DNA from: Mesorhizobium sp. AR02
GTDB taxonomy: Bacteria > Pseudomonadota > Alphaproteobacteria > Rhizobiales > Rhizobiaceae
NCBI RefSeq assembly: GCF_024746835.1
Contig: NZ_CP080531.1
Coordinates: 5,972,001-6,036,000, forward strand
Direction: 5' to 3'
Length of the DNA: 64,000 nt
A program made the position numbers and the translations under genes. This document shows, one piece after another, positions 1 through 64,000 of the stretch. Numbering within the stretch: the stretch's first letter is position 1; each line of letters begins with the position of its first letter. The notes below the pieces were generated by a model. It saw only the letters and a program-made list of their open reading frames with translations, did not search any database and had not been told where the DNA came from.

Positions 1-250
1 GAATGTTGGGCTCGCGCACCTCGCCCTTCAGCACCGTCACCAGCGCATTCGGCTCCTCGACTCCGGCGGTGAGCAGGCCGCGCGGACGGTGGTATTTGAA
101 CGAGCGCCCGAAAAGCGTGACGCCCTTGGCCAGCAGCGCGGAGGCCAGCGTGTCGCCGGCATGGCCAGTATAGGCAACGCCGTCGAAAGTGAAGCGGATG
201 GTCTTCAGCCGGTCGATGCGGCCGCCAGTGTCGGTGCGGCGCGGGCTCAT
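1..250 (-). CDS. soxA: Sarcosine oxidase subunit alpha, N-terminal part (cut by window edge)
   Basis: Reading leftward from the ATG at 250, the protein begins MSPRRTDTGG and soon shows FTFDGVAYTGHAGDTLASAL, then FKYHRPRG. This is the N-terminal ferredoxin-like 2Fe-2S-type segment of the alpha subunit of heterotetrameric sarcosine oxidase. About 83 codons are present and the rest lies outside. The enzyme oxidises sarcosine to glycine in the cytoplasm and passes the methyl group to tetrahydrofolate. The start overlaps the soxD stop (ATGA), so translation is probably coupled in a soxB-soxD-soxA order. Confidence 0.92.
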   Translation of the reverse strand, partial: MSPRRTDTGGRIDRLKTIRFTFDGVAYTGHAGDTLASALLAKGVTLFGRSFKYHRPRGLLTAGVEEPNALVTVLKGEVREPNI

Positions 251-543
251 GCCTTGTCCTCCGCCTTGCGGCGCGCGGCCGAGCCATGATCGCCGCGCAC
301 GAAGGCGACGCTGGAAATCTCATGCGTCAGTGTGTTGCGCACGACCCTGAGATGCGCGCGGCAACCGCCGGAATGCTGCCAGATCTCATTGTGGTCGCCG
401 GCCGGGTTCAACCGGTCATAGACATAGGCGTTCCATGCCTCGAAATTCTGCGAGGCCGGGTCAGGCCGCTCACGATTGCCGTCACCTTGATAGGTGAACT
501 CGATGACGTCGCGCGGGCCGCAATAGGGGCAAGTGATGAGCAT
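247..543 (-). CDS. soxD: Sarcosine oxidase subunit delta
   Basis: A 98-residue protein with the usual SoxD features: an N-terminal CPYCG zinc-binding pair, the block EFTYQGDGNRERPDP and a later HSGGCRAHLRVVRNT stretch. SoxD is the small zinc subunit of heterotetrameric sarcosine oxidase and helps hold the alpha subunit. It lies between soxB (24 nt upstream) and soxA (4-nt overlap), which is the standard rhizobial order. Length is normal for the family, and nothing looks damaged. Confidence 0.95.
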   Translation of the reverse strand: MLITCPYCGPRDVIEFTYQGDGNRERPDPASQNFEAWNAYVYDRLNPAGDHNEIWQHSGGCRAHLRVVRNTLTHEISSVAFVRGDHGSAARRKAEDKA

Positions 544-567
544 CGAATATTCCTAATGCAGCCTTGC

Positions 568-1827
568 TTAGTGAAGTCGGGGGTTCGCGCCCTGGCCCTT
601 GTCGTCGATGACGAGGCCACGGTGGAAACGGTCGAGGGTGAACGGGGCGTTGAAGTCGTGCGGCTCATCCTTGGCGATGGTCCAGGCAAAGGTCCAGCCG
701 GAAGCCGGCGTCGCCTTGAAGCCGCCATAACACCAGCCGCAGTTGAGATACATGCCGGGCAGCGGGCCGGTGGTGATGATCGGCGAGCCATCCATCGACA
801 TGTCGCAGACGCCGCCCCACGAGCGCAGCATGCGCACCCGCGCAAGGCCCGGGAACAGCGCCAGCATCTCGCTCATCACCTCGTCGACGATAGGCAGGTT
901 GCCGCGCTGGGCGTAGCTGTTGTAGCCGTCGATGTCGCCGCCATAGACAAGGCCGCCCTTGTCGGACTGCGACATGTAGAAATGCCCCATGCCGAAGGTC
1001 ACGACCGTGTCGATGAAGGGCTTTAGCGATTCCGTCACGAAGGCCTGCAGCACGTGGCTTTCGATCGGCATCGTCTCGATGCCGGCGAGTTGCATGACGC
1101 GTCCGGTGCTGCCGGCCACGGCCACCGCCACCTTTTTGGCCCTGATATCGCCGCGTGAGGTGGTGACGCCGGTGACGCGGTCGCCATCGCGCAGGAAGCC
1201 GGTGACCTCGCAATTCTCGATGATGTCGACACCGCGGCGGTCGGCGCCGCGCGCATAACCCCAGGCGACCGCATCGTGGCGGGCGGTGCCGGCGCGCCGC
1301 TGCATCAGGCCGCCGACCACCGGAAAGCGTGCATCGCTGGAAATATCGAGCGCCGGGATCAGGCGCTTGATTTCGGCCGGCGCCATCAGTTCGGCGTCGA
1401 CGCCGAGATGGCGCATGGCGTTGCCGCGCCTTGCATAGTCGTCGAACTGGGCCGGCGTGTGCGCCAGGTTCAGGCAGCCGCGCTGCGAGAACATGACGTT
1501 GTAGTTCAGTTCGTGCGACAGGCCCTCCCACAGCTTCATCGAATGCTCGTAGAAGCGGGTGTTGGCCGGCAGCAAATAGTTCGAGCGCACGGCCGTGGTG
1601 TTGCGCCCGACATTGCCGGAGCCGAGCCAGCCCTTTTCCAGCACCGCCACATTGGTGATGCCGTGTTCCTTGGCGAGATAGTAGGCGGTCGCCAGCCCGT
1701 GGCCGCCGCCACCGATGATGATGACATCATAGGAAGCCTTAGGGTCGGGCTTGCGCCAGGCCGGCTTCCAGTCCTTGTTTCCCTTGAGCGCGTTCGCGAG
1801 CAGCGAAAAGGCCGAGTACTCTGCCAT
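568..1827 (-). CDS. soxB: Sarcosine oxidase subunit beta
   Basis: A 419-residue FAD enzyme of the DAO family and catalytic subunit of heterotetrameric sarcosine oxidase. The dinucleotide fold DVIIIGGGGHGLATAYYLA lies near residues 33-51, and GSGNVGRNTTAVRSNY follows about 30 residues later. The C-terminal part has the SPIITTGPLPGMYLNCGW block. I start it at 1827 (MAEYSAFS) because soxB proteins usually begin there; an upstream in-frame ATG at 1899 would add 24 residues of unrelated sequence. It heads the soxBDA operon. In this window it would take the sarcosine made by the DMGDH-like enzymes. Confidence 0.95.
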   Translation of the reverse strand: MAEYSAFSLLANALKGNKDWKPAWRKPDPKASYDVIIIGGGGHGLATAYYLAKEHGITNVAVLEKGWLGSGNVGRNTTAVRSNYLLPANTRFYEHSMKLWEGLSHELNYNVMFSQRGCLNLAHTPAQFDDYARRGNAMRHLGVDAELMAPAEIKRLIPALDISSDARFPVVGGLMQRRAGTARHDAVAWGYARGADRRGVDIIENCEVTGFLRDGDRVTGVTTSRGDIRAKKVAVAVAGSTGRVMQLAGIETMPIESHVLQAFVTESLKPFIDTVVTFGMGHFYMSQSDKGGLVYGGDIDGYNSYAQRGNLPIVDEVMSEMLALFPGLARVRMLRSWGGVCDMSMDGSPIITTGPLPGMYLNCGWCYGGFKATPASGWTFAWTIAKDEPHDFNAPFTLDRFHRGLVIDDKGQGANPRLH

Positions 1828-1978
1828 CATTGTCATCCGGTTCGGGCGATGCGGCAGACTATAGAGCAGGCCGCATCCGCAAAGCCAATATTGCGCCATG
1901 GCCTTTCGACTGGCCGACGCCGCGATGCGACGGCTTGCCCCATGATATGGCCGTCTTTATCAAGGACAGGCTTTTTGA

Positions 1979-4501
1979 ATGTCTTTGCCGCCGGTGAGTC
2001 GCCAACAAATCATGCTTTTTCGATTGCTTCGCCTCATCCTGATCCTCGCGCTCGTTATTTCGGCGCCGCCTTCGTTCGAGGCGATGGCGCAGGCGCTTGG
2101 CCAGGGCTCCGCCGGCTTGATTGCCGATCAGCAGAAAGTCATCCAGGGCCTGACGGCCAAGACCGACGATCTCGAGAAGAAAATGCAGCAGGACGGTGAG
2201 GACGATGCCTCGCTCGTGGATATCCGCCTGCAACTGGAGGATCTGTCGCGGGCGGCATTGACCAGTGCGCTGGCGTTCCGTTCGCGGCTGACCGACATCA
2301 ACAATCGCATCGAGGTGCTCGGTCCACCGCCGGCTGCGGGCCAGCCCCAGGAGCCCGATATCGTGACCGGCGAACGCCAGGCGCTGGCGTCGGAAAAGGC
2401 CGAGATCAACGCGGTCGTCGCCGCCGCGCAGAACCTGTCGATCCGCATCAGCGGGCTGATCGACAAGATCGGCAATATGCGCAGCGCGCTGTTCCGCAAC
2501 CTTTTGACCAAGCGCTACGTGCTGTCGGATGCGCTGAGCCCGCAGGTCTTCTCCGACGCCCAGGAGGAATACGCCAACTTTTACAAGGCGGTGTCGTCCT
2601 GGCTGAGCTTCGCTTTCAAGTTCAAGTTCCAGGCCATCCTGGCGGCAACCTTCGTGGCGCTCGGCCTGGCGTTGGTGCTGCTGGTCGGCGGCAGGCGCCT
2701 GTTCGGGCGCGTGTTCGAGGCCGACCCCTCCAACGAAGACCCGTCCTATCTCAGCCGCCTGTCGGTGGCCTTCTGGTCTACCTTGCTGCCGACGCTGGCG
2801 GTCGGTTCGTTTCTCGGCTCGACCATCTTCTTTTTCAACTATTACAATGTGTTGCGGGGTGACATTGGCCTGTTTCTCAATGCCCTGGCGACTGCCATCG
2901 GGGTGGTGTTCTGCGTCAACCGGCTGACCAACGCAGCGCTGTCGCCACGGCTGCCGAACTGGCGCCTCATCCCGGTCGAAACCGGGCCGGCGCGCTGGCT
3001 GGTGCGCCTGGCGACCGCCATGGCCGTGGTCATCTCAGTCAACACCTTCCTGTCGATCATCAACGACAAGATGGGCTCGCCGCTGTCGCTGACCATCGCG
3101 CGCAGTTTCGTCGCCACCATTGTCGTCGGCATCATCCTGATCCTGATGGCGATGCTGCGGCCGTTCAAGGCACGGGACGGAAGCTGGCGGCCGTGGCCGG
3201 CATGGCTGCGCTACCTGGCGCTGGCGCTTGGCCTGTTCACCATCATCGCCGCCTTGCTCGGCTATATCGGTCTCGCCCTGTTCGTCTCGCTGCAGGTCGT
3301 GGTCACCGGCACGGCACTGATCACCGCCTATATCGGCTTCCTGTCGGCGCGGGCGATCGGCGAGGAGGGGGCTTTCGCCAACACCACTGTCGGGCGCTGG
3401 CTGTCGGCCAATTCCAGCTACGAGGACACGGCACTCGACCAGCTCGGCCTCGTCGTCAGTGTCGCCATCAACCTGTTGATCGTGCTGGTTTTCCTGCCGC
3501 TGATCCTTTTGATGTGGGGGTTCCAGCCAGGCGACATCCAGGCCTGGGCCTACAAGCTGGCGACCGGGATCAATATCGGTTCGGTGACGATTTCGGTCAC
3601 CGGCATCCTTTCGGGCATCGTCGTCTTCGTCATTGGCTATTTCCTGACGCGCTGGTTCCAGGGCTGGCTCGACGGTTCGGTGATGGCGCGCGGCAAGGTC
3701 GACACCGGCGTGCGCAACTCGATCCGGCTGGCGGTCGGCTATGCCGGCGTGGCGCTGGCGGGGCTGGTCGGCATCTCGGCGGCGGGCATCGACCTCTCCA
3801 GCCTGGCGCTGGTCGCTGGTGCGCTTTCCCTTGGTATCGGCTTCGGCCTGCAGAATGTGGTGTCGAATTTCGTGTCCGGCCTGATCCTTTTGGCCGAGCG
3901 GCCGTTCAAGGTCGGCGACTGGATCGTCGCCGGCGACGTCAGCGGCACGGTCAAGAAGATCAGTGTGCGCGCCACCGAGATCGAAACCTTCCAGCGGCAG
4001 TCGGTGATCCTGCCCAATTCGAACCTGATCAACAATGCCGTTGGCAACTGGACGCATCGCAACAAGCTCGGCCGCATCGACATCAAGGTCGGCGTCGCCT
4101 ATGGCAGCGACGTCAAGCAGGTTCACGCCATCCTGCTGGAGATCTCACGCAGCCACCCTATGGTGCTGAAGAACCCCGAACCCTTCGTGCTGTTTTCCAA
4201 TTTTGGACCCGCAGCGCTCGAATTCGAGATCCGTGTGTTCCTGGCCGATGTGATGAACGGCAACATCGTGCAGAACGACGTCCGCTTCGCCGTGCTGGAT
4301 AAATTCAGCGACCAGCATATCGAGATCCCCTCGACGCCGCGCGCCGTCGTCGAGACCAAGCATGCGAAGGCCTGGCCGACCGACGACGACAAGATCGAGG
4401 CCGACTTTGCCGACCAGCAGCAGGCGAAGGCAGACGCCGCGGCCGAAGCGAAAAAGCTTGCCAAATCGGGGCGCAAGCTACGCAAGCCGGATCCCGATTA
4501 G
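1979..4501 (+). CDS. MscS-family mechanosensitive channel with N-terminal DUF3772-like region
   Basis: An 840-residue inner-membrane protein. The N-terminus has a hydrophobic signal-like segment (LFRLLRLILILALVISAPP) ending near AMAQA, then a soluble helical periplasmic region of about 170 residues resembling DUF3772. Some ten hydrophobic segments follow. The MscS core is clear near residues 575-730: LSLGIGFGLQNVVSNFVSGL (pore helix) and then the beta domain with RPFKVGDWI. It should open under membrane tension during hypo-osmotic shock. The C-terminal tail is lysine- and alanine-rich. ATG 2012 is an equally plausible start, since it would put the signal peptide at the very N-terminus. It is transcribed divergently from soxB. 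Confidence 0.9.
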   Translation: MSLPPVSRQQIMLFRLLRLILILALVISAPPSFEAMAQALGQGSAGLIADQQKVIQGLTAKTDDLEKKMQQDGEDDASLVDIRLQLEDLSRAALTSALAFRSRLTDINNRIEVLGPPPAAGQPQEPDIVTGERQALASEKAEINAVVAAAQNLSIRISGLIDKIGNMRSALFRNLLTKRYVLSDALSPQVFSDAQEEYANFYKAVSSWLSFAFKFKFQAILAATFVALGLALVLLVGGRRLFGRVFEADPSNEDPSYLSRLSVAFWSTLLPTLAVGSFLGSTIFFFNYYNVLRGDIGLFLNALATAIGVVFCVNRLTNAALSPRLPNWRLIPVETGPARWLVRLATAMAVVISVNTFLSIINDKMGSPLSLTIARSFVATIVVGIILILMAMLRPFKARDGSWRPWPAWLRYLALALGLFTIIAALLGYIGLALFVSLQVVVTGTALITAYIGFLSARAIGEEGAFANTTVGRWLSANSSYEDTALDQLGLVVSVAINLLIVLVFLPLILLMWGFQPGDIQAWAYKLATGINIGSVTISVTGILSGIVVFVIGYFLTRWFQGWLDGSVMARGKVDTGVRNSIRLAVGYAGVALAGLVGISAAGIDLSSLALVAGALSLGIGFGLQNVVSNFVSGLILLAERPFKVGDWIVAGDVSGTVKKISVRATEIETFQRQSVILPNSNLINNAVGNWTHRNKLGRIDIKVGVAYGSDVKQVHAILLEISRSHPMVLKNPEPFVLFSNFGPAALEFEIRVFLADVMNGNIVQNDVRFAVLDKFSDQHIEIPSTPRAVVETKHAKAWPTDDDKIEADFADQQQAKADAAAEAKKLAKSGRKLRKPDPD

Positions 4502-4515
4502 AGGCCAGTTCCCCG

Positions 4516-5391
4516 TCAGCTTTTGGCAATCAGGGCGGCAAGTGCTGTCCGAAGATCGGTCTCGCCGCGCCTGATCTCGCCGACGCCGTGTTCCACATCG
4601 ATGCGGCCGGCATTGTGGGCGTCGAACGTCGCTGCGACTAGTTCGGCGTAGCTCGTGCTGATGCCGCCGCCGACGAGGGCAGGGACCCAGTCCTGCCTCG
4701 GCAATTCGCGGGCGACGACCTCGCGGCCGGCAATCTCGCCAAGCGTCCGCGCTACGTCGGTTGCGCTGTAGCGATCAGGCCCTTCAGCATGGACCATGCG
4801 CAGCGCATCGCCATTGCCCGACAGGAGGAGATCCGCCGCCATCAGGCCGACATCGCCGGCCGAGACCGTCGGGAAGGATTTGGAGACGGGATGATGCAGG
4901 CTCGGCAGCACGCCGGTCTCGATCGCGCGGCCAACCAGGCGGTTCCAGTTCTGCATGTGCTCGGCGGAACGCAGCACCGTCAGCGCCGCCGGGATTTTCT
5001 TCAGCTGCGATTCCAGATGGTGGAAGGTGAGCGTGATGCCGGTGCCGGCGGCAAGCTGGGCGCCATAGTCCGAGATCGCCAGAATGCTTTCCGGCCTGAC
5101 TTGATCAAGTGCATCGACGATGGACCGGATGGTGGATTCCATCTCCGCCGACGCATCATCGGCGCGGACGCCGGTGGGACAGATGACCTGAACAGCGGTG
5201 GCGCCCTTTGTTGCCCGCGCCAATGCCGGCGCATCGCGCAGATCGGCGATTTCTGTCTCGCAACCAAGCGCACGGAACTCTTCGGCATGCGCCGGGTTTC
5301 GCACCACGGCCCTGACCGGAACGCCATGTCGACGCAGTGCACCGATGCTGGCCCGTCCAATCTTTCCGGCAGCGCCCAACACAACAAACAT
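4516..5391 (-). CDS. NmrA-like NAD(P)-binding reductase
   Basis: A 291-residue atypical short-chain dehydrogenase. The start at 5391 gives MFVVLGAAGKIGRASIGAL, a glycine-rich Rossmann motif at residues 4-12. The sequence then follows the NmrA/azoreductase-like pattern (AVVRNPAHAEEFRALGCE, then SILAISDYGAQ) and lacks the Tyr-x3-Lys pair of classical SDRs. Likely a quinone or NADPH-sensing oxidoreductase; the substrate is unknown. It lies 141 nt downstream of an AraC-type regulator on the same strand, which probably controls it. A longer start at 5478 would add 29 residues that do not fit the family. Confidence 0.85.
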   Translation of the reverse strand: MFVVLGAAGKIGRASIGALRRHGVPVRAVVRNPAHAEEFRALGCETEIADLRDAPALARATKGATAVQVICPTGVRADDASAEMESTIRSIVDALDQVRPESILAISDYGAQLAAGTGITLTFHHLESQLKKIPAALTVLRSAEHMQNWNRLVGRAIETGVLPSLHHPVSKSFPTVSAGDVGLMAADLLLSGNGDALRMVHAEGPDRYSATDVARTLGEIAGREVVARELPRQDWVPALVGGGISTSYAELVAATFDAHNAGRIDVEHGVGEIRRGETDLRTALAALIAKS

Positions 5392-5532
5392 GTCCGTATC
5401 CTTCAATCTGACCAATGGGATGTCAGCAATGCCGGATGGGCGGGCTTGGGTCGCCCAGATATGGACGGCGGAAGACAAAAACGGATGGTTGGCTTCGAAA
5501 GCCGAAGGCGGCGAAAAATGCCGGACCGCTGG

Positions 5533-6354
5533 CTATCGCTGCATGCGGATCAGTGCGGCAGGCGTGACGCCGAGGATGCGCTTCATGCTCTGCGCCATGT
5601 GGCTCTGATGCGAAAAGCCTGCCTCCAACGCGATCTGGCTGAGCGGCATTTTCGCCTGATGCAACAAGGTTCTGGCCCGCTCGACGCGGCGATGGATGAC
5701 ATATTGGTGGGGCGGCATGCCGAAGGTGCGGCGAAACAGAACCTTCAGATGCGAGACGCTGATGGCAGCCATTTGCGCCAGATCATCCAGCGAAAGGTCC
5801 TGGTCGAGATTGGCTTCGATGAAATCGGTCAGCCGGCGCTTCTGGCCGAAGGAAAGCGTTTGCCTGGCTGGAACCTCCGGCTTTGACGCAGCACCCTGTA
5901 TGATCTGCACCGCCAGCGCCTTGGCCAGGCTTTCGAAATACAGCCGGTCGGATGGCACGTCCGGGCTGAGCCCGGTCGCCAGCGCATGGGCGATATGCTC
6001 GATCCTCGGATCGCGGCGTTGGAACTGCGGATTGACGACGACCCGGTTCGGATCGATTTCGAGGTCCTCGGCGGCACGGCGAACCAGCGCCGGGCTGACC
6101 CACAGCCGAAGGATGGTGCAGTCCGCGTCATCCTCCCAGTCGCCGTCGAGCCCGGCGGGCACGATATCGATATCGCCATCCGACTGGACCCGCCGGTGAT
6201 GTTTTCCGTCGCAGCGGCACGATGCGTTGACCGGCGCCCCGACGTGGATTCCGAGCCGATGGTTGACGGATGCAGGCACATAGTGGGTCAGCCGCGCGGT
6301 AATCCTTCGCGACTCAACCCCAACGCCGATCGTTTCCAGCCAGTTATCGTGCAT
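5533..6354 (-). CDS. AraC family transcriptional regulator
   Basis: A 273-residue protein with an N-terminal cupin-like sensor region (residues 1-160) and a C-terminal AraC/XylS double helix-turn-helix (about 170-270). In the latter, LSLDDLAQMAAISVSHLKVL is the first HTH and PLSQIALEAGFSHQSHMAQS the second. It probably regulates the NmrA-like reductase directly downstream. The upstream gap to the next gene (6355-6579) is divergent and would hold its promoter. The effector is unknown. Confidence 0.9.
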   Translation of the reverse strand: MHDNWLETIGVGVESRRITARLTHYVPASVNHRLGIHVGAPVNASCRCDGKHHRRVQSDGDIDIVPAGLDGDWEDDADCTILRLWVSPALVRRAAEDLEIDPNRVVVNPQFQRRDPRIEHIAHALATGLSPDVPSDRLYFESLAKALAVQIIQGAASKPEVPARQTLSFGQKRRLTDFIEANLDQDLSLDDLAQMAAISVSHLKVLFRRTFGMPPHQYVIHRRVERARTLLHQAKMPLSQIALEAGFSHQSHMAQSMKRILGVTPAALIRMQR

Positions 6355-6579
6355 GGTCTTTTCTTCGCGTTGACCGCCTTCGACATCATATCGTGCCGGT
6401 CGGCGAAATTAACAGGGCTGGGCGTGCGCCCGCAGCCGACATTGGAGAGGCCAAAACCAATTGCGGCATGAATGCGGCATTCAGTTGCGGTTCAGCTTCC
6501 ATCTCATATAAGCTCCATGCAAAGGGCGAAAATGCCTTGCGAAATGCAACAGAGGCGGTGGGAACACCGATATTGCAAC

Positions 6580-6843
6580 ATGTGGAAGTCTCTCGTCGCT
6601 GCCGTCGCCTTGCTCGCCGTGAGCGGCTCGGCTCATGCCGCCAGCGCGGTCAACAAGGACGCCGAGACCCGCACGCTGGTCGTGACCGAGGGCGGCAGCA
6701 AGACCGACCTTGCGCTGGCCGGAGGTGAAACCGTCGAGTTCTGCCAGAACGGCTGCTTCGTCACCTTGCCCAACGGTGACCTCGAAGCCCTGACCGGCTC
6801 GGAAACCGTCGAAATCTCGGGCGGCGTCGCCCGCATCAAGTAA
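6580..6843 (+). CDS. Small secreted protein of unknown function
   Basis: An 87-residue protein. The start at 6580 (MWKSLVAAVALLAVSGSAHA) gives a clean signal peptide with an AHA-A cleavage site near residue 20. Earlier ATGs add unlikely sequence. The mature part is mostly beta-type, with one cysteine pair (EFCQNGCFVTLPNGD) that could form a disulfide in the periplasm. I do not recognise the family. A Rho-independent terminator lies 18 bases after the stop, so it is probably a single-gene unit. Confidence 0.75.
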   Translation: MWKSLVAAVALLAVSGSAHAASAVNKDAETRTLVVTEGGSKTDLALAGGETVEFCQNGCFVTLPNGDLEALTGSETVEISGGVARIK

Positions 6844-6861
6844 TCTCGATGGCATGATTGG

Positions 6862-6888
6862 AAAGGCCGGGCATTTGCTCGGCCTTTT
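6862..6888 (+). terminator. Rho-independent terminator after the small secreted protein
   Basis: The arms AAAGGCCG and CGGCCTTTT flank a ten-base loop, and the 3' arm ends in a T run. It lies just downstream of the stop at 6843. Confidence 0.8.
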
Positions 6889-7069
6889 ATCGTTTCCGGT
6901 AGCCGTTGTTTAACAATGACGCCGGAAATACCGTTGCGGCAGCCGCCTGCAACCAGGCGTTTTAACGTTCGCTACGTCATCCCCCGCTATACCAGCGTCA
7001 AGACGCCGAAAAGCGGCGCGCAACCAGATTCCGGTTTCCCGGATCATACGCTGGCAGGGCAGGACGGAC

Positions 7070-8503
7070 ATGGACGCGCGGTCGGACAGGAACGCAATAC
7101 CGCTTGCGGTCGATCTCGACGGCACGCTGATCGCGACCGACCTGTTGTGGGAAGGCTTGTTCCTTCTCCTCAAGAAGAACCCGCTCTATATTTTCCTGGT
7201 GCCATTCTGGGCGGCCGGCGGGCCGGCACGGCTGAAGCAGGCGATCGCGCAGCGCATCGACATCGACCCCACGACGCTGCCCTATCGCGCGCCGCTGCTC
7301 GACCGGCTCCGTGCCGAGCACGGCGAAGGCCGCAAGATCGTGCTGGCGACCGGCACGCCGCGCAAATTCGCCGAAGCCATAGCCGGCCATCTCGGCATCT
7401 TCGACCGGGTGCTGGCCACCGACGGCTTCGACAATCTCACCTCCGGCAAGAAGCGCGCCTCGCTGATCTCAGCCTATGGCGATGGCGGTTTCGACTATGC
7501 CGGCAACAGCCGCCATGACCTTCAGGTCTTCGACGCCGCGCGCAATGCAATCGTTGTCGCGCCCGACCGTCATGCCGCGCGCTGGCAGGCGGCGCATGGC
7601 GCCGAGGCGATGCCGGCGCCGAAGCCGACCTTGCGGACCATCGTCAAGATGCTGCGCGTGCATCAGTGGCTGAAGAACTCGCTGATCGCCGTGCCGATGG
7701 TGCTGTCGCACGAGTACTTCAACACCAACATGATCTGGCAATGCCTGCTGGCGTTCATCTCGTTCAGCGCGGTGGCGTCGGCGATCTATATCCTCAACGA
7801 TTTCTTCGATCTCGCTCTCGACCGCAAGCACGCCACCAAACGCAACAGGCCGTTCGCCAGCGGCGCACTGTCGATCCCGTTCGGCCTCGGCGCGATCGCG
7901 GTGCTGCTGACGATCGGCATCGGCACCGGGCTCTTCCTGTCGCCCGAATTCCTGGCCGTGCTCGGTGGCTACATGGTCGTCACCACGGCCTATTCACTGT
8001 CGTTCAAGCGCATGCTTCTGGTCGACGTGCTGACGCTTGCCGGCCTCTATACGATCCGCGTGATCGCCGGTGCGGCCGCGACCGGCGTCGACGTCTCGTT
8101 CTGGCTGCTCGCCTTCTCGATCTTCTTCTTCCTGTCGCTGGCGCTGGTGAAGCGCTTCGTCGAACTGCGCACCACCGCGATTCCGCCGGGCGAACGCATC
8201 GCCGGCCGTGGCTATCGCACCGAGGACCAGGAGATCGTCGCCCAGGCCGGCATGGCCTCCGCCTTTTCCTCTGCACTGGTGCTGGCGCTCTACATGGACA
8301 GTGTCGCGGTGCGCGAACTCTATCCGCATCCGTGGCTGATCTGGCCGCTGCCGCCGATCGTGCTTTACCTCACCATGCGCGTCTGGATCCTGGCGCGCCG
8401 CGACGAGATGCATGACGACCCGGTCGTCTTCATCATCCGTGACTGGCGTAGCCAGATCGTGGTGCTGATCGGCGCCGTGCTGCTGGTCATCGGGGGCTGG
8501 TAG
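7070..8503 (+). CDS. HAD-UbiA fusion: polyprenyl-phosphate pentose-phosphate transferase-like
   Basis: A 477-residue two-domain protein. Residues 10-175 are a HAD phosphatase-like domain (VDLDGT at 14-19; GNSRHD near 145). Residues 185-477 are a UbiA prenyltransferase domain with about eight membrane segments and the Asp-rich motif NDFFDLALDRKHATKRNRP at 243-261, close to the motif of mycobacterial decaprenyl-phosphate phosphoribosyltransferase (Rv3806c). A plausible role is attaching phosphoribose to polyprenyl phosphate and removing the 5-phosphate with the HAD domain. It opens a seven-gene block, and the DprE1-like gene follows after 2 nt. The closest rhizobial relative I know is noeC of Azorhizobium, but orthology is not shown here. 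Confidence 0.85.
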   Translation: MDARSDRNAIPLAVDLDGTLIATDLLWEGLFLLLKKNPLYIFLVPFWAAGGPARLKQAIAQRIDIDPTTLPYRAPLLDRLRAEHGEGRKIVLATGTPRKFAEAIAGHLGIFDRVLATDGFDNLTSGKKRASLISAYGDGGFDYAGNSRHDLQVFDAARNAIVVAPDRHAARWQAAHGAEAMPAPKPTLRTIVKMLRVHQWLKNSLIAVPMVLSHEYFNTNMIWQCLLAFISFSAVASAIYILNDFFDLALDRKHATKRNRPFASGALSIPFGLGAIAVLLTIGIGTGLFLSPEFLAVLGGYMVVTTAYSLSFKRMLLVDVLTLAGLYTIRVIAGAAATGVDVSFWLLAFSIFFFLSLALVKRFVELRTTAIPPGERIAGRGYRTEDQEIVAQAGMASAFSSALVLALYMDSVAVRELYPHPWLIWPLPPIVLYLTMRVWILARRDEMHDDPVVFIIRDWRSQIVVLIGAVLLVIGGW

Positions 8504-8505
8504 GC

Positions 8506-9858
8506 ATGACCGTCGAGCGCTTCCAGAGCTTCGGCCTGGCCACGCCGCCTGCGGCAAGGGCGATTCGCGCCGACGATGCCATCGCGCTGCTGCAGAGCGG
8601 CCAGGCGAAGGATGCGTCGCTGTTGGCCTATGGCAACGGGCGGTCCTATGGCGATTCCTGCCAGAACCAGGCTGGCGCGGTCGTCGACATACGAACCCTG
8701 AACCGCATCCATACCTTCAACGCCGAGACCGGTGTCCTTGAAGCAGATGCCGGCGTGCTGTTGTCGGATATCATCGCGCACGCAGCACCCTACGGCTTCT
8801 TCCCGGCGGTTGTTCCGGGCACGCAATTCGTCACGCTCGGCGGCGCCATCGCCAATGACGTGCACGGTAAGAACCACCATCGGCGCGGCACGTTCGGCTG
8901 CCATGTCGAGAGCTTCACGCTGCTGCGCTCCGATGGAAAGACCTATCGCTGCTCGGCGACTGACAATCCGCGCTTGTTCAGGGCCACCATTGGCGGCATG
9001 GGCCTGACCGGCCTGATCCTGTCGGCCTCGATCCGGCTGATGCGGGTGCATTCGCTCGACATCGTCGAGAAGGCGACGCCGTTTCGTGATCTCGGCGAAT
9101 TCTTCGATCTGGCCGAGGCGGCGGACCAAGCCAATGAATATGCGGTCGCCTGGATCGACCAGCTCGCCGGCGGCCGCAACAGTGGCCGCGGGCTGCTGTT
9201 CACCGGCAACCACGCCGAGCATGGCTCGCATGCGGCCCTGCGCGCCGGCGGCAACCTCACGGTACCGTTCCAGCCGCCGTTCAATGTGCTCAATCGGCCG
9301 TTCCTGACCGCTTTCAATGCCGCCTATCGGTGGAAGAAAGGCCGGGCGACGATACCGCGCCACACCGGCTATCAAGGCTTCTTCTTTCCGCTCGACGGCG
9401 TGCGCGACTGGAACCGGCTTTATGGTCCCAATGGGCTGTTCCAGCACCAGAGCGTGGTGCCGGAAGAGGTCGCGCGTGCCGTGGTGCCGGAACTGCTCGC
9501 CGCTGCCCGGCGGGCTGGGCAGGGGTCTTTCCTCACCGTGCTGAAACGCTTCGGTTCCATCCGCTCACCGGCGCTGCTGTCGTTCCCGCGGCCGGGCTAC
9601 ACACTGACGCTGGACTTCCCCAACAAGGGAGCGGCGACGCTGGCCCTGCTTGGCGAACTCGACCGCATCACCATCGCGGCCGGCGGCGCGGTCAACCCTT
9701 ACAAGGATGCGCGCATGAGCGCTGCGACCTTCGCCGCCTCCTTTGCGGACTGGCCGAGGCTGGAAGCGCTGCGCGACCCTGCCTTCATGTCCGATTTCTG
9801 GGCGCGCACGGCTGGCAGCATCGACCTGCGGCGGCGCGGCGCCGAGGCTGCGGAATAG
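8506..9858 (+). CDS. DprE1-like FAD-dependent polyprenylphosphoryl-ribose oxidase
   Basis: A 450-residue VAO-type flavoenzyme. The FAD domain has GNGRSYGDSCQNQAG (43-57) and GGAIANDVHGKNHH (112-125), which closely track DprE1 of mycobacteria, including the active-site His of DVHGKNHH. Lys400 (NPYKDAR) appears to match the catalytic Lys418. At the place of the DprE1 cysteine attacked by benzothiazinones (GWNIC in mycobacteria) this protein has GYTLT, so Thr368 replaces Cys. Expected reaction: oxidation of the 2'-OH of a polyprenyl-phospho-pentose to a ketone. It is coupled to the UbiA gene upstream (2-nt gap). Confidence 0.88.
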   Translation: MTVERFQSFGLATPPAARAIRADDAIALLQSGQAKDASLLAYGNGRSYGDSCQNQAGAVVDIRTLNRIHTFNAETGVLEADAGVLLSDIIAHAAPYGFFPAVVPGTQFVTLGGAIANDVHGKNHHRRGTFGCHVESFTLLRSDGKTYRCSATDNPRLFRATIGGMGLTGLILSASIRLMRVHSLDIVEKATPFRDLGEFFDLAEAADQANEYAVAWIDQLAGGRNSGRGLLFTGNHAEHGSHAALRAGGNLTVPFQPPFNVLNRPFLTAFNAAYRWKKGRATIPRHTGYQGFFFPLDGVRDWNRLYGPNGLFQHQSVVPEEVARAVVPELLAAARRAGQGSFLTVLKRFGSIRSPALLSFPRPGYTLTLDFPNKGAATLALLGELDRITIAAGGAVNPYKDARMSAATFAASFADWPRLEALRDPAFMSDFWARTAGSIDLRRRGAEAAE

Positions 9859-9982
9859 ATAAAATTAGAATGAATCGTGGTTAGCGAATGATTAATTGCA
9901 AGGTTTACTCAAAACATTCTTGTGAGTTCACGAAATCTTTTCAGCTTTGTATTACTGGAAATCACGGGGTGGGTGCGCGGAC

Positions 9983-10417
9983 ATGAAATATATCGTCTTC
10001 ATTCTCTTTACGGTCATGACCAATGCCGCTGCGCAGCTGATGCTGAAGCAAGGCATGATGTCGCTTGGGCCGATCTCTTTCGAGGGCGTCAATCCGCTCG
10101 TCAAGCTGTTGCAGATCGTCTTCAGCCCCTGGGTGTTCCTCGGCCTCTGCACCTTCGTCATTTCCATGGCCTCGCACCTTTATGTGCTGTCCAAGGTCGA
10201 GCTTTCCTTCGCCTATCCCTTCCTCAGCCTCGCCTATGTCGCCGTCGCCATCTTCGCCTATTTCGTCTTTCGCGAGGACCTCAATGGCTGGCGCATCGCC
10301 GGCATCGCCTTCATCTGCGTCGGCACGGTGCTGATCGCGCAAAGTGGGCGAGGGCATGAGGACCAGACCGCTTCCATCACGTCCGACAAGATCCCTGCAA
10401 ACGAGACCGTTCGATGA
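9983..10417 (+). CDS. SMR/EamA-type small membrane transporter (ArnE-like flippase candidate)
   Basis: A 144-residue protein with four predicted transmembrane helices (about 2-20, 45-65, 75-95, 105-125). It resembles the small multidrug resistance fold and the ArnE/ArnF flippase subunits. In this block it is a candidate for moving the lipid-linked sugar across the inner membrane, the role proposed for Rv3789 (a different family) in mycobacteria. I start it at 9983 (MKYIVFIL), and its ATGA stop overlaps the next start. The preceding 124-nt gap is AT-rich for this window and could hold a promoter. Confidence 0.75.
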   Translation: MKYIVFILFTVMTNAAAQLMLKQGMMSLGPISFEGVNPLVKLLQIVFSPWVFLGLCTFVISMASHLYVLSKVELSFAYPFLSLAYVAVAIFAYFVFREDLNGWRIAGIAFICVGTVLIAQSGRGHEDQTASITSDKIPANETVR

Positions 10418-11421
10418 GACATGTGATTTTCGGCGGTGACGGCTTCGTCGGCCGCCACCTTGCCCCAAAGCTTGTGGCCGATGGCGAAGAAATTGTCGTC
10501 GCCGACATCGTCAAGAGCGACCTGGCGCATTATCGCAATGTCGGCTTCGTCCAATGCGACGTCACCGATCCGGCGTCGGTCGCCGCTGTCGGGCTCAAGG
10601 CCGACGACATGGTCTACAATCTCTCCGCCAAGATGCTGTCGCCGATCCAGGTGCGCGCCAAGCGGCACGATTTTTTCTTCCCGGTCAATTTCCATGGCAC
10701 CGAGCACATCATGCAGGCCATGGACAGGGCCGGCGCGCCCAGGCTCGTCCACTACACGACCGACATGATCTACGGCCACACGGTCACCCAGCCGATGACC
10801 GAGGAGCATCCGGTTGCGCCGCTCGGTGAATATGGCTGGTCGAAGCAGAAGACTGAGGAACTGGCGGCCGAATGGCGCAAGCGCGGCATGTCGATCTCGC
10901 TGTTTCGCCCGCGCCTGATCATCGGGCCCGGCCGGCTGGGCATATTGGAGAAACTGTTCAAGCTGATCGACTGGAATCTTCCCGTGCCGATGATCGGCTC
11001 GGGCAGAAACCCCTATCAGTTCATTTCTGTGTTCGATTGCGCGGAAGCTGCCCGCGCGGCCTGGAAGGCGGGTGTGCCCAACGAGGCCTATAATCTGGGT
11101 TCGCTCAATCCGCCGCCGGTGAAGAAATTGCTTGGCGACCTGATCCGTCATGCCGGTTCGAAATCGATCCTGCTGCCGACGCCCGGTTGGGCGGTCAAGC
11201 GCACGCTCGACCTGCTCGACCTCATGAACATGCCGATCATGGATCCGGAACAATATCTGATCGCCGACGAGGAGTGCGTGCTCGACGTGTCCAAGGCCGA
11301 ACGCCAGCTCGGCTGGGCGCCGCAATATCGCGACGAGGACATGCTGATCGCCGCCTACAGCGAGTACCGCGCCAAGAAGGCCGGGCACGCCGTTGCCACC
11401 AAACATGTGCCCGCCGAATAG
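10414..11421 (+). CDS. NAD-dependent epimerase/dehydratase (extended SDR)
   Basis: A 335-residue extended short-chain dehydrogenase. GGDGFVGRH near residues 6-14 is the nucleotide-binding motif, and YGWSK near 142-146 supplies the Tyr and Lys of the catalytic pair. It begins in a 4-nt overlap with the SMR gene, so it belongs to the same transcript. It could reduce or epimerise the keto-sugar made by the DprE1-like enzyme, taking the place of DprE2, or it could act on a nucleotide sugar. It is longer than DprE2 and of the extended, not classical, SDR type, so a straight DprE2 assignment is not justified. Confidence 0.85.
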   Translation: MRHVIFGGDGFVGRHLAPKLVADGEEIVVADIVKSDLAHYRNVGFVQCDVTDPASVAAVGLKADDMVYNLSAKMLSPIQVRAKRHDFFFPVNFHGTEHIMQAMDRAGAPRLVHYTTDMIYGHTVTQPMTEEHPVAPLGEYGWSKQKTEELAAEWRKRGMSISLFRPRLIIGPGRLGILEKLFKLIDWNLPVPMIGSGRNPYQFISVFDCAEAARAAWKAGVPNEAYNLGSLNPPPVKKLLGDLIRHAGSKSILLPTPGWAVKRTLDLLDLMNMPIMDPEQYLIADEECVLDVSKAERQLGWAPQYRDEDMLIAAYSEYRAKKAGHAVATKHVPAE

Positions 11422-11482
11422 CGGGCCCGCCAAACAGTTTATGGCGCACGACGCTGGTCGTTAGCGCGGACAGGAGATTGAA

Positions 11483-12955
11483 ATGACCGTCATGGCCAAG
11501 CCCGAACAGACGAATGCGCGCACCCTGGTCAGCGCGCCGGCGCTGTCGCCCGCCACCATCGCCAAGCCCGATTTGATCAGCGTCGAGCAGGCCAAGGCGA
11601 TGGATGTCGCCCGCATGACCGATCTGTTCAAGGCGCATCTCAATCCCGGCCAGCTGCATTTCATGAAGCTGCTCGGCTTCCACAAGATCAAGATCGAGCG
11701 TGCCGAAGGCATGTTCTACATCGACCAGAACGGCCGCAAGATCCTCGATTTCTTCGGCGGCTTCGGTTCGCTGGCCTTCGGCCACAACCATCCGCGCATT
11801 CTCGAAGCGCGCAGAAAATTCCAGGAAGAAAAGCGCCAGGAAATCGCCATCGCCTTCATGTCGCAATATGCGGCGGCGCTTGCGCACAACATCGCCAAAT
11901 GCTCGCCCGGCGATCTCGACATGGTGTTTTTGGGTTCGTCCGGCTCGGAGGCGATGGAAGCGGCGGTGAAGCTCGCCGAGCGCGCAGCCGGACCGAAGCG
12001 GCCGAAAATCGTCTATGCCGAGAATTCCTTCCACGGCAAGACCAAGGGCGTTCTTGGCATCACCGACGGCCAGCTTTATCGCGCTGATTTCAAGATGGCC
12101 GAGAACACGGTGCGCATTCCCTTCGGCGACATCGAGGCGGTCGAGCGCCTGTTCCGCAGCGATCCGGAGGTCGGCGTCATCGTGCTGGAAACCATCCAGG
12201 GCGGCGGTGGCATCATCCAGGCACCAGCCGAATACTGGCAGAAGCTGCGTGGGCTGTGCGACCAGTATGGCGTGCTGTGGGTGGCCGACGAAGTGCAGTG
12301 CGGCTACGGCCGCTCGGGCCGCTTCTATGCCTTCGAGCATTATGGCGTGGTTCCCGACGTGACCGCGCTGGCGAAGTCGCTCGGCGGTGGCAAGGCGGCG
12401 GTCGGCGCGATGATCGCCAAACGCGACGTCTACATGAAGGCCTATGGCACGCCGAAGACAGCGATGATCCATGCCATGGCAACCTTCGGCGGCATGGGCG
12501 AGGCCTGCGTCACCGCGATCGAAGGCCTCAATGTGCTCTATGACGAGGGGCTGATCGACAACGCCGCCGTCACCGGCGACTATTTGCTGCAGCGCTTGCA
12601 GGCGCTCAAGGACAAGTATCCCAAGATCATCAAGGATGTGCGCGGCAAAGGCTTTATGGTCGGCCTCGAGTTCCACGACTTCTCGCAGACCTTGCCGATG
12701 GTGCTGCGCCCGATCGTCAGTGTGCTCGACGACAAGCTGAAGGGCTCGCTGTCCGGTTTCGTCGGCGCGCTGCTCCTGCGCGACTACGACGTGCTCGTCG
12801 CCTTCACAGAATACAACCGCAACGTCATCCGGCTCGAGCCGCCGTTGATCTGCCAGCGCGAGCATGTCGACCGCTTCGTCGATGCCTTCGACAGCCTGCT
12901 GTCGCGCGGCATCGTGTCGATCGTGAAGGATTTCGTCAAAAGCCAGGTTCGCTGA
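11483..12955 (+). CDS. Class III PLP-dependent aminotransferase
   Basis: A 490-residue fold-type I aminotransferase. The markers are FLGSSGSEAMEAAVKLAERA, WVADEVQCGYGRSG and TALAKSLGGGKAAVG, whose Lys should bind PLP. An RBS, AGGAG at 11472-11476, fixes the start at 11483. The family transfers amino groups from omega-amines or acts on keto groups; a few members aminate sugars. Its place between a sugar-oxidising flavoenzyme/SDR pair and a GT-C-like protein suggests an amino-sugar or amino-containing headgroup, which is an inference only. The next gene follows after 8 nt. Confidence 0.85.
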   Translation: MTVMAKPEQTNARTLVSAPALSPATIAKPDLISVEQAKAMDVARMTDLFKAHLNPGQLHFMKLLGFHKIKIERAEGMFYIDQNGRKILDFFGGFGSLAFGHNHPRILEARRKFQEEKRQEIAIAFMSQYAAALAHNIAKCSPGDLDMVFLGSSGSEAMEAAVKLAERAAGPKRPKIVYAENSFHGKTKGVLGITDGQLYRADFKMAENTVRIPFGDIEAVERLFRSDPEVGVIVLETIQGGGGIIQAPAEYWQKLRGLCDQYGVLWVADEVQCGYGRSGRFYAFEHYGVVPDVTALAKSLGGGKAAVGAMIAKRDVYMKAYGTPKTAMIHAMATFGGMGEACVTAIEGLNVLYDEGLIDNAAVTGDYLLQRLQALKDKYPKIIKDVRGKGFMVGLEFHDFSQTLPMVLRPIVSVLDDKLKGSLSGFVGALLLRDYDVLVAFTEYNRNVIRLEPPLICQREHVDRFVDAFDSLLSRGIVSIVKDFVKSQVR

Positions 12956-12963
12956 GTTCAACA

Positions 12964-14196
12964 ATGCTGACCAAGTCTCCCGCTGCGAAAAACCCGCTCG
13001 ACCGGCTCGCCGAGGCCGGTCTGGCGTGGGGCGAGGGGACCTATGCCCGGTTGGCGGCACCGATCGGCGCGGCGGCCTTCGCGCTCTACATCCTCTTGAC
13101 CGCGTTCACGGCTTGGGTGATGCCGGACGCCAATTGGGACATGCTGCCCTATCTCGCAATATCAGAGGAAGGCAGCTATCCCGATGCGCAGGCGCTGCAT
13201 GACTATGCCTACAGCACCGTCAAATCAGGCGTGTCGGCCGGCGACTACAATGCGCTGACCGACGATGGCGGCGGCTTCCGCAGCCACATGACGGAGAATG
13301 CCGCCGATTTCCATTCGCTGCTCGGCATGTACCGGATCAAGTTCCTCTATGCCGAGATCCTGTCGGCGCTGAGCGCGGTGATGTCGCCGGTCGAGGCGAT
13401 GCGCCTGGTGCAAGTGTTTTCGGTGCTCTTGTTCGGCGCGATCGCGCTGCTCTGGTTGCGCAGGGAAAAGGCTTTGGCCTTGGCGCCGGTGGTTGGTGCG
13501 GTGCTGATCATGGCCGATTTCGGCGACGCGGCGCGGGCTTCGACACCGGACCTGCTCACGTCGGCATTGCTGCTTGGCGGGCTCTATGCCTATGTCAGAG
13601 GCCGCGAGGTGGCGACGGCGATCCTGCTCTTCCTCGCCTTCATGGTGCGGCCGGACAATATCGTTTTCCTTGCCATATTCGCGGTGCTGCTGGTTGTCTT
13701 CCGGCAGAAGGCATGGGGTGCGCTGGCCGGCTTTGCCGCATCCTTCGTCGCCTATTTCGCCATTTCGCACTGGGCGCATCATCCCGGCTGGTGGCCGCAT
13801 CTGTGGTTCTCCAGCATCGAGCAGCACTACAATATGGACGGCTTCGAGCCGGCGTTCTCGGTCACCGCCTATCTCAGGGCGTTCGCCACCTCGCTGCTGC
13901 GCGCCGTCAACCTGAACAGCTGGGTCGGCGTTTCGGTGCTGGCGATGGCCGGCTGGTTCGCCGCCGGCCGCGCCGGCTTCCGCCTCGATCGCCGTGCCGG
14001 CATCCTGTTTGCGGCGCTGGTGCTCGGCGCGCTGGCGAAGTTCACGGTCTTCCCGATCCACGACACGCGCATCTATTTCCCCCATCTGATCCCGCCCTTC
14101 CTGCTGCTGGCGCCGCCGTTCATGGCGCTGTGGGCGGCCGTGTCGCGCGGCCAGCATCGCGCCGCCTTGCACGTCATTCCCGGAGACAAGCCATGA
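12964..14196 (+). CDS. Polytopic membrane protein, GT-C glycosyltransferase-like
   Basis: A 410-residue protein with around ten hydrophobic segments. After the first helix there is a long loop with acidic motifs (MPDANWDMLPYL near residues 53-64), a pattern seen in GT-C enzymes that use polyprenyl-phosphate sugars. Further into the loop region lie an RIKFLY block and several His/Trp-rich stretches (HWAHHPGWWPHLW). I do not recognise a named family. In this operon it could transfer the lipid-linked pentose to an acceptor on the periplasmic side. Its stop overlaps the next start by 4 nt (ATGA). Confidence 0.65.
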   Translation: MLTKSPAAKNPLDRLAEAGLAWGEGTYARLAAPIGAAAFALYILLTAFTAWVMPDANWDMLPYLAISEEGSYPDAQALHDYAYSTVKSGVSAGDYNALTDDGGGFRSHMTENAADFHSLLGMYRIKFLYAEILSALSAVMSPVEAMRLVQVFSVLLFGAIALLWLRREKALALAPVVGAVLIMADFGDAARASTPDLLTSALLLGGLYAYVRGREVATAILLFLAFMVRPDNIVFLAIFAVLLVVFRQKAWGALAGFAASFVAYFAISHWAHHPGWWPHLWFSSIEQHYNMDGFEPAFSVTAYLRAFATSLLRAVNLNSWVGVSVLAMAGWFAAGRAGFRLDRRAGILFAALVLGALAKFTVFPIHDTRIYFPHLIPPFLLLAPPFMALWAAVSRGQHRAALHVIPGDKP

Positions 14197-14951
14197 GTTC
14201 GCTATCCAGCCTGGCGCGCATCGCCTTGTCGCTCGGCCTTCCCTCTGGCCTGCTCGATCGCGGGCCGTCGCTGCGCGGCACGAAATTCCTGGCCAAGGCG
14301 GCGCTGAAGGCCCGCTTCAGTGGGGTAGGGCAGCCGTTCCAGATGGTCAATGTCGGTGCCTGCGACGGCGCGCTGTTCGACGATGTGACGCCCTGGCTGC
14401 ACAAGATTTCCGGCGCCCGCGCCATGCTGGTCGAGCCGATCCCGTACAATCAGAAGCGGCTGCGCGCCAACTATCCCGACACGGACCGCTTCATCATCGA
14501 GCCTGTGGCGGTCACCAGGACCAAGGGCACGATCACCGTCCACACCTTCGATGCCGCCGCCCTTGAGGCCGGCACGCTGCCGATCGAGTTCATCGGTTGC
14601 TCCTCAGTCACCGACACCAATCTGATGTCGGGCAAGAATGCCTGGGGCGAGGCCGATGCCAACTTCAACAAATTCGCGCCGCATCTGAAGGACATCGAAG
14701 TGCCGTCGGAGACACTGCAGACGCTGCTCGACCGCAACGGCATCACCCATATCGATGCCTTCCTCGTCGATTGCGAAGGTGCGGACTGGATCGTCTTCGA
14801 GCAGCTCGACCTCAAGCGCTATCGTCCGGGCATGATCAAGGTCGAGGTCGGCGCGCTGCCGGCAGCCGAGATCGGCCAGGTCGTGGTCAAGCTGAAGACG
14901 GCGGGCTACCAGGTCGGCTTCCAGGCCGAGGATGTCTGGGCGTTTGCCTGA
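14193..14951 (+). CDS. FkbM family methyltransferase
   Basis: A 252-residue SAM-dependent methyltransferase of the FkbM type. It has MVNVGACDGALFDDV (motif I, near 51-65), AMLVEPIPYNQKRL, and IDAFLVDCEGADW near the C-terminal half, all hallmarks of the family. FkbM enzymes commonly O-methylate sugars in glycolipids and polysaccharides. The ATG lies in a 4-nt overlap with the membrane glycosyltransferase-like gene, so it should act on the same product. It is the last gene of the 7070-14951 block. Confidence 0.88.
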   Translation: MSSLSSLARIALSLGLPSGLLDRGPSLRGTKFLAKAALKARFSGVGQPFQMVNVGACDGALFDDVTPWLHKISGARAMLVEPIPYNQKRLRANYPDTDRFIIEPVAVTRTKGTITVHTFDAAALEAGTLPIEFIGCSSVTDTNLMSGKNAWGEADANFNKFAPHLKDIEVPSETLQTLLDRNGITHIDAFLVDCEGADWIVFEQLDLKRYRPGMIKVEVGALPAAEIGQVVVKLKTAGYQVGFQAEDVWAFA

Positions 14952-14985
14952 CAGGCCGCGATTTTTCCTGATCCATATCGGGTCG

Positions 14986-15010
14986 CGCCGCATCTGCGGC
15001 GTGTCGCAAA
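14986..15010. promoter_or_regulatory. Hairpin and GTCGCAAA half-site upstream of the DMGDH-like gene
   Basis: Arms CGCCGC (14986-14991) and GCGGCG (14996-15001) form a short hairpin directly followed by GTCGCAAA at 15003-15010. The octamer is identical to one arm of the palindrome at 22897-22916 and lies 93 bases before the start at 15103. It may be a regulator half-site; a second arm is not obvious. Confidence 0.45.
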
Positions 15011-15102
15011 CAGGCGGTAGCCTGCCCGCCGTCGCCTGCATATTGTGCGCCGATCAAACGGGCGCCGACGCTGCCCGCAATAGCACTTTGGAGTCGCGGG
15101 CA

Positions 15103-17664
15103 ATGGCAGAGTTTCCGAAAAAGGCGAAGGTCGTCATCATTGGCCTTGGCGGCATTGTCGGCGCATCGATCGCCCATCACCTGATCGAACGTGGTTGGAC
15201 CGACATTGTCGGCATCGACAAGTCCGGCATCCCGACCGATATCGGTTCGACCGCGCACGCCTCCGACTTCTGCTACACGACCAGCCACGATTTCCTGTCC
15301 TGCTGGACGACGCTCTATTCCATCGATTTCTACGAGAAGATGGGCCATTACGCCCGCATCGGCGGCCTCGAGGTGGCGCGCGTCGGCGACGACAGCCGCA
15401 TGGACGAGATCAAGCGCAAGATCGCTTCGGCCAAGGCATTTGGTACACGCGCCCGCCTGATCGAACCGGCCGAGATCAAGGAAAAATTTCCGCTCATCGA
15501 AGAAGAGATTGTGCAGGGCGGCCTGTGGGATCCCGATGCCGGCCTCGTCATCCCGCGTTCGCAGACCGTTGCCGGCAAGCTGGTCGACCAGGCGGAAGCG
15601 TCGGGCAAGTTGAAATCCTTCGCCAACACGCCGGCCAGGTCGCTCGTCGTCAAGGACGGCCGCATCAGCGCCGTGGTGACCGATCGCGGCACGATCGAGG
15701 CCGATTATGTCATCGTCTGCGCCGGCATCTGGGGCCGGCTGATCGCGGAAATGGTCGACGAAGACCTGCCGGTGATGCCGATCGACCATCCGCTCACCTT
15801 CTTCGGCCCCTACAATGAGTTCGCCGGCACCGGCAAGGAGATCGGCTGGCCGCTGCTGCGCGACCAGGGCAATTCGGCCTATATGCGCGACACTGGTGAT
15901 CCCAAGACCGCCGAGGGCGGCCAGATCGAATGGGGTTACTACGAAGAAAACAATCCGCGCCTTTGCCATCCGCGCGACTTGCTGGAAAAGCATGAGGCGC
16001 GGCTGTCGCCGTCACAGCGCGACCTCGACATGGAGCAGATCCTGGCGCCGCTCGAACGCGCCATGGAGCTGACGCCGATCCTGGGCGAACTCGGCTACAA
16101 CGAAAGCCATTCCTTCAACGGCCTGCTGCAGGTGACCGCGGATGGCGGCCCGTCGATGGGCGAAAGCCAGAAGGTGCGGGGCCTCTGGTATGCCGTCGCC
16201 ATCTGGGTCAAGGACGGCCCCGGCATGGGCAAGCTCATCGCCGACTGGATGACCGACGGCCGCACGGCGATCGACCATCACGCCATCGATTATGCGCGCT
16301 TCTATCCGCACCAGACCAAGGAGCAGTTCATCTGGGATCGCTGCACCGAGACGGCGATGAAGGTTTACAATCCGGCGGTGCATCCGCGCGAGCCGTTCTC
16401 CAAGGGCCGCAACATCAGGCGCTCGCCGTTCTGGGAGCGCGAGAAGGAACTCGGCGGCTATTTCATGGAACTGGGCGGCTGGGAGCGCGCCCATGGCTAC
16501 GCTGCCAATGAGCATCTCCTGGAGAAGTATGGCAACCGGGTTCCCGTACGTGAGAACGAATGGGACAACCGCCATTTCTGGCGCGTCTCCAATGCCGAAC
16601 ACCTGGCGATGAGCGAGGATTGCGGCATCGTCAACCTGTCGCATTTCTCGATGTATGACGTCGAAGGGCCCGACCATGTCGCGCTGCTGGAATGGTTGTG
16701 CGCGGCCAAGATCGGCGGCGACAACAACATCGGCAAGGGCATCTACACCCACTTCCTCGACGAGGAAGGCATGGTGCGCGCCGACTTCACCGTCATCCGC
16801 ATGGCTGACCGCTGCCGTTTGATCGATGGCGCCGACGCCGGCCCGCGCGACTTCCGCTACATGCAGCGAACCGCGCAGGACAAAGGTTTTGACGTCACCA
16901 TCACCGATGTGACGGAGAAATACGTCACCATCGGCATCTGGGGTCCGAACGCCCGCAAGACCTTGCAGAAGGTGGTCGAGAATCCCGAGGGCCTGTCGCC
17001 GGAGAATTTCCCATTCGCGGCGATCAAGCCGGTCAGGATCGGCGGCAAGGATGTCACCGCCTTCCGCATCTCCTATGTCGGCGAGCAGGGCTGGGAACTG
17101 CACATGCGCTATGAGGACGGGCTGGCTGTCTGGGATGCGCTGCGCTCGACCGGCGTCATGCCGTTCGGCGTCGAGACCTATGCCAACACGCGCCGCATGG
17201 AAAAGAGCCTGCGGCTGCAGAACGCCGACCTGCTGACCGAGTATAATCTGCTCGAAGCCGATCTGGCGCGTCCGAAGGTCAAGGAGAACGATTTCTGCGG
17301 CAAGGCCAAGCATGTCGAATACCGCGCCCGCGACCACCAGCCGGCGACGTTGTGCACGCTGGTGATGACCGAAAACACCGATTCCAAGGGCGTGGCGCGC
17401 TATCCCGTCGGCATCATGCCGGTGCTGGATCCGGCCACCGGCGAGACACTGGTCGATGAACTCGGCCGCCGCTCCTTCACCACATCGGTCGCCTATGGCC
17501 CGACCATCGGCAAGAACATCGCGCTCGCCTATCTGCCGCACGCGTATGCGCAGGAAGGCCGCAAGCTCAATGTCGAATATTTCGGCGAGACCTATCCGGT
17601 CGAAGTCGCCGGCGTCGGCTACAAGCCGCTCTACGACCCGGAAAACCTCAAGCCGCGCAGCTGA
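15103..17664 (+). CDS. DMGDH/sarcosine dehydrogenase-like FAD and GcvT-domain protein
   Basis: An 853-residue cytoplasmic enzyme with a DAO FAD domain (VVIIGLGGIVGASIAHHLI near residues 9-27), an FAO_M linker and C-terminal GcvT folate-binding domains (from about residue 450). GSTAHASDF near 50-58 keeps the His that covalently binds FAD in dimethylglycine dehydrogenases. Expected work: oxidative removal of an N-methyl group, trapping formaldehyde as methylene-tetrahydrofolate. GGAG at 15089-15092 supports the ATG at 15103. It differs clearly from the second DMGDH-like gene (50782-53352), so the two may use different N-methyl substrates. A terminator follows. Confidence 0.88.
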   Translation: MAEFPKKAKVVIIGLGGIVGASIAHHLIERGWTDIVGIDKSGIPTDIGSTAHASDFCYTTSHDFLSCWTTLYSIDFYEKMGHYARIGGLEVARVGDDSRMDEIKRKIASAKAFGTRARLIEPAEIKEKFPLIEEEIVQGGLWDPDAGLVIPRSQTVAGKLVDQAEASGKLKSFANTPARSLVVKDGRISAVVTDRGTIEADYVIVCAGIWGRLIAEMVDEDLPVMPIDHPLTFFGPYNEFAGTGKEIGWPLLRDQGNSAYMRDTGDPKTAEGGQIEWGYYEENNPRLCHPRDLLEKHEARLSPSQRDLDMEQILAPLERAMELTPILGELGYNESHSFNGLLQVTADGGPSMGESQKVRGLWYAVAIWVKDGPGMGKLIADWMTDGRTAIDHHAIDYARFYPHQTKEQFIWDRCTETAMKVYNPAVHPREPFSKGRNIRRSPFWEREKELGGYFMELGGWERAHGYAANEHLLEKYGNRVPVRENEWDNRHFWRVSNAEHLAMSEDCGIVNLSHFSMYDVEGPDHVALLEWLCAAKIGGDNNIGKGIYTHFLDEEGMVRADFTVIRMADRCRLIDGADAGPRDFRYMQRTAQDKGFDVTITDVTEKYVTIGIWGPNARKTLQKVVENPEGLSPENFPFAAIKPVRIGGKDVTAFRISYVGEQGWELHMRYEDGLAVWDALRSTGVMPFGVETYANTRRMEKSLRLQNADLLTEYNLLEADLARPKVKENDFCGKAKHVEYRARDHQPATLCTLVMTENTDSKGVARYPVGIMPVLDPATGETLVDELGRRSFTTSVAYGPTIGKNIALAYLPHAYAQEGRKLNVEYFGETYPVEVAGVGYKPLYDPENLKPRS

Positions 17665-17691
17665 TCGCGGGGCGGAGCAACGGACAGATCG

Positions 17692-17725
17692 CAAAAGCCT
17701 GGTCTTTGGCCGGGCTTTTGTCTTT
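17692..17725 (+). terminator. Rho-independent terminator after the DMGDH-like gene
   Basis: Arms CAAAAGCC (17692-17699) and GGCTTTTG (17713-17720), with TCTTTTT following. Confidence 0.8.
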
Positions 17726-17757
17726 TTAACCAGGCTGTTTTCGCTTACCCTTGCGGC

Positions 17758-18606
17758 ATGTCTGCTTTCCCCCGCGCAAGACATCTCCTTTCCCGCTGTG
17801 CCGCACTGGCGCTGATGCTCTGGCTGGCGCCGCAGTCCCGTGCGGACGAGCCGGTCGATGTCGAGCTGGTGCTGGCGGTCGACGTTTCACTGTCGATGTC
17901 GGCGGACGAGCTCGAGATCCAGCGTCACGGCTACGCGGCGGCGCTGACACATGACAATGTGCTGCAGGCGATCGCCGATGGTGCCTATGGCAAGATCGCG
18001 GTCACCTATGTCGAATGGGCCGGCACCACATGGCAACGCGTCATCGTGCCGTGGACGGTCATCGCCAACCGTGCCGACGCCGAGCGGGTGGTGGCGCAAT
18101 TGTCGGCCCAGCCGCCGAACAGCGCGCGACGCACCTCGATCTCCGGCGCGCTGGAATTCGGCAGCGACCTTTTCGCCGAAAGTGGCTACCAGGGAACCAA
18201 GCGGGTCATCGACATTTCCGGCGACGGACCCAACAATCAGGGCGCGCCCGTCAATCTCGCCCGCGACGGTGTCGTCAGGCAAGGCATCGTCATCAACGGC
18301 CTGCCGCTGATGACCCGGGGCGGATTTTCCGGCGCCTACGACGTCAACGATCTCGACCGCTACTACAGCGATTGCGTCATCGGCGGGCCGGGAGCCTTCA
18401 TGATCCCGGTCAATGACTGGACGCAATTTCCCGAAGCCATCCGCCGCAAGCTGGTGCTCGAGCTTGCCGGTCCGGCGTCACCGCAATGGGCGGCGGAGGA
18501 GGCTGATCATCCGCCAGTGGTGCTGGCGCAGGACAAGCCCCCCGCCGACTGCCAGATCGGTGAGAAAATGTGGCGCAACCGCAGCTGGATGCTGGACAGT
18601 CGCTAG
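17758..18606 (+). CDS. DUF1194 (VWA-like) secreted protein
   Basis: A 282-residue protein. The N-terminus has a signal-peptide-like hydrophobic stretch ending at SRADEP (about residue 30). The mature part is a von Willebrand A-type fold of the DUF1194 family: ELVLAVDVSLSMSADEL gives the DxSxS metal-binding (MIDAS) motif, and VIDISGDGPNNQG supplies later ligands. Such proteins are common in rhizobia; their function is unknown. It stands alone between a terminator and the crystallin-like gene. Confidence 0.85.
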   Translation: MSAFPRARHLLSRCAALALMLWLAPQSRADEPVDVELVLAVDVSLSMSADELEIQRHGYAAALTHDNVLQAIADGAYGKIAVTYVEWAGTTWQRVIVPWTVIANRADAERVVAQLSAQPPNSARRTSISGALEFGSDLFAESGYQGTKRVIDISGDGPNNQGAPVNLARDGVVRQGIVINGLPLMTRGGFSGAYDVNDLDRYYSDCVIGGPGAFMIPVNDWTQFPEAIRRKLVLELAGPASPQWAAEEADHPPVVLAQDKPPADCQIGEKMWRNRSWMLDSR

Positions 18607-18694
18607 CCTAGGCTGCGGGCTGGAGCATTGGCAAACGGTCCGGACCGCGCTATCCAGCGGTGGGGGACCGCGGTCGAAACCGAGGAAACATGAG

Positions 18695-19036
18695 ATGAAA
18701 CGCCTTGCTATCCTGACAGCTGTCGCGTCCGTGCTTTTTGCCGACGGCGCCAGCGCCCAATACAACGACCAGCCTGCCTGCGTCATGTTCGAGCACGCAA
18801 ACTTTCGCGGGCGGTCGATCGAAATGGGACCCGACGATTCGGTGAACTTTCGTGGCGGTCAGTTCTGGAACGATCGTGTGTCGTCGGTGTTCGTTCGCCG
18901 GGGTTGCACGCTCGTTGCCTATGAAGATACGAACAGGGGGGGCGAATCGATCGAAATCAGGCGCCAGGCCCGCTGGTTGGGCGAGGACTGGAACGACCGC
19001 ATCTCGTCGGCCGAGTGCTATTGCGACGGCTATTGA
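18695..19036 (+). CDS. Secreted beta/gamma-crystallin domain protein
   Basis: A 113-residue protein with a signal peptide (cleavage near GASA-Q, residue 21) and one beta/gamma-crystallin domain made of two Greek-key motifs. Each motif ends in a double-clamp calcium site of the form N/D-N/D-x-x-S/T-S: NDRVSS at 59-64 and NDRISS at 100-105. Four cysteines near 29, 71, 108 and 110 may form disulfides. Likely a calcium-binding exported protein; its role is not known. GAGGA at 18682-18686 supports the start at 18695. Confidence 0.8.
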   Translation: MKRLAILTAVASVLFADGASAQYNDQPACVMFEHANFRGRSIEMGPDDSVNFRGGQFWNDRVSSVFVRRGCTLVAYEDTNRGGESIEIRRQARWLGEDWNDRISSAECYCDGY

Positions 19037-19115
19037 CCGGGCAGGGCTTTAGCCCTGTCGAGCGTCGGCGACCAGTCCGTCCCAACGACCGTGCCATCGA
19101 ACACGTTCCTGTTGA

Positions 19116-19145
19116 TTGACAAGCCGATTGGCGTCTGTGAACAAT
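19116..19145 (+). promoter_or_regulatory. Candidate sigma-70 promoter of the ABC importer operon
   Basis: TTGACA at 19116-19121 and AACAAT at 19140-19145 are separated by 18 bases and sit 31 bases before the substrate-binding protein start. The -10 element is weak. Confidence 0.4.
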
Positions 19146-19176
19146 TCCCCTCAAGAGAAACAAAAGGGGAACTCAC

Positions 19177-20127
19177 ATGAACCGGATCGCCGTTTTCGCC
19201 GCTACTTTGACGCTTGCCGCCAGCCTGTCCGCTCCGGTGATGGCCGCCACATCGGTCACCATCGGCATCAGCGGCTGGACCGGCTTCGCACCGCTGACGC
19301 TTGCCAGGCAGGCAGGGCTTTTCGAGAAGCATGGCCTTGACGTGACCTTGAAGAAGGTGCCTCAGGCCAGCCGTCCGCTCGCCATCGCCAGCGGCGACCT
19401 GCAATGCGCCGCCACCACCGTCGAGACCTGGCTGGTGTGGAACGCCAGCGGGGTGACCACCAAGCAGATATTCCAGCTGGACAAATCCTATGGTGCCGAC
19501 GGCATTGTCGTGCGCAACGACATCAAGACCGTCGCCGATCTCAAGGGCAAGAACGTCGCCTCCTCGGCGCCGGGCACGTCGCCCTATTTCCTGCTCGCCT
19601 GGGTGCTGAACAAGAACGGCATGTCGACCAAGGACGTGACGGTCGTCAACCTTGAGCCGGACGCCGCGGCGCAGGCCTTCCTTGCCGGCCAGAACGATGC
19701 GGCGGTCACCTATGAACCGTTCATCTCGGCCGTGCGCGACAAGGCCGACCAGGGCCACATACTGGCGACCACGCTCGACTATCCGATGGTTCTCGACACC
19801 GTCGGCTGCACGCCCGAATTCCTCAAGGCCAATCCGGATGCCGCCAAGGCGCTGGCCGACAGCTATTTCGACGCGCTCGACCTGATCAAGAAGGACCCGC
19901 AGAAATCCTATGAGATCATGGGCGCCGATGTGAAACAGTCGGCCAAGGAATTCGAGGATTCGGCGAAGTACCTGAAATGGGCCGACAGGGCCGAGAACAA
20001 GCAGTTCTTCACCAAGGAATTCCTGGACTTTTCCAAGACCGCCGGCGATCTGCTGCTGCAGATGGGGCTGATCAAGGAAGCGCCCGATGTCGCCACGCTG
20101 GCCGACACCAGCGCGGTGTCGAACTGA
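19177..20127 (+). CDS. ABC transporter substrate-binding protein, NitT/TauT type
   Basis: A 316-residue periplasmic protein with a signal peptide (cleavage after VMAA, about residue 24). It has the SsuA/TauA-like pattern ISGWTGFAPLTLARQAGLF near the start and DLKGKNVASSAPGTSPYFL near residue 122. The family binds sulfonates, nitrate, thiamine precursors and other small molecules. An AAGGGGA RBS lies close before the start. The permease and ATPase follow, and a GbdR-like regulator gene is next to them, which may point to an N-methylated ligand. That link is inference; nothing in the sequence fixes the ligand. Confidence 0.88.
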   Translation: MNRIAVFAATLTLAASLSAPVMAATSVTIGISGWTGFAPLTLARQAGLFEKHGLDVTLKKVPQASRPLAIASGDLQCAATTVETWLVWNASGVTTKQIFQLDKSYGADGIVVRNDIKTVADLKGKNVASSAPGTSPYFLLAWVLNKNGMSTKDVTVVNLEPDAAAQAFLAGQNDAAVTYEPFISAVRDKADQGHILATTLDYPMVLDTVGCTPEFLKANPDAAKALADSYFDALDLIKKDPQKSYEIMGADVKQSAKEFEDSAKYLKWADRAENKQFFTKEFLDFSKTAGDLLLQMGLIKEAPDVATLADTSAVSN

Positions 20128-20151
20128 TCGTCCGGCCTTTGCCCATTATGC

Positions 20152-20170
20152 GGCGGCGCCTGGCGCCGCC
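20152..20170. other. GC-rich hairpin between binding-protein and permease genes
   Basis: GGCGGCGCC (20152-20160) and GGCGCCGCC (20162-20170) pair almost end to end. There is no T run. Such structures often stabilise the upstream binding-protein message in ABC operons and lower downstream expression. Confidence 0.55.
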
Positions 20171-20208
20171 GTCCTCTCCTGGACAAATGACCATTTGATG
20201 GGGACGAT

Positions 20209-20988
20209 GTGAAGATGCGCCCCTTGCATCCAGTCTCGCCGGGCCTGCGGACCGTGCTCGGCATTTCCTTCTTCGTGCTGTTCATTGCCTTCTGGGCCTG
20301 GATCACGCTTGGCGGCCACGTCAACCGCATCTTCCTCGCCGATCCGCTGTCGATGCTCAGGGATGGTTGGCGGCTGCTGGTCGAGGACCGTTTCTGGCTC
20401 GACATATTGATCACCATCTGGCGCGTCTTTGGCGGCTTTCTGCTGGCGTCGGTGGTGGCCGTGCCGATCGGCATCGCCATGGGCGCCTGGAAGCCGGTGG
20501 AAGCGTTCCTGGAGCCCTTTGTCTCCTTCGCCCGCTACCTGCCGGCCTCGGCCTTCATTCCGCTGCTCATCCTGTGGGCCGGCATTGGCGAGCTGGAAAA
20601 GCTGCTGGTCATCTTCGTCGGCTCGGTGTTCCAGATCATCCTGATCGTCGCCGTCAAGGTCGGTTCGACGCGGCGCGACCTGGTCGAGGCCGCCTATACG
20701 CTGGGCTCGACCAACAACGGCATCGTCAAACGGGTGATCATGCCGGCCAATGCGCCCGAAATCGCCGAAACGCTGCGGCTGGTGCTCGGCTGGGCCTGGA
20801 CCTATGTCATCGTCGCCGAGCTGATCGGCTCGTCTTCCGGCATCGGCTACATGATCATCAACAGCCAGTCGCGGCTGGCGACCGGACAGATCATCTTCGG
20901 CATCATCGTCATCGGGCTGATCGGGCTGTTGTCCGATTTCGCCTTCAAAGCGTTCAACCGCTGGCTCTTTCCGTGGAGCCTGGCGTGA
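20209..20988 (+). CDS. ABC transporter permease, NitT/TauT type
   Basis: A 259-residue inner-membrane protein with about six helices. The cytoplasmic coupling motif EAAYTLGSTNNGIVKRVIMP, near residues 160-180, is the permease EAA loop. GTG at 20209 is the likely start; an ATG two codons later is possible. The stop TGA overlaps the GTG start of the ATPase gene, so the two are translationally coupled. Confidence 0.88.
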   Translation: MKMRPLHPVSPGLRTVLGISFFVLFIAFWAWITLGGHVNRIFLADPLSMLRDGWRLLVEDRFWLDILITIWRVFGGFLLASVVAVPIGIAMGAWKPVEAFLEPFVSFARYLPASAFIPLLILWAGIGELEKLLVIFVGSVFQIILIVAVKVGSTRRDLVEAAYTLGSTNNGIVKRVIMPANAPEIAETLRLVLGWAWTYVIVAELIGSSSGIGYMIINSQSRLATGQIIFGIIVIGLIGLLSDFAFKAFNRWLFPWSLA

Positions 20989-21761
20989 GCAAGCTTCTCA
21001 TCGAAGGCGTCTCGCGCACCTTTGCCGGTGTGCGCGGCGGGCAGCCGGTCAAGGCGCTGATGCCGGTCGACCTGGCGGTCGCGGCCAATGATTTCATCAC
21101 CATTCTGGGACCATCAGGCTGCGGAAAGTCGACGCTGCTCAGGATCGTTGCCGGCCTCGAGGCGCCAAGCGAAGGCCGTGTGCTGCTCGACGGCAAGGCG
21201 GTGACGCGGCCGGGGCCTGATCGCGGCATGGTCTTCCAGTCCTACACGCTGTTCCCCTGGCTGACGGTGGCAGAAAACATCGCCTTTGGCCTGCGCGAAC
21301 GCGGCATGGCGCAAAAGGAAAGGGATGGGATCGTCGCGTCCTATGTCGACCTCGTCGGGCTGAAGGGCTTTGAGAACCATTGGCCGAAGCAGCTTTCCGG
21401 CGGCATGCAGCAGCGCACGGCGATCGCCCGCGCGCTCGCCAACGATCCCGAGATCCTGTTGCTGGACGAGCCGTTCGGCGCGCTCGACAACCAGACGCGC
21501 GGGCTGATGCAGGAGCTTCTGCTCGGCATTTGGGAGCGGCGCAAGAAGACGGTGCTGTTCGTCACCCACGACATCGAGGAAGCGATCTTCATGGCCTCGC
21601 GCGTCATCGTGATGACGGCCCGGCCCGGCCGCATCAAGTCGGATGTCGCCATCGACCTGCCGCATCCGCGTCACTACACGCTGAAGACGAGTCCGGAATT
21701 CTCGGCGCTGAGGGCACGGCTGACCGAGGACATCCGCGTCGAAGCGATGCGCACGGCTTAG
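20985..21761 (+). CDS. ABC transporter ATP-binding protein, NitT/TauT type
   Basis: A 258-residue ATPase with Walker A GPSGCGKST (near 43-51), Q-loop FQSYTLFPW, signature LSGGMQQRTAIARAL, Walker B ILLLDEPFGALD and switch His in VTHDIEEA. It starts at a GTG overlapping the permease stop (GTGA). It powers the importer encoded by the two preceding genes. It is convergent with the GbdR-like regulator gene, with 28 nt between the stops. Confidence 0.9.
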   Translation: MSKLLIEGVSRTFAGVRGGQPVKALMPVDLAVAANDFITILGPSGCGKSTLLRIVAGLEAPSEGRVLLDGKAVTRPGPDRGMVFQSYTLFPWLTVAENIAFGLRERGMAQKERDGIVASYVDLVGLKGFENHWPKQLSGGMQQRTAIARALANDPEILLLDEPFGALDNQTRGLMQELLLGIWERRKKTVLFVTHDIEEAIFMASRVIVMTARPGRIKSDVAIDLPHPRHYTLKTSPEFSALRARLTEDIRVEAMRTA

Positions 21762-21789
21762 GGGCAGACAGCCTAGCCGGATTGCGGGA

Positions 21790-22791
21790 TCAGGCCGCCA
21801 GCAACTGCTTGCGGTCGACGCGCTCCTGCTGCGGCGAGCGGGCGTAGAGCTCGCGGTAGCATTTGGAGAAATGCGAGGCCGAGACGAAGCCGCAGGCGAC
21901 CGCCACCTCGACCACGGGCATCGACGACTGGATCAGCAGGTGCCTGGCGCGGTCGAGCCGGATTTCCAGATAATAGCGGGCAGGGGAGCGACCCATCTCG
22001 GTGCGGAACAGGCGCTCGATCTGGCGGCGCGACAGGTCGACATGGTCGGCGATCTCGATCAGCGACAGCGGCTCGGACAAATTGCCTTCCATCAACTCGA
22101 TGATGGTCAGCACCTTCGAGTTCTGCACGCCGAGGCGCGCGCGCAGCGGCAGGCGCTGGCGGTCGGTCGGGCTGCGCACGCGGTCGGTCAGCACCTGTTC
22201 GCACACGCGGTTGACGAGGCTCTCGTCGAAATCGTCGCCGATCAGCTTCAGCATCATGTCGAGCGCGGCGGTGCCGCCGGCGCAGGTGTAGATGTTCTGG
22301 TCGATCTCGAAGAGGTCGGCAAAGACATTGGCCTTCGGGAACGCCTCGGAAAAGCCCGGCAGGTTTTCCCAATGGATGGCGCAGCGCTTGTTCGACAGCA
22401 AGCCAGCGGCGGCGAGGATATGCGCGCCGGTGCACAGACCGCCGACGGCGACGCCGCGATTGTACTCTTCGCGCAGCCAGGCGAAGGCGGATTTGTTCTG
22501 GTAGCGCTCGACATTGATGCCGCTGCAGACGATGGCCATGTTGGGCCGGTCGGGGCCTGCCATCTTCTTGCGCTCTTCCTCCAGCGAGGTGTTGACCGCG
22601 CATTCGACGCCGTTCGAGGCGCGCACCGGCTTGCCGTCAATGCTGGCCAGGCGCCAGCGATAGGCCTCGTAGCCAAGCATGCGATTGGCGGAGCGCAGCG
22701 GGTCGAGTGCGGTCGCAAAGGCGATCATGGTGAAATCAGGAACAAGGAAGAACACAAACGATCGCTTGATCGGATGCTTGACGGCGTTCAC
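21790..22791 (-). CDS. GlxA/GbdR-like transcriptional regulator (AraC family)
   Basis: A 333-residue regulator. Residues 10-200 form a DJ-1/PfpI (class I glutamine amidotransferase-like) sensor domain with VGGLCTGAHILAAAGLL at the nucleophile-elbow position. Residues 225-325 are an AraC DNA-binding domain (LSLIEIADHVDLSRRQIERL, then VVEVAVACGFVSASHFSKCY). This architecture is shared by GbdR, the activator of glycine betaine and dimethylglycine catabolism in Pseudomonas. A 9-bp-arm palindrome lies about 105 bases upstream. Given the surrounding methylamine genes, control of betaine catabolism is likely but inferred. Confidence 0.85.
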   Translation of the reverse strand: MNAVKHPIKRSFVFFLVPDFTMIAFATALDPLRSANRMLGYEAYRWRLASIDGKPVRASNGVECAVNTSLEEERKKMAGPDRPNMAIVCSGINVERYQNKSAFAWLREEYNRGVAVGGLCTGAHILAAAGLLSNKRCAIHWENLPGFSEAFPKANVFADLFEIDQNIYTCAGGTAALDMMLKLIGDDFDESLVNRVCEQVLTDRVRSPTDRQRLPLRARLGVQNSKVLTIIELMEGNLSEPLSLIEIADHVDLSRRQIERLFRTEMGRSPARYYLEIRLDRARHLLIQSSMPVVEVAVACGFVSASHFSKCYRELYARSPQQERVDRKQLLAA

Positions 22792-22895
22792 GGGAACCTC
22801 ATCTGGCCATGACGCGAACAGGATGTCGCGAATAGCATAGCGACATCAGGAAAAACCATGCTTGTCAATCGGCTACGCTGCCTCAGTGAGACAAA

Positions 22896-22917
22896 ATTTG
22901 CGACATGGGTCGCAAAT
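22896..22917. promoter_or_regulatory. Perfect palindrome, candidate operator upstream of the GbdR-like gene
   Basis: ATTTGCGAC (22896-22904) and GTCGCAAAT (22909-22917) form perfect 9-base arms around ATGG. The TTTGCGAC octamer or its complement recurs upstream of three other C1 units in this window. In the 304-base gap 22792-23095 the only other structures I see are an imperfect GGGCAATTGC hairpin at about 22918-22942 and the terminator at 23023. Confidence 0.6.
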
Positions 22918-23022
22918 GGGCAATTGCTGTGCGGCAATGCCCTTGGAACATGCAGTCATGTTCCGGGGGAGCGGCATCAACTGTCCAAGCGGCGGGCAAA
23001 ATGCGCAAAGGCGAAACAAAAA

Positions 23023-23049
23023 CGCCGCCTTGGCTGGAGCCAGGCGGCG
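23023..23049 (-). terminator. Rho-independent terminator of the 44-residue small gene
   Basis: On the minus strand CGCCGCCT and AGGCGGCG form the stem and TTTTTGTTT follows. It is placed to end the message from 23096-23230. Confidence 0.8.
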
Positions 23050-23095
23050 TTACAGTCTTAAGCAGCGGCAGGGAGGCGCTGCCTTGCAAAAATGG

Positions 23096-23230
23096 TCAGG
23101 CGACGAAGCCGAGGCGCGCCGCAGCCATCGCGCCGGTCTGGCCGGGCATGGTGTTGGCGAGGCGCTGACGCTCGAGAGCGGTGGTCAGGTTCATTTCGCG
23201 GCGGGCGAAGAGGCGGGCAAAAAGCTTCAT
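23096..23230 (-). CDS. Small 44-residue protein, unknown function
   Basis: Reading leftward from ATG 23230, a 44-codon frame begins MKLFARLFARREMNLTTAL and ends in AAARLGFVA. A good RBS (GGAG, 7 nt upstream) and a strong terminator 47 bases after the stop argue that it is expressed. The protein has a basic, amphipathic N-terminus (Lys2, Arg6, Arg10, Arg11) and no cysteines. It is similar in size to DUF1127 proteins, but the DUF1127 core is not evident. Confidence 0.6.
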   Translation of the reverse strand: MKLFARLFARREMNLTTALERQRLANTMPGQTGAMAAARLGFVA

Positions 23231-23539
23231 GATCATCTCCAATCGGTTGCTCAGACGGGTCGCCTTCGCTTGATGGAGTGGGGCAGCTCGTTTGCTGGTG
23301 GTGATATAGGCTTGTGCTGCGTGAAACTAAATCGCAAAAGCGAAGCGCTTGATATGAAATGCGACACCGAATGCGACAAATTTGGGCAGCGTGCCTGAAA
23401 TTTACGATTATTTACAAGGCATTAATCGGAAATAAGCGCTGCTATGCGGCTTGCTCATATGCGCCATGCAGCGGCAGCATGGCTCGAAAACTCATTTGAA
23501 TACAAATAAAGTGCAGAGGACCTAAAGGGTAAAATAGAG
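23231..23539. other. Intergenic stretch upstream of the 44-residue gene, with GCGAC repeats
   Basis: There is no convincing gene here. It holds two ATGCGAC half-sites 12 bases apart (23359-23365 and 23371-23377) and a TCGCAAAAGCGA element near 23332, similar to the TTTGCGAC family elsewhere in the window. Farther on, an AT-rich tract at 23400-23440 is the best place for a promoter of the minus-strand small gene. Confidence 0.4.
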
Positions 23540-23574
23540 AAGGCCTGCCGGGCTGGGTGCGCGCGGCAGGCCTT
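23540..23574 (-). terminator. Rho-independent terminator of the DUF1127 gene
   Basis: An 11-base perfect stem (AAGGCCTGCCG and CGGCAGGCCTT) is followed on the minus strand by CTCTATTTT. It lies 20 bases after the DUF1127 stop. Confidence 0.8.
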
Positions 23575-23594
23575 CGGCATTTGGTACACACGGT

Positions 23595-23780
23595 TTACTT
23601 TGCTCCAGCCCAGGATCCAACGCCGTTGCGAATGCCGGTCTTGGTGTCGGAAGCTTCGGGCCAGCCAATATCCTTCTGCAGTTCGATCGGCAGGGAGCGG
23701 ATGGCGCGTTCGGTCTGGTAGCGGGCGCGTGCTGCGCTGAATTCAGTCGCGATGCGACCGAGGGACGACAGGATAGACAT
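23595..23780 (-). CDS. DUF1127 small protein
   Basis: A 61-residue protein with the DUF1127 core: an Arg-rich N-terminal helix, then ERAIRSLPIELQKDIGWP. AAGGAG, 8 nt before the ATG, fixes the start. DUF1127 proteins are abundant in rhizobia and Brucella, and work in Agrobacterium linked several of them to RNA turnover and to carbon and phosphate metabolism. It has its own terminator. A frameshifted paralogue lies at 26133-26316. Confidence 0.85.
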   Translation of the reverse strand: MSILSSLGRIATEFSAARARYQTERAIRSLPIELQKDIGWPEASDTKTGIRNGVGSWAGAK

Positions 23781-24011
23781 TTCATTCTCCTTTGATGGCG
23801 GGCCGGAGACATTCCGACCTTTGATGGTGGGGCCTTACACGCGGGGTGTTTCAACCCCATTTCATGTCGATTGCAGGTCTGTGTCGTGGTGGTTTCGTGG
23901 CTGCTTGTGGCAGCAACCTCAATCGATGGAGTTGACTATCCTCCCAATCTGATGTTCAATCAAACGAAATGGAATGATGCTTTGTATCAGAAAAATTGAA
24001 GGCCGCTTCCC

Positions 24012-24911
24012 ATGAACGCCCCGCTCAATCATCCGCTGCCACTGCTCGATCTCGACGTTTTGCGCACTTTCGTGGCGATTGCCGAGACCGGTAGCTTCAC
24101 CACCGCCGCCAATGCCGTCTTCCGCACACCGTCCGCGGTCTCTATGCAGATCAAGAAGCTGGAGGACATCCTTGGCCGCTCGGTGTTCGCGCGCGACGCC
24201 CGCTCGGTGTCGCTGACCACGGACGGCGAGATGCTGCTCGGCTATGCCCGCCGGCTGCTGTCGATCAACCGCGAGGTGGTGTCGAAGTTCATCATTCCCG
24301 AGATTGTCGGGGTGGTGCGGCTGGGCTCGCCGGATGATTACGGCGAGCGCGTGCTGCCGCATGTGCTGAAGCGTTTCGCGCAATCGCACCCGTCGATCGC
24401 CGTGGACGTCACCATCGACCAGAGCAGCAATCTGCGCCGGCGCATGGACGACCGCGCGCTCGACATCACGCTTCTGACCAACTCCTACAAGACCAGCGCG
24501 CTCGGCGCCGAGGTGCTTTTGACCGAGCCGATCGTGTGGGCCGGCGCCAAGGGCGGTTGCGCGCATCTGCGCGAGCCCTTGCCGGTATCGCTGTGGGAAG
24601 AGGGCTGCGCCTGGCGAGCCGGCGCGCTCGATGCGCTGGGACGCGAGGGCCGCAACTATCGCGTCGCCTATATGAGCGCGCATACAGCCGGCCAGCGCGC
24701 CGCGATCATGGCCGACCTCGCGGTCGCGCCGCTGCCGCGATCATTCCTCGGCAACGACATGGTCGAACTCTGCCCGAAGGACGGCATGCCCGATATCGGC
24801 ACCTACAATCTGGCCATGGTGGTGGCTCCGGACGCCAGCGCGCCGGTCAAGGCCGTCGCCGACCATATCCGCGCAACGTTCGAAGTGTTCCGGGAAACCG
24901 GCAAGTTCTGA
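24012..24911 (+). CDS. LysR family transcriptional regulator
   Basis: A 299-residue LysR-type regulator. The N-terminal winged helix (LDVLRTFVAIAETGSFTTAA, near 15-34, then SAVSMQIKKLEDILG) is followed by a periplasmic-binding-protein-like effector domain (about 95-290). The neighbour on the 5' side is the divergent DUF1127 gene, and on the 3' side a convergent esterase gene 33 nt away. No specific target is evident. Confidence 0.9.
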   Translation: MNAPLNHPLPLLDLDVLRTFVAIAETGSFTTAANAVFRTPSAVSMQIKKLEDILGRSVFARDARSVSLTTDGEMLLGYARRLLSINREVVSKFIIPEIVGVVRLGSPDDYGERVLPHVLKRFAQSHPSIAVDVTIDQSSNLRRRMDDRALDITLLTNSYKTSALGAEVLLTEPIVWAGAKGGCAHLREPLPVSLWEEGCAWRAGALDALGREGRNYRVAYMSAHTAGQRAAIMADLAVAPLPRSFLGNDMVELCPKDGMPDIGTYNLAMVVAPDASAPVKAVADHIRATFEVFRETGKF

Positions 24912-24944
24912 TCCGTCAACAGGATCGGACCGAAGACAGAAGCG

Positions 24945-25898
24945 TTACTCCGCAGCCTCCGCGGAGGGCGCTTCGAACCTTGTTCTCGTGTCTTGCTTGA
25001 TCGGCAAGGGGCTCTCATTGAGAAACGCCACGATGTGCTGGCGCGCGCGTCGCGATTCCGGCATGTCGATCAATGGCCAGGCGTGGAACATGCCTTCCTC
25101 GTGGATGACATCAATCTCGACACCGGCGTCCCGCGCCTTTTGCGCGAAGATCAGATTGTCGGGCGTCAAGAGATCGTGCGAGCCGGTCAAAAGCAGCGTT
25201 TTCGGCAGCACCGACAGGTCGCCATAGATCGGGCTGATGTGCCAGTCGCTGCGGTCTATGCCGGCGCTATACATGCGGATCGCTTCGAGGCCGCCGGGAA
25301 TGCCGAGCCAAGGGTCGTTGCGCTCGGCCTCGAACAGCTTTGGGTTGGAAAGCGACATGTCGAGCCCTGGCGAAATCAGCACATGGCGCGATGGCAGCGG
25401 CAAGCCTTCTTCGGCAGCCATCATGGTCAGCACCACGGCCATGTTGCCGCCGGCGGAATCGCCCATGAAGATGATGTCTTCCGCTTCCGTCTCGTCGAGC
25501 ATCTGGCGATAGACGTCGCCGACCATGCCGAACATGGCGTGGAAATCGTGTTCTGGGGCGATGGGATAGATCGGCACGGTGATGCCGTAGCCCAGCCGGT
25601 CGGCCATCTCGGCAATCAGGTGCCAGTGATAGGGCGTGATCTCAAACACATAGGCGCCGCCATGCAGATAGAGGATCCGCTTGTGCTCGCCGGCCTTCGG
25701 AGCGATTTCGTAGACCGGAAAACCATCGACGGTGCGTGTCTGAATGTCCAAGCGCTGGTGTAGCGAGGCCGGCGGATGGTGATCCTCGGTCTTGCGCGCG
25801 GCAGCGATCCAGCGCTGCAGGTTTTCCGGGCTGGAAAAGGCCTTTTTGCGGCTGTACCTGAGCACGAAGGACACGAAGTGGCTTTTCAAACTTGGCAT
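24945..25898 (-). CDS. Alpha/beta hydrolase, hormone-sensitive lipase type
   Basis: A 317-residue esterase-like hydrolase. It shows the oxyanion-hole motif LYLHGGAYVFEI near 76-87, the nucleophile elbow FMGDSAGGNMAVV near 144-156, and HEEGMFHAWPL with the catalytic His near 280. No signal peptide is visible, so it should act in the cytoplasm on short-chain esters. The physiological substrate is unknown. Confidence 0.88.
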   Translation of the reverse strand: MPSLKSHFVSFVLRYSRKKAFSSPENLQRWIAAARKTEDHHPPASLHQRLDIQTRTVDGFPVYEIAPKAGEHKRILYLHGGAYVFEITPYHWHLIAEMADRLGYGITVPIYPIAPEHDFHAMFGMVGDVYRQMLDETEAEDIIFMGDSAGGNMAVVLTMMAAEEGLPLPSRHVLISPGLDMSLSNPKLFEAERNDPWLGIPGGLEAIRMYSAGIDRSDWHISPIYGDLSVLPKTLLLTGSHDLLTPDNLIFAQKARDAGVEIDVIHEEGMFHAWPLIDMPESRRARQHIVAFLNESPLPIKQDTRTRFEAPSAEAAE

Positions 25899-26011
25899 GC
25901 GGATACACGAACTTCGGCAACAGCCGACTAAGAGAAACCTCCACTATCCCCGAACATCGTACCTTGGTCGAAAATGTCAAGATTTACGCAGTGTCCACAC
26001 GGCGGAGTGAT

Positions 26012-26037
26012 CCGCGCCGCTGTCGTCAGCGGCGCGG
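26012..26037. other. Strong GC hairpin without T tail
   Basis: CCGCGCCGCTG (26012-26022) and CAGCGGCGCGG (26027-26037) pair perfectly around TCGT. It is 96 bases after the broken DUF1127 frame. With no T run it is not a standard terminator. Confidence 0.55.
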
Positions 26038-26132
26038 TAAAAGTGCTGCGCGCAGCCGGTTGCTGGTTGCCGCCGGGGATGTGCGAAATCCTCGGCGCCT
26101 GCCGAGCAATTTGCATTTGTCGGCGAAGGTCA

Positions 26133-26316
26133 TCAGCGCGCCGTACCCAGAAGCAGCGACGTGAGCGCGGCCTGCGGGTCGCTGGGCGGTGAGGCCGGCC
26201 AACCAATGTCCTTCTGGACGTGCGCCGGCAGGCTGTTCAGCGCGGATCGCCTTGTTCCTGGCATGGGTCTGCCTGATGGTCACACCGAAGCGACCGAGAT
26301 TTCCGAACATCGACAT
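26133..26316 (-). pseudogene. Frameshifted DUF1127 gene
   Basis: From ATG 26316 (GGGAG just upstream) the frame starts MSMFGNLGRFGVTIRQTHAR and continues NKAIR. The DUF1127 core then appears in another frame as NSLPAHVQKDIGWPASPP and runs to TSLLLGTAR and a stop at 26133. Removing one base near 26241-26243 joins the halves into a roughly 60-residue paralogue of the gene at 23595-23780. As written the gene is broken. A sequencing error or a programmed frameshift are the alternatives. Confidence 0.75.
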
Positions 26317-26428
26317 TTTCATCTCCCTTGAAGAACGGCCACGGCCGAGGATTATCTTCGGCCGCCGTTCGACGCGGGGTAATTGCGCCTGCCATGTATC
26401 GGATGGATTTCGCGAAAACAGCGTTTCG

Positions 26429-26470
26429 GTTTCCGGATCGGTTCGATCCGGAAACATTTGCATGCAAATG
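26429..26470. repeat. Two adjoining perfect palindromes downstream of the corrinoid activator gene
   Basis: GTTTCCGGATCG (26429-26440) and CGATCCGGAAAC (26444-26455) form a 12-base perfect stem around GTT. CATTTGCATGCAAATG (26455-26470), a perfect 16-base palindrome, follows and shares one base. They lie between the reactivase gene stop and the broken DUF1127 start. They could be a terminator without a T run, an operator, or both. Confidence 0.6.
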
Positions 26471-26505
26471 AGTTTGAAGTTTGAAACGGCTTGGGAAGGC
26501 CGCGT

Positions 26506-28575
26506 CTATTCGCGGCTGCGCCTTGCCGCGTGGCCTTCGCGCGAGCGCCGGCGCGGGGTGGCGTCGCCGGCGACACCATCCTCGCTGACCGTCTTGCGTG
26601 GCGGCAGTTTTACCACCGCCGACAGTTTCGGGAACGGATCGACCTTGTTGGGCAGCGCCATGGCATAGACGAAATGCTCCTGGAATTTTGGCTCCAGTGC
26701 GGTCTCGATCTTCTCGATCTGGCTCACCGTCTCCTCGATCTCGCGGCGATAGCCGCGATTGAGCAGCGCCATGCGCGCGCCGGCGCCGGCGGCGTTGCCG
26801 ACGGCCGAGACCTTGTCGAGGTCGCAATCGGGGATCAGGCCCAGCACCATGGCGTATTTCGGATCGATGAAGGAACCGAAGGCGCCGGCGAAATGGATGC
26901 GATCGACATGCTCGGTGTTCTGCTTTTCCATCAAGAGCTTGGTGCCGGCATAAAGCGCTGCCTTGGCGAGCTGGATGGCGCGCACGTCGGTCTGGGTGAT
27001 GGTGATTTTTGGTTCGCCTTCCTTCAGCACATAGGAGAAGGTGCGGCCGTTGGCGGTGACCCGCGGCGAGCGCGCACTCAGCGACCCGTCGACGACGCCG
27101 TCCTCCGAGATGATGCCGGCGAGATACATCTCCGCCACGATCTCAATGATGCCGGAGCCGCAAATGCCGGTGACGCCGGTCGCCTGCACGCTGTCGAGGA
27201 AGCCCGGTTCGTCGGACCACAGTTCCGAGCCGATGACGCGGTATTTTGGCTCCAGCGTATCGGGGTCGATGCGCACGCGCTCGATGGCGCCGGGCGCCGC
27301 ACGCTGGCCGCCGGAGATTTCGGCGCCCTCGAAAGCTGGACCGGTCGGAGAAGAGGCCGCCACGACCCGCGCACGATTGCCGAGCACGATCTCGGCATTG
27401 GTGCCGACGTCGACGATCAGCATCATCTCGTCCTGGCGATGTGGACCTTCCGACAGCGTCACCGCCGCCGCGTCGGCGCCGACATGGCCGGCAATGCAAG
27501 GCAGCATATAGAGGCGCGCGCCCTGATTGAGCTTCAGGCCGATGTCGGAGGCCTTGATGCGCACGGCGCCCGAGACGGCGAGCGCGAAAGGGGCGCCGCC
27601 GAGTTCGGTCGGATCGATGCCGAGGAACAGATGGTGCATGATCGGATTGCCGACGAAGACGGAATCCAGAATGTCGTTGCGCTGGACATTGCCTTCCGCA
27701 CACACCTTGTCGACAAGGCTGGAGATCGCCTCGCGCACGGCGACCGTCATGCCTTCGCGGCCGTCCGGGTTCATCATCACATAGGAGACGCGGCTCATCA
27801 GATCCTCGCCGAAGCGGATCTGCGGGTTCGATGTGCCGGAGGAGGCGGCGACGCGGCCCGACAGCAGCGACACCAGATGCATGGCGATGGTGGTCGAGCC
27901 GATGTCACAGGCCAGCCCATAGGCCTCGTTCTTGAGGCCGGGCCACAACGCGATGACGCGCGCTATGTCGCTGTCGGCATCCTTGTGGATGGCGGCGGTG
28001 GCGGTCCAGTTGCCCTTGCGCAATATGCCTTGCACTTGTGGCAGCAGGTAGAAGTCGAATTCGAGATTCTTGAAGCCCCAATCCTTCATCAGCGCGATCT
28101 TCAGCCGGTCGAGATCGCCGAGCGGCTTGTGCATGTCGGGCTCTTCGATCTCGACATAGCACATGCGGATCGCCGTATCGCGGGCGATCACCCTGGTGTC
28201 GGCATCCTTGCGGATGGTCTGCGCATTGATGACCGTATCCTGCGGCACGTCGATGACGAGGTCGCCGAGGATTTGCGCCGAGCAGGAGAGGCGGCGCCGT
28301 TCGGGCAGGCCGCGCACGCGCTCGTAGCGCTCTTCCTTGGGGCCCTTGGGCGAAATGTGGTCGTTGGACGAGACGATCTTGTGCTTGGCGAAATTGCCTT
28401 CCTGCACCTCGATCTGGCAGCGTCCGCACGTGGCGCGGCCGCCGCACACGCTCTCGACATAGACGCCGAGCTGACGCGCGGCATCCAGCACCGGCGTGCC
28501 GACAGGAAACCGCCCGCGCTTGCCTGACGGCATGAACAGCACGAGCGGATCGGTGATGTTGGCAGGTGAATTCAC
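26506..28575 (-). CDS. Corrinoid activation protein (2Fe-2S plus ASKHA, RamA/RACo-like)
   Basis: A 689-residue protein from GTG 28575. The N-terminal ferredoxin domain binds 2Fe-2S through Cys44, Cys50, Cys53 (CGGRATCGRC) and Cys98. The rest is a linker and a C-terminal actin-like ASKHA ATPase domain (DUF4445-like; LACDIGSTTIAMHLVSL, LIVDVGTNAEIVLGN, FAGAFGSF). Such proteins use ATP and an electron to bring inactive Co(II) corrinoid back to Co(I). The basic tail RRRSREGHAARRSRE is unusual. An ATG at 28635 is possible, but it would overlap the upstream gene by 50 nt; the GTG has GAGGA upstream. It is last in the C1 operon. Confidence 0.9.
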   Translation of the reverse strand: MNSPANITDPLVLFMPSGKRGRFPVGTPVLDAARQLGVYVESVCGGRATCGRCQIEVQEGNFAKHKIVSSNDHISPKGPKEERYERVRGLPERRRLSCSAQILGDLVIDVPQDTVINAQTIRKDADTRVIARDTAIRMCYVEIEEPDMHKPLGDLDRLKIALMKDWGFKNLEFDFYLLPQVQGILRKGNWTATAAIHKDADSDIARVIALWPGLKNEAYGLACDIGSTTIAMHLVSLLSGRVAASSGTSNPQIRFGEDLMSRVSYVMMNPDGREGMTVAVREAISSLVDKVCAEGNVQRNDILDSVFVGNPIMHHLFLGIDPTELGGAPFALAVSGAVRIKASDIGLKLNQGARLYMLPCIAGHVGADAAAVTLSEGPHRQDEMMLIVDVGTNAEIVLGNRARVVAASSPTGPAFEGAEISGGQRAAPGAIERVRIDPDTLEPKYRVIGSELWSDEPGFLDSVQATGVTGICGSGIIEIVAEMYLAGIISEDGVVDGSLSARSPRVTANGRTFSYVLKEGEPKITITQTDVRAIQLAKAALYAGTKLLMEKQNTEHVDRIHFAGAFGSFIDPKYAMVLGLIPDCDLDKVSAVGNAAGAGARMALLNRGYRREIEETVSQIEKIETALEPKFQEHFVYAMALPNKVDPFPKLSAVVKLPPRKTVSEDGVAGDATPRRRSREGHAARRSRE

Positions 28576-28585
28576 GATTGCGCGC

Positions 28586-29560
28586 TTATCCTCGACCCAT
28601 CCGGGCCTCACGGCCACCACGGCGGCGACCGCCATTGCCGCCGCCCTCGCCAGGGGCGTTGACCGCCGTCGGCGCTGCGACAGCCTGGCCGCCTTCGGCC
28701 GGCTTGTAGTCCTTGTAGGTCCTGATCCAGTTGGTGCAGTTCTCGTCGGTGCCGTTCAGCACATTGGCGCCGCGCACGGCTTCCATTTCCTGCGGCCGCA
28801 CCGGGTTCATGATGGCCGAGGTCATGCCGGCGCCGATCACCATCGGGATGAAGGCGGCGTTGATGCCGTGGCGGTGCGGCAGGCCGAAGGAGATGTTGGA
28901 CAGGCCGCAAGTGGTGTTGACCTTGAGTTCTTCGCGGAGCCGACGCAGCAGCGCGAACACCTGGCGGCCGGCATCGCCCAGCGCGCCGATCGGCATGACC
29001 AGCGGATCGACGACGACGTCATGCGCGGGAATGCCGAAATCGGCGCAGCGCTGCACGATCTTCTTGGCGACGGCGAAGCGCACGTCCGGATCCATCGAAA
29101 TACCGGTCTCGTCATTGGAGATGGCGACGACCGGCACATTGTATTTCTTGATCAGCGGCAGGATGGCTTCGAGTTTTTCCTCCTCGCCGGTGACGGAGTT
29201 GACCAGCGGGCGGCCCTTGGCGACCTTGAGCGCTGCCTCGATCGCGGCGGTGACCGAGCTATCGATCGACAGCGGCAGGTCGACGAGACCCTGCACGATC
29301 TCCAGCGTCTGCACCAGCAGCGCCGGCTCGGTCGCGTTGGGGTCGACCGCGGTGACGCCGGCATTGACGTCGAGCATGGTGGCGCCGCAGGCGGCCTGCT
29401 CCAGCGCGTCCTTGATGACGGTGTCGAAATTGCCGGCGACCATCTCGGCGGCGAGCTTCTTGCGGCCGGTCGGGTTGATGCGCTCGCCAATCACGCAGAA
29501 GGGCTGGTCGAAGCCGATAATGATTTCTCGTGTCGCCGAGGCAACGATGGTCCGGGTCAT
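28586..29560 (-). CDS. Methyltetrahydrofolate:corrinoid methyltransferase (pterin-binding)
   Basis: A 324-residue TIM-barrel enzyme of the pterin-binding family (MtgA/AcsE-like). Markers are VIGERINPTGRKKLA (23-37), MLDVNAGVTAVDPNATEP, SIDSSVTAAIEAAL and GLSNISFGLP near 219-228. It passes the methyl group from the corrinoid protein to tetrahydrofolate. The last 25 residues are a Gly/Arg-rich tail (GGGNGGRRRGGREARMGRG), beyond the usual end of the fold. Its promoter region carries the GATATAAAGA palindrome. The reactivase gene follows. Confidence 0.92.
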   Translation of the reverse strand: MTRTIVASATREIIIGFDQPFCVIGERINPTGRKKLAAEMVAGNFDTVIKDALEQAACGATMLDVNAGVTAVDPNATEPALLVQTLEIVQGLVDLPLSIDSSVTAAIEAALKVAKGRPLVNSVTGEEEKLEAILPLIKKYNVPVVAISNDETGISMDPDVRFAVAKKIVQRCADFGIPAHDVVVDPLVMPIGALGDAGRQVFALLRRLREELKVNTTCGLSNISFGLPHRHGINAAFIPMVIGAGMTSAIMNPVRPQEMEAVRGANVLNGTDENCTNWIRTYKDYKPAEGGQAVAAPTAVNAPGEGGGNGGRRRGGREARMGRG

Positions 29561-29576
29561 GAAATCTCTCCGTCGT

Positions 29577-29598
29577 GATATAAAGAGTTCTTTATATC
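29577..29598. promoter_or_regulatory. 22-bp palindrome, candidate SahR-type operator of the pterin methyltransferase
   Basis: Perfect 10-base arms GATATAAAGA (29577-29586) and TCTTTATATC (29589-29598) around GT sit 17 bases before the start at 29560. Almost the same palindrome precedes the betaine-homocysteine methyltransferase gene (46337-46358). The AT-rich ATATAAAG/CTTTATAT form resembles, from memory, SahR sites that respond to S-adenosylhomocysteine in alphaproteobacteria. Confidence 0.7.
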
Positions 29599-29642
29599 GT
29601 TATCTCTTGTCGATCAAGCGAATGGGTGGCCGTCCGCGCAGG

Positions 29643-30734
29643 TCAATGCGCGGTCTTCACCATATCCACCTGGGTTTCGGTAATCTCGTCGTGCAGGATG
29701 TGGTCGAGCCGGTCGGCAACCATCTGGTCGTCGCGACGGATTTCGCGCTTCCAGGGCTGGCGGCCCTTGAGCACGCCCGATTCATCGACGATCTCGGCGA
29801 CATATTCCTCCTGGCGGTAGGCCATCACATGGATGCCCGAGATACCGGGGATTTCCTTCACCTCGTTGATGATGTCGATGCAGAGCTGCTTGCCTTCCTT
29901 TTTCTGGTCCTGGGCGCCCTCCAGCCGCTTGATGATAGCGTCCGGAATATGGATACCGGGCACGTTGGAGCGGATCCACTTGGCGGTCTTGGCCGAGGCG
30001 AGGGGGCCGACGCCGCACAGGACGAACACCTTTTCGGTGTGGCCGAGATCGCGCGCCTTCTGCATGAAGGTCCTGAACATCGGCACGTCGAAACAATACT
30101 GGGTCTGCACGAATTGCGCGCCGGCGGCGATCTTCTTGCCGAGATGGATCGGGCGGAAATCGAAGGGCGGCGCGAACGGGTTGACGGCAGCACCGAGGAA
30201 AACCTGCGGCGGCGTCGTCAGCTTGCGGCCGGACAGGAATTTGCCATTGTCGCGCATGATGCGGACGGTTTCGAGCAGCGACATGGAATCGAGATCGAAC
30301 ACCGGCTTGGCACCGGGCTGGTCGCCGGCCTGCACGCCGTCGCCAGTCAGGCACAGCATGTTGGCGACACCCATCGCCGCACCGCCCAGCACGTCGCCCT
30401 GGATGGCGATGCGGTTCTTGTCGCGGCAGGCGATCTGCATGATCGGGGCATAGCCCATGCGGGTCAGCAGCGCGCAGATACCAACCGAGGACATGTGGCA
30501 GTTGGCGCCCGAGGCATCGACGGCGTTGATGGCGTCGACCCAGCCATCGAAGATCTTGGCCCTGTTGTAGACGTCCTCGGGATCGGCGCTGTCGGGCGGA
30601 TTGAGCTCGGTCGTCACCGCGAATTCACCGCGCCGCAGCACACGCTCCAGCCGGCCTCGGGAAGAGTGGCCGGGCAGGGGATCGAGCGGCAGGTGAATGC
30701 CGGCCGGGTTCTCGTCACGCTGACGGGCGGTCAT
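29643..30734 (-). CDS. Methylenetetrahydrofolate reductase, MetF type
   Basis: A 363-residue TIM-barrel enzyme. Family features are FAVTTELNPPDSADPEDV near 38-55, MLCLTGDGVQAGDQPGA near 125-141 and QFVQTQYCFDVPMF near 207-220. Here it probably runs in the oxidative direction, turning methyl-THF from the corrinoid system into methylene-THF. It is fused at the reading level to metV (ATGA overlap 30731-30734), as in acetogens where MetV is its partner. It is somewhat longer than Escherichia coli MetF at the N-terminus. Confidence 0.9.
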   Translation of the reverse strand: MTARQRDENPAGIHLPLDPLPGHSSRGRLERVLRRGEFAVTTELNPPDSADPEDVYNRAKIFDGWVDAINAVDASGANCHMSSVGICALLTRMGYAPIMQIACRDKNRIAIQGDVLGGAAMGVANMLCLTGDGVQAGDQPGAKPVFDLDSMSLLETVRIMRDNGKFLSGRKLTTPPQVFLGAAVNPFAPPFDFRPIHLGKKIAAGAQFVQTQYCFDVPMFRTFMQKARDLGHTEKVFVLCGVGPLASAKTAKWIRSNVPGIHIPDAIIKRLEGAQDQKKEGKQLCIDIINEVKEIPGISGIHVMAYRQEEYVAEIVDESGVLKGRQPWKREIRRDDQMVADRLDHILHDEITETQVDMVKTAH

Positions 30735-31327
30735 GCGGCGGCTCCGGTCTTTGGCGCGGCAGCGGCTTCACGGGCTGCCGCCGCCTGCGCGGTGACCCGC
30801 AGCCAGGCCGAGGTTTCGCGCAGCGACTGGTCGACCGGCTTCTGCACGGTCAGGATCTTGTCTGAGTTGACCATGTTCTGCGAGCCTTCCCAGGCCTTGA
30901 CCCAGACGCAGGGCATATCGGGCTCGACTTCGCAATTGCCATTGGCGCGCACGCCGCCGCAGGGGCCGTTGCGCAGCTGCTTGGGGCAGTTCATCGGGCA
31001 CGACATGCCGGTCGAGGACAGGATGCACTGGCCGCACATGCGGCAGTCGAACATGAAACCCTTGACGCGCTTCTCGACGAATTTCACCGGGGCCTCGACG
31101 CGACCGTAGCCGATGCCCTTCCACAAGGGGTGGAGGAGCAGAAACATGTCGGCGAAACGGGAATAGAACCATTCGAGCAGGCGCGAATGCCGGATCGACC
31201 ACAGCCTGACCGCAAACGAGCGCTGCACGCGCCGCTGCGGCGACACGTCGGCCGGCTTGTAGTCGGATTTCGGCGCTGCCTTCTTGACCAGGGTGGCCTG
31301 GGTAACCGCCGGATTCGTCTCAGACAT
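30731..31327 (-). CDS. MetV-like zinc/Fe-S protein, partner of MetF
   Basis: A 198-residue protein with eight cysteines in FDCRMCGQCILSSTGMSCPM, then NCPKQLRNGPCGG and NCEVEPDMPCVW (about residues 93-141). This is the MetV-type 'MTHFR C-terminal' domain that holds an Fe-S cluster or zinc and passes electrons to MetF in acetogens. The N-terminal 60 residues are basic, and the C-terminus is Ala-rich. It overlaps the preceding gene by 8 nt and the metF start by 4 nt, so the three are co-translated. An electron-transfer role is inferred. Confidence 0.88.
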   Translation of the reverse strand: MSETNPAVTQATLVKKAAPKSDYKPADVSPQRRVQRSFAVRLWSIRHSRLLEWFYSRFADMFLLLHPLWKGIGYGRVEAPVKFVEKRVKGFMFDCRMCGQCILSSTGMSCPMNCPKQLRNGPCGGVRANGNCEVEPDMPCVWVKAWEGSQNMVNSDKILTVQKPVDQSLRETSAWLRVTAQAAAAREAAAAPKTGAAA

Positions 31328-31622
31328 TTTCTTTGCCGCCCGCCTTGACCAGAGCGACCAGCCGCTCGCGGTCATATTTCGTGTCGAGCTCCTGAAAAGC
31401 CCTTTCGACTTCGGCTTCGAGATCGTCGCCGACAGGAACGGGATCGGCCTTGCGCCATTCGGCCAGATAGTCGTCGGTGCCGCCGGCGCCGGTGCGCATG
31501 GCGCACATGTCGATGGCCTCGGTGAAGCGCAGCGGCAGTTCACGCTTGGCGTTCTGCCGGCCCTTCTTGACGATGACCTGGGCAGGGATGTCGCGCCAGT
31601 AGACGACGATAAGATCGGCCAT
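31320..31622 (-). CDS. 'Virulence factor' domain protein of the C1 operon
   Basis: A 100-residue soluble protein beginning MADLIVVYWRDIPAQVIVKK. It matches the small domain annotated as 'virulence factor' (Pfam PF13769, from memory). The name is historical; the domain repeatedly turns up next to metV and pterin methyltransferase genes. There is no signal peptide, no membrane segment and one cysteine. It opens the operon vf-metV-metF, with an 8-nt overlap into metV. Function unknown; assistance of the folate step is a guess from the neighbourhood. Confidence 0.8.
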   Translation of the reverse strand: MADLIVVYWRDIPAQVIVKKGRQNAKRELPLRFTEAIDMCAMRTGAGGTDDYLAEWRKADPVPVGDDLEAEVERAFQELDTKYDRERLVALVKAGGKENV

Positions 31623-31701
31623 GAATTCTCGCTCCTCGATCTGCGAGCATTGCCGGATGTGCAAGTGACCCGCTTGTTATGGGACGACGCGCGCGCATTC
31701 A

Positions 31702-31755
31702 AAAGCGACGCATTTCAATGTCGTAAAATGAAAGGCGTGTTTATTCGTTTGCGAC
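31702..31755. promoter_or_regulatory. GCGAC/GTCG sites upstream of the metV operon
   Basis: AAAGCGAC (31702-31709) faces GTCGTAAA (31720-31727), an imperfect inverted pair with ten bases between the arms. A further TTTGCGAC follows at 31748-31755. They are 80-130 bases before the first gene of the operon (start 31622) and match the octamer upstream of the GbdR-like gene. Confidence 0.5.
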
Positions 31756-31824
31756 GGGCACCGGCGGCAGGGTCGGCGTGCCAAAAATGCCGTCGTGCCT
31801 TATGCGGTTCCGGGCTGGCAAGAC

Positions 31825-32598
31825 CTACCAGATTCCGGTTCTGACGCCTTTCCAGAGGTAGAACCAGATCGTCGGGTGATGCCATTGTTGTGACGGCAAG
31901 CCCGGATCGATGGTGGCGAGTTCTCCAGCCAGCACGTCGCGGACGGCTTCCACGCAGATGTCGCGCGAGAACGAAGCCTGCCGCAGCGCATAGCTCGAAA
32001 TGTTGTCGCCGCGCTCGGGTTTGCCGCGCGCTTGCCGCAGCGCGCCGCCGGTGTCGACGCCGGCATCGACCAACAGCACTGTGGTGCCGAAATTCTGCGC
32101 ATCGCCTGATGCCAGCGCCCAGTAGCCGCCGTTCATGCCACGGTATTTGGGCGTGATGCCGGCGTGATAGTTGATGACGGGACAAGCGATTTTCGACAGC
32201 GTGTCGCGTGTCAGCATGCGGCAACCGGCAAGAAACACGACGCCCGGCTGGAGCCTTGCGATGGCGTCCAGACATTCGGGTGCATTGGCCGAGGGAACAT
32301 CGATGATCGATTGCCCCGGCCTCGGTTCGGTCTGCAGCTTCTGCTCAGCGATCATCCGCTCGGCATGACCGGCGAAGAAGCGCTTTCCCAGCCGCGTCAG
32401 CACCATCGTGCCAAGCTGGCCGATGACCGAGACCCAGCCCTGGCGCCGGGCACGCCTGACCAGCAATTGCTTTTTGGATTCAGGCGTTTCGAGGATGACG
32501 TTGACAGGACCCAAACTGTCGGCGATGGCGTTGATGATGGCCCAGATATGCGGGCCGCCTTCGGTGACGACGACGATGTTCGACTTCGGGGGTTCCAT
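31825..32598 (-). CDS. Formyltransferase family protein
   Basis: A 257-residue protein from ATG 32598. The central part has the folate formyltransferase motif NYHAGITPKYRGMNGGYWAL (near 145-164), with Asn-His spacing as in methionyl-tRNA formyltransferase and sugar N-formyltransferases, and VDAGVDTGG with the Asp. N-terminal and C-terminal regions match none of those families fully. It probably uses 10-formyl-THF. The acceptor is not known. It sits 200 bases upstream of the C1 operon on the same strand, so it may belong to the C1 regulon. Confidence 0.8.
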   Translation of the reverse strand: MEPPKSNIVVVTEGGPHIWAIINAIADSLGPVNVILETPESKKQLLVRRARRQGWVSVIGQLGTMVLTRLGKRFFAGHAERMIAEQKLQTEPRPGQSIIDVPSANAPECLDAIARLQPGVVFLAGCRMLTRDTLSKIACPVINYHAGITPKYRGMNGGYWALASGDAQNFGTTVLLVDAGVDTGGALRQARGKPERGDNISSYALRQASFSRDICVEAVRDVLAGELATIDPGLPSQQWHHPTIWFYLWKGVRTGIW

Positions 32599-32701
32599 GG
32601 TTCGGGACGCACCGCTGGACAAGACACGGCCGGTTCCGGCCTTGGCATGTGCGATGCTAAGTCGTCCGGGTTAATCCTTGGTGATCAGCGTTCCATGAAG
32701 C

Positions 32702-33277
32702 TCAACGCTTGAACTCGATGATGTCGAGCTTCGATTCGTAATAGGGCGCGGGCAATTCGATGCGCCATTCCTTGGCGCCGGTGCGGAAGGCATAGCCGAC
32801 CTGGTCGGTCTGCGGGCCGCTGCCATAAGGCTTTGCCCGATCGTTGTTGACGGAGCCGGAGCCGAGATAGATCGCGCGCTTCTCGCTGTCGTCGAAGAAG
32901 CGGCCCTGGGTTCGCTGCGAGCCGCTGATCTTTTCCAGCCGCCAGCCGGAGCCGTCGTCGGTCACCTTGCATTTGAACCAGCCATAGATGACGAGCGGGC
33001 TCAACCCGCCCGCCTTGATGGTGCGGCACTGCCAGTTGCCGGTCAGGTCCTTGTCGGAGAACGACACCAGCGGCTTCGCCAGCAAGGCATCGAGTTGTTT
33101 GACATCGGCGGGGTTGCCCGCCTTCGCTTCGGCGAGCGCTGCCTTGCGGGTCTCGCCATATTTGTCGAGGCGGGCCTTGTCGGCCGGCGTGATCAGCTTC
33201 TGCACCTCGCCGTCGGCAAAGGCGGGCAAGGTGCAGCAGAGCAGGCCGATGGCGACGAGCAGTGGGCGAAGGATCAT
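32702..33277 (-). CDS. DUF4893 secreted protein
   Basis: A 191-residue protein with an N-terminal signal peptide (MILRPLLVAIGLLCCTLPAFA). It has three further cysteines after the signal and the DUF4893 blocks GNWQCRTIKAGGLSPLVIYG and WRLEKISGSQRTQGRFF. It is expected in the periplasm; no activity is known for the family. It lies between the formyltransferase and a divergent epimerase and shows no clear tie to the C1 genes. Confidence 0.82.
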   Translation of the reverse strand: MILRPLLVAIGLLCCTLPAFADGEVQKLITPADKARLDKYGETRKAALAEAKAGNPADVKQLDALLAKPLVSFSDKDLTGNWQCRTIKAGGLSPLVIYGWFKCKVTDDGSGWRLEKISGSQRTQGRFFDDSEKRAIYLGSGSVNNDRAKPYGSGPQTDQVGYAFRTGAKEWRIELPAPYYESKLDIIEFKR

Positions 33278-33431
33278 CTGGAACTCCCTGAATCTATAAA
33301 ATGGCAGTCGATAAAAATGGCAGTTAATGTCTGGAGCAGCGTCGTTGCCGGCCGATGGCTGATTTTACCGGGTCGCTCGCGCCTGTCATCCGTGCTTAAC
33401 AGCGTCACCGTCAAAAATCATGGTGTGACGC

Positions 33432-34355
33432 ATGCGAATCTTGCTCACGGGATCGTCGGGTTGGCTGGGCAGCGCGCTGGCGCCGCGCCTGCGTGCGCTT
33501 GGCCACGAGGTGATCGGCCTTGACCCCGTTCCTTCGGTGGAAACGCAGATGATCGGCTCGATCGCTGATCGTGACCTGGTCATGCGGACGGTCGGGGATA
33601 ACAGAATCGAAGCCATCATTCACAGCGGCGCGCTGCACAAGCCCAACATAGAGAGCCGCGCCAACAGCGATTTCGTCGCGACCAATGTGCAGGGCACGCT
33701 GAACCTGCTCGACGCGGCTGTGGCGACCGGCGTGCAGCGCTTCGTCTTCACCTCGACGACTTCGCTGATGATCTCGCAGGCGATACGTGACGGCTTCGAG
33801 GGCGGTGCCCGCAAGGCCGCCTGGCTGACGGAAGAGATGTCGCCAGAGCCGCGCAACATCTATGGCGTCACCAAGCTTTCAGCCGAACATCTCTGCCGCC
33901 TCTATCATCTTCAGCACGGCCTGCCGGTCGTCGTGCTGCGCACGGCCCGCTTCTTTCCCGAAGCCGACGACATGGCGCATGCTATCGAGCAATCAGATGC
34001 CAACACCAAGGCGAACGAGTTTTTGTTCCGGCGGCTGACGGTGGAAGATGCGGCGCAGGCTCATATCGCTGCGCTGGAGAAGGCGCCGCAGCTCGGTTTC
34101 GATACCTTTATCATCTGTGCGCCGACGCCGTTCCAACCCGACGACTGCGACGCGCTGATCAGAGACGCGCCGTCGGTTGTCGCGCGCTATTTTCCGGACT
34201 TTCCGGCGCTCTACGCGCGAAAGGGCTGGACGATGTTTTCCTCCATCGACCGGGTCTATGACGCGTCTCGGTCGCGGGAGAGGCTCGGCTTTGTCTGCAA
34301 GACCGACTTTGCCGATATGCTGGCGCAATTGCGGGCTGAGGAGAGCGTCTCCTAG
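33432..34355 (+). CDS. NAD(P)-dependent epimerase/dehydratase
   Basis: A 307-residue extended SDR. The N-terminus MRILLTGSSGWLGSALA gives the glycine motif, TSTTSLM the conserved serine/threonine and IYGVTKLSAE (near 140) the Tyr-x3-Lys pair. It is a nucleotide-sugar-type epimerase or dehydratase, or a lactone-type dehydrogenase. It is convergent with the DUF1638 gene, with 6 nt between them. The start at 33432 gives the usual family N-terminus. Confidence 0.85.
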   Translation: MRILLTGSSGWLGSALAPRLRALGHEVIGLDPVPSVETQMIGSIADRDLVMRTVGDNRIEAIIHSGALHKPNIESRANSDFVATNVQGTLNLLDAAVATGVQRFVFTSTTSLMISQAIRDGFEGGARKAAWLTEEMSPEPRNIYGVTKLSAEHLCRLYHLQHGLPVVVLRTARFFPEADDMAHAIEQSDANTKANEFLFRRLTVEDAAQAHIAALEKAPQLGFDTFIICAPTPFQPDDCDALIRDAPSVVARYFPDFPALYARKGWTMFSSIDRVYDASRSRERLGFVCKTDFADMLAQLRAEESVS

Positions 34356-34361
34356 GAGTCG

Positions 34362-34991
34362 TCAGGCGTGCGCGGCCGCTTGCGCCATTCCGGCCGTCAG
34401 GTCGCCATAGCCTGTCGGCCGCCGCTCATAGGCGAGGCCAAGCAGGGCCGCGGCTTTTTCCGCGACCTTGTCGAGTTCGGGATCGTCGGTCTGGGCGAGA
34501 TAGATCAGCTTCTGATAGTTGCCGAAATAGTCCTTGATCAGCTCCGGGTGCTTGTCGAGGCCCAGCGGCTTCATGAAGAAGGCATCGAACTGGCGGCACA
34601 GGAAGTCCGTCATGTAGAAGGACATCATGTCGTCATCGGCGACCTTCGCATAGGCCTCCATGCCTTGATAGAAGGCGAAGCAATGCGGTCCGGCCATGCG
34701 CTCGACGCTATGCTTCTCTAATACGCGGTCAAGCAGGCCGCCGGTGCCGCAATCGGCATAGCCGACGAAGATGTTGGTATAACCCTCCGTCTTGGCCTTC
34801 TCGATCGCCTTGTCCATGGCGGGCGCGATGCGGTCGGGATAGAAATGAAACTCTGCCGGCAAACAGGTCAAGTCGAGGTGATTCAGCCCGAGCTGTTCCT
34901 TGACGGCCAATACCTCGCGCGCAATCATCCCGCAGGCGATGACGAGCAGCCTGTCCTCTTGATTCGGTTTCGTTTTCTGTGTTTTGGCCAT
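34362..34991 (-). CDS. DUF1638 protein, corrinoid-system associated
   Basis: A 209-residue soluble protein of the DUF1638 family: LLVIACGMIAREVLAVKEQL near 15-34, then FVGYADCGTGGLLD and MAGPHCFAFYQG with conserved Cys and His. DUF1638 genes are often found near methylamine:corrinoid methyltransferase genes, and here the gene is 290 nt from the corrinoid protein. The Cys/His content fits a metal or cobalamin cofactor, but that is a guess. Confidence 0.85.
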   Translation of the reverse strand: MAKTQKTKPNQEDRLLVIACGMIAREVLAVKEQLGLNHLDLTCLPAEFHFYPDRIAPAMDKAIEKAKTEGYTNIFVGYADCGTGGLLDRVLEKHSVERMAGPHCFAFYQGMEAYAKVADDDMMSFYMTDFLCRQFDAFFMKPLGLDKHPELIKDYFGNYQKLIYLAQTDDPELDKVAEKAAALLGLAYERRPTGYGDLTAGMAQAAAHA

Positions 34992-35055
34992 GGAACCAGT
35001 CGAACCGGCGTTCGTTGCTGTGGGGCTAATTTATCTGTTGAGGGAGACACCGTCC

Positions 35056-35193
35056 ATGAAACTGCTACGCATCGCACCGATTGCCATTCTTGCCTGTGCC
35101 TTGGCCCTTTCCGCTTGCGCGAACACCGTCCGCGGCGTCGGCAAGGACGTCAAATCGACGGCCAGGGCAGTCAAGGACACTGTCGCCAACTGA
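35056..35193 (+). CDS. Entericidin-like small lipoprotein
   Basis: A 45-residue protein with a lipoprotein signal (LACALALSAC; Cys20 would be lipidated), followed by an amphipathic basic tail (VRGVGKDVKSTARAVKD). This is the entericidin A/B pattern of small membrane lipoproteins. The start at 35056 has AGGGAGA about 10 bases upstream. A strong bidirectional terminator follows. Confidence 0.82.
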   Translation: MKLLRIAPIAILACALALSACANTVRGVGKDVKSTARAVKDTVAN

Positions 35194-35217
35194 TCGGCAG
35201 CCTCGTCCATCAATTGG

Positions 35218-35257
35218 GAACAAAAAAGCCGCGCTGCAAGGCGCGGCTTTTTTGTTC
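35218..35257. terminator. Bidirectional terminator between entericidin and corrinoid-protein genes
   Basis: A long inverted repeat with arms GAACAAAAAAGCCGCG and CGCGGCTTTTTTGTTC. The T run on one strand and the A run on the other allow it to stop transcripts from both sides. Confidence 0.88.
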
Positions 35258-35278
35258 GGTCCATCCTGATGCCTTGGG

Positions 35279-35977
35279 TCAGGCCGAAGCGCGGACGTTG
35301 TGCTTGCGCTTCATGAAGTCCTTGGCGGTCTCGACCGCCACCGCGGCATCGCGGCAATAGGCGTCGGCGCCGACGGCTTTGCCGAATTCCTCGTTGAGCG
35401 GCGCGCCGCCAACCAGCACGACATAATCGTCACGGATGCCCTTTTCCTTCATCGTGTCGATGACGACCTTCATGTAGGGCATGGTCGTGGTCAACAGCGC
35501 CGACATGCCGATAATGTCGGGCTGATGCTGCTCGATCGCATCGAGATATTTCTCGACCGCATTGTTGATGCCGAGATCGATGACGTCGAAGCCGGCGCCT
35601 TCCATCATCATGCCGACGAGGTTCTTGCCGATGTCGTGGATGTCGCCCTTGACGGTGCCGATCACCATCTTGCCCTGCTTGGGCGCGCCGGTGGCGGCGA
35701 GCAGCGGACGCAGGATGAACATGCCGGCCTTCATGGCGTTGGCGGACAACAGCACTTCGGGAACGAACAGGATGCCGTCGCGAAAATCCTCGCCGACGAT
35801 GCGCATGCCTTCGACCAGCGCCTCGGTCAGCACCTTGTAGGGCACCCAGCCGCGCTCCAGCAGGATCTGCGTGCCTTCCTCGATCTCTTCCTTCAAGCCG
35901 TCATAGAGATCGTCGTGCATCTGCTGCACCAACTCGTCGTCGGAAAGTTCAGAAAGGATGATCTCGTCGTCGGACAT
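35279..35977 (-). CDS. Corrinoid protein, MtbC/MttC-like
   Basis: A 232-residue cobalamin-binding protein. Residues 1-100 are the helical cap domain, very acidic at the start (MSDDEIILSELSDDEL). The Rossmann-like B12 domain follows, with GDIHDIGKNL (111-120), where His114 should ligate cobalt, and VLVGGAPLN near 191. It receives methyl groups from an MttB-type enzyme and delivers them to the pterin methyltransferase. It is divergent from MttB gene 1 with 289 nt between the two starts, and both probably share control sites. Confidence 0.93.
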   Translation of the reverse strand: MSDDEIILSELSDDELVQQMHDDLYDGLKEEIEEGTQILLERGWVPYKVLTEALVEGMRIVGEDFRDGILFVPEVLLSANAMKAGMFILRPLLAATGAPKQGKMVIGTVKGDIHDIGKNLVGMMMEGAGFDVIDLGINNAVEKYLDAIEQHQPDIIGMSALLTTTMPYMKVVIDTMKEKGIRDDYVVLVGGAPLNEEFGKAVGADAYCRDAAVAVETAKDFMKRKHNVRASA

Positions 35978-36001
35978 TTTAATCCAGCTCCTCACGGCAT
36001 C

Positions 36002-36137
36002 GCGACTGTGTCGCAAGGCACAAAATTTTAGCGTTCATACCTAACCCGCAATGGGCGGGTATCCATAGCTGATTTGCGACTTCCCGCAAAAGGAAAGCGA
36101 CTGGAAAATCTATTGGTTTTCTTGTCGATTTTGCGAC
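36002..36137. promoter_or_regulatory. Cluster of GCGAC half-sites between the corrinoid-protein and MttB genes
   Basis: The shared 289-base region holds GCGAC/GTCGC arms (36002-36006, 36010-36014), TTTGCGAC (36073-36080, followed by CGCAAA), AAAGCGAC (36094-36101) and TTTGCGAC (36130-36137). This is the densest cluster of the octamer in the window, in the place expected of a dual regulator site. Confidence 0.55.
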
Positions 36138-36266
36138 AGGCGTTGGCGCGGACGGGCCGTTTCGAATAGGGTGCATGGCTACGATCCGGCGAAAGCCGCG
36201 CCATGCGGCCGCAACGGTTACGGACCAGCCATCGTCAGGCCAGGCCATATTCAGGGAAGAGCGATC

Positions 36267-37841
36267 ATGAGCGAACACGCGGCAGTCGACCAGGAAGCGT
36301 CAAACGCACGGCGTGGACGCGCTGCCAGCGGCGGCGCGGCGGCAAGGCGCGCAGCGCGTTCGGGCGGTGGCCCCGGCACGCAGCTCACCTACATCAAGCG
36401 CAAGATCAACGTCTATGAGGTGCTCGACGAGGAAGGCCTGGCGCTGATCGAGAAGAACACCGACACGGTGCTCGAAGAGATCGGCATCATCTTCCGTGAC
36501 GACGCGGAAGCGCTTCAGCTGTGGAAAGAGGCCGGCGCCGACGTCAAGGGCGAGCGCGTGCATTTCCCGAAGGGGCTTTGCCGTTCGCTGCTGAAGACCG
36601 CGCCGTCCGTCTACACCCAGCATGCCCGCAATGCCGAGCGCTCGGTGCAGATCGGCGGCAATGCTACTGTCTTCGCGCCGGTCTATGGCCCGCCCTTCGT
36701 GCGCGATCTGGACGGCGTCAGGCGCTATGCGACGATCGAGGATTTCCAGAATTTCGTGAAGCTCGCCTATATGGCGCCGTCGATCCACCATTCGGGTGGC
36801 ACGGTCTGCGAGCCGGTCGATGTGCCGGTCAACAAGCGCCATCTCGACATGATCTACAGCCACATCAAATATTCCGACAAGCCGTTCATGGGCTCGGTCA
36901 CCGCACCGGAGCGTGCCGAGGATACGGTGGCGATGGCCAAGCTCGTGTTCGGCGACGATTTCGTCGAAAACAACACGGTGCTGACCAGCCTGATCAACGC
37001 CAACTCGCCGATGGTGTTCGACGAGACCATGCTTGGCGCCCTGAAAGTCTATTCGCGCCACAACCAGGCCTGCATCGTTACGCCGTTCATCCTGGCCGGC
37101 GCGATGAGCCCGGTGACGGTCGCCGGCACGCTGACGCAGGTCCTGGCCGAAGTGTTGGCCGGCGCGTCGTTCACGCAGTTGATCCGGCCGGGCGCGCCGG
37201 TGCTGTTCGGCACCTTCGCCTCGTCGATCTCCATGCAGTCGGGTGCACCGACCTTCGGCACGCCGGAGCCGTCGCTGGTTTCTTATGGCGCCGCCCAACT
37301 CGCACGCCGGCTCGGCCTGCCGTTCCGCACCGGCGGTTCGCTCTGCGCATCCAAGGTGCCGGATGCTCAAGCGGCCTATGAAAGCGCCAACACGCTGAAC
37401 TCGACGATCCTTGCCGGCACCAACTTTGTCCTCCACTCGGCCGGCTGGCTCGAGGGTGGGCTGGCGTCCTGCTATGAAAAGTTCATGATGGACATCGACC
37501 AGCTCGGCATGACGCAGAAATTCTCCGAAGGCGTCGACCTGTCGGAGAACGGCCAGGCGATGGATGCCATCCGCCAGGTCGGGCCGGGCAGCCACTATCT
37601 CGGCTGCGACCACACCCAGGCCAATTTCCAGACCGCCTTCTACCGCTCCAACATTGCCGACAACAATTCCTACGAACAGTGGCTGGCCGAGGGCGAGAAG
37701 ACCGCGCCGCAGCGCGCCAACGAACTCGCCCGCCGCTGGCTGGAAAGCTATGAAGCGCCGTATCTCGATCTGAGCATCGACGAAGCGCTGAAGGAGTTCA
37801 TCGCCAAGAAGAAGGGGTCGATGCCCGACGCCTTCACTTGA
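36267..37841 (+). CDS. MttB-family methyltransferase 1 (non-pyrrolysine)
   Basis: A 524-residue trimethylamine methyltransferase-family protein (PF06253). After an Arg/Ala/Gly-rich segment (about 15-45) come the barrel blocks VLEEIGIIFRDDAEALQL, TPFILAGAMSPVTVAGTL and AGWLEGGLASCYEKFMMD. There is no in-frame amber codon, so it belongs to the non-pyrrolysine group that includes glycine betaine methyltransferase MtgB. Expected: transfer of a methyl group from a quaternary amine to the corrinoid protein encoded divergently. The ATG at 36267 has AGGGAAGA upstream. An Fe-S protein gene follows after 89 nt. Confidence 0.9.
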   Translation: MSEHAAVDQEASNARRGRAASGGAAARRAARSGGGPGTQLTYIKRKINVYEVLDEEGLALIEKNTDTVLEEIGIIFRDDAEALQLWKEAGADVKGERVHFPKGLCRSLLKTAPSVYTQHARNAERSVQIGGNATVFAPVYGPPFVRDLDGVRRYATIEDFQNFVKLAYMAPSIHHSGGTVCEPVDVPVNKRHLDMIYSHIKYSDKPFMGSVTAPERAEDTVAMAKLVFGDDFVENNTVLTSLINANSPMVFDETMLGALKVYSRHNQACIVTPFILAGAMSPVTVAGTLTQVLAEVLAGASFTQLIRPGAPVLFGTFASSISMQSGAPTFGTPEPSLVSYGAAQLARRLGLPFRTGGSLCASKVPDAQAAYESANTLNSTILAGTNFVLHSAGWLEGGLASCYEKFMMDIDQLGMTQKFSEGVDLSENGQAMDAIRQVGPGSHYLGCDHTQANFQTAFYRSNIADNNSYEQWLAEGEKTAPQRANELARRWLESYEAPYLDLSIDEALKEFIAKKKGSMPDAFT

Positions 37842-37930
37842 AAGGAGCCCGAGTCAGGCGGGGCTAAAGTCGCCAACATCATCCACAAGGAAGTCTGGCG
37901 GAGCGCGTTCTCCGACCCGGACAAGAAGGG

Positions 37931-38617
37931 ATGATTGCGCGCGGCATGATCGAAGAGATCACGGCCGCGCTTGGCGCCAACGGCCTCATCCTGCGCGGCG
38001 GCTTTGTTTTCCCTGATGGCGAAGATGCTCCCCATGGCTCGTCGGGCGCTCCCGCCAAATCCGTGCTGCTGGTGGGGCAGGCGGGGGCGGCACCCTGGCC
38101 GCATTTCCTGCGCTGGCGGGAGCAGCAGCCACAGGTAATCGCCAATCCGCTCGACAGCTGGTCGCGGCAGGTCATCGGCGATGTGGCGGCGGCATTCGGC
38201 GCGCGCGCTGTTTCGCCTTCCGACAAACCCTATCTGCCGTTTCAGCAGTGGGCGATGCGGGCGGAGGGATTAAAACCGTCGCCGCTCGGCATCCTCATGC
38301 ATCCGCAATATGGGCTCTGGCATGCCTATCGCGGTGCTTTGCTGTTCGAGGACGAGATCGCGCTTCCGGAGCAGGGCGAGGCGCCCCATCTTTGCGACGC
38401 GTGTGTCGAAAAGCCTTGCCTGAAATCCTGTCCGGTAGACGCCTATTCCAGGGAAGGGTTCGCCTATCAGGCCTGCCTGGCGCATGTGCGGGGAGCGAAC
38501 GGTGAGCCGTGCCGCAGCGGCGGCTGCCTTGACCGCAATGCCTGCCCCTATGGCACGGAGTATCGCTATCCGCCGGAGGTCCAGGCATTTCACATGGTTG
38601 CATTCGCGGGCCTGTAA
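37931..38617 (+). CDS. Fe-S protein next to MttB (QueG-like C-terminal region)
   Basis: A 228-residue protein. The C-terminal half has CDACVEKPCLKSCPVDAY (near 155-172), then QACLAHVRG and GGCLDRNACPYGTEY. This is a ferredoxin-type cysteine arrangement as in the C-terminal half of epoxyqueuosine reductase, but fewer than eight cysteines have ideal spacing, so one cluster is safer than two. The N-terminal part is not QueG's cobalamin domain. It may carry electrons to the corrinoid reactivase, an inference from its place. It starts at 37931 after GAAGGG. Confidence 0.75.
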   Translation: MIARGMIEEITAALGANGLILRGGFVFPDGEDAPHGSSGAPAKSVLLVGQAGAAPWPHFLRWREQQPQVIANPLDSWSRQVIGDVAAAFGARAVSPSDKPYLPFQQWAMRAEGLKPSPLGILMHPQYGLWHAYRGALLFEDEIALPEQGEAPHLCDACVEKPCLKSCPVDAYSREGFAYQACLAHVRGANGEPCRSGGCLDRNACPYGTEYRYPPEVQAFHMVAFAGL

Positions 38618-38724
38618 ACACGTCACGCGATCCTGCACGAAATGTTGACGGCCACCTCTAGGGAATGCCTTGCCGTGGCAGGCCGCGCGGATATGTATCG
38701 CGCATCTGACAAACGGAGCAGGCA

Positions 38725-39462
38725 ATGACGAAGCAGGACCTTCAGATCAAGACCCGTGATGGTACGGCCAAGGCGGGCCTGTTCCGCTCGGCCAAGACCT
38801 CCCCGGCCAAGGCCGGTATCATTCTCTATCAGGATGCCTTCGGTCCGCGCCCGGCGCTCGATGGCATGGCCGAGCGGCTGGCGGGCGAGGGCTATGCGGT
38901 GCTGGTGCCTGATCTCTTCCATCGTAACGCGCCTTACGGTCCCTTCGACGCCAAGACCGCCTTCACCGAGGAAAAGACCAAGGCAGCATTGATGGCGCTG
39001 GTTACCGGCACGACGCAGGAGATGACCATCAGCGACAGCGCCGCCTTCCTCGAAGCGTTCGCCGGCGAAGGGGTCACCGGGCCGATCGGCACTGTCGGCT
39101 ATTGCATGGGCGGCGCCCGGGCACTGAACGCCGCCGCGGCCTACCCTGACAGGATCAAGGCCGTCGCCAGTTTCCATGGCGGCAATCTCGCCAGCGATGC
39201 CGCCGACAGCCCACACCGCAAGGCGGCGTCCATCAAGGCGCGGGTCTATGTCGGCATGGCGGGCGTTGACAGGAGTTTCCCGCCGGAACAGTCGACGCGG
39301 CTGGAAGAGGCGCTGCGGAATGCAGAGGTCGACCACACGATCGAGAATTATGTCGGCATGGCACATGGCTGGTGCGTGCCTGACCATGGCGTCTATAACG
39401 AAGCTGGCGCCGAGCGCCATTGGAAGCGGTTGACGGCGCTGTTCGCCGAAACGCTGATCTGA
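38725..39462 (+). CDS. Dienelactone hydrolase family protein
   Basis: A 245-residue alpha/beta hydrolase. The nucleophile motif GYCMGGARALNAA, near 129-141, has Cys in place of Ser, as in dienelactone hydrolase. The catalytic His is in GMAHGWCVP near the C-terminus. It should cleave lactones or esters in the cytoplasm. No pathway partner is adjacent. Confidence 0.9.
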   Translation: MTKQDLQIKTRDGTAKAGLFRSAKTSPAKAGIILYQDAFGPRPALDGMAERLAGEGYAVLVPDLFHRNAPYGPFDAKTAFTEEKTKAALMALVTGTTQEMTISDSAAFLEAFAGEGVTGPIGTVGYCMGGARALNAAAAYPDRIKAVASFHGGNLASDAADSPHRKAASIKARVYVGMAGVDRSFPPEQSTRLEEALRNAEVDHTIENYVGMAHGWCVPDHGVYNEAGAERHWKRLTALFAETLI

Positions 39463-39573
39463 GTTTTCGCGCGGCTGTTCTTGCCTGTTGGCTGCCCGAA
39501 CCGTTCGCGGTATCAGGCAGCCTGAATGACGGCCCCTGAATTGAGCGGGGGCCGAGCGGGATCGACTAGCCTC

Positions 39574-40752
39574 ATGCAATCCTATGATGTCGTGATCATC
39601 GGCGCTGGCGCCGCCGGAATGATGTGCGCCATGGAGGCCGCCAAGCGTGGCCGTTCGGTGCTGATCCTCGATCACGCGGCGATGCCTGGCGAAAAGATCC
39701 GCATCTCCGGCGGTGGCCGGTGCAATTTCACCAACATCCACGCCAGTCCGAAGAACTTTATCTCGGGCAATCCGCATTTCTGCATCTCGGCGCTCAGCCG
39801 CTATACGCAACGCGACTTCATCGCGTTGGTCGAGCGTCATAACATTACCTATCACGAGAAGACGCTGGGGCAGCTGTTCTGCGACGGCTCCGCGCGGCAG
39901 ATCATCGACATGCTGGTCTCGGAAATGCAGGGCCGGGGCGTCCAGCTCGCACTGTCCACGGAGGTCAGGGATATCAGAAAAACCATGGAGGGGTTCGTGC
40001 TCACTCTCTCCACCGGTACGGTCACTTGCCAGTCCTTGGTGGTGGCGTGCGGCGGCAAGTCGATCCCCAAGATGGGGGCGACCAGTTTCGGTTACGATCT
40101 TGCCGAACGGTTTGGCCTTGCCATTGTCGAAACGCGGCCGGCGCTGGTGCCGCTGACCTTCGACGCCAAAACGCTCGAGCGGCTCGCGCCCTTGGCCGGC
40201 AACGCGGTCGACGCGGAAGTCAGCTGTGGCAAGACGCGATTTTCAGAGGCCATGCTGTTCACGCATCGCGGCGTCAGCGGGCCGTCCATCCTGCAAATCT
40301 CATCCTATTGGCGCGAGGGTGACGAAATCCGTATCGCCATGCTGCCCGGGGTCGATGTGGCGGACCTCATCCGCACGGCCAAGCGTGCCAATGGGCGGCA
40401 GGCGGTGCAGAGGGTGCTGGCAAATCACCTGCCGAAACGGCTTGCACAGTCGATCGCAGAGCGCACCGGGTTCGACGGCAACCTCGCCGATCTTTCGGAC
40501 GCCCACATCAAAACGGTCGACGCCGCGGTTAACGACTGGCGCATCAAGCCGGCGGGTTCCGAGGGTTACCGCACCGCCGAGGTGACGCTTGGCGGGGTGG
40601 ACACCAACGGACTGGACCAGAAGACGATGCAGGCGAAATCCGTGCCGGGCCTGTTCGTCATTGGCGAAGTGGTCGATGTAACGGGTTGGCTGGGCGGTTA
40701 CAATTTCCAGTGGGCGTGGTCGTCGGGCTGGGTGGCAGGGCAGGCCGTCTAG
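39574..40752 (+). CDS. HI0933/YhiN family flavoprotein
   Basis: A 392-residue FAD/NAD(P)-binding protein. YDVVIIGAGAAGMMCAMEAA near the start binds FAD. The blocks ISGGGRCNFTNIH and TEVTLGGVDTNGLDQKTMQ-like are typical of the YhiN/HI0933 family. GYNFQWAWSSGWVAGQAV closes the protein. The reaction is unknown. The start is put at 39574; an upstream ATG at 39526 would add 16 residues without family support. It is convergent with the chrA pair, with 1 nt between stops. Confidence 0.85.
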   Translation: MQSYDVVIIGAGAAGMMCAMEAAKRGRSVLILDHAAMPGEKIRISGGGRCNFTNIHASPKNFISGNPHFCISALSRYTQRDFIALVERHNITYHEKTLGQLFCDGSARQIIDMLVSEMQGRGVQLALSTEVRDIRKTMEGFVLTLSTGTVTCQSLVVACGGKSIPKMGATSFGYDLAERFGLAIVETRPALVPLTFDAKTLERLAPLAGNAVDAEVSCGKTRFSEAMLFTHRGVSGPSILQISSYWREGDEIRIAMLPGVDVADLIRTAKRANGRQAVQRVLANHLPKRLAQSIAERTGFDGNLADLSDAHIKTVDAAVNDWRIKPAGSEGYRTAEVTLGGVDTNGLDQKTMQAKSVPGLFVIGEVVDVTGWLGGYNFQWAWSSGWVAGQAV

Positions 40753-40753
40753 A

Positions 40754-41305
40754 CTAGACCAAGCCCGCCATGTGAAGTGTGACGAAAATGGCCACGCCTG
40801 CGCCGATCAGGAGAAGTGGATTCACCCTGGTCAGAAGAAGCGTTGCCGTTGATGCCAATGCGATGGCGCGCGCGAACCAGCCGCCATCGATGGCCTGTAG
40901 CAGCACATAGGTCGCGGCAAGGATCATCCCCGCGGCGACTGGCCGGAGCCCTGCCTCCAGCGCTCGCTTCCAGCGCGCGCCGCCATTGCGGGACCACATA
41001 TGGGCGACCGCGTAGATAAGAAACGTGGTTGGACCGAAGATTGCAATCGTCGCAACCACGGCGCCCCAAAACCCCGCGACTTGCCAGCCAATCAACGTAA
41101 CCAGCAGGGATCCCGGCCCTGGGGCCATCCGCGAGATGGCGAAGGCGTCGACGAATTGCGCCTGGCTCAGCCACTGATGGACGTCGACGACCTGCCGGTT
41201 GATATCAGCGATGGCGCTCTGTCCGCCGCCAATGGTGACGAGGGAGAGCGGAGCAAATACCGCCAGCAAGCTCACCAACAACGATGTGTGTGGGGTCTCG
41301 CTCAT
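40754..41305 (-). CDS. chrA: Chromate transporter, second half-size subunit
   Basis: A 183-residue membrane protein of the CHR family, short type, with about six helices. FAPLSLVTIGGGQSAIADI near the start and MAPGPGSLLVTLIGWQ are characteristic. It pairs with the preceding gene; such short ChrA halves work as heterodimers. Its ATG shares one base with the stop of the upstream half (TGATG). It may move chromate or sulfate-like anions. Confidence 0.88.
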   Translation of the reverse strand: MSETPHTSLLVSLLAVFAPLSLVTIGGGQSAIADINRQVVDVHQWLSQAQFVDAFAISRMAPGPGSLLVTLIGWQVAGFWGAVVATIAIFGPTTFLIYAVAHMWSRNGGARWKRALEAGLRPVAAGMILAATYVLLQAIDGGWFARAIALASTATLLLTRVNPLLLIGAGVAIFVTLHMAGLV

Positions 41306-41859
41306 CAACTTGCCCGGGCGTAGGTGTAGGCGACGCTGACGAATCCGGCGGCGAGAACGACCCAGAAAAGCGGCCAGTGCAGGAGTGCGACGGCAATGAA
41401 TGTGCCGGCCATGATCGCAATGGGAACAGCCTTTCGAGGCACCGCCCGCGCGGCCGTGATGCCCATCGACAGCAACAGGCCAACAGCGGCCGCCGCGGCT
41501 CCGGTCAACGCCACATGCGTCAGCGAATACCGCGACAACGAGGCGAATAGCGTTCCCAACAGGACTATGACAATGGCAGGGGGAACGATAATGCCGACAA
41601 AACCAACGACGGCGCCCCGCCAGCCAAGCAGCCTGTAGCCGATCCAGACGGCCATGTTCTTGACGTTCACGCCTGGCAGCGCCTGGGAAATCGACAGGCC
41701 GTTGAGAAATTCTTCCTGCGTCATCCACTTGCGGTTTTGAACAAATTCCCGCAGCAGCCAGCCGCTCAGTCCACCGCCGAAACTCGTCAAGGCGATGCGT
41801 GTGAAAATCCAGAACAGCTGCGAGCAGCTAGGGGCGGATGGTGGTTCCGGTGTCGACAT
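41305..41859 (-). CDS. chrA: Chromate transporter, first half-size subunit
   Basis: A 184-residue CHR-family half protein. LTSFGGGLSGWLLREFVQNR near 25-44 and GLSISQALPGVNVKNMAVW follow the family pattern. Two genes in tandem give the split (bi-subunit) ChrA seen in many proteobacteria. The start at 41859 (MSTPEPP) fits better than the upstream 41949. Confidence 0.88.
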   Translation of the reverse strand: MSTPEPPSAPSCSQLFWIFTRIALTSFGGGLSGWLLREFVQNRKWMTQEEFLNGLSISQALPGVNVKNMAVWIGYRLLGWRGAVVGFVGIIVPPAIVIVLLGTLFASLSRYSLTHVALTGAAAAAVGLLLSMGITAARAVPRKAVPIAIMAGTFIAVALLHWPLFWVVLAAGFVSVAYTYARAS

Positions 41860-42068
41860 GTTCAACGTTCTGGCCGCAGCCGCTGGTGAGGGAACCAGAG
41901 ACCGAGTCGAGATGGATTTGCCAGCGCCATACGGATGACCACAGGTCACTCTTTTTTGCGTCTATCGTGAAGCCGTCCCAGTGGGCCATCCCACCGTCAA
42001 AGCGCTGGGCTGAAAAAAATCTTTGCATCACCCCAAGGATTCGCCATTAGCCTGCGTCCAACAGGCAA

Positions 42069-42632
42069 ATGATGGCGATGATGCTGGATGAGAGCGAAGC
42101 CTCCGACGCCGAACTGATCGGGCGGGCGAAGGGCGGAGACAGGGGGGCCTTCGGCACATTGCTGGAGCGCCACTACGACTTCGTCTATCGCGCCGCCTAT
42201 CGCTGGTGCGGCAAGAAGGCCGACGCCGAGGACATTGCCCAGGAAGTCTGCGTCCGGCTCGGCAAGGCGATCCGCGACTATCGCGGCGGCGGCGCCTTCA
42301 CGACATGGCTCTATTCCGTGACGATGAACGCCGCGCGTGACATGATGCGCAAGACCCAGCGCGAGACGGTGAAGACCGAAGCTTACGGTGTCCATGCGCT
42401 GATTTCGGGCGAGGCCCCGGCCGAGAGCGAGGATCCGGCCGAGGCGCTGTGGGCCGCGGTGCGGCAGCTGCCGGACAAGCAGCGAGATGCCGTGCTGCTG
42501 GTCTATGGCGAGGGCTTGAGCCACGCGGCCGCCGCCGAGGCGATGGCGATCTCGGAGACGACGGTTTCCTGGCACATCCATGAAGCGAAGAAACGGCTGA
42601 AGACGCTGATGCGCTCGGCCGGGGAAGTGTGA
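42069..42632 (+). CDS. ECF-type RNA polymerase sigma factor
   Basis: A 187-residue sigma-70 family protein. Region 2 (ELIGRAKGGDRGAFGTLLER, then YRWCGKKADAEDIAQEV) lies near residues 15-85, and region 4 (LPDKQRDAVLLVYGEGLSHA, then ISETTVSWHIHEAKKRL) near 135-180. The VWA membrane protein gene comes 2 nt after the stop and probably includes its antagonist. Nearby ATGs at 42072, 42078 and 42081 are possible starts. Confidence 0.88.
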   Translation: MMAMMLDESEASDAELIGRAKGGDRGAFGTLLERHYDFVYRAAYRWCGKKADAEDIAQEVCVRLGKAIRDYRGGGAFTTWLYSVTMNAARDMMRKTQRETVKTEAYGVHALISGEAPAESEDPAEALWAAVRQLPDKQRDAVLLVYGEGLSHAAAAEAMAISETTVSWHIHEAKKRLKTLMRSAGEV

Positions 42633-42634
42633 CC

Positions 42635-44785
42635 ATGGTCGACGACAACGAACTCAAGAAGCTGCGCGACATCGCAGCACCGGCGCCGGGCGAGAGCGCG
42701 AAGGCGCGCGCCTTCGAAGCCGCCTTGCGCGCCTATGATCAGGAAAATATTTCTGCCGTCACCCAAGGATCGGTCGGCGGCCTTCGTCTCACAGAGCGAG
42801 CACAAAAGCTCTGGAGCGAGATCATGCAAAAGAAACTCATTGCCACGCCGGCCATTGCCGGGCTCGTCGCCCTGCCGATCGCTGGATACGCCACCTTCCA
42901 TCTGCTGAGGGAACAGCCGCCCAAATTCGGTGGCGACGAAAAGATCACCGAGACGCTTGCCGACAAGCCGGCGACCCTGAAGCCGGCCGAGCCGAAGCAA
43001 GCTCCGACGGAACTGGCGAAAGACAAGAAGGCTGACGCCGATGTGGAAAGCCGCGACGCCAGCGACGCACTTGTGGCGCCGGCTTCGCCCCCAAAATCCG
43101 AATCGACCGCCCTTGGCGGGGTGGCGCAGCAAAATGCGCAAGGGCGTGGTGTGCCGGCTGATGCTCCGGCAACAATCAACGAACCGGAGTCCGACACTTT
43201 GCAGGCTTACAAGCCGGCACCAGCGCCGACGGGAGAGTTCGCACTGGATGGCACGACAAGCGCGCCCTCGCGGGTTGCCCGCATGCCGGCTGCAGAGTCC
43301 AAGCTGATAGCGCCGCAGCCCACCGCACCGGCGGATCAGATCGCGCCGCAGGAGGAAAACCGCAACCGCGTCCAGGATTTCAAGACCAATCCGGTGCATG
43401 CGGCACTCGAAGACCCGGTCTCGACCTTCTCGATCGATGTCGACACCGCCTCCTATTCCTTCGTGCGCCGTTCGCTGAAGGAAGGCGCCGTGCCCCAGGC
43501 CGACACGGTCCGTGTCGAGGAGATGATCAATTACTTCCCCTATGACTGGAAGGGACCGGACTCGGCGTCGACGCCGTTCAACTCGACCGTCAGCGTCATG
43601 CCGACGCCGTGGAACGAGCACACCAAGCTGATGCACGTCGCCATCAAGGGCTTCGACATCAAGCCGACCGAGCAGCCGAAGGCCAATCTGGTCTTCCTGA
43701 TCGATGTCTCGGGCTCCATGGACGAACCCGACAAGCTGCCGCTGCTCAAATCGGCATTCCGGCTGCTGGTCAGCAAGCTGAAGGCCGACGACACGATCTC
43801 CATCGTCACCTATGCCGGCGAGGCCGGCACCGTGCTGATGCCGACCAAGGCTGCCGAGAAGGACAAGATCCTCAATGCCATCGACAATCTGCAGCCGGGC
43901 GGTTCGACCGCCGGCGAGGCAGGCATCAAGGAGGCCTACAAGCTTGCCCAGCAGTCCTTCGTCAAGGACGGCGTCAACCGGGTGATGCTGGCCACCGACG
44001 GCGACTTCAATGTCGGCCAGAGCGACGACGATGATCTCAAGCGCCTGATCGAGCAGGAGCGCAAGAGCGGTGTCTTCCTGTCGGTGTTCGGCTTCGGCCA
44101 CGACAATCTGAACGACCAGATGATGCAGACCATCGCCCAGAACGGCAACGGCACCGCGGCCTATATCGACACGCTGGCCGAGGCGGAGAAGGTGCTGGTC
44201 GAAGATGCCTCCTCGACGCTGTTCCCGATCGCCAAGGACGTGAAGATTCAGGTCGAGTTCAACCCGAACAAGGTCGCGGAATACCGCCTGATCGGCTACG
44301 AGACCCGGGCGCTCAACCGGGAGGACTTCAACAATGACCGCGTCGATGCCGGCGATATCGGCTCCGGCCATTCGGTCACCGCGATCTATGAGATCACGCC
44401 GAAGGGCAGTGGTGGCGAGCAGATCGATCCGCTGCGTTATGGCCAGGCCACGGTCAACAATGGCGGTGTCGCCAATGCGGACGAATATGCCTTCGTCAAG
44501 ATCCGCTACAAGCTGCCGAACGAGGACGTTTCGAAGCTGATCACCACGCCGGTGACCTCGGCCAATGAGGTCCAGTCCTTCGACCAGGCCAGCACCGACC
44601 AGCGCTTCTCCGTCGCTGTTGCCGCCTTTGGCCAGAAGCTGCGCGACGAGGATGCGACCGCCAAGTTCGGTTACGACAAGATCATGGAGATTGCCACTGC
44701 CGCCCGAGGAGCCGACCCGTTTGGGTACAGGTCCGAGTTCCTTTCGCTTGTGCGCCTTGCCTCGGCGCTGGGCGGTAACCGGTAG
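42635..44785 (+). CDS. VWA domain membrane protein (YfbK-like, DUF3520)
   Basis: A 716-residue protein. Residues 1-65 are a short charged cytoplasmic part, and residues 69-92 (IATPAIAGLVALPIAGYATF) a single transmembrane helix. A Pro/Ala-rich linker follows to about 240, then a VWF-like N-terminal domain. The VWA domain (about 350-520) has the metal motif FLIDVSGSMDEPD, and a DUF3520 C-terminal region (about 530-716) completes the architecture. A sigma factor next to a membrane protein with a small inner-face domain suggests anti-sigma control. GTG 42629 is an alternative start. Confidence 0.85.
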   Translation: MVDDNELKKLRDIAAPAPGESAKARAFEAALRAYDQENISAVTQGSVGGLRLTERAQKLWSEIMQKKLIATPAIAGLVALPIAGYATFHLLREQPPKFGGDEKITETLADKPATLKPAEPKQAPTELAKDKKADADVESRDASDALVAPASPPKSESTALGGVAQQNAQGRGVPADAPATINEPESDTLQAYKPAPAPTGEFALDGTTSAPSRVARMPAAESKLIAPQPTAPADQIAPQEENRNRVQDFKTNPVHAALEDPVSTFSIDVDTASYSFVRRSLKEGAVPQADTVRVEEMINYFPYDWKGPDSASTPFNSTVSVMPTPWNEHTKLMHVAIKGFDIKPTEQPKANLVFLIDVSGSMDEPDKLPLLKSAFRLLVSKLKADDTISIVTYAGEAGTVLMPTKAAEKDKILNAIDNLQPGGSTAGEAGIKEAYKLAQQSFVKDGVNRVMLATDGDFNVGQSDDDDLKRLIEQERKSGVFLSVFGFGHDNLNDQMMQTIAQNGNGTAAYIDTLAEAEKVLVEDASSTLFPIAKDVKIQVEFNPNKVAEYRLIGYETRALNREDFNNDRVDAGDIGSGHSVTAIYEITPKGSGGEQIDPLRYGQATVNNGGVANADEYAFVKIRYKLPNEDVSKLITTPVTSANEVQSFDQASTDQRFSVAVAAFGQKLRDEDATAKFGYDKIMEIATAARGADPFGYRSEFLSLVRLASALGGNR

Positions 44786-44857
44786 TGGCGATGACGGCCG
44801 GTTTCTTTCAGATGGGATCGTTCTGATACGGGAAGCCGGCCTACGGGCGGGTGAGGC

Positions 44858-44895
44858 AGGCCGGCGAGGGATCATTCCCTTGCCGGCCTTTTTTT
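44858..44895 (+). terminator. Rho-independent terminator of the sigma-VWA operon
   Basis: AGGCCGGC and GCCGGCCT extend inward through AGGGA/TCCCT to a 14-base stem with one G-T pair, followed by seven T. Confidence 0.9.
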
Positions 44896-44995
44896 CGGAA
44901 TTTTCAGATCGTTAAATTTCGCGGCATTTCCGGTACCGGATCGCAATTTCCTCTTGTTACATCGGTCATGTTTACAGGGCTTGAGGGAGCCGGAA

Positions 44996-45265
44996 TTGCA
45001 GATCAGGACTATCGCCAACTCGCCGCCGCCGGCTCGGGACACTTCGCCGGTTTCGTCAGCCCCATCAGCCGAATCCAGGCGCATCAGTGACGATGTCGCG
45101 CAGGCGCGTCACACCGCCATGTCGGCGCTGACCAACGACCGCTTCCGCGCCATGCTGGAACAGATAACGGATCCAGGCGCCTCGGGCGCGCTGATGACGA
45201 TGCGAGGCGACAACGTGGTCGATTTCAAGTCGGCGCAGTCGAGCTACGCCGACAACAGCGAATAA
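44996..45265 (+). CDS. Small hypothetical protein with TTG start
   Basis: An 89-residue frame from TTG 44996, preceded by GAGGGAG at six bases. The protein begins LQIRTIANSPPPARD and has a Ser/Pro-rich start, then a helical part (SALTNDRFRAMLEQITDP). No cysteines, no membrane segment, no family recognised. The good RBS and absence of another gene on either strand support it. It ends 15 bases before the convergent bmt stop. Confidence 0.5.
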   Translation: MQIRTIANSPPPARDTSPVSSAPSAESRRISDDVAQARHTAMSALTNDRFRAMLEQITDPGASGALMTMRGDNVVDFKSAQSSYADNSE

Positions 45266-45280
45266 CCGTAAGATGTCGCT

Positions 45281-46303
45281 TCAGGCTCGGCTGCGGCGCC
45301 GTTCGCGGCGGGCTTCACTGGTCTCGGCGGTGTTTTCCGTCGCCACCTTGTTGCGCATCGGACCGATGCGCGCGACGATCGCCGCAACCGTCGGACGATC
45401 CGCCTTGGTGTGGGCGTCGAGCGCCTTGCGCATGACGGCAAGGTGCTGGAACGAGGTGCCGCAGCAGCCGCCGACGATTTTCGCGCCGGCATCGACAGCG
45501 AGACGAACATAGTCGGCCATCAGTTCCGGCGTGCCGGAGTAATGGATCTCGGTGCCGCGGAATTCGGGAATGCCGCAATTGCCCTTGACGATTACCGTCG
45601 CCTGCGGCTTCGCCTCGGTCATGTCGAGCAGCGAGGCCAGGATGTCGGAGGCACCGACGCCGCAATTGGCGCCAACACCGAGCGGTGGCTCGGACAGCCC
45701 GTCGACGACGCCGTGGATGTCTTTCGGCAGCAGGCCCATCATGGTGCGGCCGGCGGTGTCGAAGGAGCCGGTATAGGTGTAGGGCAGGCCGACGCGGATC
45801 GCCGCTTCGGCGGCGGCGCGGATCTCGTCGGGCGCCGACATGGTTTCGATCCAGGCGACTTCGGCGCCGCCTTCCTTGAGACCCTCGATCTGTTCGGCAA
45901 AGGCGTCGACCGCCTCGTCATAGGTCATGGCGCCGAGCGGCACGAGCAATTCACCGGTCGGGCCGACGGAGCCGGCAACGATCACCTTGCGGCCGGCCTT
46001 GTCGGCGACGGCCCGGGCGATCTCGGCGGCGCGCTTGTTCAGCGCATGCACGCGGTCCTGCGCATGGTGGAGTTTCAGCCGGTGGCGGGTGCCGCCGAAG
46101 GAGTTAGTCAGGATGATGTCGGCGCCGGCGTCGACGAAATTCTGGTGCAGGCTGGTGATGGTGTCGGGCGCGGTCTCGTTCAGCAGTTCCGGCGCCTCGC
46201 CGGCCTCCAGGCCCATCGCGAACAAATTGGTGCCGGTGGCGCCATCGGCCAGCAGCACGCCCTTTTCAGCCAGCAGCGCATCGATCGGATTGGTCGTCGT
46301 CAT
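45281..46303 (-). CDS. bmt: Betaine-homocysteine S-methyltransferase
   Basis: A 340-residue Zn-dependent methyltransferase (PF02574). The homocysteine/zinc site is visible: LADGATGTNLFAMG near the start, GVGANCGVGASDIL (first Cys ligand) and VGGCCGTSFQHL (two further Cys). It moves a methyl group from glycine betaine to homocysteine, giving methionine and dimethylglycine. It thus offers a route parallel to the MttB/corrinoid one. The C-terminus ends in a basic tail (SEARRERRRSRA). A GATATAAAGA palindrome lies upstream. Confidence 0.92.
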   Translation of the reverse strand: MTTTNPIDALLAEKGVLLADGATGTNLFAMGLEAGEAPELLNETAPDTITSLHQNFVDAGADIILTNSFGGTRHRLKLHHAQDRVHALNKRAAEIARAVADKAGRKVIVAGSVGPTGELLVPLGAMTYDEAVDAFAEQIEGLKEGGAEVAWIETMSAPDEIRAAAEAAIRVGLPYTYTGSFDTAGRTMMGLLPKDIHGVVDGLSEPPLGVGANCGVGASDILASLLDMTEAKPQATVIVKGNCGIPEFRGTEIHYSGTPELMADYVRLAVDAGAKIVGGCCGTSFQHLAVMRKALDAHTKADRPTVAAIVARIGPMRNKVATENTAETSEARRERRRSRA

Positions 46304-46336
46304 CGGATTGGCTTTCGTGTTTCGAATTCGAATAAG

Positions 46337-46358
46337 GATATAAAGAAGTCTTTATGTC
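46337..46358. promoter_or_regulatory. 22-bp palindrome, candidate SahR-type operator of bmt
   Basis: GATATAAAGA (46337-46346) and TCTTTATGTC (46349-46358) flank AG; one arm position differs from the perfect copy at 29577-29598. It lies 34-55 bases before the bmt start. The gap up to 46455 holds no other clear feature. Confidence 0.7.
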
Positions 46359-46455
46359 CAGTCAATGATTTGCGGCGACCTTTCGGCAATGTGATTGACC
46401 TGGCCTTGGCCATATCGATGCCCAAGGCCGGTCGAATGACCACCATTGCTATCGA

Positions 46456-47313
46456 TCAGACAGAGCCTGATGAGAACGACATGCCGGCCAGATTGCGCGC
46501 GTAGGCGGCGGCCTCGTGCGGGTTGACGTCGGCGGCGCGGATCAGATTGTCGAAATGCTGGGTCAGCGCCTGGATCGGCTGGGTGGCGTTCAGCACCACA
46601 TACATGTCGCCGACATAGATGGCGGCGCGGTAGGGGCCGAAGATGGTCAGCGGGATCGAATAGCGCATGCGGCCGTCATAGAGAAACAGGCGGAAGGTCG
46701 GGTAGAGATCGTCGAGCAGCGTCGCCATATGGGCGAGCTGCTGCCTACGGTCGGCTTCCGGAAAGCGGTCCCAGACGCCGAGGCCGCGCGCAAAAATCTC
46801 CAGCGTGTGGCGCGGCATGCAGACTTCCATGTCGGTTTCCGGACGCCGGTTGTATTCGATGCGGTATTGGGTCTCGCTGGCCTGTGCCAGGCGGCTCCTG
46901 TTGGTGATGTTGGCCTCGTAGTCGACCAGCGCGCGGGTTCTTAGCAGATCGGGAATGCCGGCCGGGACGTAGCGGATCTTGGTGCCCGCGGCCTCGGCGA
47001 ACCATTTGGCGAGCAGCGTGCGGTCGAAACCATCGGGCGCTTCCTCGATCTCCAGGCTTTCGCGGATTTCGCCGGTGACGCCTTCGTCCTGGCTCAAGCC
47101 CAGCAGCCAGTCCAGCGACACCTTGAATTCGGCCGCGATGTTGAGCAGCGTTTCGGCGCGCGGCAGACGCGTCGAGGCACCCGACATCAACTGCGACAGC
47201 GCCGATCGATCGATGCCGACTGCTGACGCGAATGCCGACTGGTTGAGGTCGGAGCGTGTCAGGAGCAGCTTCAAACGCTCCCGAAAGATTGCCGACAGGT
47301 CGCGTTTGTCCAT
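46456..47313 (-). CDS. XRE family transcriptional regulator
   Basis: A 285-residue protein with an N-terminal helix-turn-helix (LKLLLTRSDLNQSAFASAVG, then DRSALSQLMSG, near 13-45) and a long C-terminal domain of unknown ligand. GGAGG, 9 nt upstream, supports the start at 47313. It is divergent from the desaturase-like gene and probably controls that gene and the betaine genes around it. The C-terminal part has no recognised fold. Confidence 0.85.
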   Translation of the reverse strand: MDKRDLSAIFRERLKLLLTRSDLNQSAFASAVGIDRSALSQLMSGASTRLPRAETLLNIAAEFKVSLDWLLGLSQDEGVTGEIRESLEIEEAPDGFDRTLLAKWFAEAAGTKIRYVPAGIPDLLRTRALVDYEANITNRSRLAQASETQYRIEYNRRPETDMEVCMPRHTLEIFARGLGVWDRFPEADRRQQLAHMATLLDDLYPTFRLFLYDGRMRYSIPLTIFGPYRAAIYVGDMYVVLNATQPIQALTQHFDNLIRAADVNPHEAAAYARNLAGMSFSSGSV

Positions 47314-47478
47314 CGTCCGGTCCTCCGAATCTTGAGGAAAAATTTGCGCCGGAGCGGCCCGGCGGGCTGTCTCAGGCGTAAATGAATCCCTAAGGTTGTT
47401 TACAATGTGTAACATGTGCAGTCAAAAATGCGCAATCGCAACATTTTGTACACTTTGTCTCGTTGAGTGGAATCACTT

Positions 47479-47502
47479 CTCCTGACACTATGCTGTCAGG
47501 AG
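47479..47502. promoter_or_regulatory. Perfect inverted repeat before the desaturase-like gene
   Basis: CTCCTGACA (47479-47487) and TGTCAGGAG (47494-47502) flank CTATGC. It lies about 40 bases before the start at 47544, so it is a candidate operator or a leader hairpin. Upstream, TGCGCAATCGCA (47429-47440) is a second short inverted pair, which could be the XRE regulator site. Confidence 0.5.
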
Positions 47503-47543
47503 CCATTGGGGGTTCCGGCGACTGAAGGACAGTGGTCGATAGC

Positions 47544-48554
47544 ATGACAGGCAAGAGCATCAAGCGACGCAACGCACCGGCCATCGAATGGCCCACCGTG
47601 GTTCTCGCTTTCTTCTGTTACGGAACATGGCTTGCCACCGGTTTCCTGCTCTGGCCGTCCTATCCCATCCTCGCGCTCGCCATCCTCGGCTTTATCCTGG
47701 CACTGCAGTCGTCGATCATGCACGAAGTGCTGCATGGCCATCCGACGCGCAGCGCGTTGATCAACGAAGCCTTCGTCTTCCTGCCGATCGGCCTCGTCTG
47801 GCCGTTCCGTCGCTTCAAGACATTGCATTTGCGCCATCATGCCGACGAGCGGCTGACCGATCCGCTCGACGATCCGGAAAGCTATTACCAGGCGATGTGG
47901 CAGCATGACGATTTGCCGCCGACGATGAAATTCCTGCTCAAGATCAACAACACCATGGCCGGCCGTTTCTTCCTCGGCCCCTGGCTGTCCTGCATCGGCT
48001 TCTTCATCGACGATTTCAAGCAGATGATGGCCGGCGACAAGGCGATCCGCAAAGCTTGGCTGCTGCATGCGATCGGTCTCGCCATTGTGGCGCCGATCGT
48101 GCAGTTCGGCTTCGGCATTCCGCTGTGGCTCTACATCCTGGCTCCGGTGTGGCTCGGCCAGTCGCTGATTGCGATCCGCACCTTCGCCGAGCATCAGTGG
48201 TCCGAGCATCCGGAAGGTCGCACGGTGATCATCGAGCGCTCGCCGCTGTCGTTCCTGTTCCTCAACAACAACCTGCACTTCGTCCACCACAAGACGCCGA
48301 CGGTGGCCTGGTACAAGTTGCCGAAACTGTTTCGCGACCGCCGTGACGAATGGCTGCGGATGAACAATGGCTATGCCTATCCGAACTATTTCGCGCTGAT
48401 CAAAGCCTATGCCTTCAAGGCGAAAGAACCGATCGTGCACCCGGTGCTGCGGCGCGCGCCTGAGCACGGCCGGGCGTTCAAACCACGCATCCGGGCGCGC
48501 AACATCAATGGGCTCGGCACCGCGCCGGTGCCCGCCGAGCCGCCCAAGGAATAG
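47544..48554 (+). CDS. Membrane fatty acid desaturase-fold protein
   Basis: A 336-residue membrane protein of the FA desaturase/hydroxylase superfamily. Three His boxes are visible: MHEVLHGHP (near 60), HLRHHAD (near 98) and HFVHHK (near 246), which bind a di-iron centre. About five hydrophobic segments lie around them. It could desaturate lipids or hydroxylate a small methylated molecule; its position among betaine genes favours the latter, as a guess. GTG 47532 is another possible start, with GAAGGA just before it. Confidence 0.85.
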   Translation: MTGKSIKRRNAPAIEWPTVVLAFFCYGTWLATGFLLWPSYPILALAILGFILALQSSIMHEVLHGHPTRSALINEAFVFLPIGLVWPFRRFKTLHLRHHADERLTDPLDDPESYYQAMWQHDDLPPTMKFLLKINNTMAGRFFLGPWLSCIGFFIDDFKQMMAGDKAIRKAWLLHAIGLAIVAPIVQFGFGIPLWLYILAPVWLGQSLIAIRTFAEHQWSEHPEGRTVIIERSPLSFLFLNNNLHFVHHKTPTVAWYKLPKLFRDRRDEWLRMNNGYAYPNYFALIKAYAFKAKEPIVHPVLRRAPEHGRAFKPRIRARNINGLGTAPVPAEPPKE

Positions 48555-48624
48555 TTTTGCGGCGGGCTGCCTGCTAGACTGGCTGCGGTCGGTTTCCTTC
48601 AATCCAAGAATGGTCAGATTCGGC

Positions 48625-49452
48625 ATGAGCGAATTGGTTGCGGCGTTGCCGATGTATGATTGGCCTGAAGCGCGCGGTGAAGTTGATGCGCAATGGCTGC
48701 TGCCGCGCGACGCCTTCCGGCAAAAAGGCATCGATGCGCCGCAAACCATCGTGCGCCGCAATGGCGACCTGCCGCCGGTGCCGGGCGGCATATTCGATGC
48801 CCAAGGAACCTTGATCGCGCCGGACCCGGCGACATTGCCGCCGGACGAACTCGATTATCACAAGCTCTGGCTGCATCCGGCGCTGTTGTTCGCACAGACC
48901 TGCTGGGGGCCGATGGAACTCGGCCTGTCCCGCCATGTGCAAGTGGTCGGCCAGCCGAGCTACGACGCCTATGAAGGCGGGCAAGGCGAGCTCTATTCGA
49001 GCGCGCTGGTGATGCGGACGGGCGAGGGGCCGGAGGCGCGATCGCCCGCGGATGGCAAGGCCTTCCTCCCACTGGATCTGATCCGCGGCAAGCGCTTCAC
49101 CTTCAATGGCCTCGATTCGATGTCGGGCATTATCGGGCTGACGCGTGATCTGCAGGCGGCTGGCGAAAGCCTCGATATCTTTTCGGCGCGCAGCGCAAGC
49201 GGCGGCCATCGCGCCTCGATCGTTGCCGTTGCCGAGGGCAAAGCGGATATCGCCGCGATCGACTGCGAAAGCTGGGCGCTGGCGCAGCGTTTCGAACCGG
49301 CAGCGCGGAAAGTGGCGATTGTCGGTTGGACGGCACGGCGCAAGGGCCTGCCATTCATCACCGCCAGAACAACGCCGGAAGAGACGGTCCGAGCAATGCG
49401 CGAAGCTCTTGCCGGATTAGCCGAGCAGCCTCGTATCCAACGGGTAGGTTGA
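48625..49452 (+). CDS. PhnD/SsuA-like binding-fold protein without signal peptide
   Basis: A 275-residue protein. The body resembles a PhnD-type (phosphonate/phosphite) periplasmic binding protein, with QVVGQPSYDAYEGGQGELYS near 107-126 and FNGLDSMSGIIGLTRDL near 152-168. No signal peptide or lipobox is visible, so it would stay in the cytoplasm. ATG 48610 is an equally possible start. The 3' end overlaps the convergent M24 gene by 36 nt. Role unknown; perhaps a soluble sensor or ligand-binding chaperone. Confidence 0.7.
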   Translation: MSELVAALPMYDWPEARGEVDAQWLLPRDAFRQKGIDAPQTIVRRNGDLPPVPGGIFDAQGTLIAPDPATLPPDELDYHKLWLHPALLFAQTCWGPMELGLSRHVQVVGQPSYDAYEGGQGELYSSALVMRTGEGPEARSPADGKAFLPLDLIRGKRFTFNGLDSMSGIIGLTRDLQAAGESLDIFSARSASGGHRASIVAVAEGKADIAAIDCESWALAQRFEPAARKVAIVGWTARRKGLPFITARTTPEETVRAMREALAGLAEQPRIQRVG

Positions 49453-50772
49453 AAGCTGCTTATTGCCGGTTTCGGTGATCAGGATCTGCTCCTCGATCTT
49501 GACGCCTTCGCGCCCACCCAGCCTGCCAATATAGCTTTCCACGCACAGCACCATGCCTGGTTCGAGCACGCCATCCGGCGTGTCTGGTGTCCAGTCGCTG
49601 GCATGCGGCAGTGTCGGGTATTCGTCGGCCAGGCCAACGCCGTGATAGAGCACGCCGTAGCGGGTCGGGAAACAGTCCCCAGGTGGCACCGCTGAGCGTT
49701 CGACAAGGTCGCGAAACGAGATGCCGGGTTGCATCAATTCAGTGTTGTGTGTGATCTGGTCGGCGGCGATGCGGAACAGGTCGCGCTGTTCGTTCGACGG
49801 TTTTGCGTCGCCGCACAGCCAGGTGCGCGACAGGTCGGCGCAGAAGCCGTAGGGGCCGATCAAGTCGGTGTCGAAGGCGACGAGGTCGCCAGCCTCGATC
49901 TTGCGCGACGAGCACTCCTGGAACCACGGATTGGTGCGCGGGCCTGATGCCAGCAGCCGTGTCTCGATCCATTCGCCGCCGCGCGCAATGTTGCCACGAT
50001 GCAGTTCCGCCCACAATTCGTTCTCGGAAATGCCTGATATCAGCGCCTGTTCCATCTCGCCCATCGCCGCCTCGCAGGCGACGATGGCGCGGCGCATGGC
50101 AAGGATTTCGTCTGATGATTTGATCAGCCGCGCATTCTCCATCACCGCTTCACCATTGCCGATGGAGACACCAAGCCGCGCCAGTTCCTCGACGCCTTCG
50201 GGATTGAGGTGGTCGACCGCGATGTGGCTGTTGCCGCCGCCATGGTCTCTCACCAGATCGGCGATGCCGGCGGCCCAGCGGCGGACCTTTTGCTCCGTCA
50301 GCTCGCCGCCATAGAGATACATCCACGAGACGGCCGGGCGCACCTCGTCGACGACGCCGGAATGGTCGGACAGATGCTCGCAGGAAAAATAGTCGAACAG
50401 CACCACCGGCCCTTCGGTGGCGACGAAACAATGCCGCGTCGGATTGTGCGCAACCCACAGCTGCATGTTGGTGCTGTCGGTGGCGTAGCGGATGTTGACA
50501 GGGTCATAGAGCAGGGCGCCGGCATAGTTGCGGCGCTTCAGTTCGGCGCGGATGCGCTCCAGCCGGTATTTTCGCATCGCCGGCAGGTTTGGCGCGGCAA
50601 TGCCTGCCGCCGCCCATTCCGCCTCAGCTTGCGCGCCATAGCCCAGCACATGCTGGTTGAGCGAAGCCGCCTTCTGGCGAGAGCCTTCGCGCAGGGCCTC
50701 GATCGAGCCTGGCTCGAACGGCATGATCTTGCGGTGGCGGCCGAAACCGCCTTTTGGCGCCGCGCTGTCCAT
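49417..50772 (-). CDS. DddP-like M24 metalloenzyme (possible DMSP lyase)
   Basis: A 451-residue peptidase M24-fold protein. It carries NIRYATDSTNMQLWVAHNP (93-111), GGEWIETRLLASGPRTNPWF (265-284) and LYHGVGLADEYP. Metal ligands read Asp301, Asp303, Asp313, His377, Glu412 and Glu427. Compared with DddP numbering recalled from the literature (295, 297, 307, 371, 406, 421), every position is shifted by exactly six. Tyr372 and Asp383 match the DddP catalytic Tyr366 and Asp377. So it may cleave DMSP, though creatinase-like or betaine-related activity remains possible. It starts at 50772, 9 nt after the DMGDH-like gene, so it is co-transcribed. Confidence 0.8.
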   Translation of the reverse strand: MDSAAPKGGFGRHRKIMPFEPGSIEALREGSRQKAASLNQHVLGYGAQAEAEWAAAGIAAPNLPAMRKYRLERIRAELKRRNYAGALLYDPVNIRYATDSTNMQLWVAHNPTRHCFVATEGPVVLFDYFSCEHLSDHSGVVDEVRPAVSWMYLYGGELTEQKVRRWAAGIADLVRDHGGGNSHIAVDHLNPEGVEELARLGVSIGNGEAVMENARLIKSSDEILAMRRAIVACEAAMGEMEQALISGISENELWAELHRGNIARGGEWIETRLLASGPRTNPWFQECSSRKIEAGDLVAFDTDLIGPYGFCADLSRTWLCGDAKPSNEQRDLFRIAADQITHNTELMQPGISFRDLVERSAVPPGDCFPTRYGVLYHGVGLADEYPTLPHASDWTPDTPDGVLEPGMVLCVESYIGRLGGREGVKIEEQILITETGNKQLSTYPLDTRLLG

Positions 50773-50781
50773 GACTGAGCC

Positions 50782-53352
50782 TCAGGTCCGCATCTTCTCG
50801 CCGCTCGGGTCGAAAGGCGCCTCGACATTGATGCGGGCCGGCCGCCGGTGTCCGAGGATCTCGATCTCGAACAGGCCCGCACTTTCGTCTTCGGCAAGGG
50901 CTGCCGGCACATAGCCCTGCGCCATCGACTTCTGGACATAGTGGGCGTAGCCGCCCGACGTGACCCAGCCGACCACGCGCCAGTCGCCGTCGACAATGCC
51001 GCGCACGGCGGAAGCGCCTTCCGCCGCCTTGGAGCCACGCACTTCCTTGCCCTTGTCGTCGAAACGCGGCGCGCCGTAGCCATGCGGCTTTTCCACCGTG
51101 CCGAAATCCTTGCTGACCTTGGCCCAGATCGGCTCGTCGCCCATCACGTCGGCGTCGGCAGCGTCGACGATGAAGGAGACACGGCGCAGTTTTGGTCCTT
51201 CCGCCTGTTCCTTGGCGGCGGCTTCGCGTCCAATGAAGTCGTTCTTCTCGAGCTTGATGAAGCGATCCATCGAGCCTTCGAAAGGGCCGTAGATCGGACG
51301 TAGCTCGCGGAACCAGGTCGGGAAGTTCTTCTCGAGACGCATGGAGAGCAAAGCGCGCATGCCGAAATCGACCAGGCCGAATTCCTCGCCGGCATCCTTG
51401 ATCGCCTTGTACACCAGGCGCTGGTAGGCGGGGGCCATCCATATCTCGTAGCCGAGATCGCCGGTATAGGTGATGCGGTTGACCATGCAGGGTGCGCCGC
51501 CGACCGCCATCTCACGGAAATCCATGAAGCGGAAGGCCTTTGTCGAGATGTCGACATCGACCAGCTTCTGCAGCAGGTCGCGTGATTTCGGTCCGGCGAT
51601 CGAGAGGCCGACCAGCGTCTGGTCGAAGCGATGGATGCGCACCGAACCGTCCTTCGGCAGGTGCTTTTCAAACCAGCGCATGTGGTATTTCTGCGCCGCC
51701 GACGAGCCCCAGATCATGAAGCGGTCTTCGCCGGCCTTGGCGATGGTGAAGTCGCCGATCAGCTTGCCGAATTCGTTGATCATCGGGGTGAGCACGATGC
51801 GGCCGGTCTTCGGCATGCGGTTGGTCATCAGCCGGTTGAGGAATTCTTCCGCGCCGGGTCCCGACACTTCGTATTTGGCGAAGTTGGCGATCTCGGTGAC
51901 GCCGACGCGCTCGCGCGTGGCGCGCACTTCCTCGCCGATCGGGCCAAAGTCGTTGGAGCGGTGGAAGGAGACGATATCCTTGGGTTCCTTGCCCTTCGGT
52001 GCGAACCACAGCGGCGTCTCAAGTCCCCAACTGTCGCCCATGACCGCATTGTTGGCGAGCATTGTGTCGTAGAGCGGCGTCGTCTGTGCCGGGCGTGCGG
52101 CCGGCAGTTCCTCATTGGGGAAGCGGATCGAGAAGCGGCGCGAATAGTTTTCGCGCACCTTGGCGTTGGTGTAGCGCAGGCCGGCCCATTCGCCGAAGCG
52201 GGCGACATCCATGCCCCAGACGTCGAAGCCCGGATCGCCATGCACCATCCAGTTCGACAGAGCGAGGCCGACGCCGCCGCCCTGACTGAAGCCCGCCATG
52301 ACGGCGCAGGCGCACCAGAAATTGGTCAGGCCCTGCACCGGGCCGACCAGCGGATTGCCGTCGAGCGCGAAGGTGAACGGGCCGTTGATGATCTGCTTGA
52401 TGCCGGCCTTCTCGATGCCGGGGAAATGCTTGAAGCCGATCTCCAGCGACGGCGCGATACGGTCGAGATCTGGCGGCAGCAATTCATGGCCGAAATCCCA
52501 CGGCGTGTTGACCGGCGACCACGGCTTGCAGGCCTTTTCATAGGTGCCGAGCAGGATGCCGTTGCGCTCCTGGCGGGTGTAGATTTCGCCCTTGAAGTCG
52601 AGCACGCCGATCATCTCGCGGCCGGTCGACTTGTTGAACTCCTCGACCTCCGGCATCGGCTCGGTAAGCAGGTACATGTGCTCCATGGCCAGCACCGGCA
52701 GCTCGACGCCAACCATGCGACCGATCTCGCGCGCCCACAGGCCGCCACAATTGACGACATGCTCGGCGTGGACCGTGCCCTGTTCGGTGACGACGTTCCA
52801 GGTGCCGTCCGGCTGCTGCGTCAGGTCGACGACGCGGTTGCGCAGCACGATCTCGGCGCCGAGTTTCTTGGCCGCCTTCGAGTACGCGATCGTGGTGCCC
52901 GAGGGATCGAGATGGCCCTCGACCGGATCCCACATGGCGCCGACGAAGTTCTTCTCGTCCATCAGCGGGAACATCGCCTTGGCTTCGGACGGTGTAATCA
53001 GTTCGGTGTCCATGCCGAGATAGCGGCCCTTGGCGTGGGCAAGCCGCAGGAAGTCCATGCGCTCCGGCGTATCGGCCATCATCACGCCGCCGGTCAGATG
53101 CAGCGAGCAGGACTGGCCGGAGATTTCCTCGATCTCCTTGTAGAGCTGCACGGTGTAGGCCTGCAGCTTGGCGACGTTGGGGTCGCCGTTCAGCGTATGG
53201 AAGCCGCCAGCTGCGTGCCAGGACGAGCCGGAGGTCAGTTCCGAGCGCTCGATCAGCATGATGTCGGTCCAGCCGGCCTTGGCCAGATGGTAGAGCACCG
53301 AGCAGCCGACGACGCCGCCGCCGATGACAACCGCTTTTACATGGGATTTCAT
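50782..53352 (-). CDS. Dimethylglycine dehydrogenase-like FAD and GcvT-domain protein
   Basis: An 856-residue enzyme with the FAD-binding start AVVIGGGVVGCSVLYHLA, then SGSSWHAAGG near 41-50 (the His that covalently holds FAD). The FAO_M region and C-terminal GcvT domains follow (from about 430). It should oxidise dimethylglycine to sarcosine with capture of the methyl group by folate. It is co-directional with the MttB gene 2 upstream and the DddP-like gene downstream, so the three look like one unit. Sequence and WHAAGG motif are closer to classical DMGDH than those of the 15103-17664 protein. Confidence 0.9.
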   Translation of the reverse strand: MKSHVKAVVIGGGVVGCSVLYHLAKAGWTDIMLIERSELTSGSSWHAAGGFHTLNGDPNVAKLQAYTVQLYKEIEEISGQSCSLHLTGGVMMADTPERMDFLRLAHAKGRYLGMDTELITPSEAKAMFPLMDEKNFVGAMWDPVEGHLDPSGTTIAYSKAAKKLGAEIVLRNRVVDLTQQPDGTWNVVTEQGTVHAEHVVNCGGLWAREIGRMVGVELPVLAMEHMYLLTEPMPEVEEFNKSTGREMIGVLDFKGEIYTRQERNGILLGTYEKACKPWSPVNTPWDFGHELLPPDLDRIAPSLEIGFKHFPGIEKAGIKQIINGPFTFALDGNPLVGPVQGLTNFWCACAVMAGFSQGGGVGLALSNWMVHGDPGFDVWGMDVARFGEWAGLRYTNAKVRENYSRRFSIRFPNEELPAARPAQTTPLYDTMLANNAVMGDSWGLETPLWFAPKGKEPKDIVSFHRSNDFGPIGEEVRATRERVGVTEIANFAKYEVSGPGAEEFLNRLMTNRMPKTGRIVLTPMINEFGKLIGDFTIAKAGEDRFMIWGSSAAQKYHMRWFEKHLPKDGSVRIHRFDQTLVGLSIAGPKSRDLLQKLVDVDISTKAFRFMDFREMAVGGAPCMVNRITYTGDLGYEIWMAPAYQRLVYKAIKDAGEEFGLVDFGMRALLSMRLEKNFPTWFRELRPIYGPFEGSMDRFIKLEKNDFIGREAAAKEQAEGPKLRRVSFIVDAADADVMGDEPIWAKVSKDFGTVEKPHGYGAPRFDDKGKEVRGSKAAEGASAVRGIVDGDWRVVGWVTSGGYAHYVQKSMAQGYVPAALAEDESAGLFEIEILGHRRPARINVEAPFDPSGEKMRT

Positions 53353-53426
53353 GAAGATAGGTCCGTTTTTGCGTAAATTGAATCAGAGGTTTTGGTCGCT
53401 GTCGTGACGACGTACGTCAAGCACGA

Positions 53427-55004
53427 TCAAAAATCGGTCGGCGCGCCGCCTTCGGCCGTGCGCTTCTGGACGAAGTCGTTGAGCTCCTCGCGGATCGCCG
53501 GGTCCATGTAAGGTTCTTCGTAGGACGCCAGCCGTTCCTTCCAGACCTTGTTGGCCTTTTCCAGCGCTGTCGGCGAGCCGGCTTCCGCCCAGGTCTCGAA
53601 GTTGCGCCAGTCGGAAAGGATCGGCGAGTAGAAGGCGGTCTTGTAGCGGTCCTGCGTGTGCTGGGTGCCGAAGAAGTGGCCACCGGGGCCGACCGACTGG
53701 ATGGCGTCGAAACCGAGCGCCTCTTCGGACAGGTCGAGCGGGGTGAGGAATTCGGCCACCATCTGCAACAGGTCGATGTCCAGAATGGTTTTTTCGTAGG
53801 AGCAGCGCAGGCCACCCTCGAGCCAGCCGGCGGCGTGCATCATCAGATTGCCGCCGCCCTGGATGGCGCCCCATAGCGAGAACACGCTCTCATAGGCCGC
53901 CTGTGCGTCGACCGTGTTGGCGGCGCAGGTGTTGGAGGTGCGGTAGGGGATGTTGTAGCGGCGGGCAAGCTGGCCGCCGACGAGCTGCGCCTTCATATAT
54001 TCAGGCGTGCCGAAGGCCGGTGAACCGGACTTCATGTCGACATTGGAGGTGAAGCCGCCATAGCCGACCGGCGCGCCCTTGCGCACCATCTGGGCAAAGG
54101 CGATGCCGGACAGCGCCTCGGCATTCTGCTGCACCAGCGCGCCGGCGATGGTGACCGGCGCCATGGCGCCTGACAGGGTGAAGGGCGTGACGACGACGAC
54201 CTGGCCCTTGCTCGACATCTGGATGATGCCTTCCATCATCGGTACGTCGAGCTTGAGCGGCGAATTGGTGTTGATGATGGTGAAGACGGACGGCTCCTCG
54301 AGCAGTTGCTCGTGGCTGATGCCGCGCGCGATCCTTGCGATCTCGATACCGTCGACATTGCGCTCCTTGCCGAGCGAATAGATGTGGAACACCTTGTCGG
54401 TCAGCGTGGCGAGGTCGCGGATGCATTCGAGGTGGCGGACCGAGGGATGGATATCGGTCGGCTCGACCGGATAGCCGCCGGTGCAGTTCAGGATGTTGTG
54501 CATCTGCGCAAGACGCAGGAAATTGCGGTAGTCCTGCTGGTTGCCAGGCCGGCGGCCACGATCGATGTCGGAGCAATTGGGCGCCGACGCCATCATCGAG
54601 ATGATCAGATTGTCGCCGCCGAAGCGCACATTGTGCGCGGGATTGCGGGCATGGATGGTGAATTCGGACGGGCAGTTCGACACCAGATCGAGGATCATGT
54701 CGCTGTCGAAGCGGACACGCTCACTGCCTTCGCTGACATCGGCGCCATGCGCCTTCATGATGCGGCGGGCCTCGTCATGCAGGACATCGACACCGATTTC
54801 CCTGAGCACGCGTAAGGAGGCGAGGTGGATCGATTCCAGCTCGTCTTCGGAAACCAATTTGGTGGGCGTGAGCGGGTTTCTCAGCTGGCGGAAAGCCGGC
54901 TGCTCGAACGCGGCGGAACCGCCGGCGCGCTTTCCGGCGCGGCCGCCACGGCGGGCACGGTCGGGTGCCTGTGCCGATTCTAAGGGTTGTAGGGCGGCGG
55001 TCAT
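53427..55004 (-). CDS. MttB-family methyltransferase 2 (non-pyrrolysine)
   Basis: A 525-residue member of the trimethylamine methyltransferase family. The N-terminus (MTAALQPLESAQAPDRARRG) is followed by an Arg/Gly-rich stretch to about residue 34. The barrel blocks TPFTLSGAMAPVTIAGALVQ and AGWLEGGLRCSYEKTILDID match those of MttB 1 (MttB 1 has TPFILAGAMSPVTVAGTL). No in-frame amber codon. It should transfer a methyl group from another N-methylated substrate to a corrinoid protein. No second corrinoid protein gene is visible in the window, so it may share the one at 35279-35977. GAGGA upstream supports the ATG at 55004. Confidence 0.9.
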   Translation of the reverse strand: MTAALQPLESAQAPDRARRGGRAGKRAGGSAAFEQPAFRQLRNPLTPTKLVSEDELESIHLASLRVLREIGVDVLHDEARRIMKAHGADVSEGSERVRFDSDMILDLVSNCPSEFTIHARNPAHNVRFGGDNLIISMMASAPNCSDIDRGRRPGNQQDYRNFLRLAQMHNILNCTGGYPVEPTDIHPSVRHLECIRDLATLTDKVFHIYSLGKERNVDGIEIARIARGISHEQLLEEPSVFTIINTNSPLKLDVPMMEGIIQMSSKGQVVVVTPFTLSGAMAPVTIAGALVQQNAEALSGIAFAQMVRKGAPVGYGGFTSNVDMKSGSPAFGTPEYMKAQLVGGQLARRYNIPYRTSNTCAANTVDAQAAYESVFSLWGAIQGGGNLMMHAAGWLEGGLRCSYEKTILDIDLLQMVAEFLTPLDLSEEALGFDAIQSVGPGGHFFGTQHTQDRYKTAFYSPILSDWRNFETWAEAGSPTALEKANKVWKERLASYEEPYMDPAIREELNDFVQKRTAEGGAPTDF

Positions 55005-55257
55005 GATGGTCCTCGTAGGATGCGATAGTGGGCGGCATAATGGACCGGCGGCCCCCCGGCCATTGCGGAGGTGGCGACCACTAGGGCGAGGGAAGCGACA
55101 TGCCGGAACGGCAGCTGCGTGGCCATGACATCGCCTGACCACCGTGCGGTTGGCGCAAGCGGATTTCCCTTGCCGGCCCTTTCTTTCCCCGGATTGAACC
55201 AGTAGCAGTGACCTTGCCGGCCGGGAGGTCTGCCGGCACCTCACATGGAATGACGGA

Positions 55258-56433
55258 ATGGTGGCAACCGGCTCTAGCGAAGGCGAAGCGGGAACGCAGT
55301 GGGCAGCGCTCGCTGGCGTCACTGCCGCACTTGCCATGTTCGGCGCCGCGCAAGGGCTGAGCTCGCCGCTGTTCACGCTTCTGATGCAGAAGCAAGGCAT
55401 GTCGCCCGGGCTGATCGGCCTGTCGGCGGCGATGATGCCTCTCGGGCTCATCCTGTCGGCATCGTTCGTGCCGGCGGCGGTGCGGATGGTCGGTGCGCGC
55501 AACCTGGCGGTCGGCTGCTCGCTGATCGGAGCTCTGTGCTTCCTGGCGATCGGCTATCTGCAGAACTGGGTGGCCTGGTACCTCATCCGCTTCATCATCG
55601 GCGTCGTCATCAACCCGCTCTATATCCTTGGCGAGGTCTGGGCACTGTCGCTGGCGCCGCCGTCGCGGCGCGGCCGGGTGATGGGGGTGTTCAACACGCT
55701 GATGGGTGCCGGCTATGCGGCGGGGCCCTTCACCTTGACCCTGGTCGGCACATCGGGCTGGGCACCCTTCAGCGTCGGTGTCGGCGGCTTCATGCTTTGC
55801 GCGGTCATTTTGCGCCTTGTCTCGTCAAAACTCACCGGCTTCGAGGATGACGGTCAGCCTGCCGGCAGCTTTATCGGCTTTGCCCGGCTGGCGCCGGCGC
55901 TGCTGCTGGCCGTGCTGGTGTCGGCCGCCGTCCAGCAAAGCACCTATGCGCTGGTCCCGGTCTTCGGTGCCGGCTATGGCCTACCGGAAGCGATCCTCGC
56001 CGCGCTGGTGATGGCGCTGTCGCTCGGCAACATCCTGCTGCAGATCCCGCTCGGCCTGCTCGCGGAGCGGTTCGGCGGCCGCCCGATGATCGTGGCCTGC
56101 GCGGTGGCGACGGCAATCTGCGCGGCGCTGCTGCCGCTGCTGATCACGACGCCGCTGATCTGGGGCGTGCTGCTGGTGATGGGCGCGGTCGGCTACGGCG
56201 TCTATACGATGGCGCTGGTCGAACTCGGCAGTCGGTTCAAGGGCACGCTGCTTGTCACCGGCAATGCGGCCTTCGCCTTGCTGTGGGGCGTTGGCGGCAT
56301 TGTCGGCCCGCCGGGTGCCGGCCTGTTGATGCAAGGCATCGGTCCGCTGGGGCTGCCCGTGGTGATCACCGGTCTCGACGCGGTTCTGGTTGCCTTCGCT
56401 TTGTACCGCTCCTGGCAACGTCGAGCCTCCTGA
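55258..56433 (+). CDS. MFS transporter, copy 1
   Basis: A 391-residue major facilitator with 12 predicted helices. LSLAPPSRRGRVMGVFNTLM near 140 has the conserved loop 4-5-type RRGR motif. It starts at ATG 55258 and is divergent from MttB gene 2. The next gene is a close relative in tandem. Substrate unknown; betaine or another methylated compound is plausible from the location. Confidence 0.85.
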   Translation: MVATGSSEGEAGTQWAALAGVTAALAMFGAAQGLSSPLFTLLMQKQGMSPGLIGLSAAMMPLGLILSASFVPAAVRMVGARNLAVGCSLIGALCFLAIGYLQNWVAWYLIRFIIGVVINPLYILGEVWALSLAPPSRRGRVMGVFNTLMGAGYAAGPFTLTLVGTSGWAPFSVGVGGFMLCAVILRLVSSKLTGFEDDGQPAGSFIGFARLAPALLLAVLVSAAVQQSTYALVPVFGAGYGLPEAILAALVMALSLGNILLQIPLGLLAERFGGRPMIVACAVATAICAALLPLLITTPLIWGVLLVMGAVGYGVYTMALVELGSRFKGTLLVTGNAAFALLWGVGGIVGPPGAGLLMQGIGPLGLPVVITGLDAVLVAFALYRSWQRRAS

Positions 56434-56525
56434 CATGCATCTGGCTGGAGCAAGCGCTTTCCACCGGCGGGGCTTACCGCTGTTTGGCCGAACCGCTAAT
56501 CCTGCCGCACACCAACGGTAGGACC

Positions 56526-57680
56526 ATGGCCGCAGCGGAAACTGGCGAAGGGATGCAATGGGCAGCGATCACCGGTGTGATCGCGACCGTCTCGGTGTTT
56601 GCCATCGCCCAGGGGCTGTCCTATCCGCTGTTGAGCTTCATCCTGCAGCGCCAGGGCGTCTCGCCGGCAATGATCGGCCTGTCGGCGGCCATGACGCCGA
56701 TCGGCTTCATCGTCTCGTCGCCACTGATCCCGGGGCTGGCGCGGCGGTTCGGGGCAGGGCGCACGGCGCTGACTTGTGCCGCGCTCTCGGCTGTCGTGCT
56801 GGCGCTCATCGGCTGGACGCAGAATGTCTATCTCTGGTTTCCGCTGCGCTTCCTGATCGGCGTGGTGACCAATCCGCTCTATGTCTTGAGCGAAATCTGG
56901 GTGATCGCACTGGCGCCGCCGGCCCGGCGCGGCCGCATCATGGGCGTCTATTCGACGATCATCTCGGCCGGATTTGCGACCGGGCCGCTTTGCCTGCTTG
57001 CCGTCGGCACGCAGGGGTGGCCGCCCTTCCTCGTCGGTATCTGCGCCTTCGTGCTGTGCGGCATCTGCCTGGCGTCGGTGCTGCCGCGCCTGCCGAAGGT
57101 CGACGAGGCCGGTCATCAGGTTTCCGTCCTGGGCTTCGTGCCGATGGCGTGGCTGCTCTTGTTCGCCGTCATCGTGGCCGCGGGTTTCGAGCAAGGCGCG
57201 CTGGCTTTGCTGCCGGTCTATGGCACCCATCACGGCATTGCGGAAATCCGCATGTCGGCGCTGCTGTCGATGATGATCGCCGGCAACATCGCCATGCAGG
57301 TGCCGCTCGGCCTGCTGGCGGAGAGGCTGACCGCGCGCTTGGTGCGGCTTGCCTGTGTTTCCTTGACGGCACTTGGATGTGTCCTGCTGCCGCTTCTCAT
57401 CGAAACGCCGCTGATCTGGCCGATGATTTTCGTCTGGGGCGCGGTTTCCTACGGCATCTACACGATGTCGATCATCGAACTCGGCGAGCGCTTCACCGGC
57501 TCGACACTGGTCGCCGGCAATGCCGCCTTCTCGCTGATGTGGGGCGTCGGTGGCATTGCCGTGCCGCCGCTGGCCGGCACCGCCATGGATATACTGGGCG
57601 CAAGAGGCCTGCCGATCACGCTTGGCCTGATGTGCCTGGCGCTGGCGGTGGCGAGCGTCGCCGGTCGCGGGAAGGCCTGA
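56526..57680 (+). CDS. MFS transporter, copy 2
   Basis: A 384-residue MFS carrier with the same layout as copy 1; both have MQWAAITG/TQWAALAG-like starts and the APPARRGRIMGVYSTI block. This points to tandem duplication followed by divergence. Twelve helices predicted. The gap to copy 1 is 92 bases. Confidence 0.85.
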   Translation: MAAAETGEGMQWAAITGVIATVSVFAIAQGLSYPLLSFILQRQGVSPAMIGLSAAMTPIGFIVSSPLIPGLARRFGAGRTALTCAALSAVVLALIGWTQNVYLWFPLRFLIGVVTNPLYVLSEIWVIALAPPARRGRIMGVYSTIISAGFATGPLCLLAVGTQGWPPFLVGICAFVLCGICLASVLPRLPKVDEAGHQVSVLGFVPMAWLLLFAVIVAAGFEQGALALLPVYGTHHGIAEIRMSALLSMMIAGNIAMQVPLGLLAERLTARLVRLACVSLTALGCVLLPLLIETPLIWPMIFVWGAVSYGIYTMSIIELGERFTGSTLVAGNAAFSLMWGVGGIAVPPLAGTAMDILGARGLPITLGLMCLALAVASVAGRGKA

Positions 57681-57764
57681 ATCCTCTGTCGAGATGCCGC
57701 AACTCTTGAATATCGGACGCGGCATGTCGATGTTGCGTGCCGAAGCATGCCTATTGGAGATTCC

Positions 57765-59828
57765 ATGACCAAGCCCATCGCCAAGCCGGAAGCCAGCACC
57801 GCGGATCCCTTCCTCTGGCTGGAGGACAGGACCAGCAAACAGTCGCTCGACTGGGTGCATGGCCAGAACGAGATCACGACAGGCGAATTGCAGGGCGATC
57901 CGTCCTATCAGGCGTCGTTCCAGACGGCGCTCGATTTGATGACGGCCGAGGACAACATCGCCGTCGGCGCGGCAATCGCCGGCCATGTCTATAATTTCTG
58001 GCAGGACAAGACCAATGCGCTCGGCCTGTGGCGCCGCACGACCGTCGCTTCCTACAAGACCGAGAAGCCGGTCTGGGAAACGATCATCGACTTCGACCAG
58101 CTTGCGGCGAAGGAGGGGGTAAAATGGGTGTTCAGCGGCGCCAGCCGGCTCTACCCGGACTTCAGCCGCTGCCTGCTGTCGATGTCGCCGGACGGCGGCG
58201 ACGCCAGCGAGATGCGCGAGTTCGACATCGAAACCAGATCGTTTATCGAGGGCGGGTTTCGCGCCCCGGCCTCCAAGTCGAGTTTCGGCTGGCTGGACAA
58301 GGACACGGTCATCGTCTCGGCGGCCTTCGAGGAAGCCGACAAGACCGAGTCCGGCTACCCACGTGTGATCAAGCTCTGGAAGCGCGGCACGACGCTGGAG
58401 GAGGCGAAGCCGATCTTCGAGGCGCAGAAAGAGGATCTCGCCGCCGGAGCCGGCGTCGAGTTCGACGGCGAGAAGCGTCACGTGTTTCTGGCGCGTGCGA
58501 TCAATTTCTTCGCGTCGCACAGCTTCCTGCATCTCCCGTCTGGTGAAAACAGGCGCATTCCGCTGCCCGACGACGCCACCGATACATCGCTTTTCAAGGA
58601 CCAGTTGGTGTTCGGCGTGCGCACGCCATGGACGGCGCCGGACGGCACGGTGTGCCAGCCGGACGGACTCTATTCACTCGATTTCGCGCACTGGATCGAA
58701 ACCGGCAGTTTTGGCGCCATCGAAACCCTGTTGGCGCCGGCCTATCGGGTGTCGATCGCCGGCATTGCCCGCACGCAAGACCGGCTGTTCATCGGCCTGA
58801 TGGACAATGTGCGCGGCAAGGTCGTCGTCTGCGAGCGTAGGGATGGCGCCTGGTCGATGAAACCGGTCGCGCTGCCTGAAAACGGCACTGTCGGCATCAG
58901 CCATGCCGAGCATTTCGGCTCAAGCGTGTCCTTCTCCTTCACGGATTTCCTGACGCCGAGCTCGATCATCTGGTCTGACGACAATGGCGAGACGCTCGCC
59001 ACCGTGAAGTCGCAGCCGGCGCGTTTCGATGCCGCGCCACTGATCTCGGAGCAGTTCGAGGCGCGCTCGAAGGACGGCACGATGATCCCTTATTTCGTCG
59101 TCAGGCGGCGCGACCAGAAGGGACCGGTGCCGACGCTGCTCTATGGTTATGGCGGCTTCGAGGTACCATTGCTGCCCGGCTATGCCGGCGTGCGCGGCAG
59201 GCTGTGGCTGGAGAAGGGCAACGCCTATGTCCAGGCCTGCATCCGTGGCGGTGGCGAGTTCGGCCCGGCCTGGCATCAGGCGGCGCTGAAAGGCAATCGC
59301 CAGAACGGTTATGATGATTTCGCCGCGGTGGCCGAGGACGTCGTCAGGCGCGGCATCGCCACAGCAAGCTCGCTCGGTATCCAGGGCGGCTCGAATGGCG
59401 GCCTGCTGACCGGCGTTTCCCTGACGCAGCACCCGGAGCTGTTCGGCGCCGTCATCATCGAGGTGCCGCTGCTCGACATGCTGCGTTACACCGAATTGCC
59501 GCCCGGCGCCTCATGGATGGCCGAATATGGCGATCCGTCGAAGCCGGAAGACGCAAAGTGGCTGTCCGCCTATTCGCCGTACCAGCACGTCCGGGTCGAT
59601 GCGGCCTACCCGCCGATCCTTCTGACGACTTCGACCGCCGATGACCGCGTCCATCCCGGCCATGCGCGCAAGATGGCGGCACGCCTGCAGGAGGCAGGCC
59701 ATGCCAGGACGCTGTTCTTCGAGGAGACCGAAGGCGGGCATGGCGGGCGTGGCGACCGCCGGCCGCAGGCGGCGCAGACGGCGATGAAATATGTCTTCCT
59801 GCAGCGGGCACTCAGCGCCAAGGCATAG
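57765..59828 (+). CDS. Prolyl oligopeptidase family (S9A) peptidase
   Basis: A 687-residue cytoplasmic enzyme. The N-terminal beta-propeller (about 70-410) precedes the alpha/beta hydrolase domain with catalytic Ser in IQGGSNGGLLTG (near 545), Asp in TADDRVHPGH and His in EGGHGG. GGAG seven bases upstream fixes the start at 57765. It hydrolyses short peptides, usually after Pro. No secretion signal. Not obviously tied to its neighbours. Confidence 0.9.
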   Translation: MTKPIAKPEASTADPFLWLEDRTSKQSLDWVHGQNEITTGELQGDPSYQASFQTALDLMTAEDNIAVGAAIAGHVYNFWQDKTNALGLWRRTTVASYKTEKPVWETIIDFDQLAAKEGVKWVFSGASRLYPDFSRCLLSMSPDGGDASEMREFDIETRSFIEGGFRAPASKSSFGWLDKDTVIVSAAFEEADKTESGYPRVIKLWKRGTTLEEAKPIFEAQKEDLAAGAGVEFDGEKRHVFLARAINFFASHSFLHLPSGENRRIPLPDDATDTSLFKDQLVFGVRTPWTAPDGTVCQPDGLYSLDFAHWIETGSFGAIETLLAPAYRVSIAGIARTQDRLFIGLMDNVRGKVVVCERRDGAWSMKPVALPENGTVGISHAEHFGSSVSFSFTDFLTPSSIIWSDDNGETLATVKSQPARFDAAPLISEQFEARSKDGTMIPYFVVRRRDQKGPVPTLLYGYGGFEVPLLPGYAGVRGRLWLEKGNAYVQACIRGGGEFGPAWHQAALKGNRQNGYDDFAAVAEDVVRRGIATASSLGIQGGSNGGLLTGVSLTQHPELFGAVIIEVPLLDMLRYTELPPGASWMAEYGDPSKPEDAKWLSAYSPYQHVRVDAAYPPILLTTSTADDRVHPGHARKMAARLQEAGHARTLFFEETEGGHGGRGDRRPQAAQTAMKYVFLQRALSAKA

Positions 59829-59934
59829 ACGTATTCCGTCATGGGCCAAGCAAAGGGTGGTTCACCTCGGCCAGCCTTTGCTCTAAGGTGCCTTCCATGG
59901 CTCCTGCTATGACCTTTGTCTGCACGTTCGGGGT

Positions 59935-59955
59935 CGCGGTGACACCGTCACCGCG
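59935..59955. promoter_or_regulatory. Perfect inverted repeat upstream of the aminotransferase
   Basis: CGCGGTGAC (59935-59943) and GTCACCGCG (59947-59955) flank ACC. About 120 bases before the start at 60073, it may be an operator or a hairpin. The 244-base gap shows nothing else clear. Confidence 0.4.
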
Positions 59956-60072
59956 CACGCTGCGTGCGGAGCTTTTGCGGCTGTGCGCCCGCATCGGTTA
60001 TTCGCCGCCTGCCATCCTCTGACGAATTCGCCCCGGCGCCAGCCGGACTGAATCCAGAGGAAAGATCCAGAC

Positions 60073-61452
60073 ATGACCTATCAGAATTATTCGCTGAAGC
60101 AGCTTCAGCAGATCGACGCCGCGCATCATCTGCATCCCTTCACCGACCACAAGGAATTGCGCGAGGCGGGTTCCCGCATCATCACCCACGCCAATGGCCC
60201 GTTCATCTACGATTCCGAAGGGGCCGAACTGCTCGACGGCATGGCCGGCCTGTGGTGCGTCAACATCGGCTATGGCCGCGACGAACTGGCCGAGGCCGCC
60301 TATGCCCAGATGAAGGAACTGCCTTACTACAATTCCTTCTTCAAATGCTCGACGCCGACGCCGGTGCTGCTGTCCAAGAAGCTGGCTGAAATCGCGCCAC
60401 GCAACGTCAACCAGGTGTTTTATGGCTCCTCCGGTTCGGAGGCCAATGACACCGCATTGCGTCTTGTCCGCCACTACTGGGTGCTGGAGGGCAAGCCGGA
60501 GAAGAACCGCATCATCTCGCGCAAGATGGCCTATCACGGCTCGACCATCGCCGGCACTTCGCTCGGTGGCATGGATGCCATGCACAAGCAACTGAATGGG
60601 GCCGTGCCCAACATCGTCCATGTGATGATGCCCTATGCCTATGAACTGGCGCTGCCTGGCGAAAGCGATCATGATTTCGGCCTGCGCGCGGCCAAATCGG
60701 TCGAGGACGCCATCCTCGAAGCCGGCGCCGACAAGGTCGCGGCTTTCATCGGCGAGCCGGTGATGGGTGCGGGCGGCGTCAAGATCCCGCCGGCCAGCTA
60801 CTGGCCGGAAGTGCAGCGCATCTGCCGCAAATACGATGTGCTGCTGATGCTCGACGAGGTCATCACCGGCTATGGCCGCACAGGCGAGTGGTTCGCCGCC
60901 CAGACATTTGGCATCGAACCCGACACCATCACCACGGCCAAGGCGCTGACCTCAGGCTACCAGCCGCTGTCGGCACTGCTGGTCGGCGACCGCATCACCT
61001 CGACGCTGGTCGAGAAGGGCGGCGAATTCAACCACGGCTACACCTATTCCGGGCACCCCGTGGCCTGCGCCGTGGCCTTGAAGAACCTGGAGATCATCGA
61101 GCAGGAAGGGCTGGTCGACCGCGTCAGGAACGACACCGGGCCTTATTTCGCCAAGGCCCTGCAGGAGCGCATTGCCGGGCATGACCTGGTCGGCGAGGTG
61201 CGCTCGATCGGTCTGATGGGCGCGATCGAGATCGTCAAGGACAAGGCGACCAAGGAACGGTTCCTGCCGTCGGGAAGTGCCGCGGTGACGGTGCGCGATC
61301 ATGCCATCGCCAACGGCATGATGCTGCGCGCCACCGGCGACACGATGATCCTGTCGCCACCGCTGATCTGGACCCGCGACACGATCGACATGGCCTGCGA
61401 GCGGATCGGCAAGGCGCTGGATCTGGCACAGGCAGATTTGCGCAAGCGCTAA
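60073..61452 (+). CDS. Class III aminotransferase (aspartate aminotransferase family)
   Basis: A 459-residue PLP enzyme with FYGSSGSEANDTALRLVRHY (near 116-135), LMLDEVITGYGRTGEW and TTAKALTSGYQPLSA, in which Lys forms the Schiff base. Close to omega-amino acid:pyruvate and putrescine-type aminotransferases. GAGGAAAG lies 10 bases before the ATG. The substrate is not set by the sequence. Confidence 0.88.
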   Translation: MTYQNYSLKQLQQIDAAHHLHPFTDHKELREAGSRIITHANGPFIYDSEGAELLDGMAGLWCVNIGYGRDELAEAAYAQMKELPYYNSFFKCSTPTPVLLSKKLAEIAPRNVNQVFYGSSGSEANDTALRLVRHYWVLEGKPEKNRIISRKMAYHGSTIAGTSLGGMDAMHKQLNGAVPNIVHVMMPYAYELALPGESDHDFGLRAAKSVEDAILEAGADKVAAFIGEPVMGAGGVKIPPASYWPEVQRICRKYDVLLMLDEVITGYGRTGEWFAAQTFGIEPDTITTAKALTSGYQPLSALLVGDRITSTLVEKGGEFNHGYTYSGHPVACAVALKNLEIIEQEGLVDRVRNDTGPYFAKALQERIAGHDLVGEVRSIGLMGAIEIVKDKATKERFLPSGSAAVTVRDHAIANGMMLRATGDTMILSPPLIWTRDTIDMACERIGKALDLAQADLRKR

Positions 61453-61590
61453 GAGCGAACCTCGACCGGGCGTTCTTCAAGGGACGCCCGGCCTCGAGAA
61501 ACATGCTGCCGCGATGGGGAACAAACTTCATCCTCCGCGCGTAGTGTGTGAGGCAGCGGCCGGCCTGGCTGCGACAAGGGGTTCATTTCC

Positions 61591-61956
61591 ATGAGAAAAA
61601 CCGGCAAGAGCCGACGCGCGCAAGAAGCAGCCAGCATCGGCGCGGATCTGATGCTGGCGCCGCTGGTGGCAATGATGCGCCTGCCGCTGATGGCAATGGA
61701 CGCCGGCAGCAGCCAGCCCTGGGGCACCGAAATCGCGCGTGCTGTGAACGAGAAGACCGCGGCAATCGCCGAGGGCGCATTCGCGGCGCAGATGTCCTTC
61801 CTGCAGTCGACATTGCGGTTCTGGCCGGAAGTCCTTTCCGGTCGAACGCCGTCGCTGTTTAACGGCGTCGCGGCTGAACGGTCGATGAGCGCTGCGCTGA
61901 AGCCGGCCAGCCGCGCGGTGAAGGCGAATTTTCGCCGGCTTTCGTCAAAGGCGTGA
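61591..61956 (+). CDS. Small hypothetical protein
   Basis: A 121-residue basic protein (RKTGKSRRAQEAA at the start, basic C-terminus KANFRRLSSKA). The middle part is helical with many Met and Ala, and its hydrophobic segment (MLAPLVAMMRLPLMAMD) is short. It could be an amphipathic granule- or membrane-associated protein of phasin type; no family is recognised. Confidence 0.6.
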   Translation: MRKTGKSRRAQEAASIGADLMLAPLVAMMRLPLMAMDAGSSQPWGTEIARAVNEKTAAIAEGAFAAQMSFLQSTLRFWPEVLSGRTPSLFNGVAAERSMSAALKPASRAVKANFRRLSSKA

Positions 61957-62040
61957 ATTGGGCGCTGCGGAACTTTGATTTTGCGCATTGTCGGGATCAT
62001 GCGCTAGAACCGATCGGCAGGCGCACCGATGGGGGACATC

Positions 62041-62679
62041 ATGGCCGGACAACCGCTCAACCAGCCGGCTGAAATTCCGGCCGAGCTCGATCGCTGGAAC
62101 TGGGGCGCCTTCTTCCTCAACTGGATCTGGGGCATAGGCAACAGCACCTTCATCGCGCTGTTGATGTTCGTCCCGCTGGTCAACATTGTTATGCTCTTCG
62201 TGCTGGGCGCCAAGGGCAGCCGTTGGGCGTGGCAGAATGTTTCCTGGCGCGATGCCGAACATTTCCGCAGGGTCCAACGCAACTGGGCGATCGCCGGGTT
62301 CATTGTCTTCGTGGTCGGGCTTGTCGGCATTGCCGCCGTGGTCGGCATCGTCCCTCGTCTGCTGAAGAGCAGCGACGCCTACCGGCTAACCATGGAGACG
62401 GTGCGCGCCGATGACCGCGTCAAGACGGCCCTCGGTGACGATGTTGACGCCGGTTATTGGGTGCTTGGCAGCGTCCAGACCGGTTGGAACGGCTCGGGCG
62501 ACGCCCAGCTCAGCATTCCCATCCATGGCAGCCACGGATGGGGTTGGGTGATGTCGCATGCCGTGCGCAGCGCAGGAAAATGGAACCTGCGCCTGCTTGT
62601 CGTCATGGCGGGAGGGGCACCAATCGTGCTGGTCGATGAGGACCATTTCGCCAGTCCAGATGCGGTAACCAAAATATAA
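62041..62679 (+). CDS. Coa1-family membrane protein
   Basis: A 212-residue protein with two or three transmembrane helices in the first half (FIALLMFVPLVNIVMLFVLG; WAIAGFIVFVVGLVGIAAV). A beta-type domain follows, with blocks resembling the Coa1/YIL157C cytochrome c oxidase assembly factor (DAYRLTMETVRADDRVKTAL). GGGGGA just before ATG 62041 favours this start over 62029. Function in the bacterium is unproven. Confidence 0.75.
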   Translation: MAGQPLNQPAEIPAELDRWNWGAFFLNWIWGIGNSTFIALLMFVPLVNIVMLFVLGAKGSRWAWQNVSWRDAEHFRRVQRNWAIAGFIVFVVGLVGIAAVVGIVPRLLKSSDAYRLTMETVRADDRVKTALGDDVDAGYWVLGSVQTGWNGSGDAQLSIPIHGSHGWGWVMSHAVRSAGKWNLRLLVVMAGGAPIVLVDEDHFASPDAVTKI

Positions 62680-62711
62680 TCGGACGACGCAGCAATAGTT
62701 CCAGAAACGCA

Positions 62712-62741
62712 AAAACCGCGCTCCATCGGGAACGCGGCTTT
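62712..62741 (+). terminator. Weak hairpin after the Coa1-family gene
   Basis: CCGCG/CGCGG extended by AAA/TTT with one mismatch, without a T tail. Probably a weak terminator. The rest of the 280-base gap (62742-62913) shows no gene. Confidence 0.4.
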
Positions 62742-62913
62742 GCCAGATACGCATGGCGTTTCGCTACGCAAACACTTGGCGAAACTTACGGGCTCCGGTA
62801 CGCGAGACCTGATCCGGAGCGCCGGGCGGATGCGATATGTCCGCCTCGCAATCCGTTTTATAGGGACATCGTTACCGCAGAGTTATCGAGAGCTTAAGCA
62901 AATCTAAATTTGC

Positions 62914-62944
62914 GGCTTTTCGGCCGGACGGATCCGGAAAAGCC
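62914..62944 (-). terminator. Terminator-like hairpin after mmsB
   Basis: Arms GGCTTTTC and GGAAAAGCC on the plus strand pair over a GC-rich loop. It is 16 bases after the mmsB stop on the minus strand; the following T run is short. Confidence 0.55.
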
Positions 62945-62959
62945 CATTAAATCCGTCGG

Positions 62960-63844
62960 TTACGCTGGGTTACCCCTGAGAAAATTAATTATGCCGGAGA
63001 AATCGGCGCCGCCATGCCCCTGGGCGTTGAACAGGGCGTAGAGCTGCGCCGCCTCGGCGCCGAGTGGGGTCACCGCGCCCGCGCCAAGTGCTGCTTCCTG
63101 GGACAATTTCAGGTCTTTCAGCATAAGTGCCGCGGCAAAACCCGGTCTGTAATCCCTGTTGGCGGGCGAAGTGGGCACCGGGCCGGGCACCGGGCAATAG
63201 GTGGTCAAAGACCAGCACTGGCCTGACGAGGTCGAGGCGACATCGAACAGCGCCTGATGCGACAGGCCGAGCTTTTCCGCCAGCACGAAGGCTTCGGCGA
63301 CGCCGATCATCGAAATGCCGAGGATCATGTTGTTGCAGATCTTTGCCGCCTGGCCGGCACCGTCGCCGCCGCAATGGACGATGCGGCCGGCCATCGGCTT
63401 CAGGATCGGCTCGGCGACGGCGAAGGCATCGTCGGAGCCACCGGCCATGAAGGTCAGCGTTCCGGCCGCGGCACCGCCGGTGCCGCCGGAAACGGGTGCA
63501 TCAATCGATAACAGGCCGTGCTTTGCGGCTGTCGCATGCGCCTTGCGCGCTGATTCAACGTCAATGGTCGAAGAATCAATGAACAGCGCGCCCTTTTTTG
63601 CCTTGGGCGCGATGTCCTCATAGACCGACAGCACGTGCTTGCCCGCCGGCAGCATGGTGATCACCACATCCGCGTCTTTCACGGCGGCTGGCGCGTTGGC
63701 CATGACGACGATGCCGTGCTCGCGCGCGACCGTCAAATTCTCTGGCATCAAGTCGAAGCCATGCACCGTATGGCCTGATTTGACGAGGTTGGCTGCCATC
63801 GGATTGCCCATGTTGCCAAGGCCGATGAAGGCGATCGTCGTCAT
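62960..63844 (-). CDS. mmsB: 3-hydroxyisobutyrate dehydrogenase
   Basis: A 294-residue beta-hydroxyacid dehydrogenase with the NAD motif IAFIGLGNMGNPMAANLVKS (4-23), the substrate motif DAPVSGGTGGAAAGTL (near 115-130) and GAGQAAKICNNMILGISM with the catalytic Lys (near 167-172). It oxidises 3-hydroxyisobutyrate to methylmalonate semialdehyde in valine breakdown. An acyl-CoA dehydrogenase gene lies just upstream (45-nt gap), as expected for a valine-degradation operon. Confidence 0.92.
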   Translation of the reverse strand: MTTIAFIGLGNMGNPMAANLVKSGHTVHGFDLMPENLTVAREHGIVVMANAPAAVKDADVVITMLPAGKHVLSVYEDIAPKAKKGALFIDSSTIDVESARKAHATAAKHGLLSIDAPVSGGTGGAAAGTLTFMAGGSDDAFAVAEPILKPMAGRIVHCGGDGAGQAAKICNNMILGISMIGVAEAFVLAEKLGLSHQALFDVASTSSGQCWSLTTYCPVPGPVPTSPANRDYRPGFAAALMLKDLKLSQEAALGAGAVTPLGAEAAQLYALFNAQGHGGADFSGIINFLRGNPA

Positions 63845-63889
63845 TGTCTCACTCCCAAGTTCTTGCTGACTCTCGACTTCTTGCTGGCT

Positions 63890-64000
63890 TCAGCGGCCGA
63901 TCAGGGCGCGGGCGATGATGACGCGCATGATCTCGTTGGTGCCTTCGAGGATCTGGTGGACGCGCAGGTCGCGCACCAGTTTCTCGATGCCGTAGTCATG
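63890..64000 (-). CDS. Acyl-CoA dehydrogenase, C-terminal end (cut by window edge)
   Basis: The last 36 codons read [20 protein letters not shown], then [16 protein letters not shown]. This is the C-terminal end of an acyl-CoA dehydrogenase, with the usual [13 protein letters not shown] helix. Its place just upstream of mmsB suggests isobutyryl-CoA dehydrogenase. Confidence 0.88.

What the first reader, a model, noticed from the sequence alone, without database searches (positions are those of the whole stretch)
7070..14951. Seven-gene lipid-linked pentose (or aminopentose) pathway related to mycobacterial DPA synthesis
A HAD-UbiA transferase and a DprE1-like oxidase are adjacent, as needed for polyprenyl-phospho-arabinose in mycobacteria. 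Here they sit in a block with a four-helix flippase candidate, an SDR, an aminotransferase, a GT-C-like protein and FkbM. Gene spacing is tight (2 nt, 4-nt overlaps, 8 nt) in most joints. Such a full set could make and export a decorated arabinofuranose-like glycan in a rhizobium. Rhizobial noe genes for Nod-factor arabinosylation are known; a chromosomal version without nod genes suggests a different acceptor.
Basis: partly seen in the sequence, partly recalled or inferred. Interest (0 to 1): 0.8.

Follow-up and report, generated by a model that had tools for sequence, protein, structure and literature searches.

The report
Lipid-linked amino-pentose sugar pathway
A gene block in a nitrogen-fixing soil bacterium resembles the route by which tuberculosis bacteria make a lipid-carried five-carbon sugar, but an aminotransferase stands where the last reducing enzyme should be, so it probably makes an amino-sugar carrier that I found no description of.

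Summary
The seven genes are real, at the stated places, in Mesorhizobium. The core (HAD-UbiA phosphoribosyltransferase, small flippase, GT-C transferase) is a 'three-component' pentofuranose system as described for Citrobacter in 2024. Added are a DprE1-like oxidase (B), an extended SDR (D), a class III aminotransferase (E) and FkbM.

The new point is what follows the oxidase. Of 297 Hyphomicrobiales genomes, 44 have B; 14 of these have E, 29 a DprE2-like reductase, none both, one neither. No genome without B has E. In another alphaproteobacterial order (L215), C-D-E stands beside an oxidase from the DprE2 side of the tree. In 74 of 74 related loci with enough sequence, A to E are intact, while the transferase varies and FkbM is optional.

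Best reading: the keto-ribose lipid made by B is transaminated instead of reduced, giving a polyprenyl-phosphate 2-amino-2-deoxypentofuranose, usually also changed by D, then flipped and passed to an unknown acceptor. All chemistry is inferred. Variant of a known kind; interest 0.62.

The parts
7070..8503 (+). A: polyprenyl-phosphate phosphoribosyltransferase (UbiA) fused to an N-terminal HAD phosphatase
   Evidence: NF006088 642 bits; solved decaprenyl-phosphate phosphoribosyltransferase 8j8j E 5.8e-25; DLDGT at residue 15, NDFFDLALD at 243-251, RFVE at 362, the spacing of the motifs tested in Citrobacter ORF15
8506..9858 (+). B: DprE1-like FAD oxidase, proposed C2 oxidation of the lipid-linked ribose
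   Evidence: NF053785 330 bits, cut-off 500; solved DprE1 E 5e-68; residues aligned with Y60, H132, K134, Q334, Q336, K367, K418 invariant in 40 of 40 rows
9983..10417 (+). C: ArnF/ArnE-like four-helix-type membrane protein, proposed flippase
   Evidence: EamA 32.1 bits over cut-off 28.2; ArnF 51 bits, cut-off 99; alignment of 15; no solved structure matched by sequence
10414..11421 (+). D: extended SDR, proposed C3 epimerase of the lipid-linked sugar
   Evidence: Epimerase Pfam; GalE-like solved structures E 1.5e-18; GGDGFVG, TTDM, Y140 and K144 conserved in all 15 aligned rows apart from the usual neighbours
11483..12955 (+). E: class III aminotransferase, proposed to aminate the product of B
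   Evidence: Aminotran_3 284 bits; PigE C-terminal part E 4.5e-73, putrescine aminotransferase E 5e-66; A268-D269-E270 and K298 invariant in 16 rows; present only with B
12964..14196 (+). F: GT-C fold glycosyltransferase candidate
14193..14951 (+). G: FkbM-family methyltransferase, optional
   Evidence: Methyltransf_21 56 bits over cut-off 22.7; present in 56 of 74 loci

Best explanation
The block makes and uses a polyprenyl-phosphate-linked amino-pentofuranose. [quoted passage not shown] B oxidises C2 of the ribose to the 2-keto sugar, as DprE1 does. E transaminates this ketone where DprE2 would reduce it, giving a 2-amino-2-deoxy-pentofuranose on the lipid. D, usually but not always present, most likely inverts C3. 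C flips the lipid-sugar to the periplasm, F transfers the sugar to an acceptor that differs between species, and G methylates in many strains. Supported here by sequence: the families, motif residues, gene association, and mutual exclusion of E and DprE2. Inferred: every reaction, the carbon aminated, the stereochemistry, the roles of C and D, and the acceptor.
For: E lies wholly inside the B set: 14 of 14 E genomes have B, 0 of 253 genomes without B have E (297 genomes). Among the 44 B genomes 14 have E, 29 a DprE2-like gene, 0 both, 1 (G206) neither. The 14 belong to 8 genera and 8 families by the tool's labels, and families f1, f2, f11 and f44 (in f44 one genus, g72) hold both types. The coupling survives rearrangement: G274 has A-B at one place and C-D-E at another, L149 and L156 have the order A-x-C-D-E-B. 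In G499 (L215) C, D and E are 68, 64 and 69% identical to the window's while B is 40%, UbiA stands alone, B falls in the DprE2-type clade (100/100), and no DprE2 is found at 1e-20. A to E are in 74 of 74 loci. Four oxidase positions separate the types, two of them beside the residue aligned with K418. D is missing from 2 of 14 E genomes, so E, not D, is the constant partner of B.
Against: No chemistry is shown. Class III aminotransferases often act on aldehydes (recalled), and E's nearest solved relatives act on PigE and putrescine-type substrates. The main E group of oxidases is one branch (95/70), so most of the association could go back to one event; the Fisher values ignore kinship. L215 sits on a long branch. 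L116 and L215 use E with DprE2-type pocket residues. G043 (L151) keeps A-B-C-D without E and has a DprE2-like gene elsewhere. ArnF-like flippases are not specific for amino sugars: Citrobacter ORF14 is ArnE-like and serves ribose (PMC11127046), and C-like genes occur beside A without B in 4 of 73 regions. The 'DprE2-like' query is itself below the DprE2 cut-off (186 of 250 bits).
Confidence: 0.57

Rival explanations
1. Ordinary arabinofuranose pathway: D takes the place of DprE2 and reduces the ketone, and E acts later, for example on another carbon of the finished sugar or on the acceptor.
For: D is in 12 of 14 E genomes and in 0 of 19 DprE2-type genomes tested, so it too replaces DprE2 in most. 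The family is made of NAD-dependent oxidoreductases.
Against: D is missing in G161 and G183, which have B and E and no DprE2. A D-family gene (44%) stands beside A and a C-like flippase in L170, in a genome with no B or E match, so D does not need a ketone from B. D is GalE-like, unlike DprE2.
Confidence: 0.16
2. An amino-pentose is made, but at another carbon: D oxidises or dehydrates at C3 (or C5 is oxidised) and E aminates there, with B serving a separate step.
For: D and E are adjacent in the window and travel together in G274 and L215. Class III enzymes often prefer aldehydes (recalled).
Against: E occurs with B but without D in 2 of 14 genomes; D occurs with A and B but without E in G043. 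The strict link is E with B.
Confidence: 0.17
3. E has a function outside this pathway and is linked to B by common descent and clustering only.
For: The profile library names E only as a general class III aminotransferase; most E-type oxidases form one branch.
Against: E is never found without B in 297 genomes, stays through reordering and splitting of the locus, and joins a distant oxidase in G499.
Confidence: 0.06

Closest known systems
Three-component pentofuranose side-chain systems, Citrobacter youngae O1/O2 (PMC11127046)
   Same: HAD-UbiA synthase, ArnE-like flippase, GT-C transferase, SDR epimerase in O2; DprE1/E2 in arabinofuranose versions
   Different: Here an aminotransferase and no DprE2 follow the oxidase; the GT-C was not compared with GT136; FkbM is added
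Mycobacterial decaprenyl-phosphoryl-arabinose synthesis (Rv3806c, Rv3807c, DprE1, DprE2, Rv3789)
   Same: UbiA phosphoribosyltransferase and DprE1-like oxidase
   Different: HAD domain fused to UbiA; no DprE2; ArnF-like instead of GtrA-like flippase (GtrA is seen in 13 of 19 DprE2-type loci)
Rhizobial Nod-factor arabinosylation, noeCHOP/noeN (PMC5080398, passages read)
   Same: Rhizobial use of DPA-type genes
   Different: noe genes are reported as DPA orthologues with a separate phosphatase NoeN and transferase NoeP; this block is a different set
ArnBCDEFT pathway for lipid A 4-amino-4-deoxy-L-arabinose (recalled, apart from ArnE/F profiles and ArnT structure)
   Same: Lipid-carried amino-pentose, ArnF-like flippase, ArnT-like fold of F
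   Different: Arn makes the amino sugar on UDP before the lipid; here it would be made on the lipid from PRPP
PigE and putrescine aminotransferases
   Same: Nearest class III relatives of E
   Different: E scores 349 bits against the PigE cut-off of 850 and 294 against 612 for putrescine aminotransferase

Membership tests
Three-component pentofuranose system (PMC11127046) | Polyprenyl-phosphate phosphoribosyltransferase with PRP (HAD) domain | tested here: met
   NF006088 over cut-off; DLDGT, NDxxDxxxD and RxxE present (compared with section 7)
Three-component pentofuranose system (PMC11127046) | Small four-helix flippase in the locus | tested here: met
   EamA over cut-off; ArnF/ArnE best named profiles but below cut-off; transport itself not testable
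Three-component pentofuranose system (PMC11127046) | GT-C fold transferase in the locus | tested here: met
Three-component pentofuranose system (PMC11127046) | GT136 membership of the transferase | not tested
   ORF12 sequence not at hand; the paper describes GT136 as founded by ORF12
DPA (arabinofuranose donor) pathway | DprE1 oxidase | tested here: inconclusive
   Best family is DprE1 and key aligned residues are kept, but 330 bits is below the cut-off of 500
DPA (arabinofuranose donor) pathway | DprE2 reductase | tested here: not met
   No match at 1e-15 in the own genome; D is a GalE-like SDR
Nod-factor arabinosylation (noe) | DPA gene set with NoeP transferase among nod genes | not tested
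   NoeP and nod genes were not searched; the DPA set already lacks DprE2
Class III aminotransferase | Pfam Aminotran_3 domain with PLP lysine and aspartate | tested here: met
   PF00202 284 bits; K298 and D269 invariant in 16 rows; roles of these residues recalled
Lipid-linked amino-pentofuranose synthesis (proposed) | Transamination of the DprE1 product | not testable with these tools
   Needs enzyme assay

The most novel reading that the evidence does not exclude
A branch of lipid-linked pentose metabolism not described in what I could search: the DprE1 ketone is transaminated on the lipid carrier, so PRPP feeds a polyprenyl-phosphate 2-amino-2-deoxypentofuranose donor, made without a nucleotide sugar, exported by an ArnF-like flippase and used by interchangeable GT-C enzymes in Mesorhizobium and scattered Alphaproteobacteria.
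Probability: 0.55. Interest if true: 0.78.

Novelty: new variant of a known kind. Interest (0 to 1): 0.62.

Why it matters
If true, oxidation by DprE1 followed by reduction is only one use of the keto-ribose lipid; the same intermediate is a branch point to an amino sugar. It predicts a new sugar donor and a new, possibly charged, monosaccharide in Mesorhizobium envelopes (E is in 119 of 146 genomes of the genus sample). It also gives a simple marker, aminotransferase or DprE2 beside DprE1, for predicting glycan composition from genomes, and a direct in vitro test, since the Citrobacter assay exists.

Tried and rejected
Rejected or dropped: longest-frame gene calls, which took antisense shadow frames and were replaced by codon-scored calls. 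These still misplaced A in L130 and missed B in L151; genome searches and tblastn recovered them. The AlphaFold model of E (mean pLDDT 63.9) was too weak to search with. The 26% 'E' in L120 is not E: its genome has no match at 1e-70. Naming D as HpnA was rejected (62.5 bits, cut-off 367.65). A direct Nod-factor role was not adopted (no DprE2), though nod genes were not searched. Promoters and RNA families were not examined. Not tested: kinship of E with the hopanoid enzyme HpnO, and of D with Citrobacter ORF13, whose sequence was not at hand.

Literature: searches for an aminotransferase with DprE1 or a lipid-linked amino-pentofuranose and for Mesorhizobium surface sugars and noe genes listed no such paper. 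Only listings and beginnings of abstracts were seen, only open-licence papers are held, and each listing was cut short at the number asked for where more papers matched, so this does not show that none is in print.
Full report
WHAT IS THERE. By profile: A, HAD-UbiA (NF006088, 642 bits, cut-off 351); B, DprE1-like (NF053785, 330 bits, cut-off 500); C, ArnF/ArnE-like EamA protein; D, extended SDR; E, class III aminotransferase; F, GT87 just at the cut-off; G, FkbM. Joints are +2, +124, -4, +61, +8 and -4 nt. GC content across 6-16 kb is 0.61-0.64, within the window's range of 0.585-0.653. Of 80 related loci kept, 77 are titled Mesorhizobium. The window lies at 5.97 Mb of contig C2 of an 8.9 Mb genome. 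A gene list of the window shows no other gene that I recognise as glycan-related beside the block, but the neighbours were not scanned against profiles.

WHAT IS DIFFERENT: E WHERE DprE2 SHOULD BE. Gene A is over its cut-off in 73 of 297 genomes of the order sample. I fetched 73 regions from the 72 genomes other than the own. In one search, 32 regions have A and B close together: 19 also have a DprE2-like SDR of about 250 residues, 12 have E, one (L118) has neither nearby. In whole-genome searches of these 32 genomes and the own (33), E is in 14 and DprE2-like in 19, none with both or neither; L118's genome has C-D-E at another place. Since those genomes were chosen for A and B, I counted again over all 297: B (E <= 1e-50) in 44, E (E <= 1e-100) in 14, all 14 inside the 44. 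Of the other 30, 29 have DprE2-like: 19 at 1e-30 and 10 of 11 at 1e-20; G206 has neither. Of 16 E genomes (the 14, G499 and G849) none has DprE2-like at 1e-20; four have only weak SDR matches between 1e-16 and 1e-15. DprE2 was not searched in the 253 genomes without B. Fisher p values of 3e-13 and 1e-10 treat genomes as independent, which they are not. The DprE2-like query scores 186 bits against the DprE2 cut-off of 250 and 367 for an unnamed SDR family whose cut-off of 267 it passes, so 'DprE2-like' rests on that and on its place beside B.

HOW MANY EVENTS. In a tree of 40 oxidases the 21 E-type rows (14 plus 7 Mesorhizobium or near relatives that I added) are one side of a branch (95/70). 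With three more rows, L215 from G499 (same class, not same order) falls in the DprE2-type clade (100/100), although its C, D and E are 68, 64 and 69% identical to the window's; its UbiA stands alone and passes the decaprenyl-phosphate phosphoribosyltransferase cut-off (242 of 234 bits), and no DprE2 is found at 1e-20. In that tree the basal E row L116 is placed with weak support. One clade of all E rows plus G043 is rejected (p-AU 3e-43). L215 is a long branch. I read this as at least two associations of a C-D-E cassette with an oxidase. E is rare elsewhere: 2 of 337 genomes of the class sample, own included, and 5 of 349 of the phylum sample, all of this genus. In the genus sample it is in 119 of 146. 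The protein database gave 2026 proteins at E <= 1e-120 among 7998 candidates scored, a capped number.

RESIDUES. In 40 of 40 oxidases the residues aligned with Y60, H132, K134, Q334, Q336, K367 and K418 of the mycobacterial enzyme are kept (numbering from the alignment, roles recalled). Four positions separate the types: window 344 (T in 20 of 21 E rows, A in 18 of 19 others), 368, aligned with C387 (T in 20 of 21, A in 19 of 19), 397 (N in 20 of 21, Y in 19 of 19) and 399 (Y in 20 of 21, A in 19 of 19); the last two flank the aligned K418. The E exception is L116; L215 also has the DprE2-type letters, so the change is not needed for using E.

D, THE FLIPPASE AND THE TRANSFERASES. D is in 12 of 14 E genomes and 0 of 19 DprE2-type genomes; G161 and G183 lack it. 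G043 (L151) has A-B-C-D without E and a DprE2-like gene elsewhere. L170 (G230) has A, a C-like flippase and a D-family SDR (44%) in a genome without B or E matches, like the Citrobacter O2 set for xylofuranose. I therefore take D as a C3 epimerase; this is inference from one locus and a paper. C is in 11 of the 12 E regions and 0 of the 19 DprE2 regions, where a GtrA-like gene is seen in 13. Nineteen candidate transferases from these loci fall into six groups by blastp, and one group is shared by E-type and DprE2-type loci; several have no or only weak Pfam matches. In 74 loci with at least 8 kb after A (6 of 80 dropped), A to E are in 74, F in 72 (three of them about 36% identical), G in 56.

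MECHANISM. PRPP to polyprenyl-P-ribose (A), C2 oxidation (B), transamination (E), C3 inversion in most (D), flipping (C), periplasmic transfer (F), methylation in many (G). The order of D and E, the amino donor, the stereochemistry and the acceptor are unknown. The weakest step is the substrate of E: the gene evidence says that E takes the place of DprE2, not which bond it makes.

COMPARISON AND NOVELTY. The block meets the tested parts of the three-component kind and fails the DPA definition at DprE2. Nod-factor arabinosylation (PMC5080398, passages read) uses orthologues of the DPA enzymes and is a different set. PMC12826051 (passages read) added nothing specific. The searches listed under Tried and rejected showed no paper on an aminotransferase in a DprE1 pathway. 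I file it as a new variant of a known kind.

Noticed in passing
L131-L134, L138, L140-L144 and others: 25 of 73 regions have HAD-UbiA beside a GtrA-like gene and no DprE1, DprE2 or E nearby: perhaps plain ribofuranose donor systems with a GtrA flippase.
   Followed up: no
L170:7489-10341: HAD-UbiA, C-like flippase and a D-family SDR (44%) without DprE1 in the genome: looks like the Citrobacter O2 xylofuranose set.
   Followed up: partly
L217:9718-11067: G206 has a DprE1-like gene of the E-type branch with no A, E or DprE2-like match in the genome: an orphan or another use.
   Followed up: partly
L151:7711-11937 and L218:9477-10229: G043 keeps A-B-C-D but lacks E and has a DprE2-like gene at another place: perhaps a switch back.
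   Followed up: partly
L165 (G044): The HAD-UbiA match in G044 is listed with two in-frame TAG codons.
   Followed up: no
L175 and L177 (G277): G277 has two HAD-UbiA matches over the cut-off and a third UbiA match below it beside a DprE1 and DprE2-like pair on contig C3.
   Followed up: no
window 55336-57680: Two adjacent frames of 365 and 375 residues with similar starts look like a tandem transporter pair.
   Followed up: no
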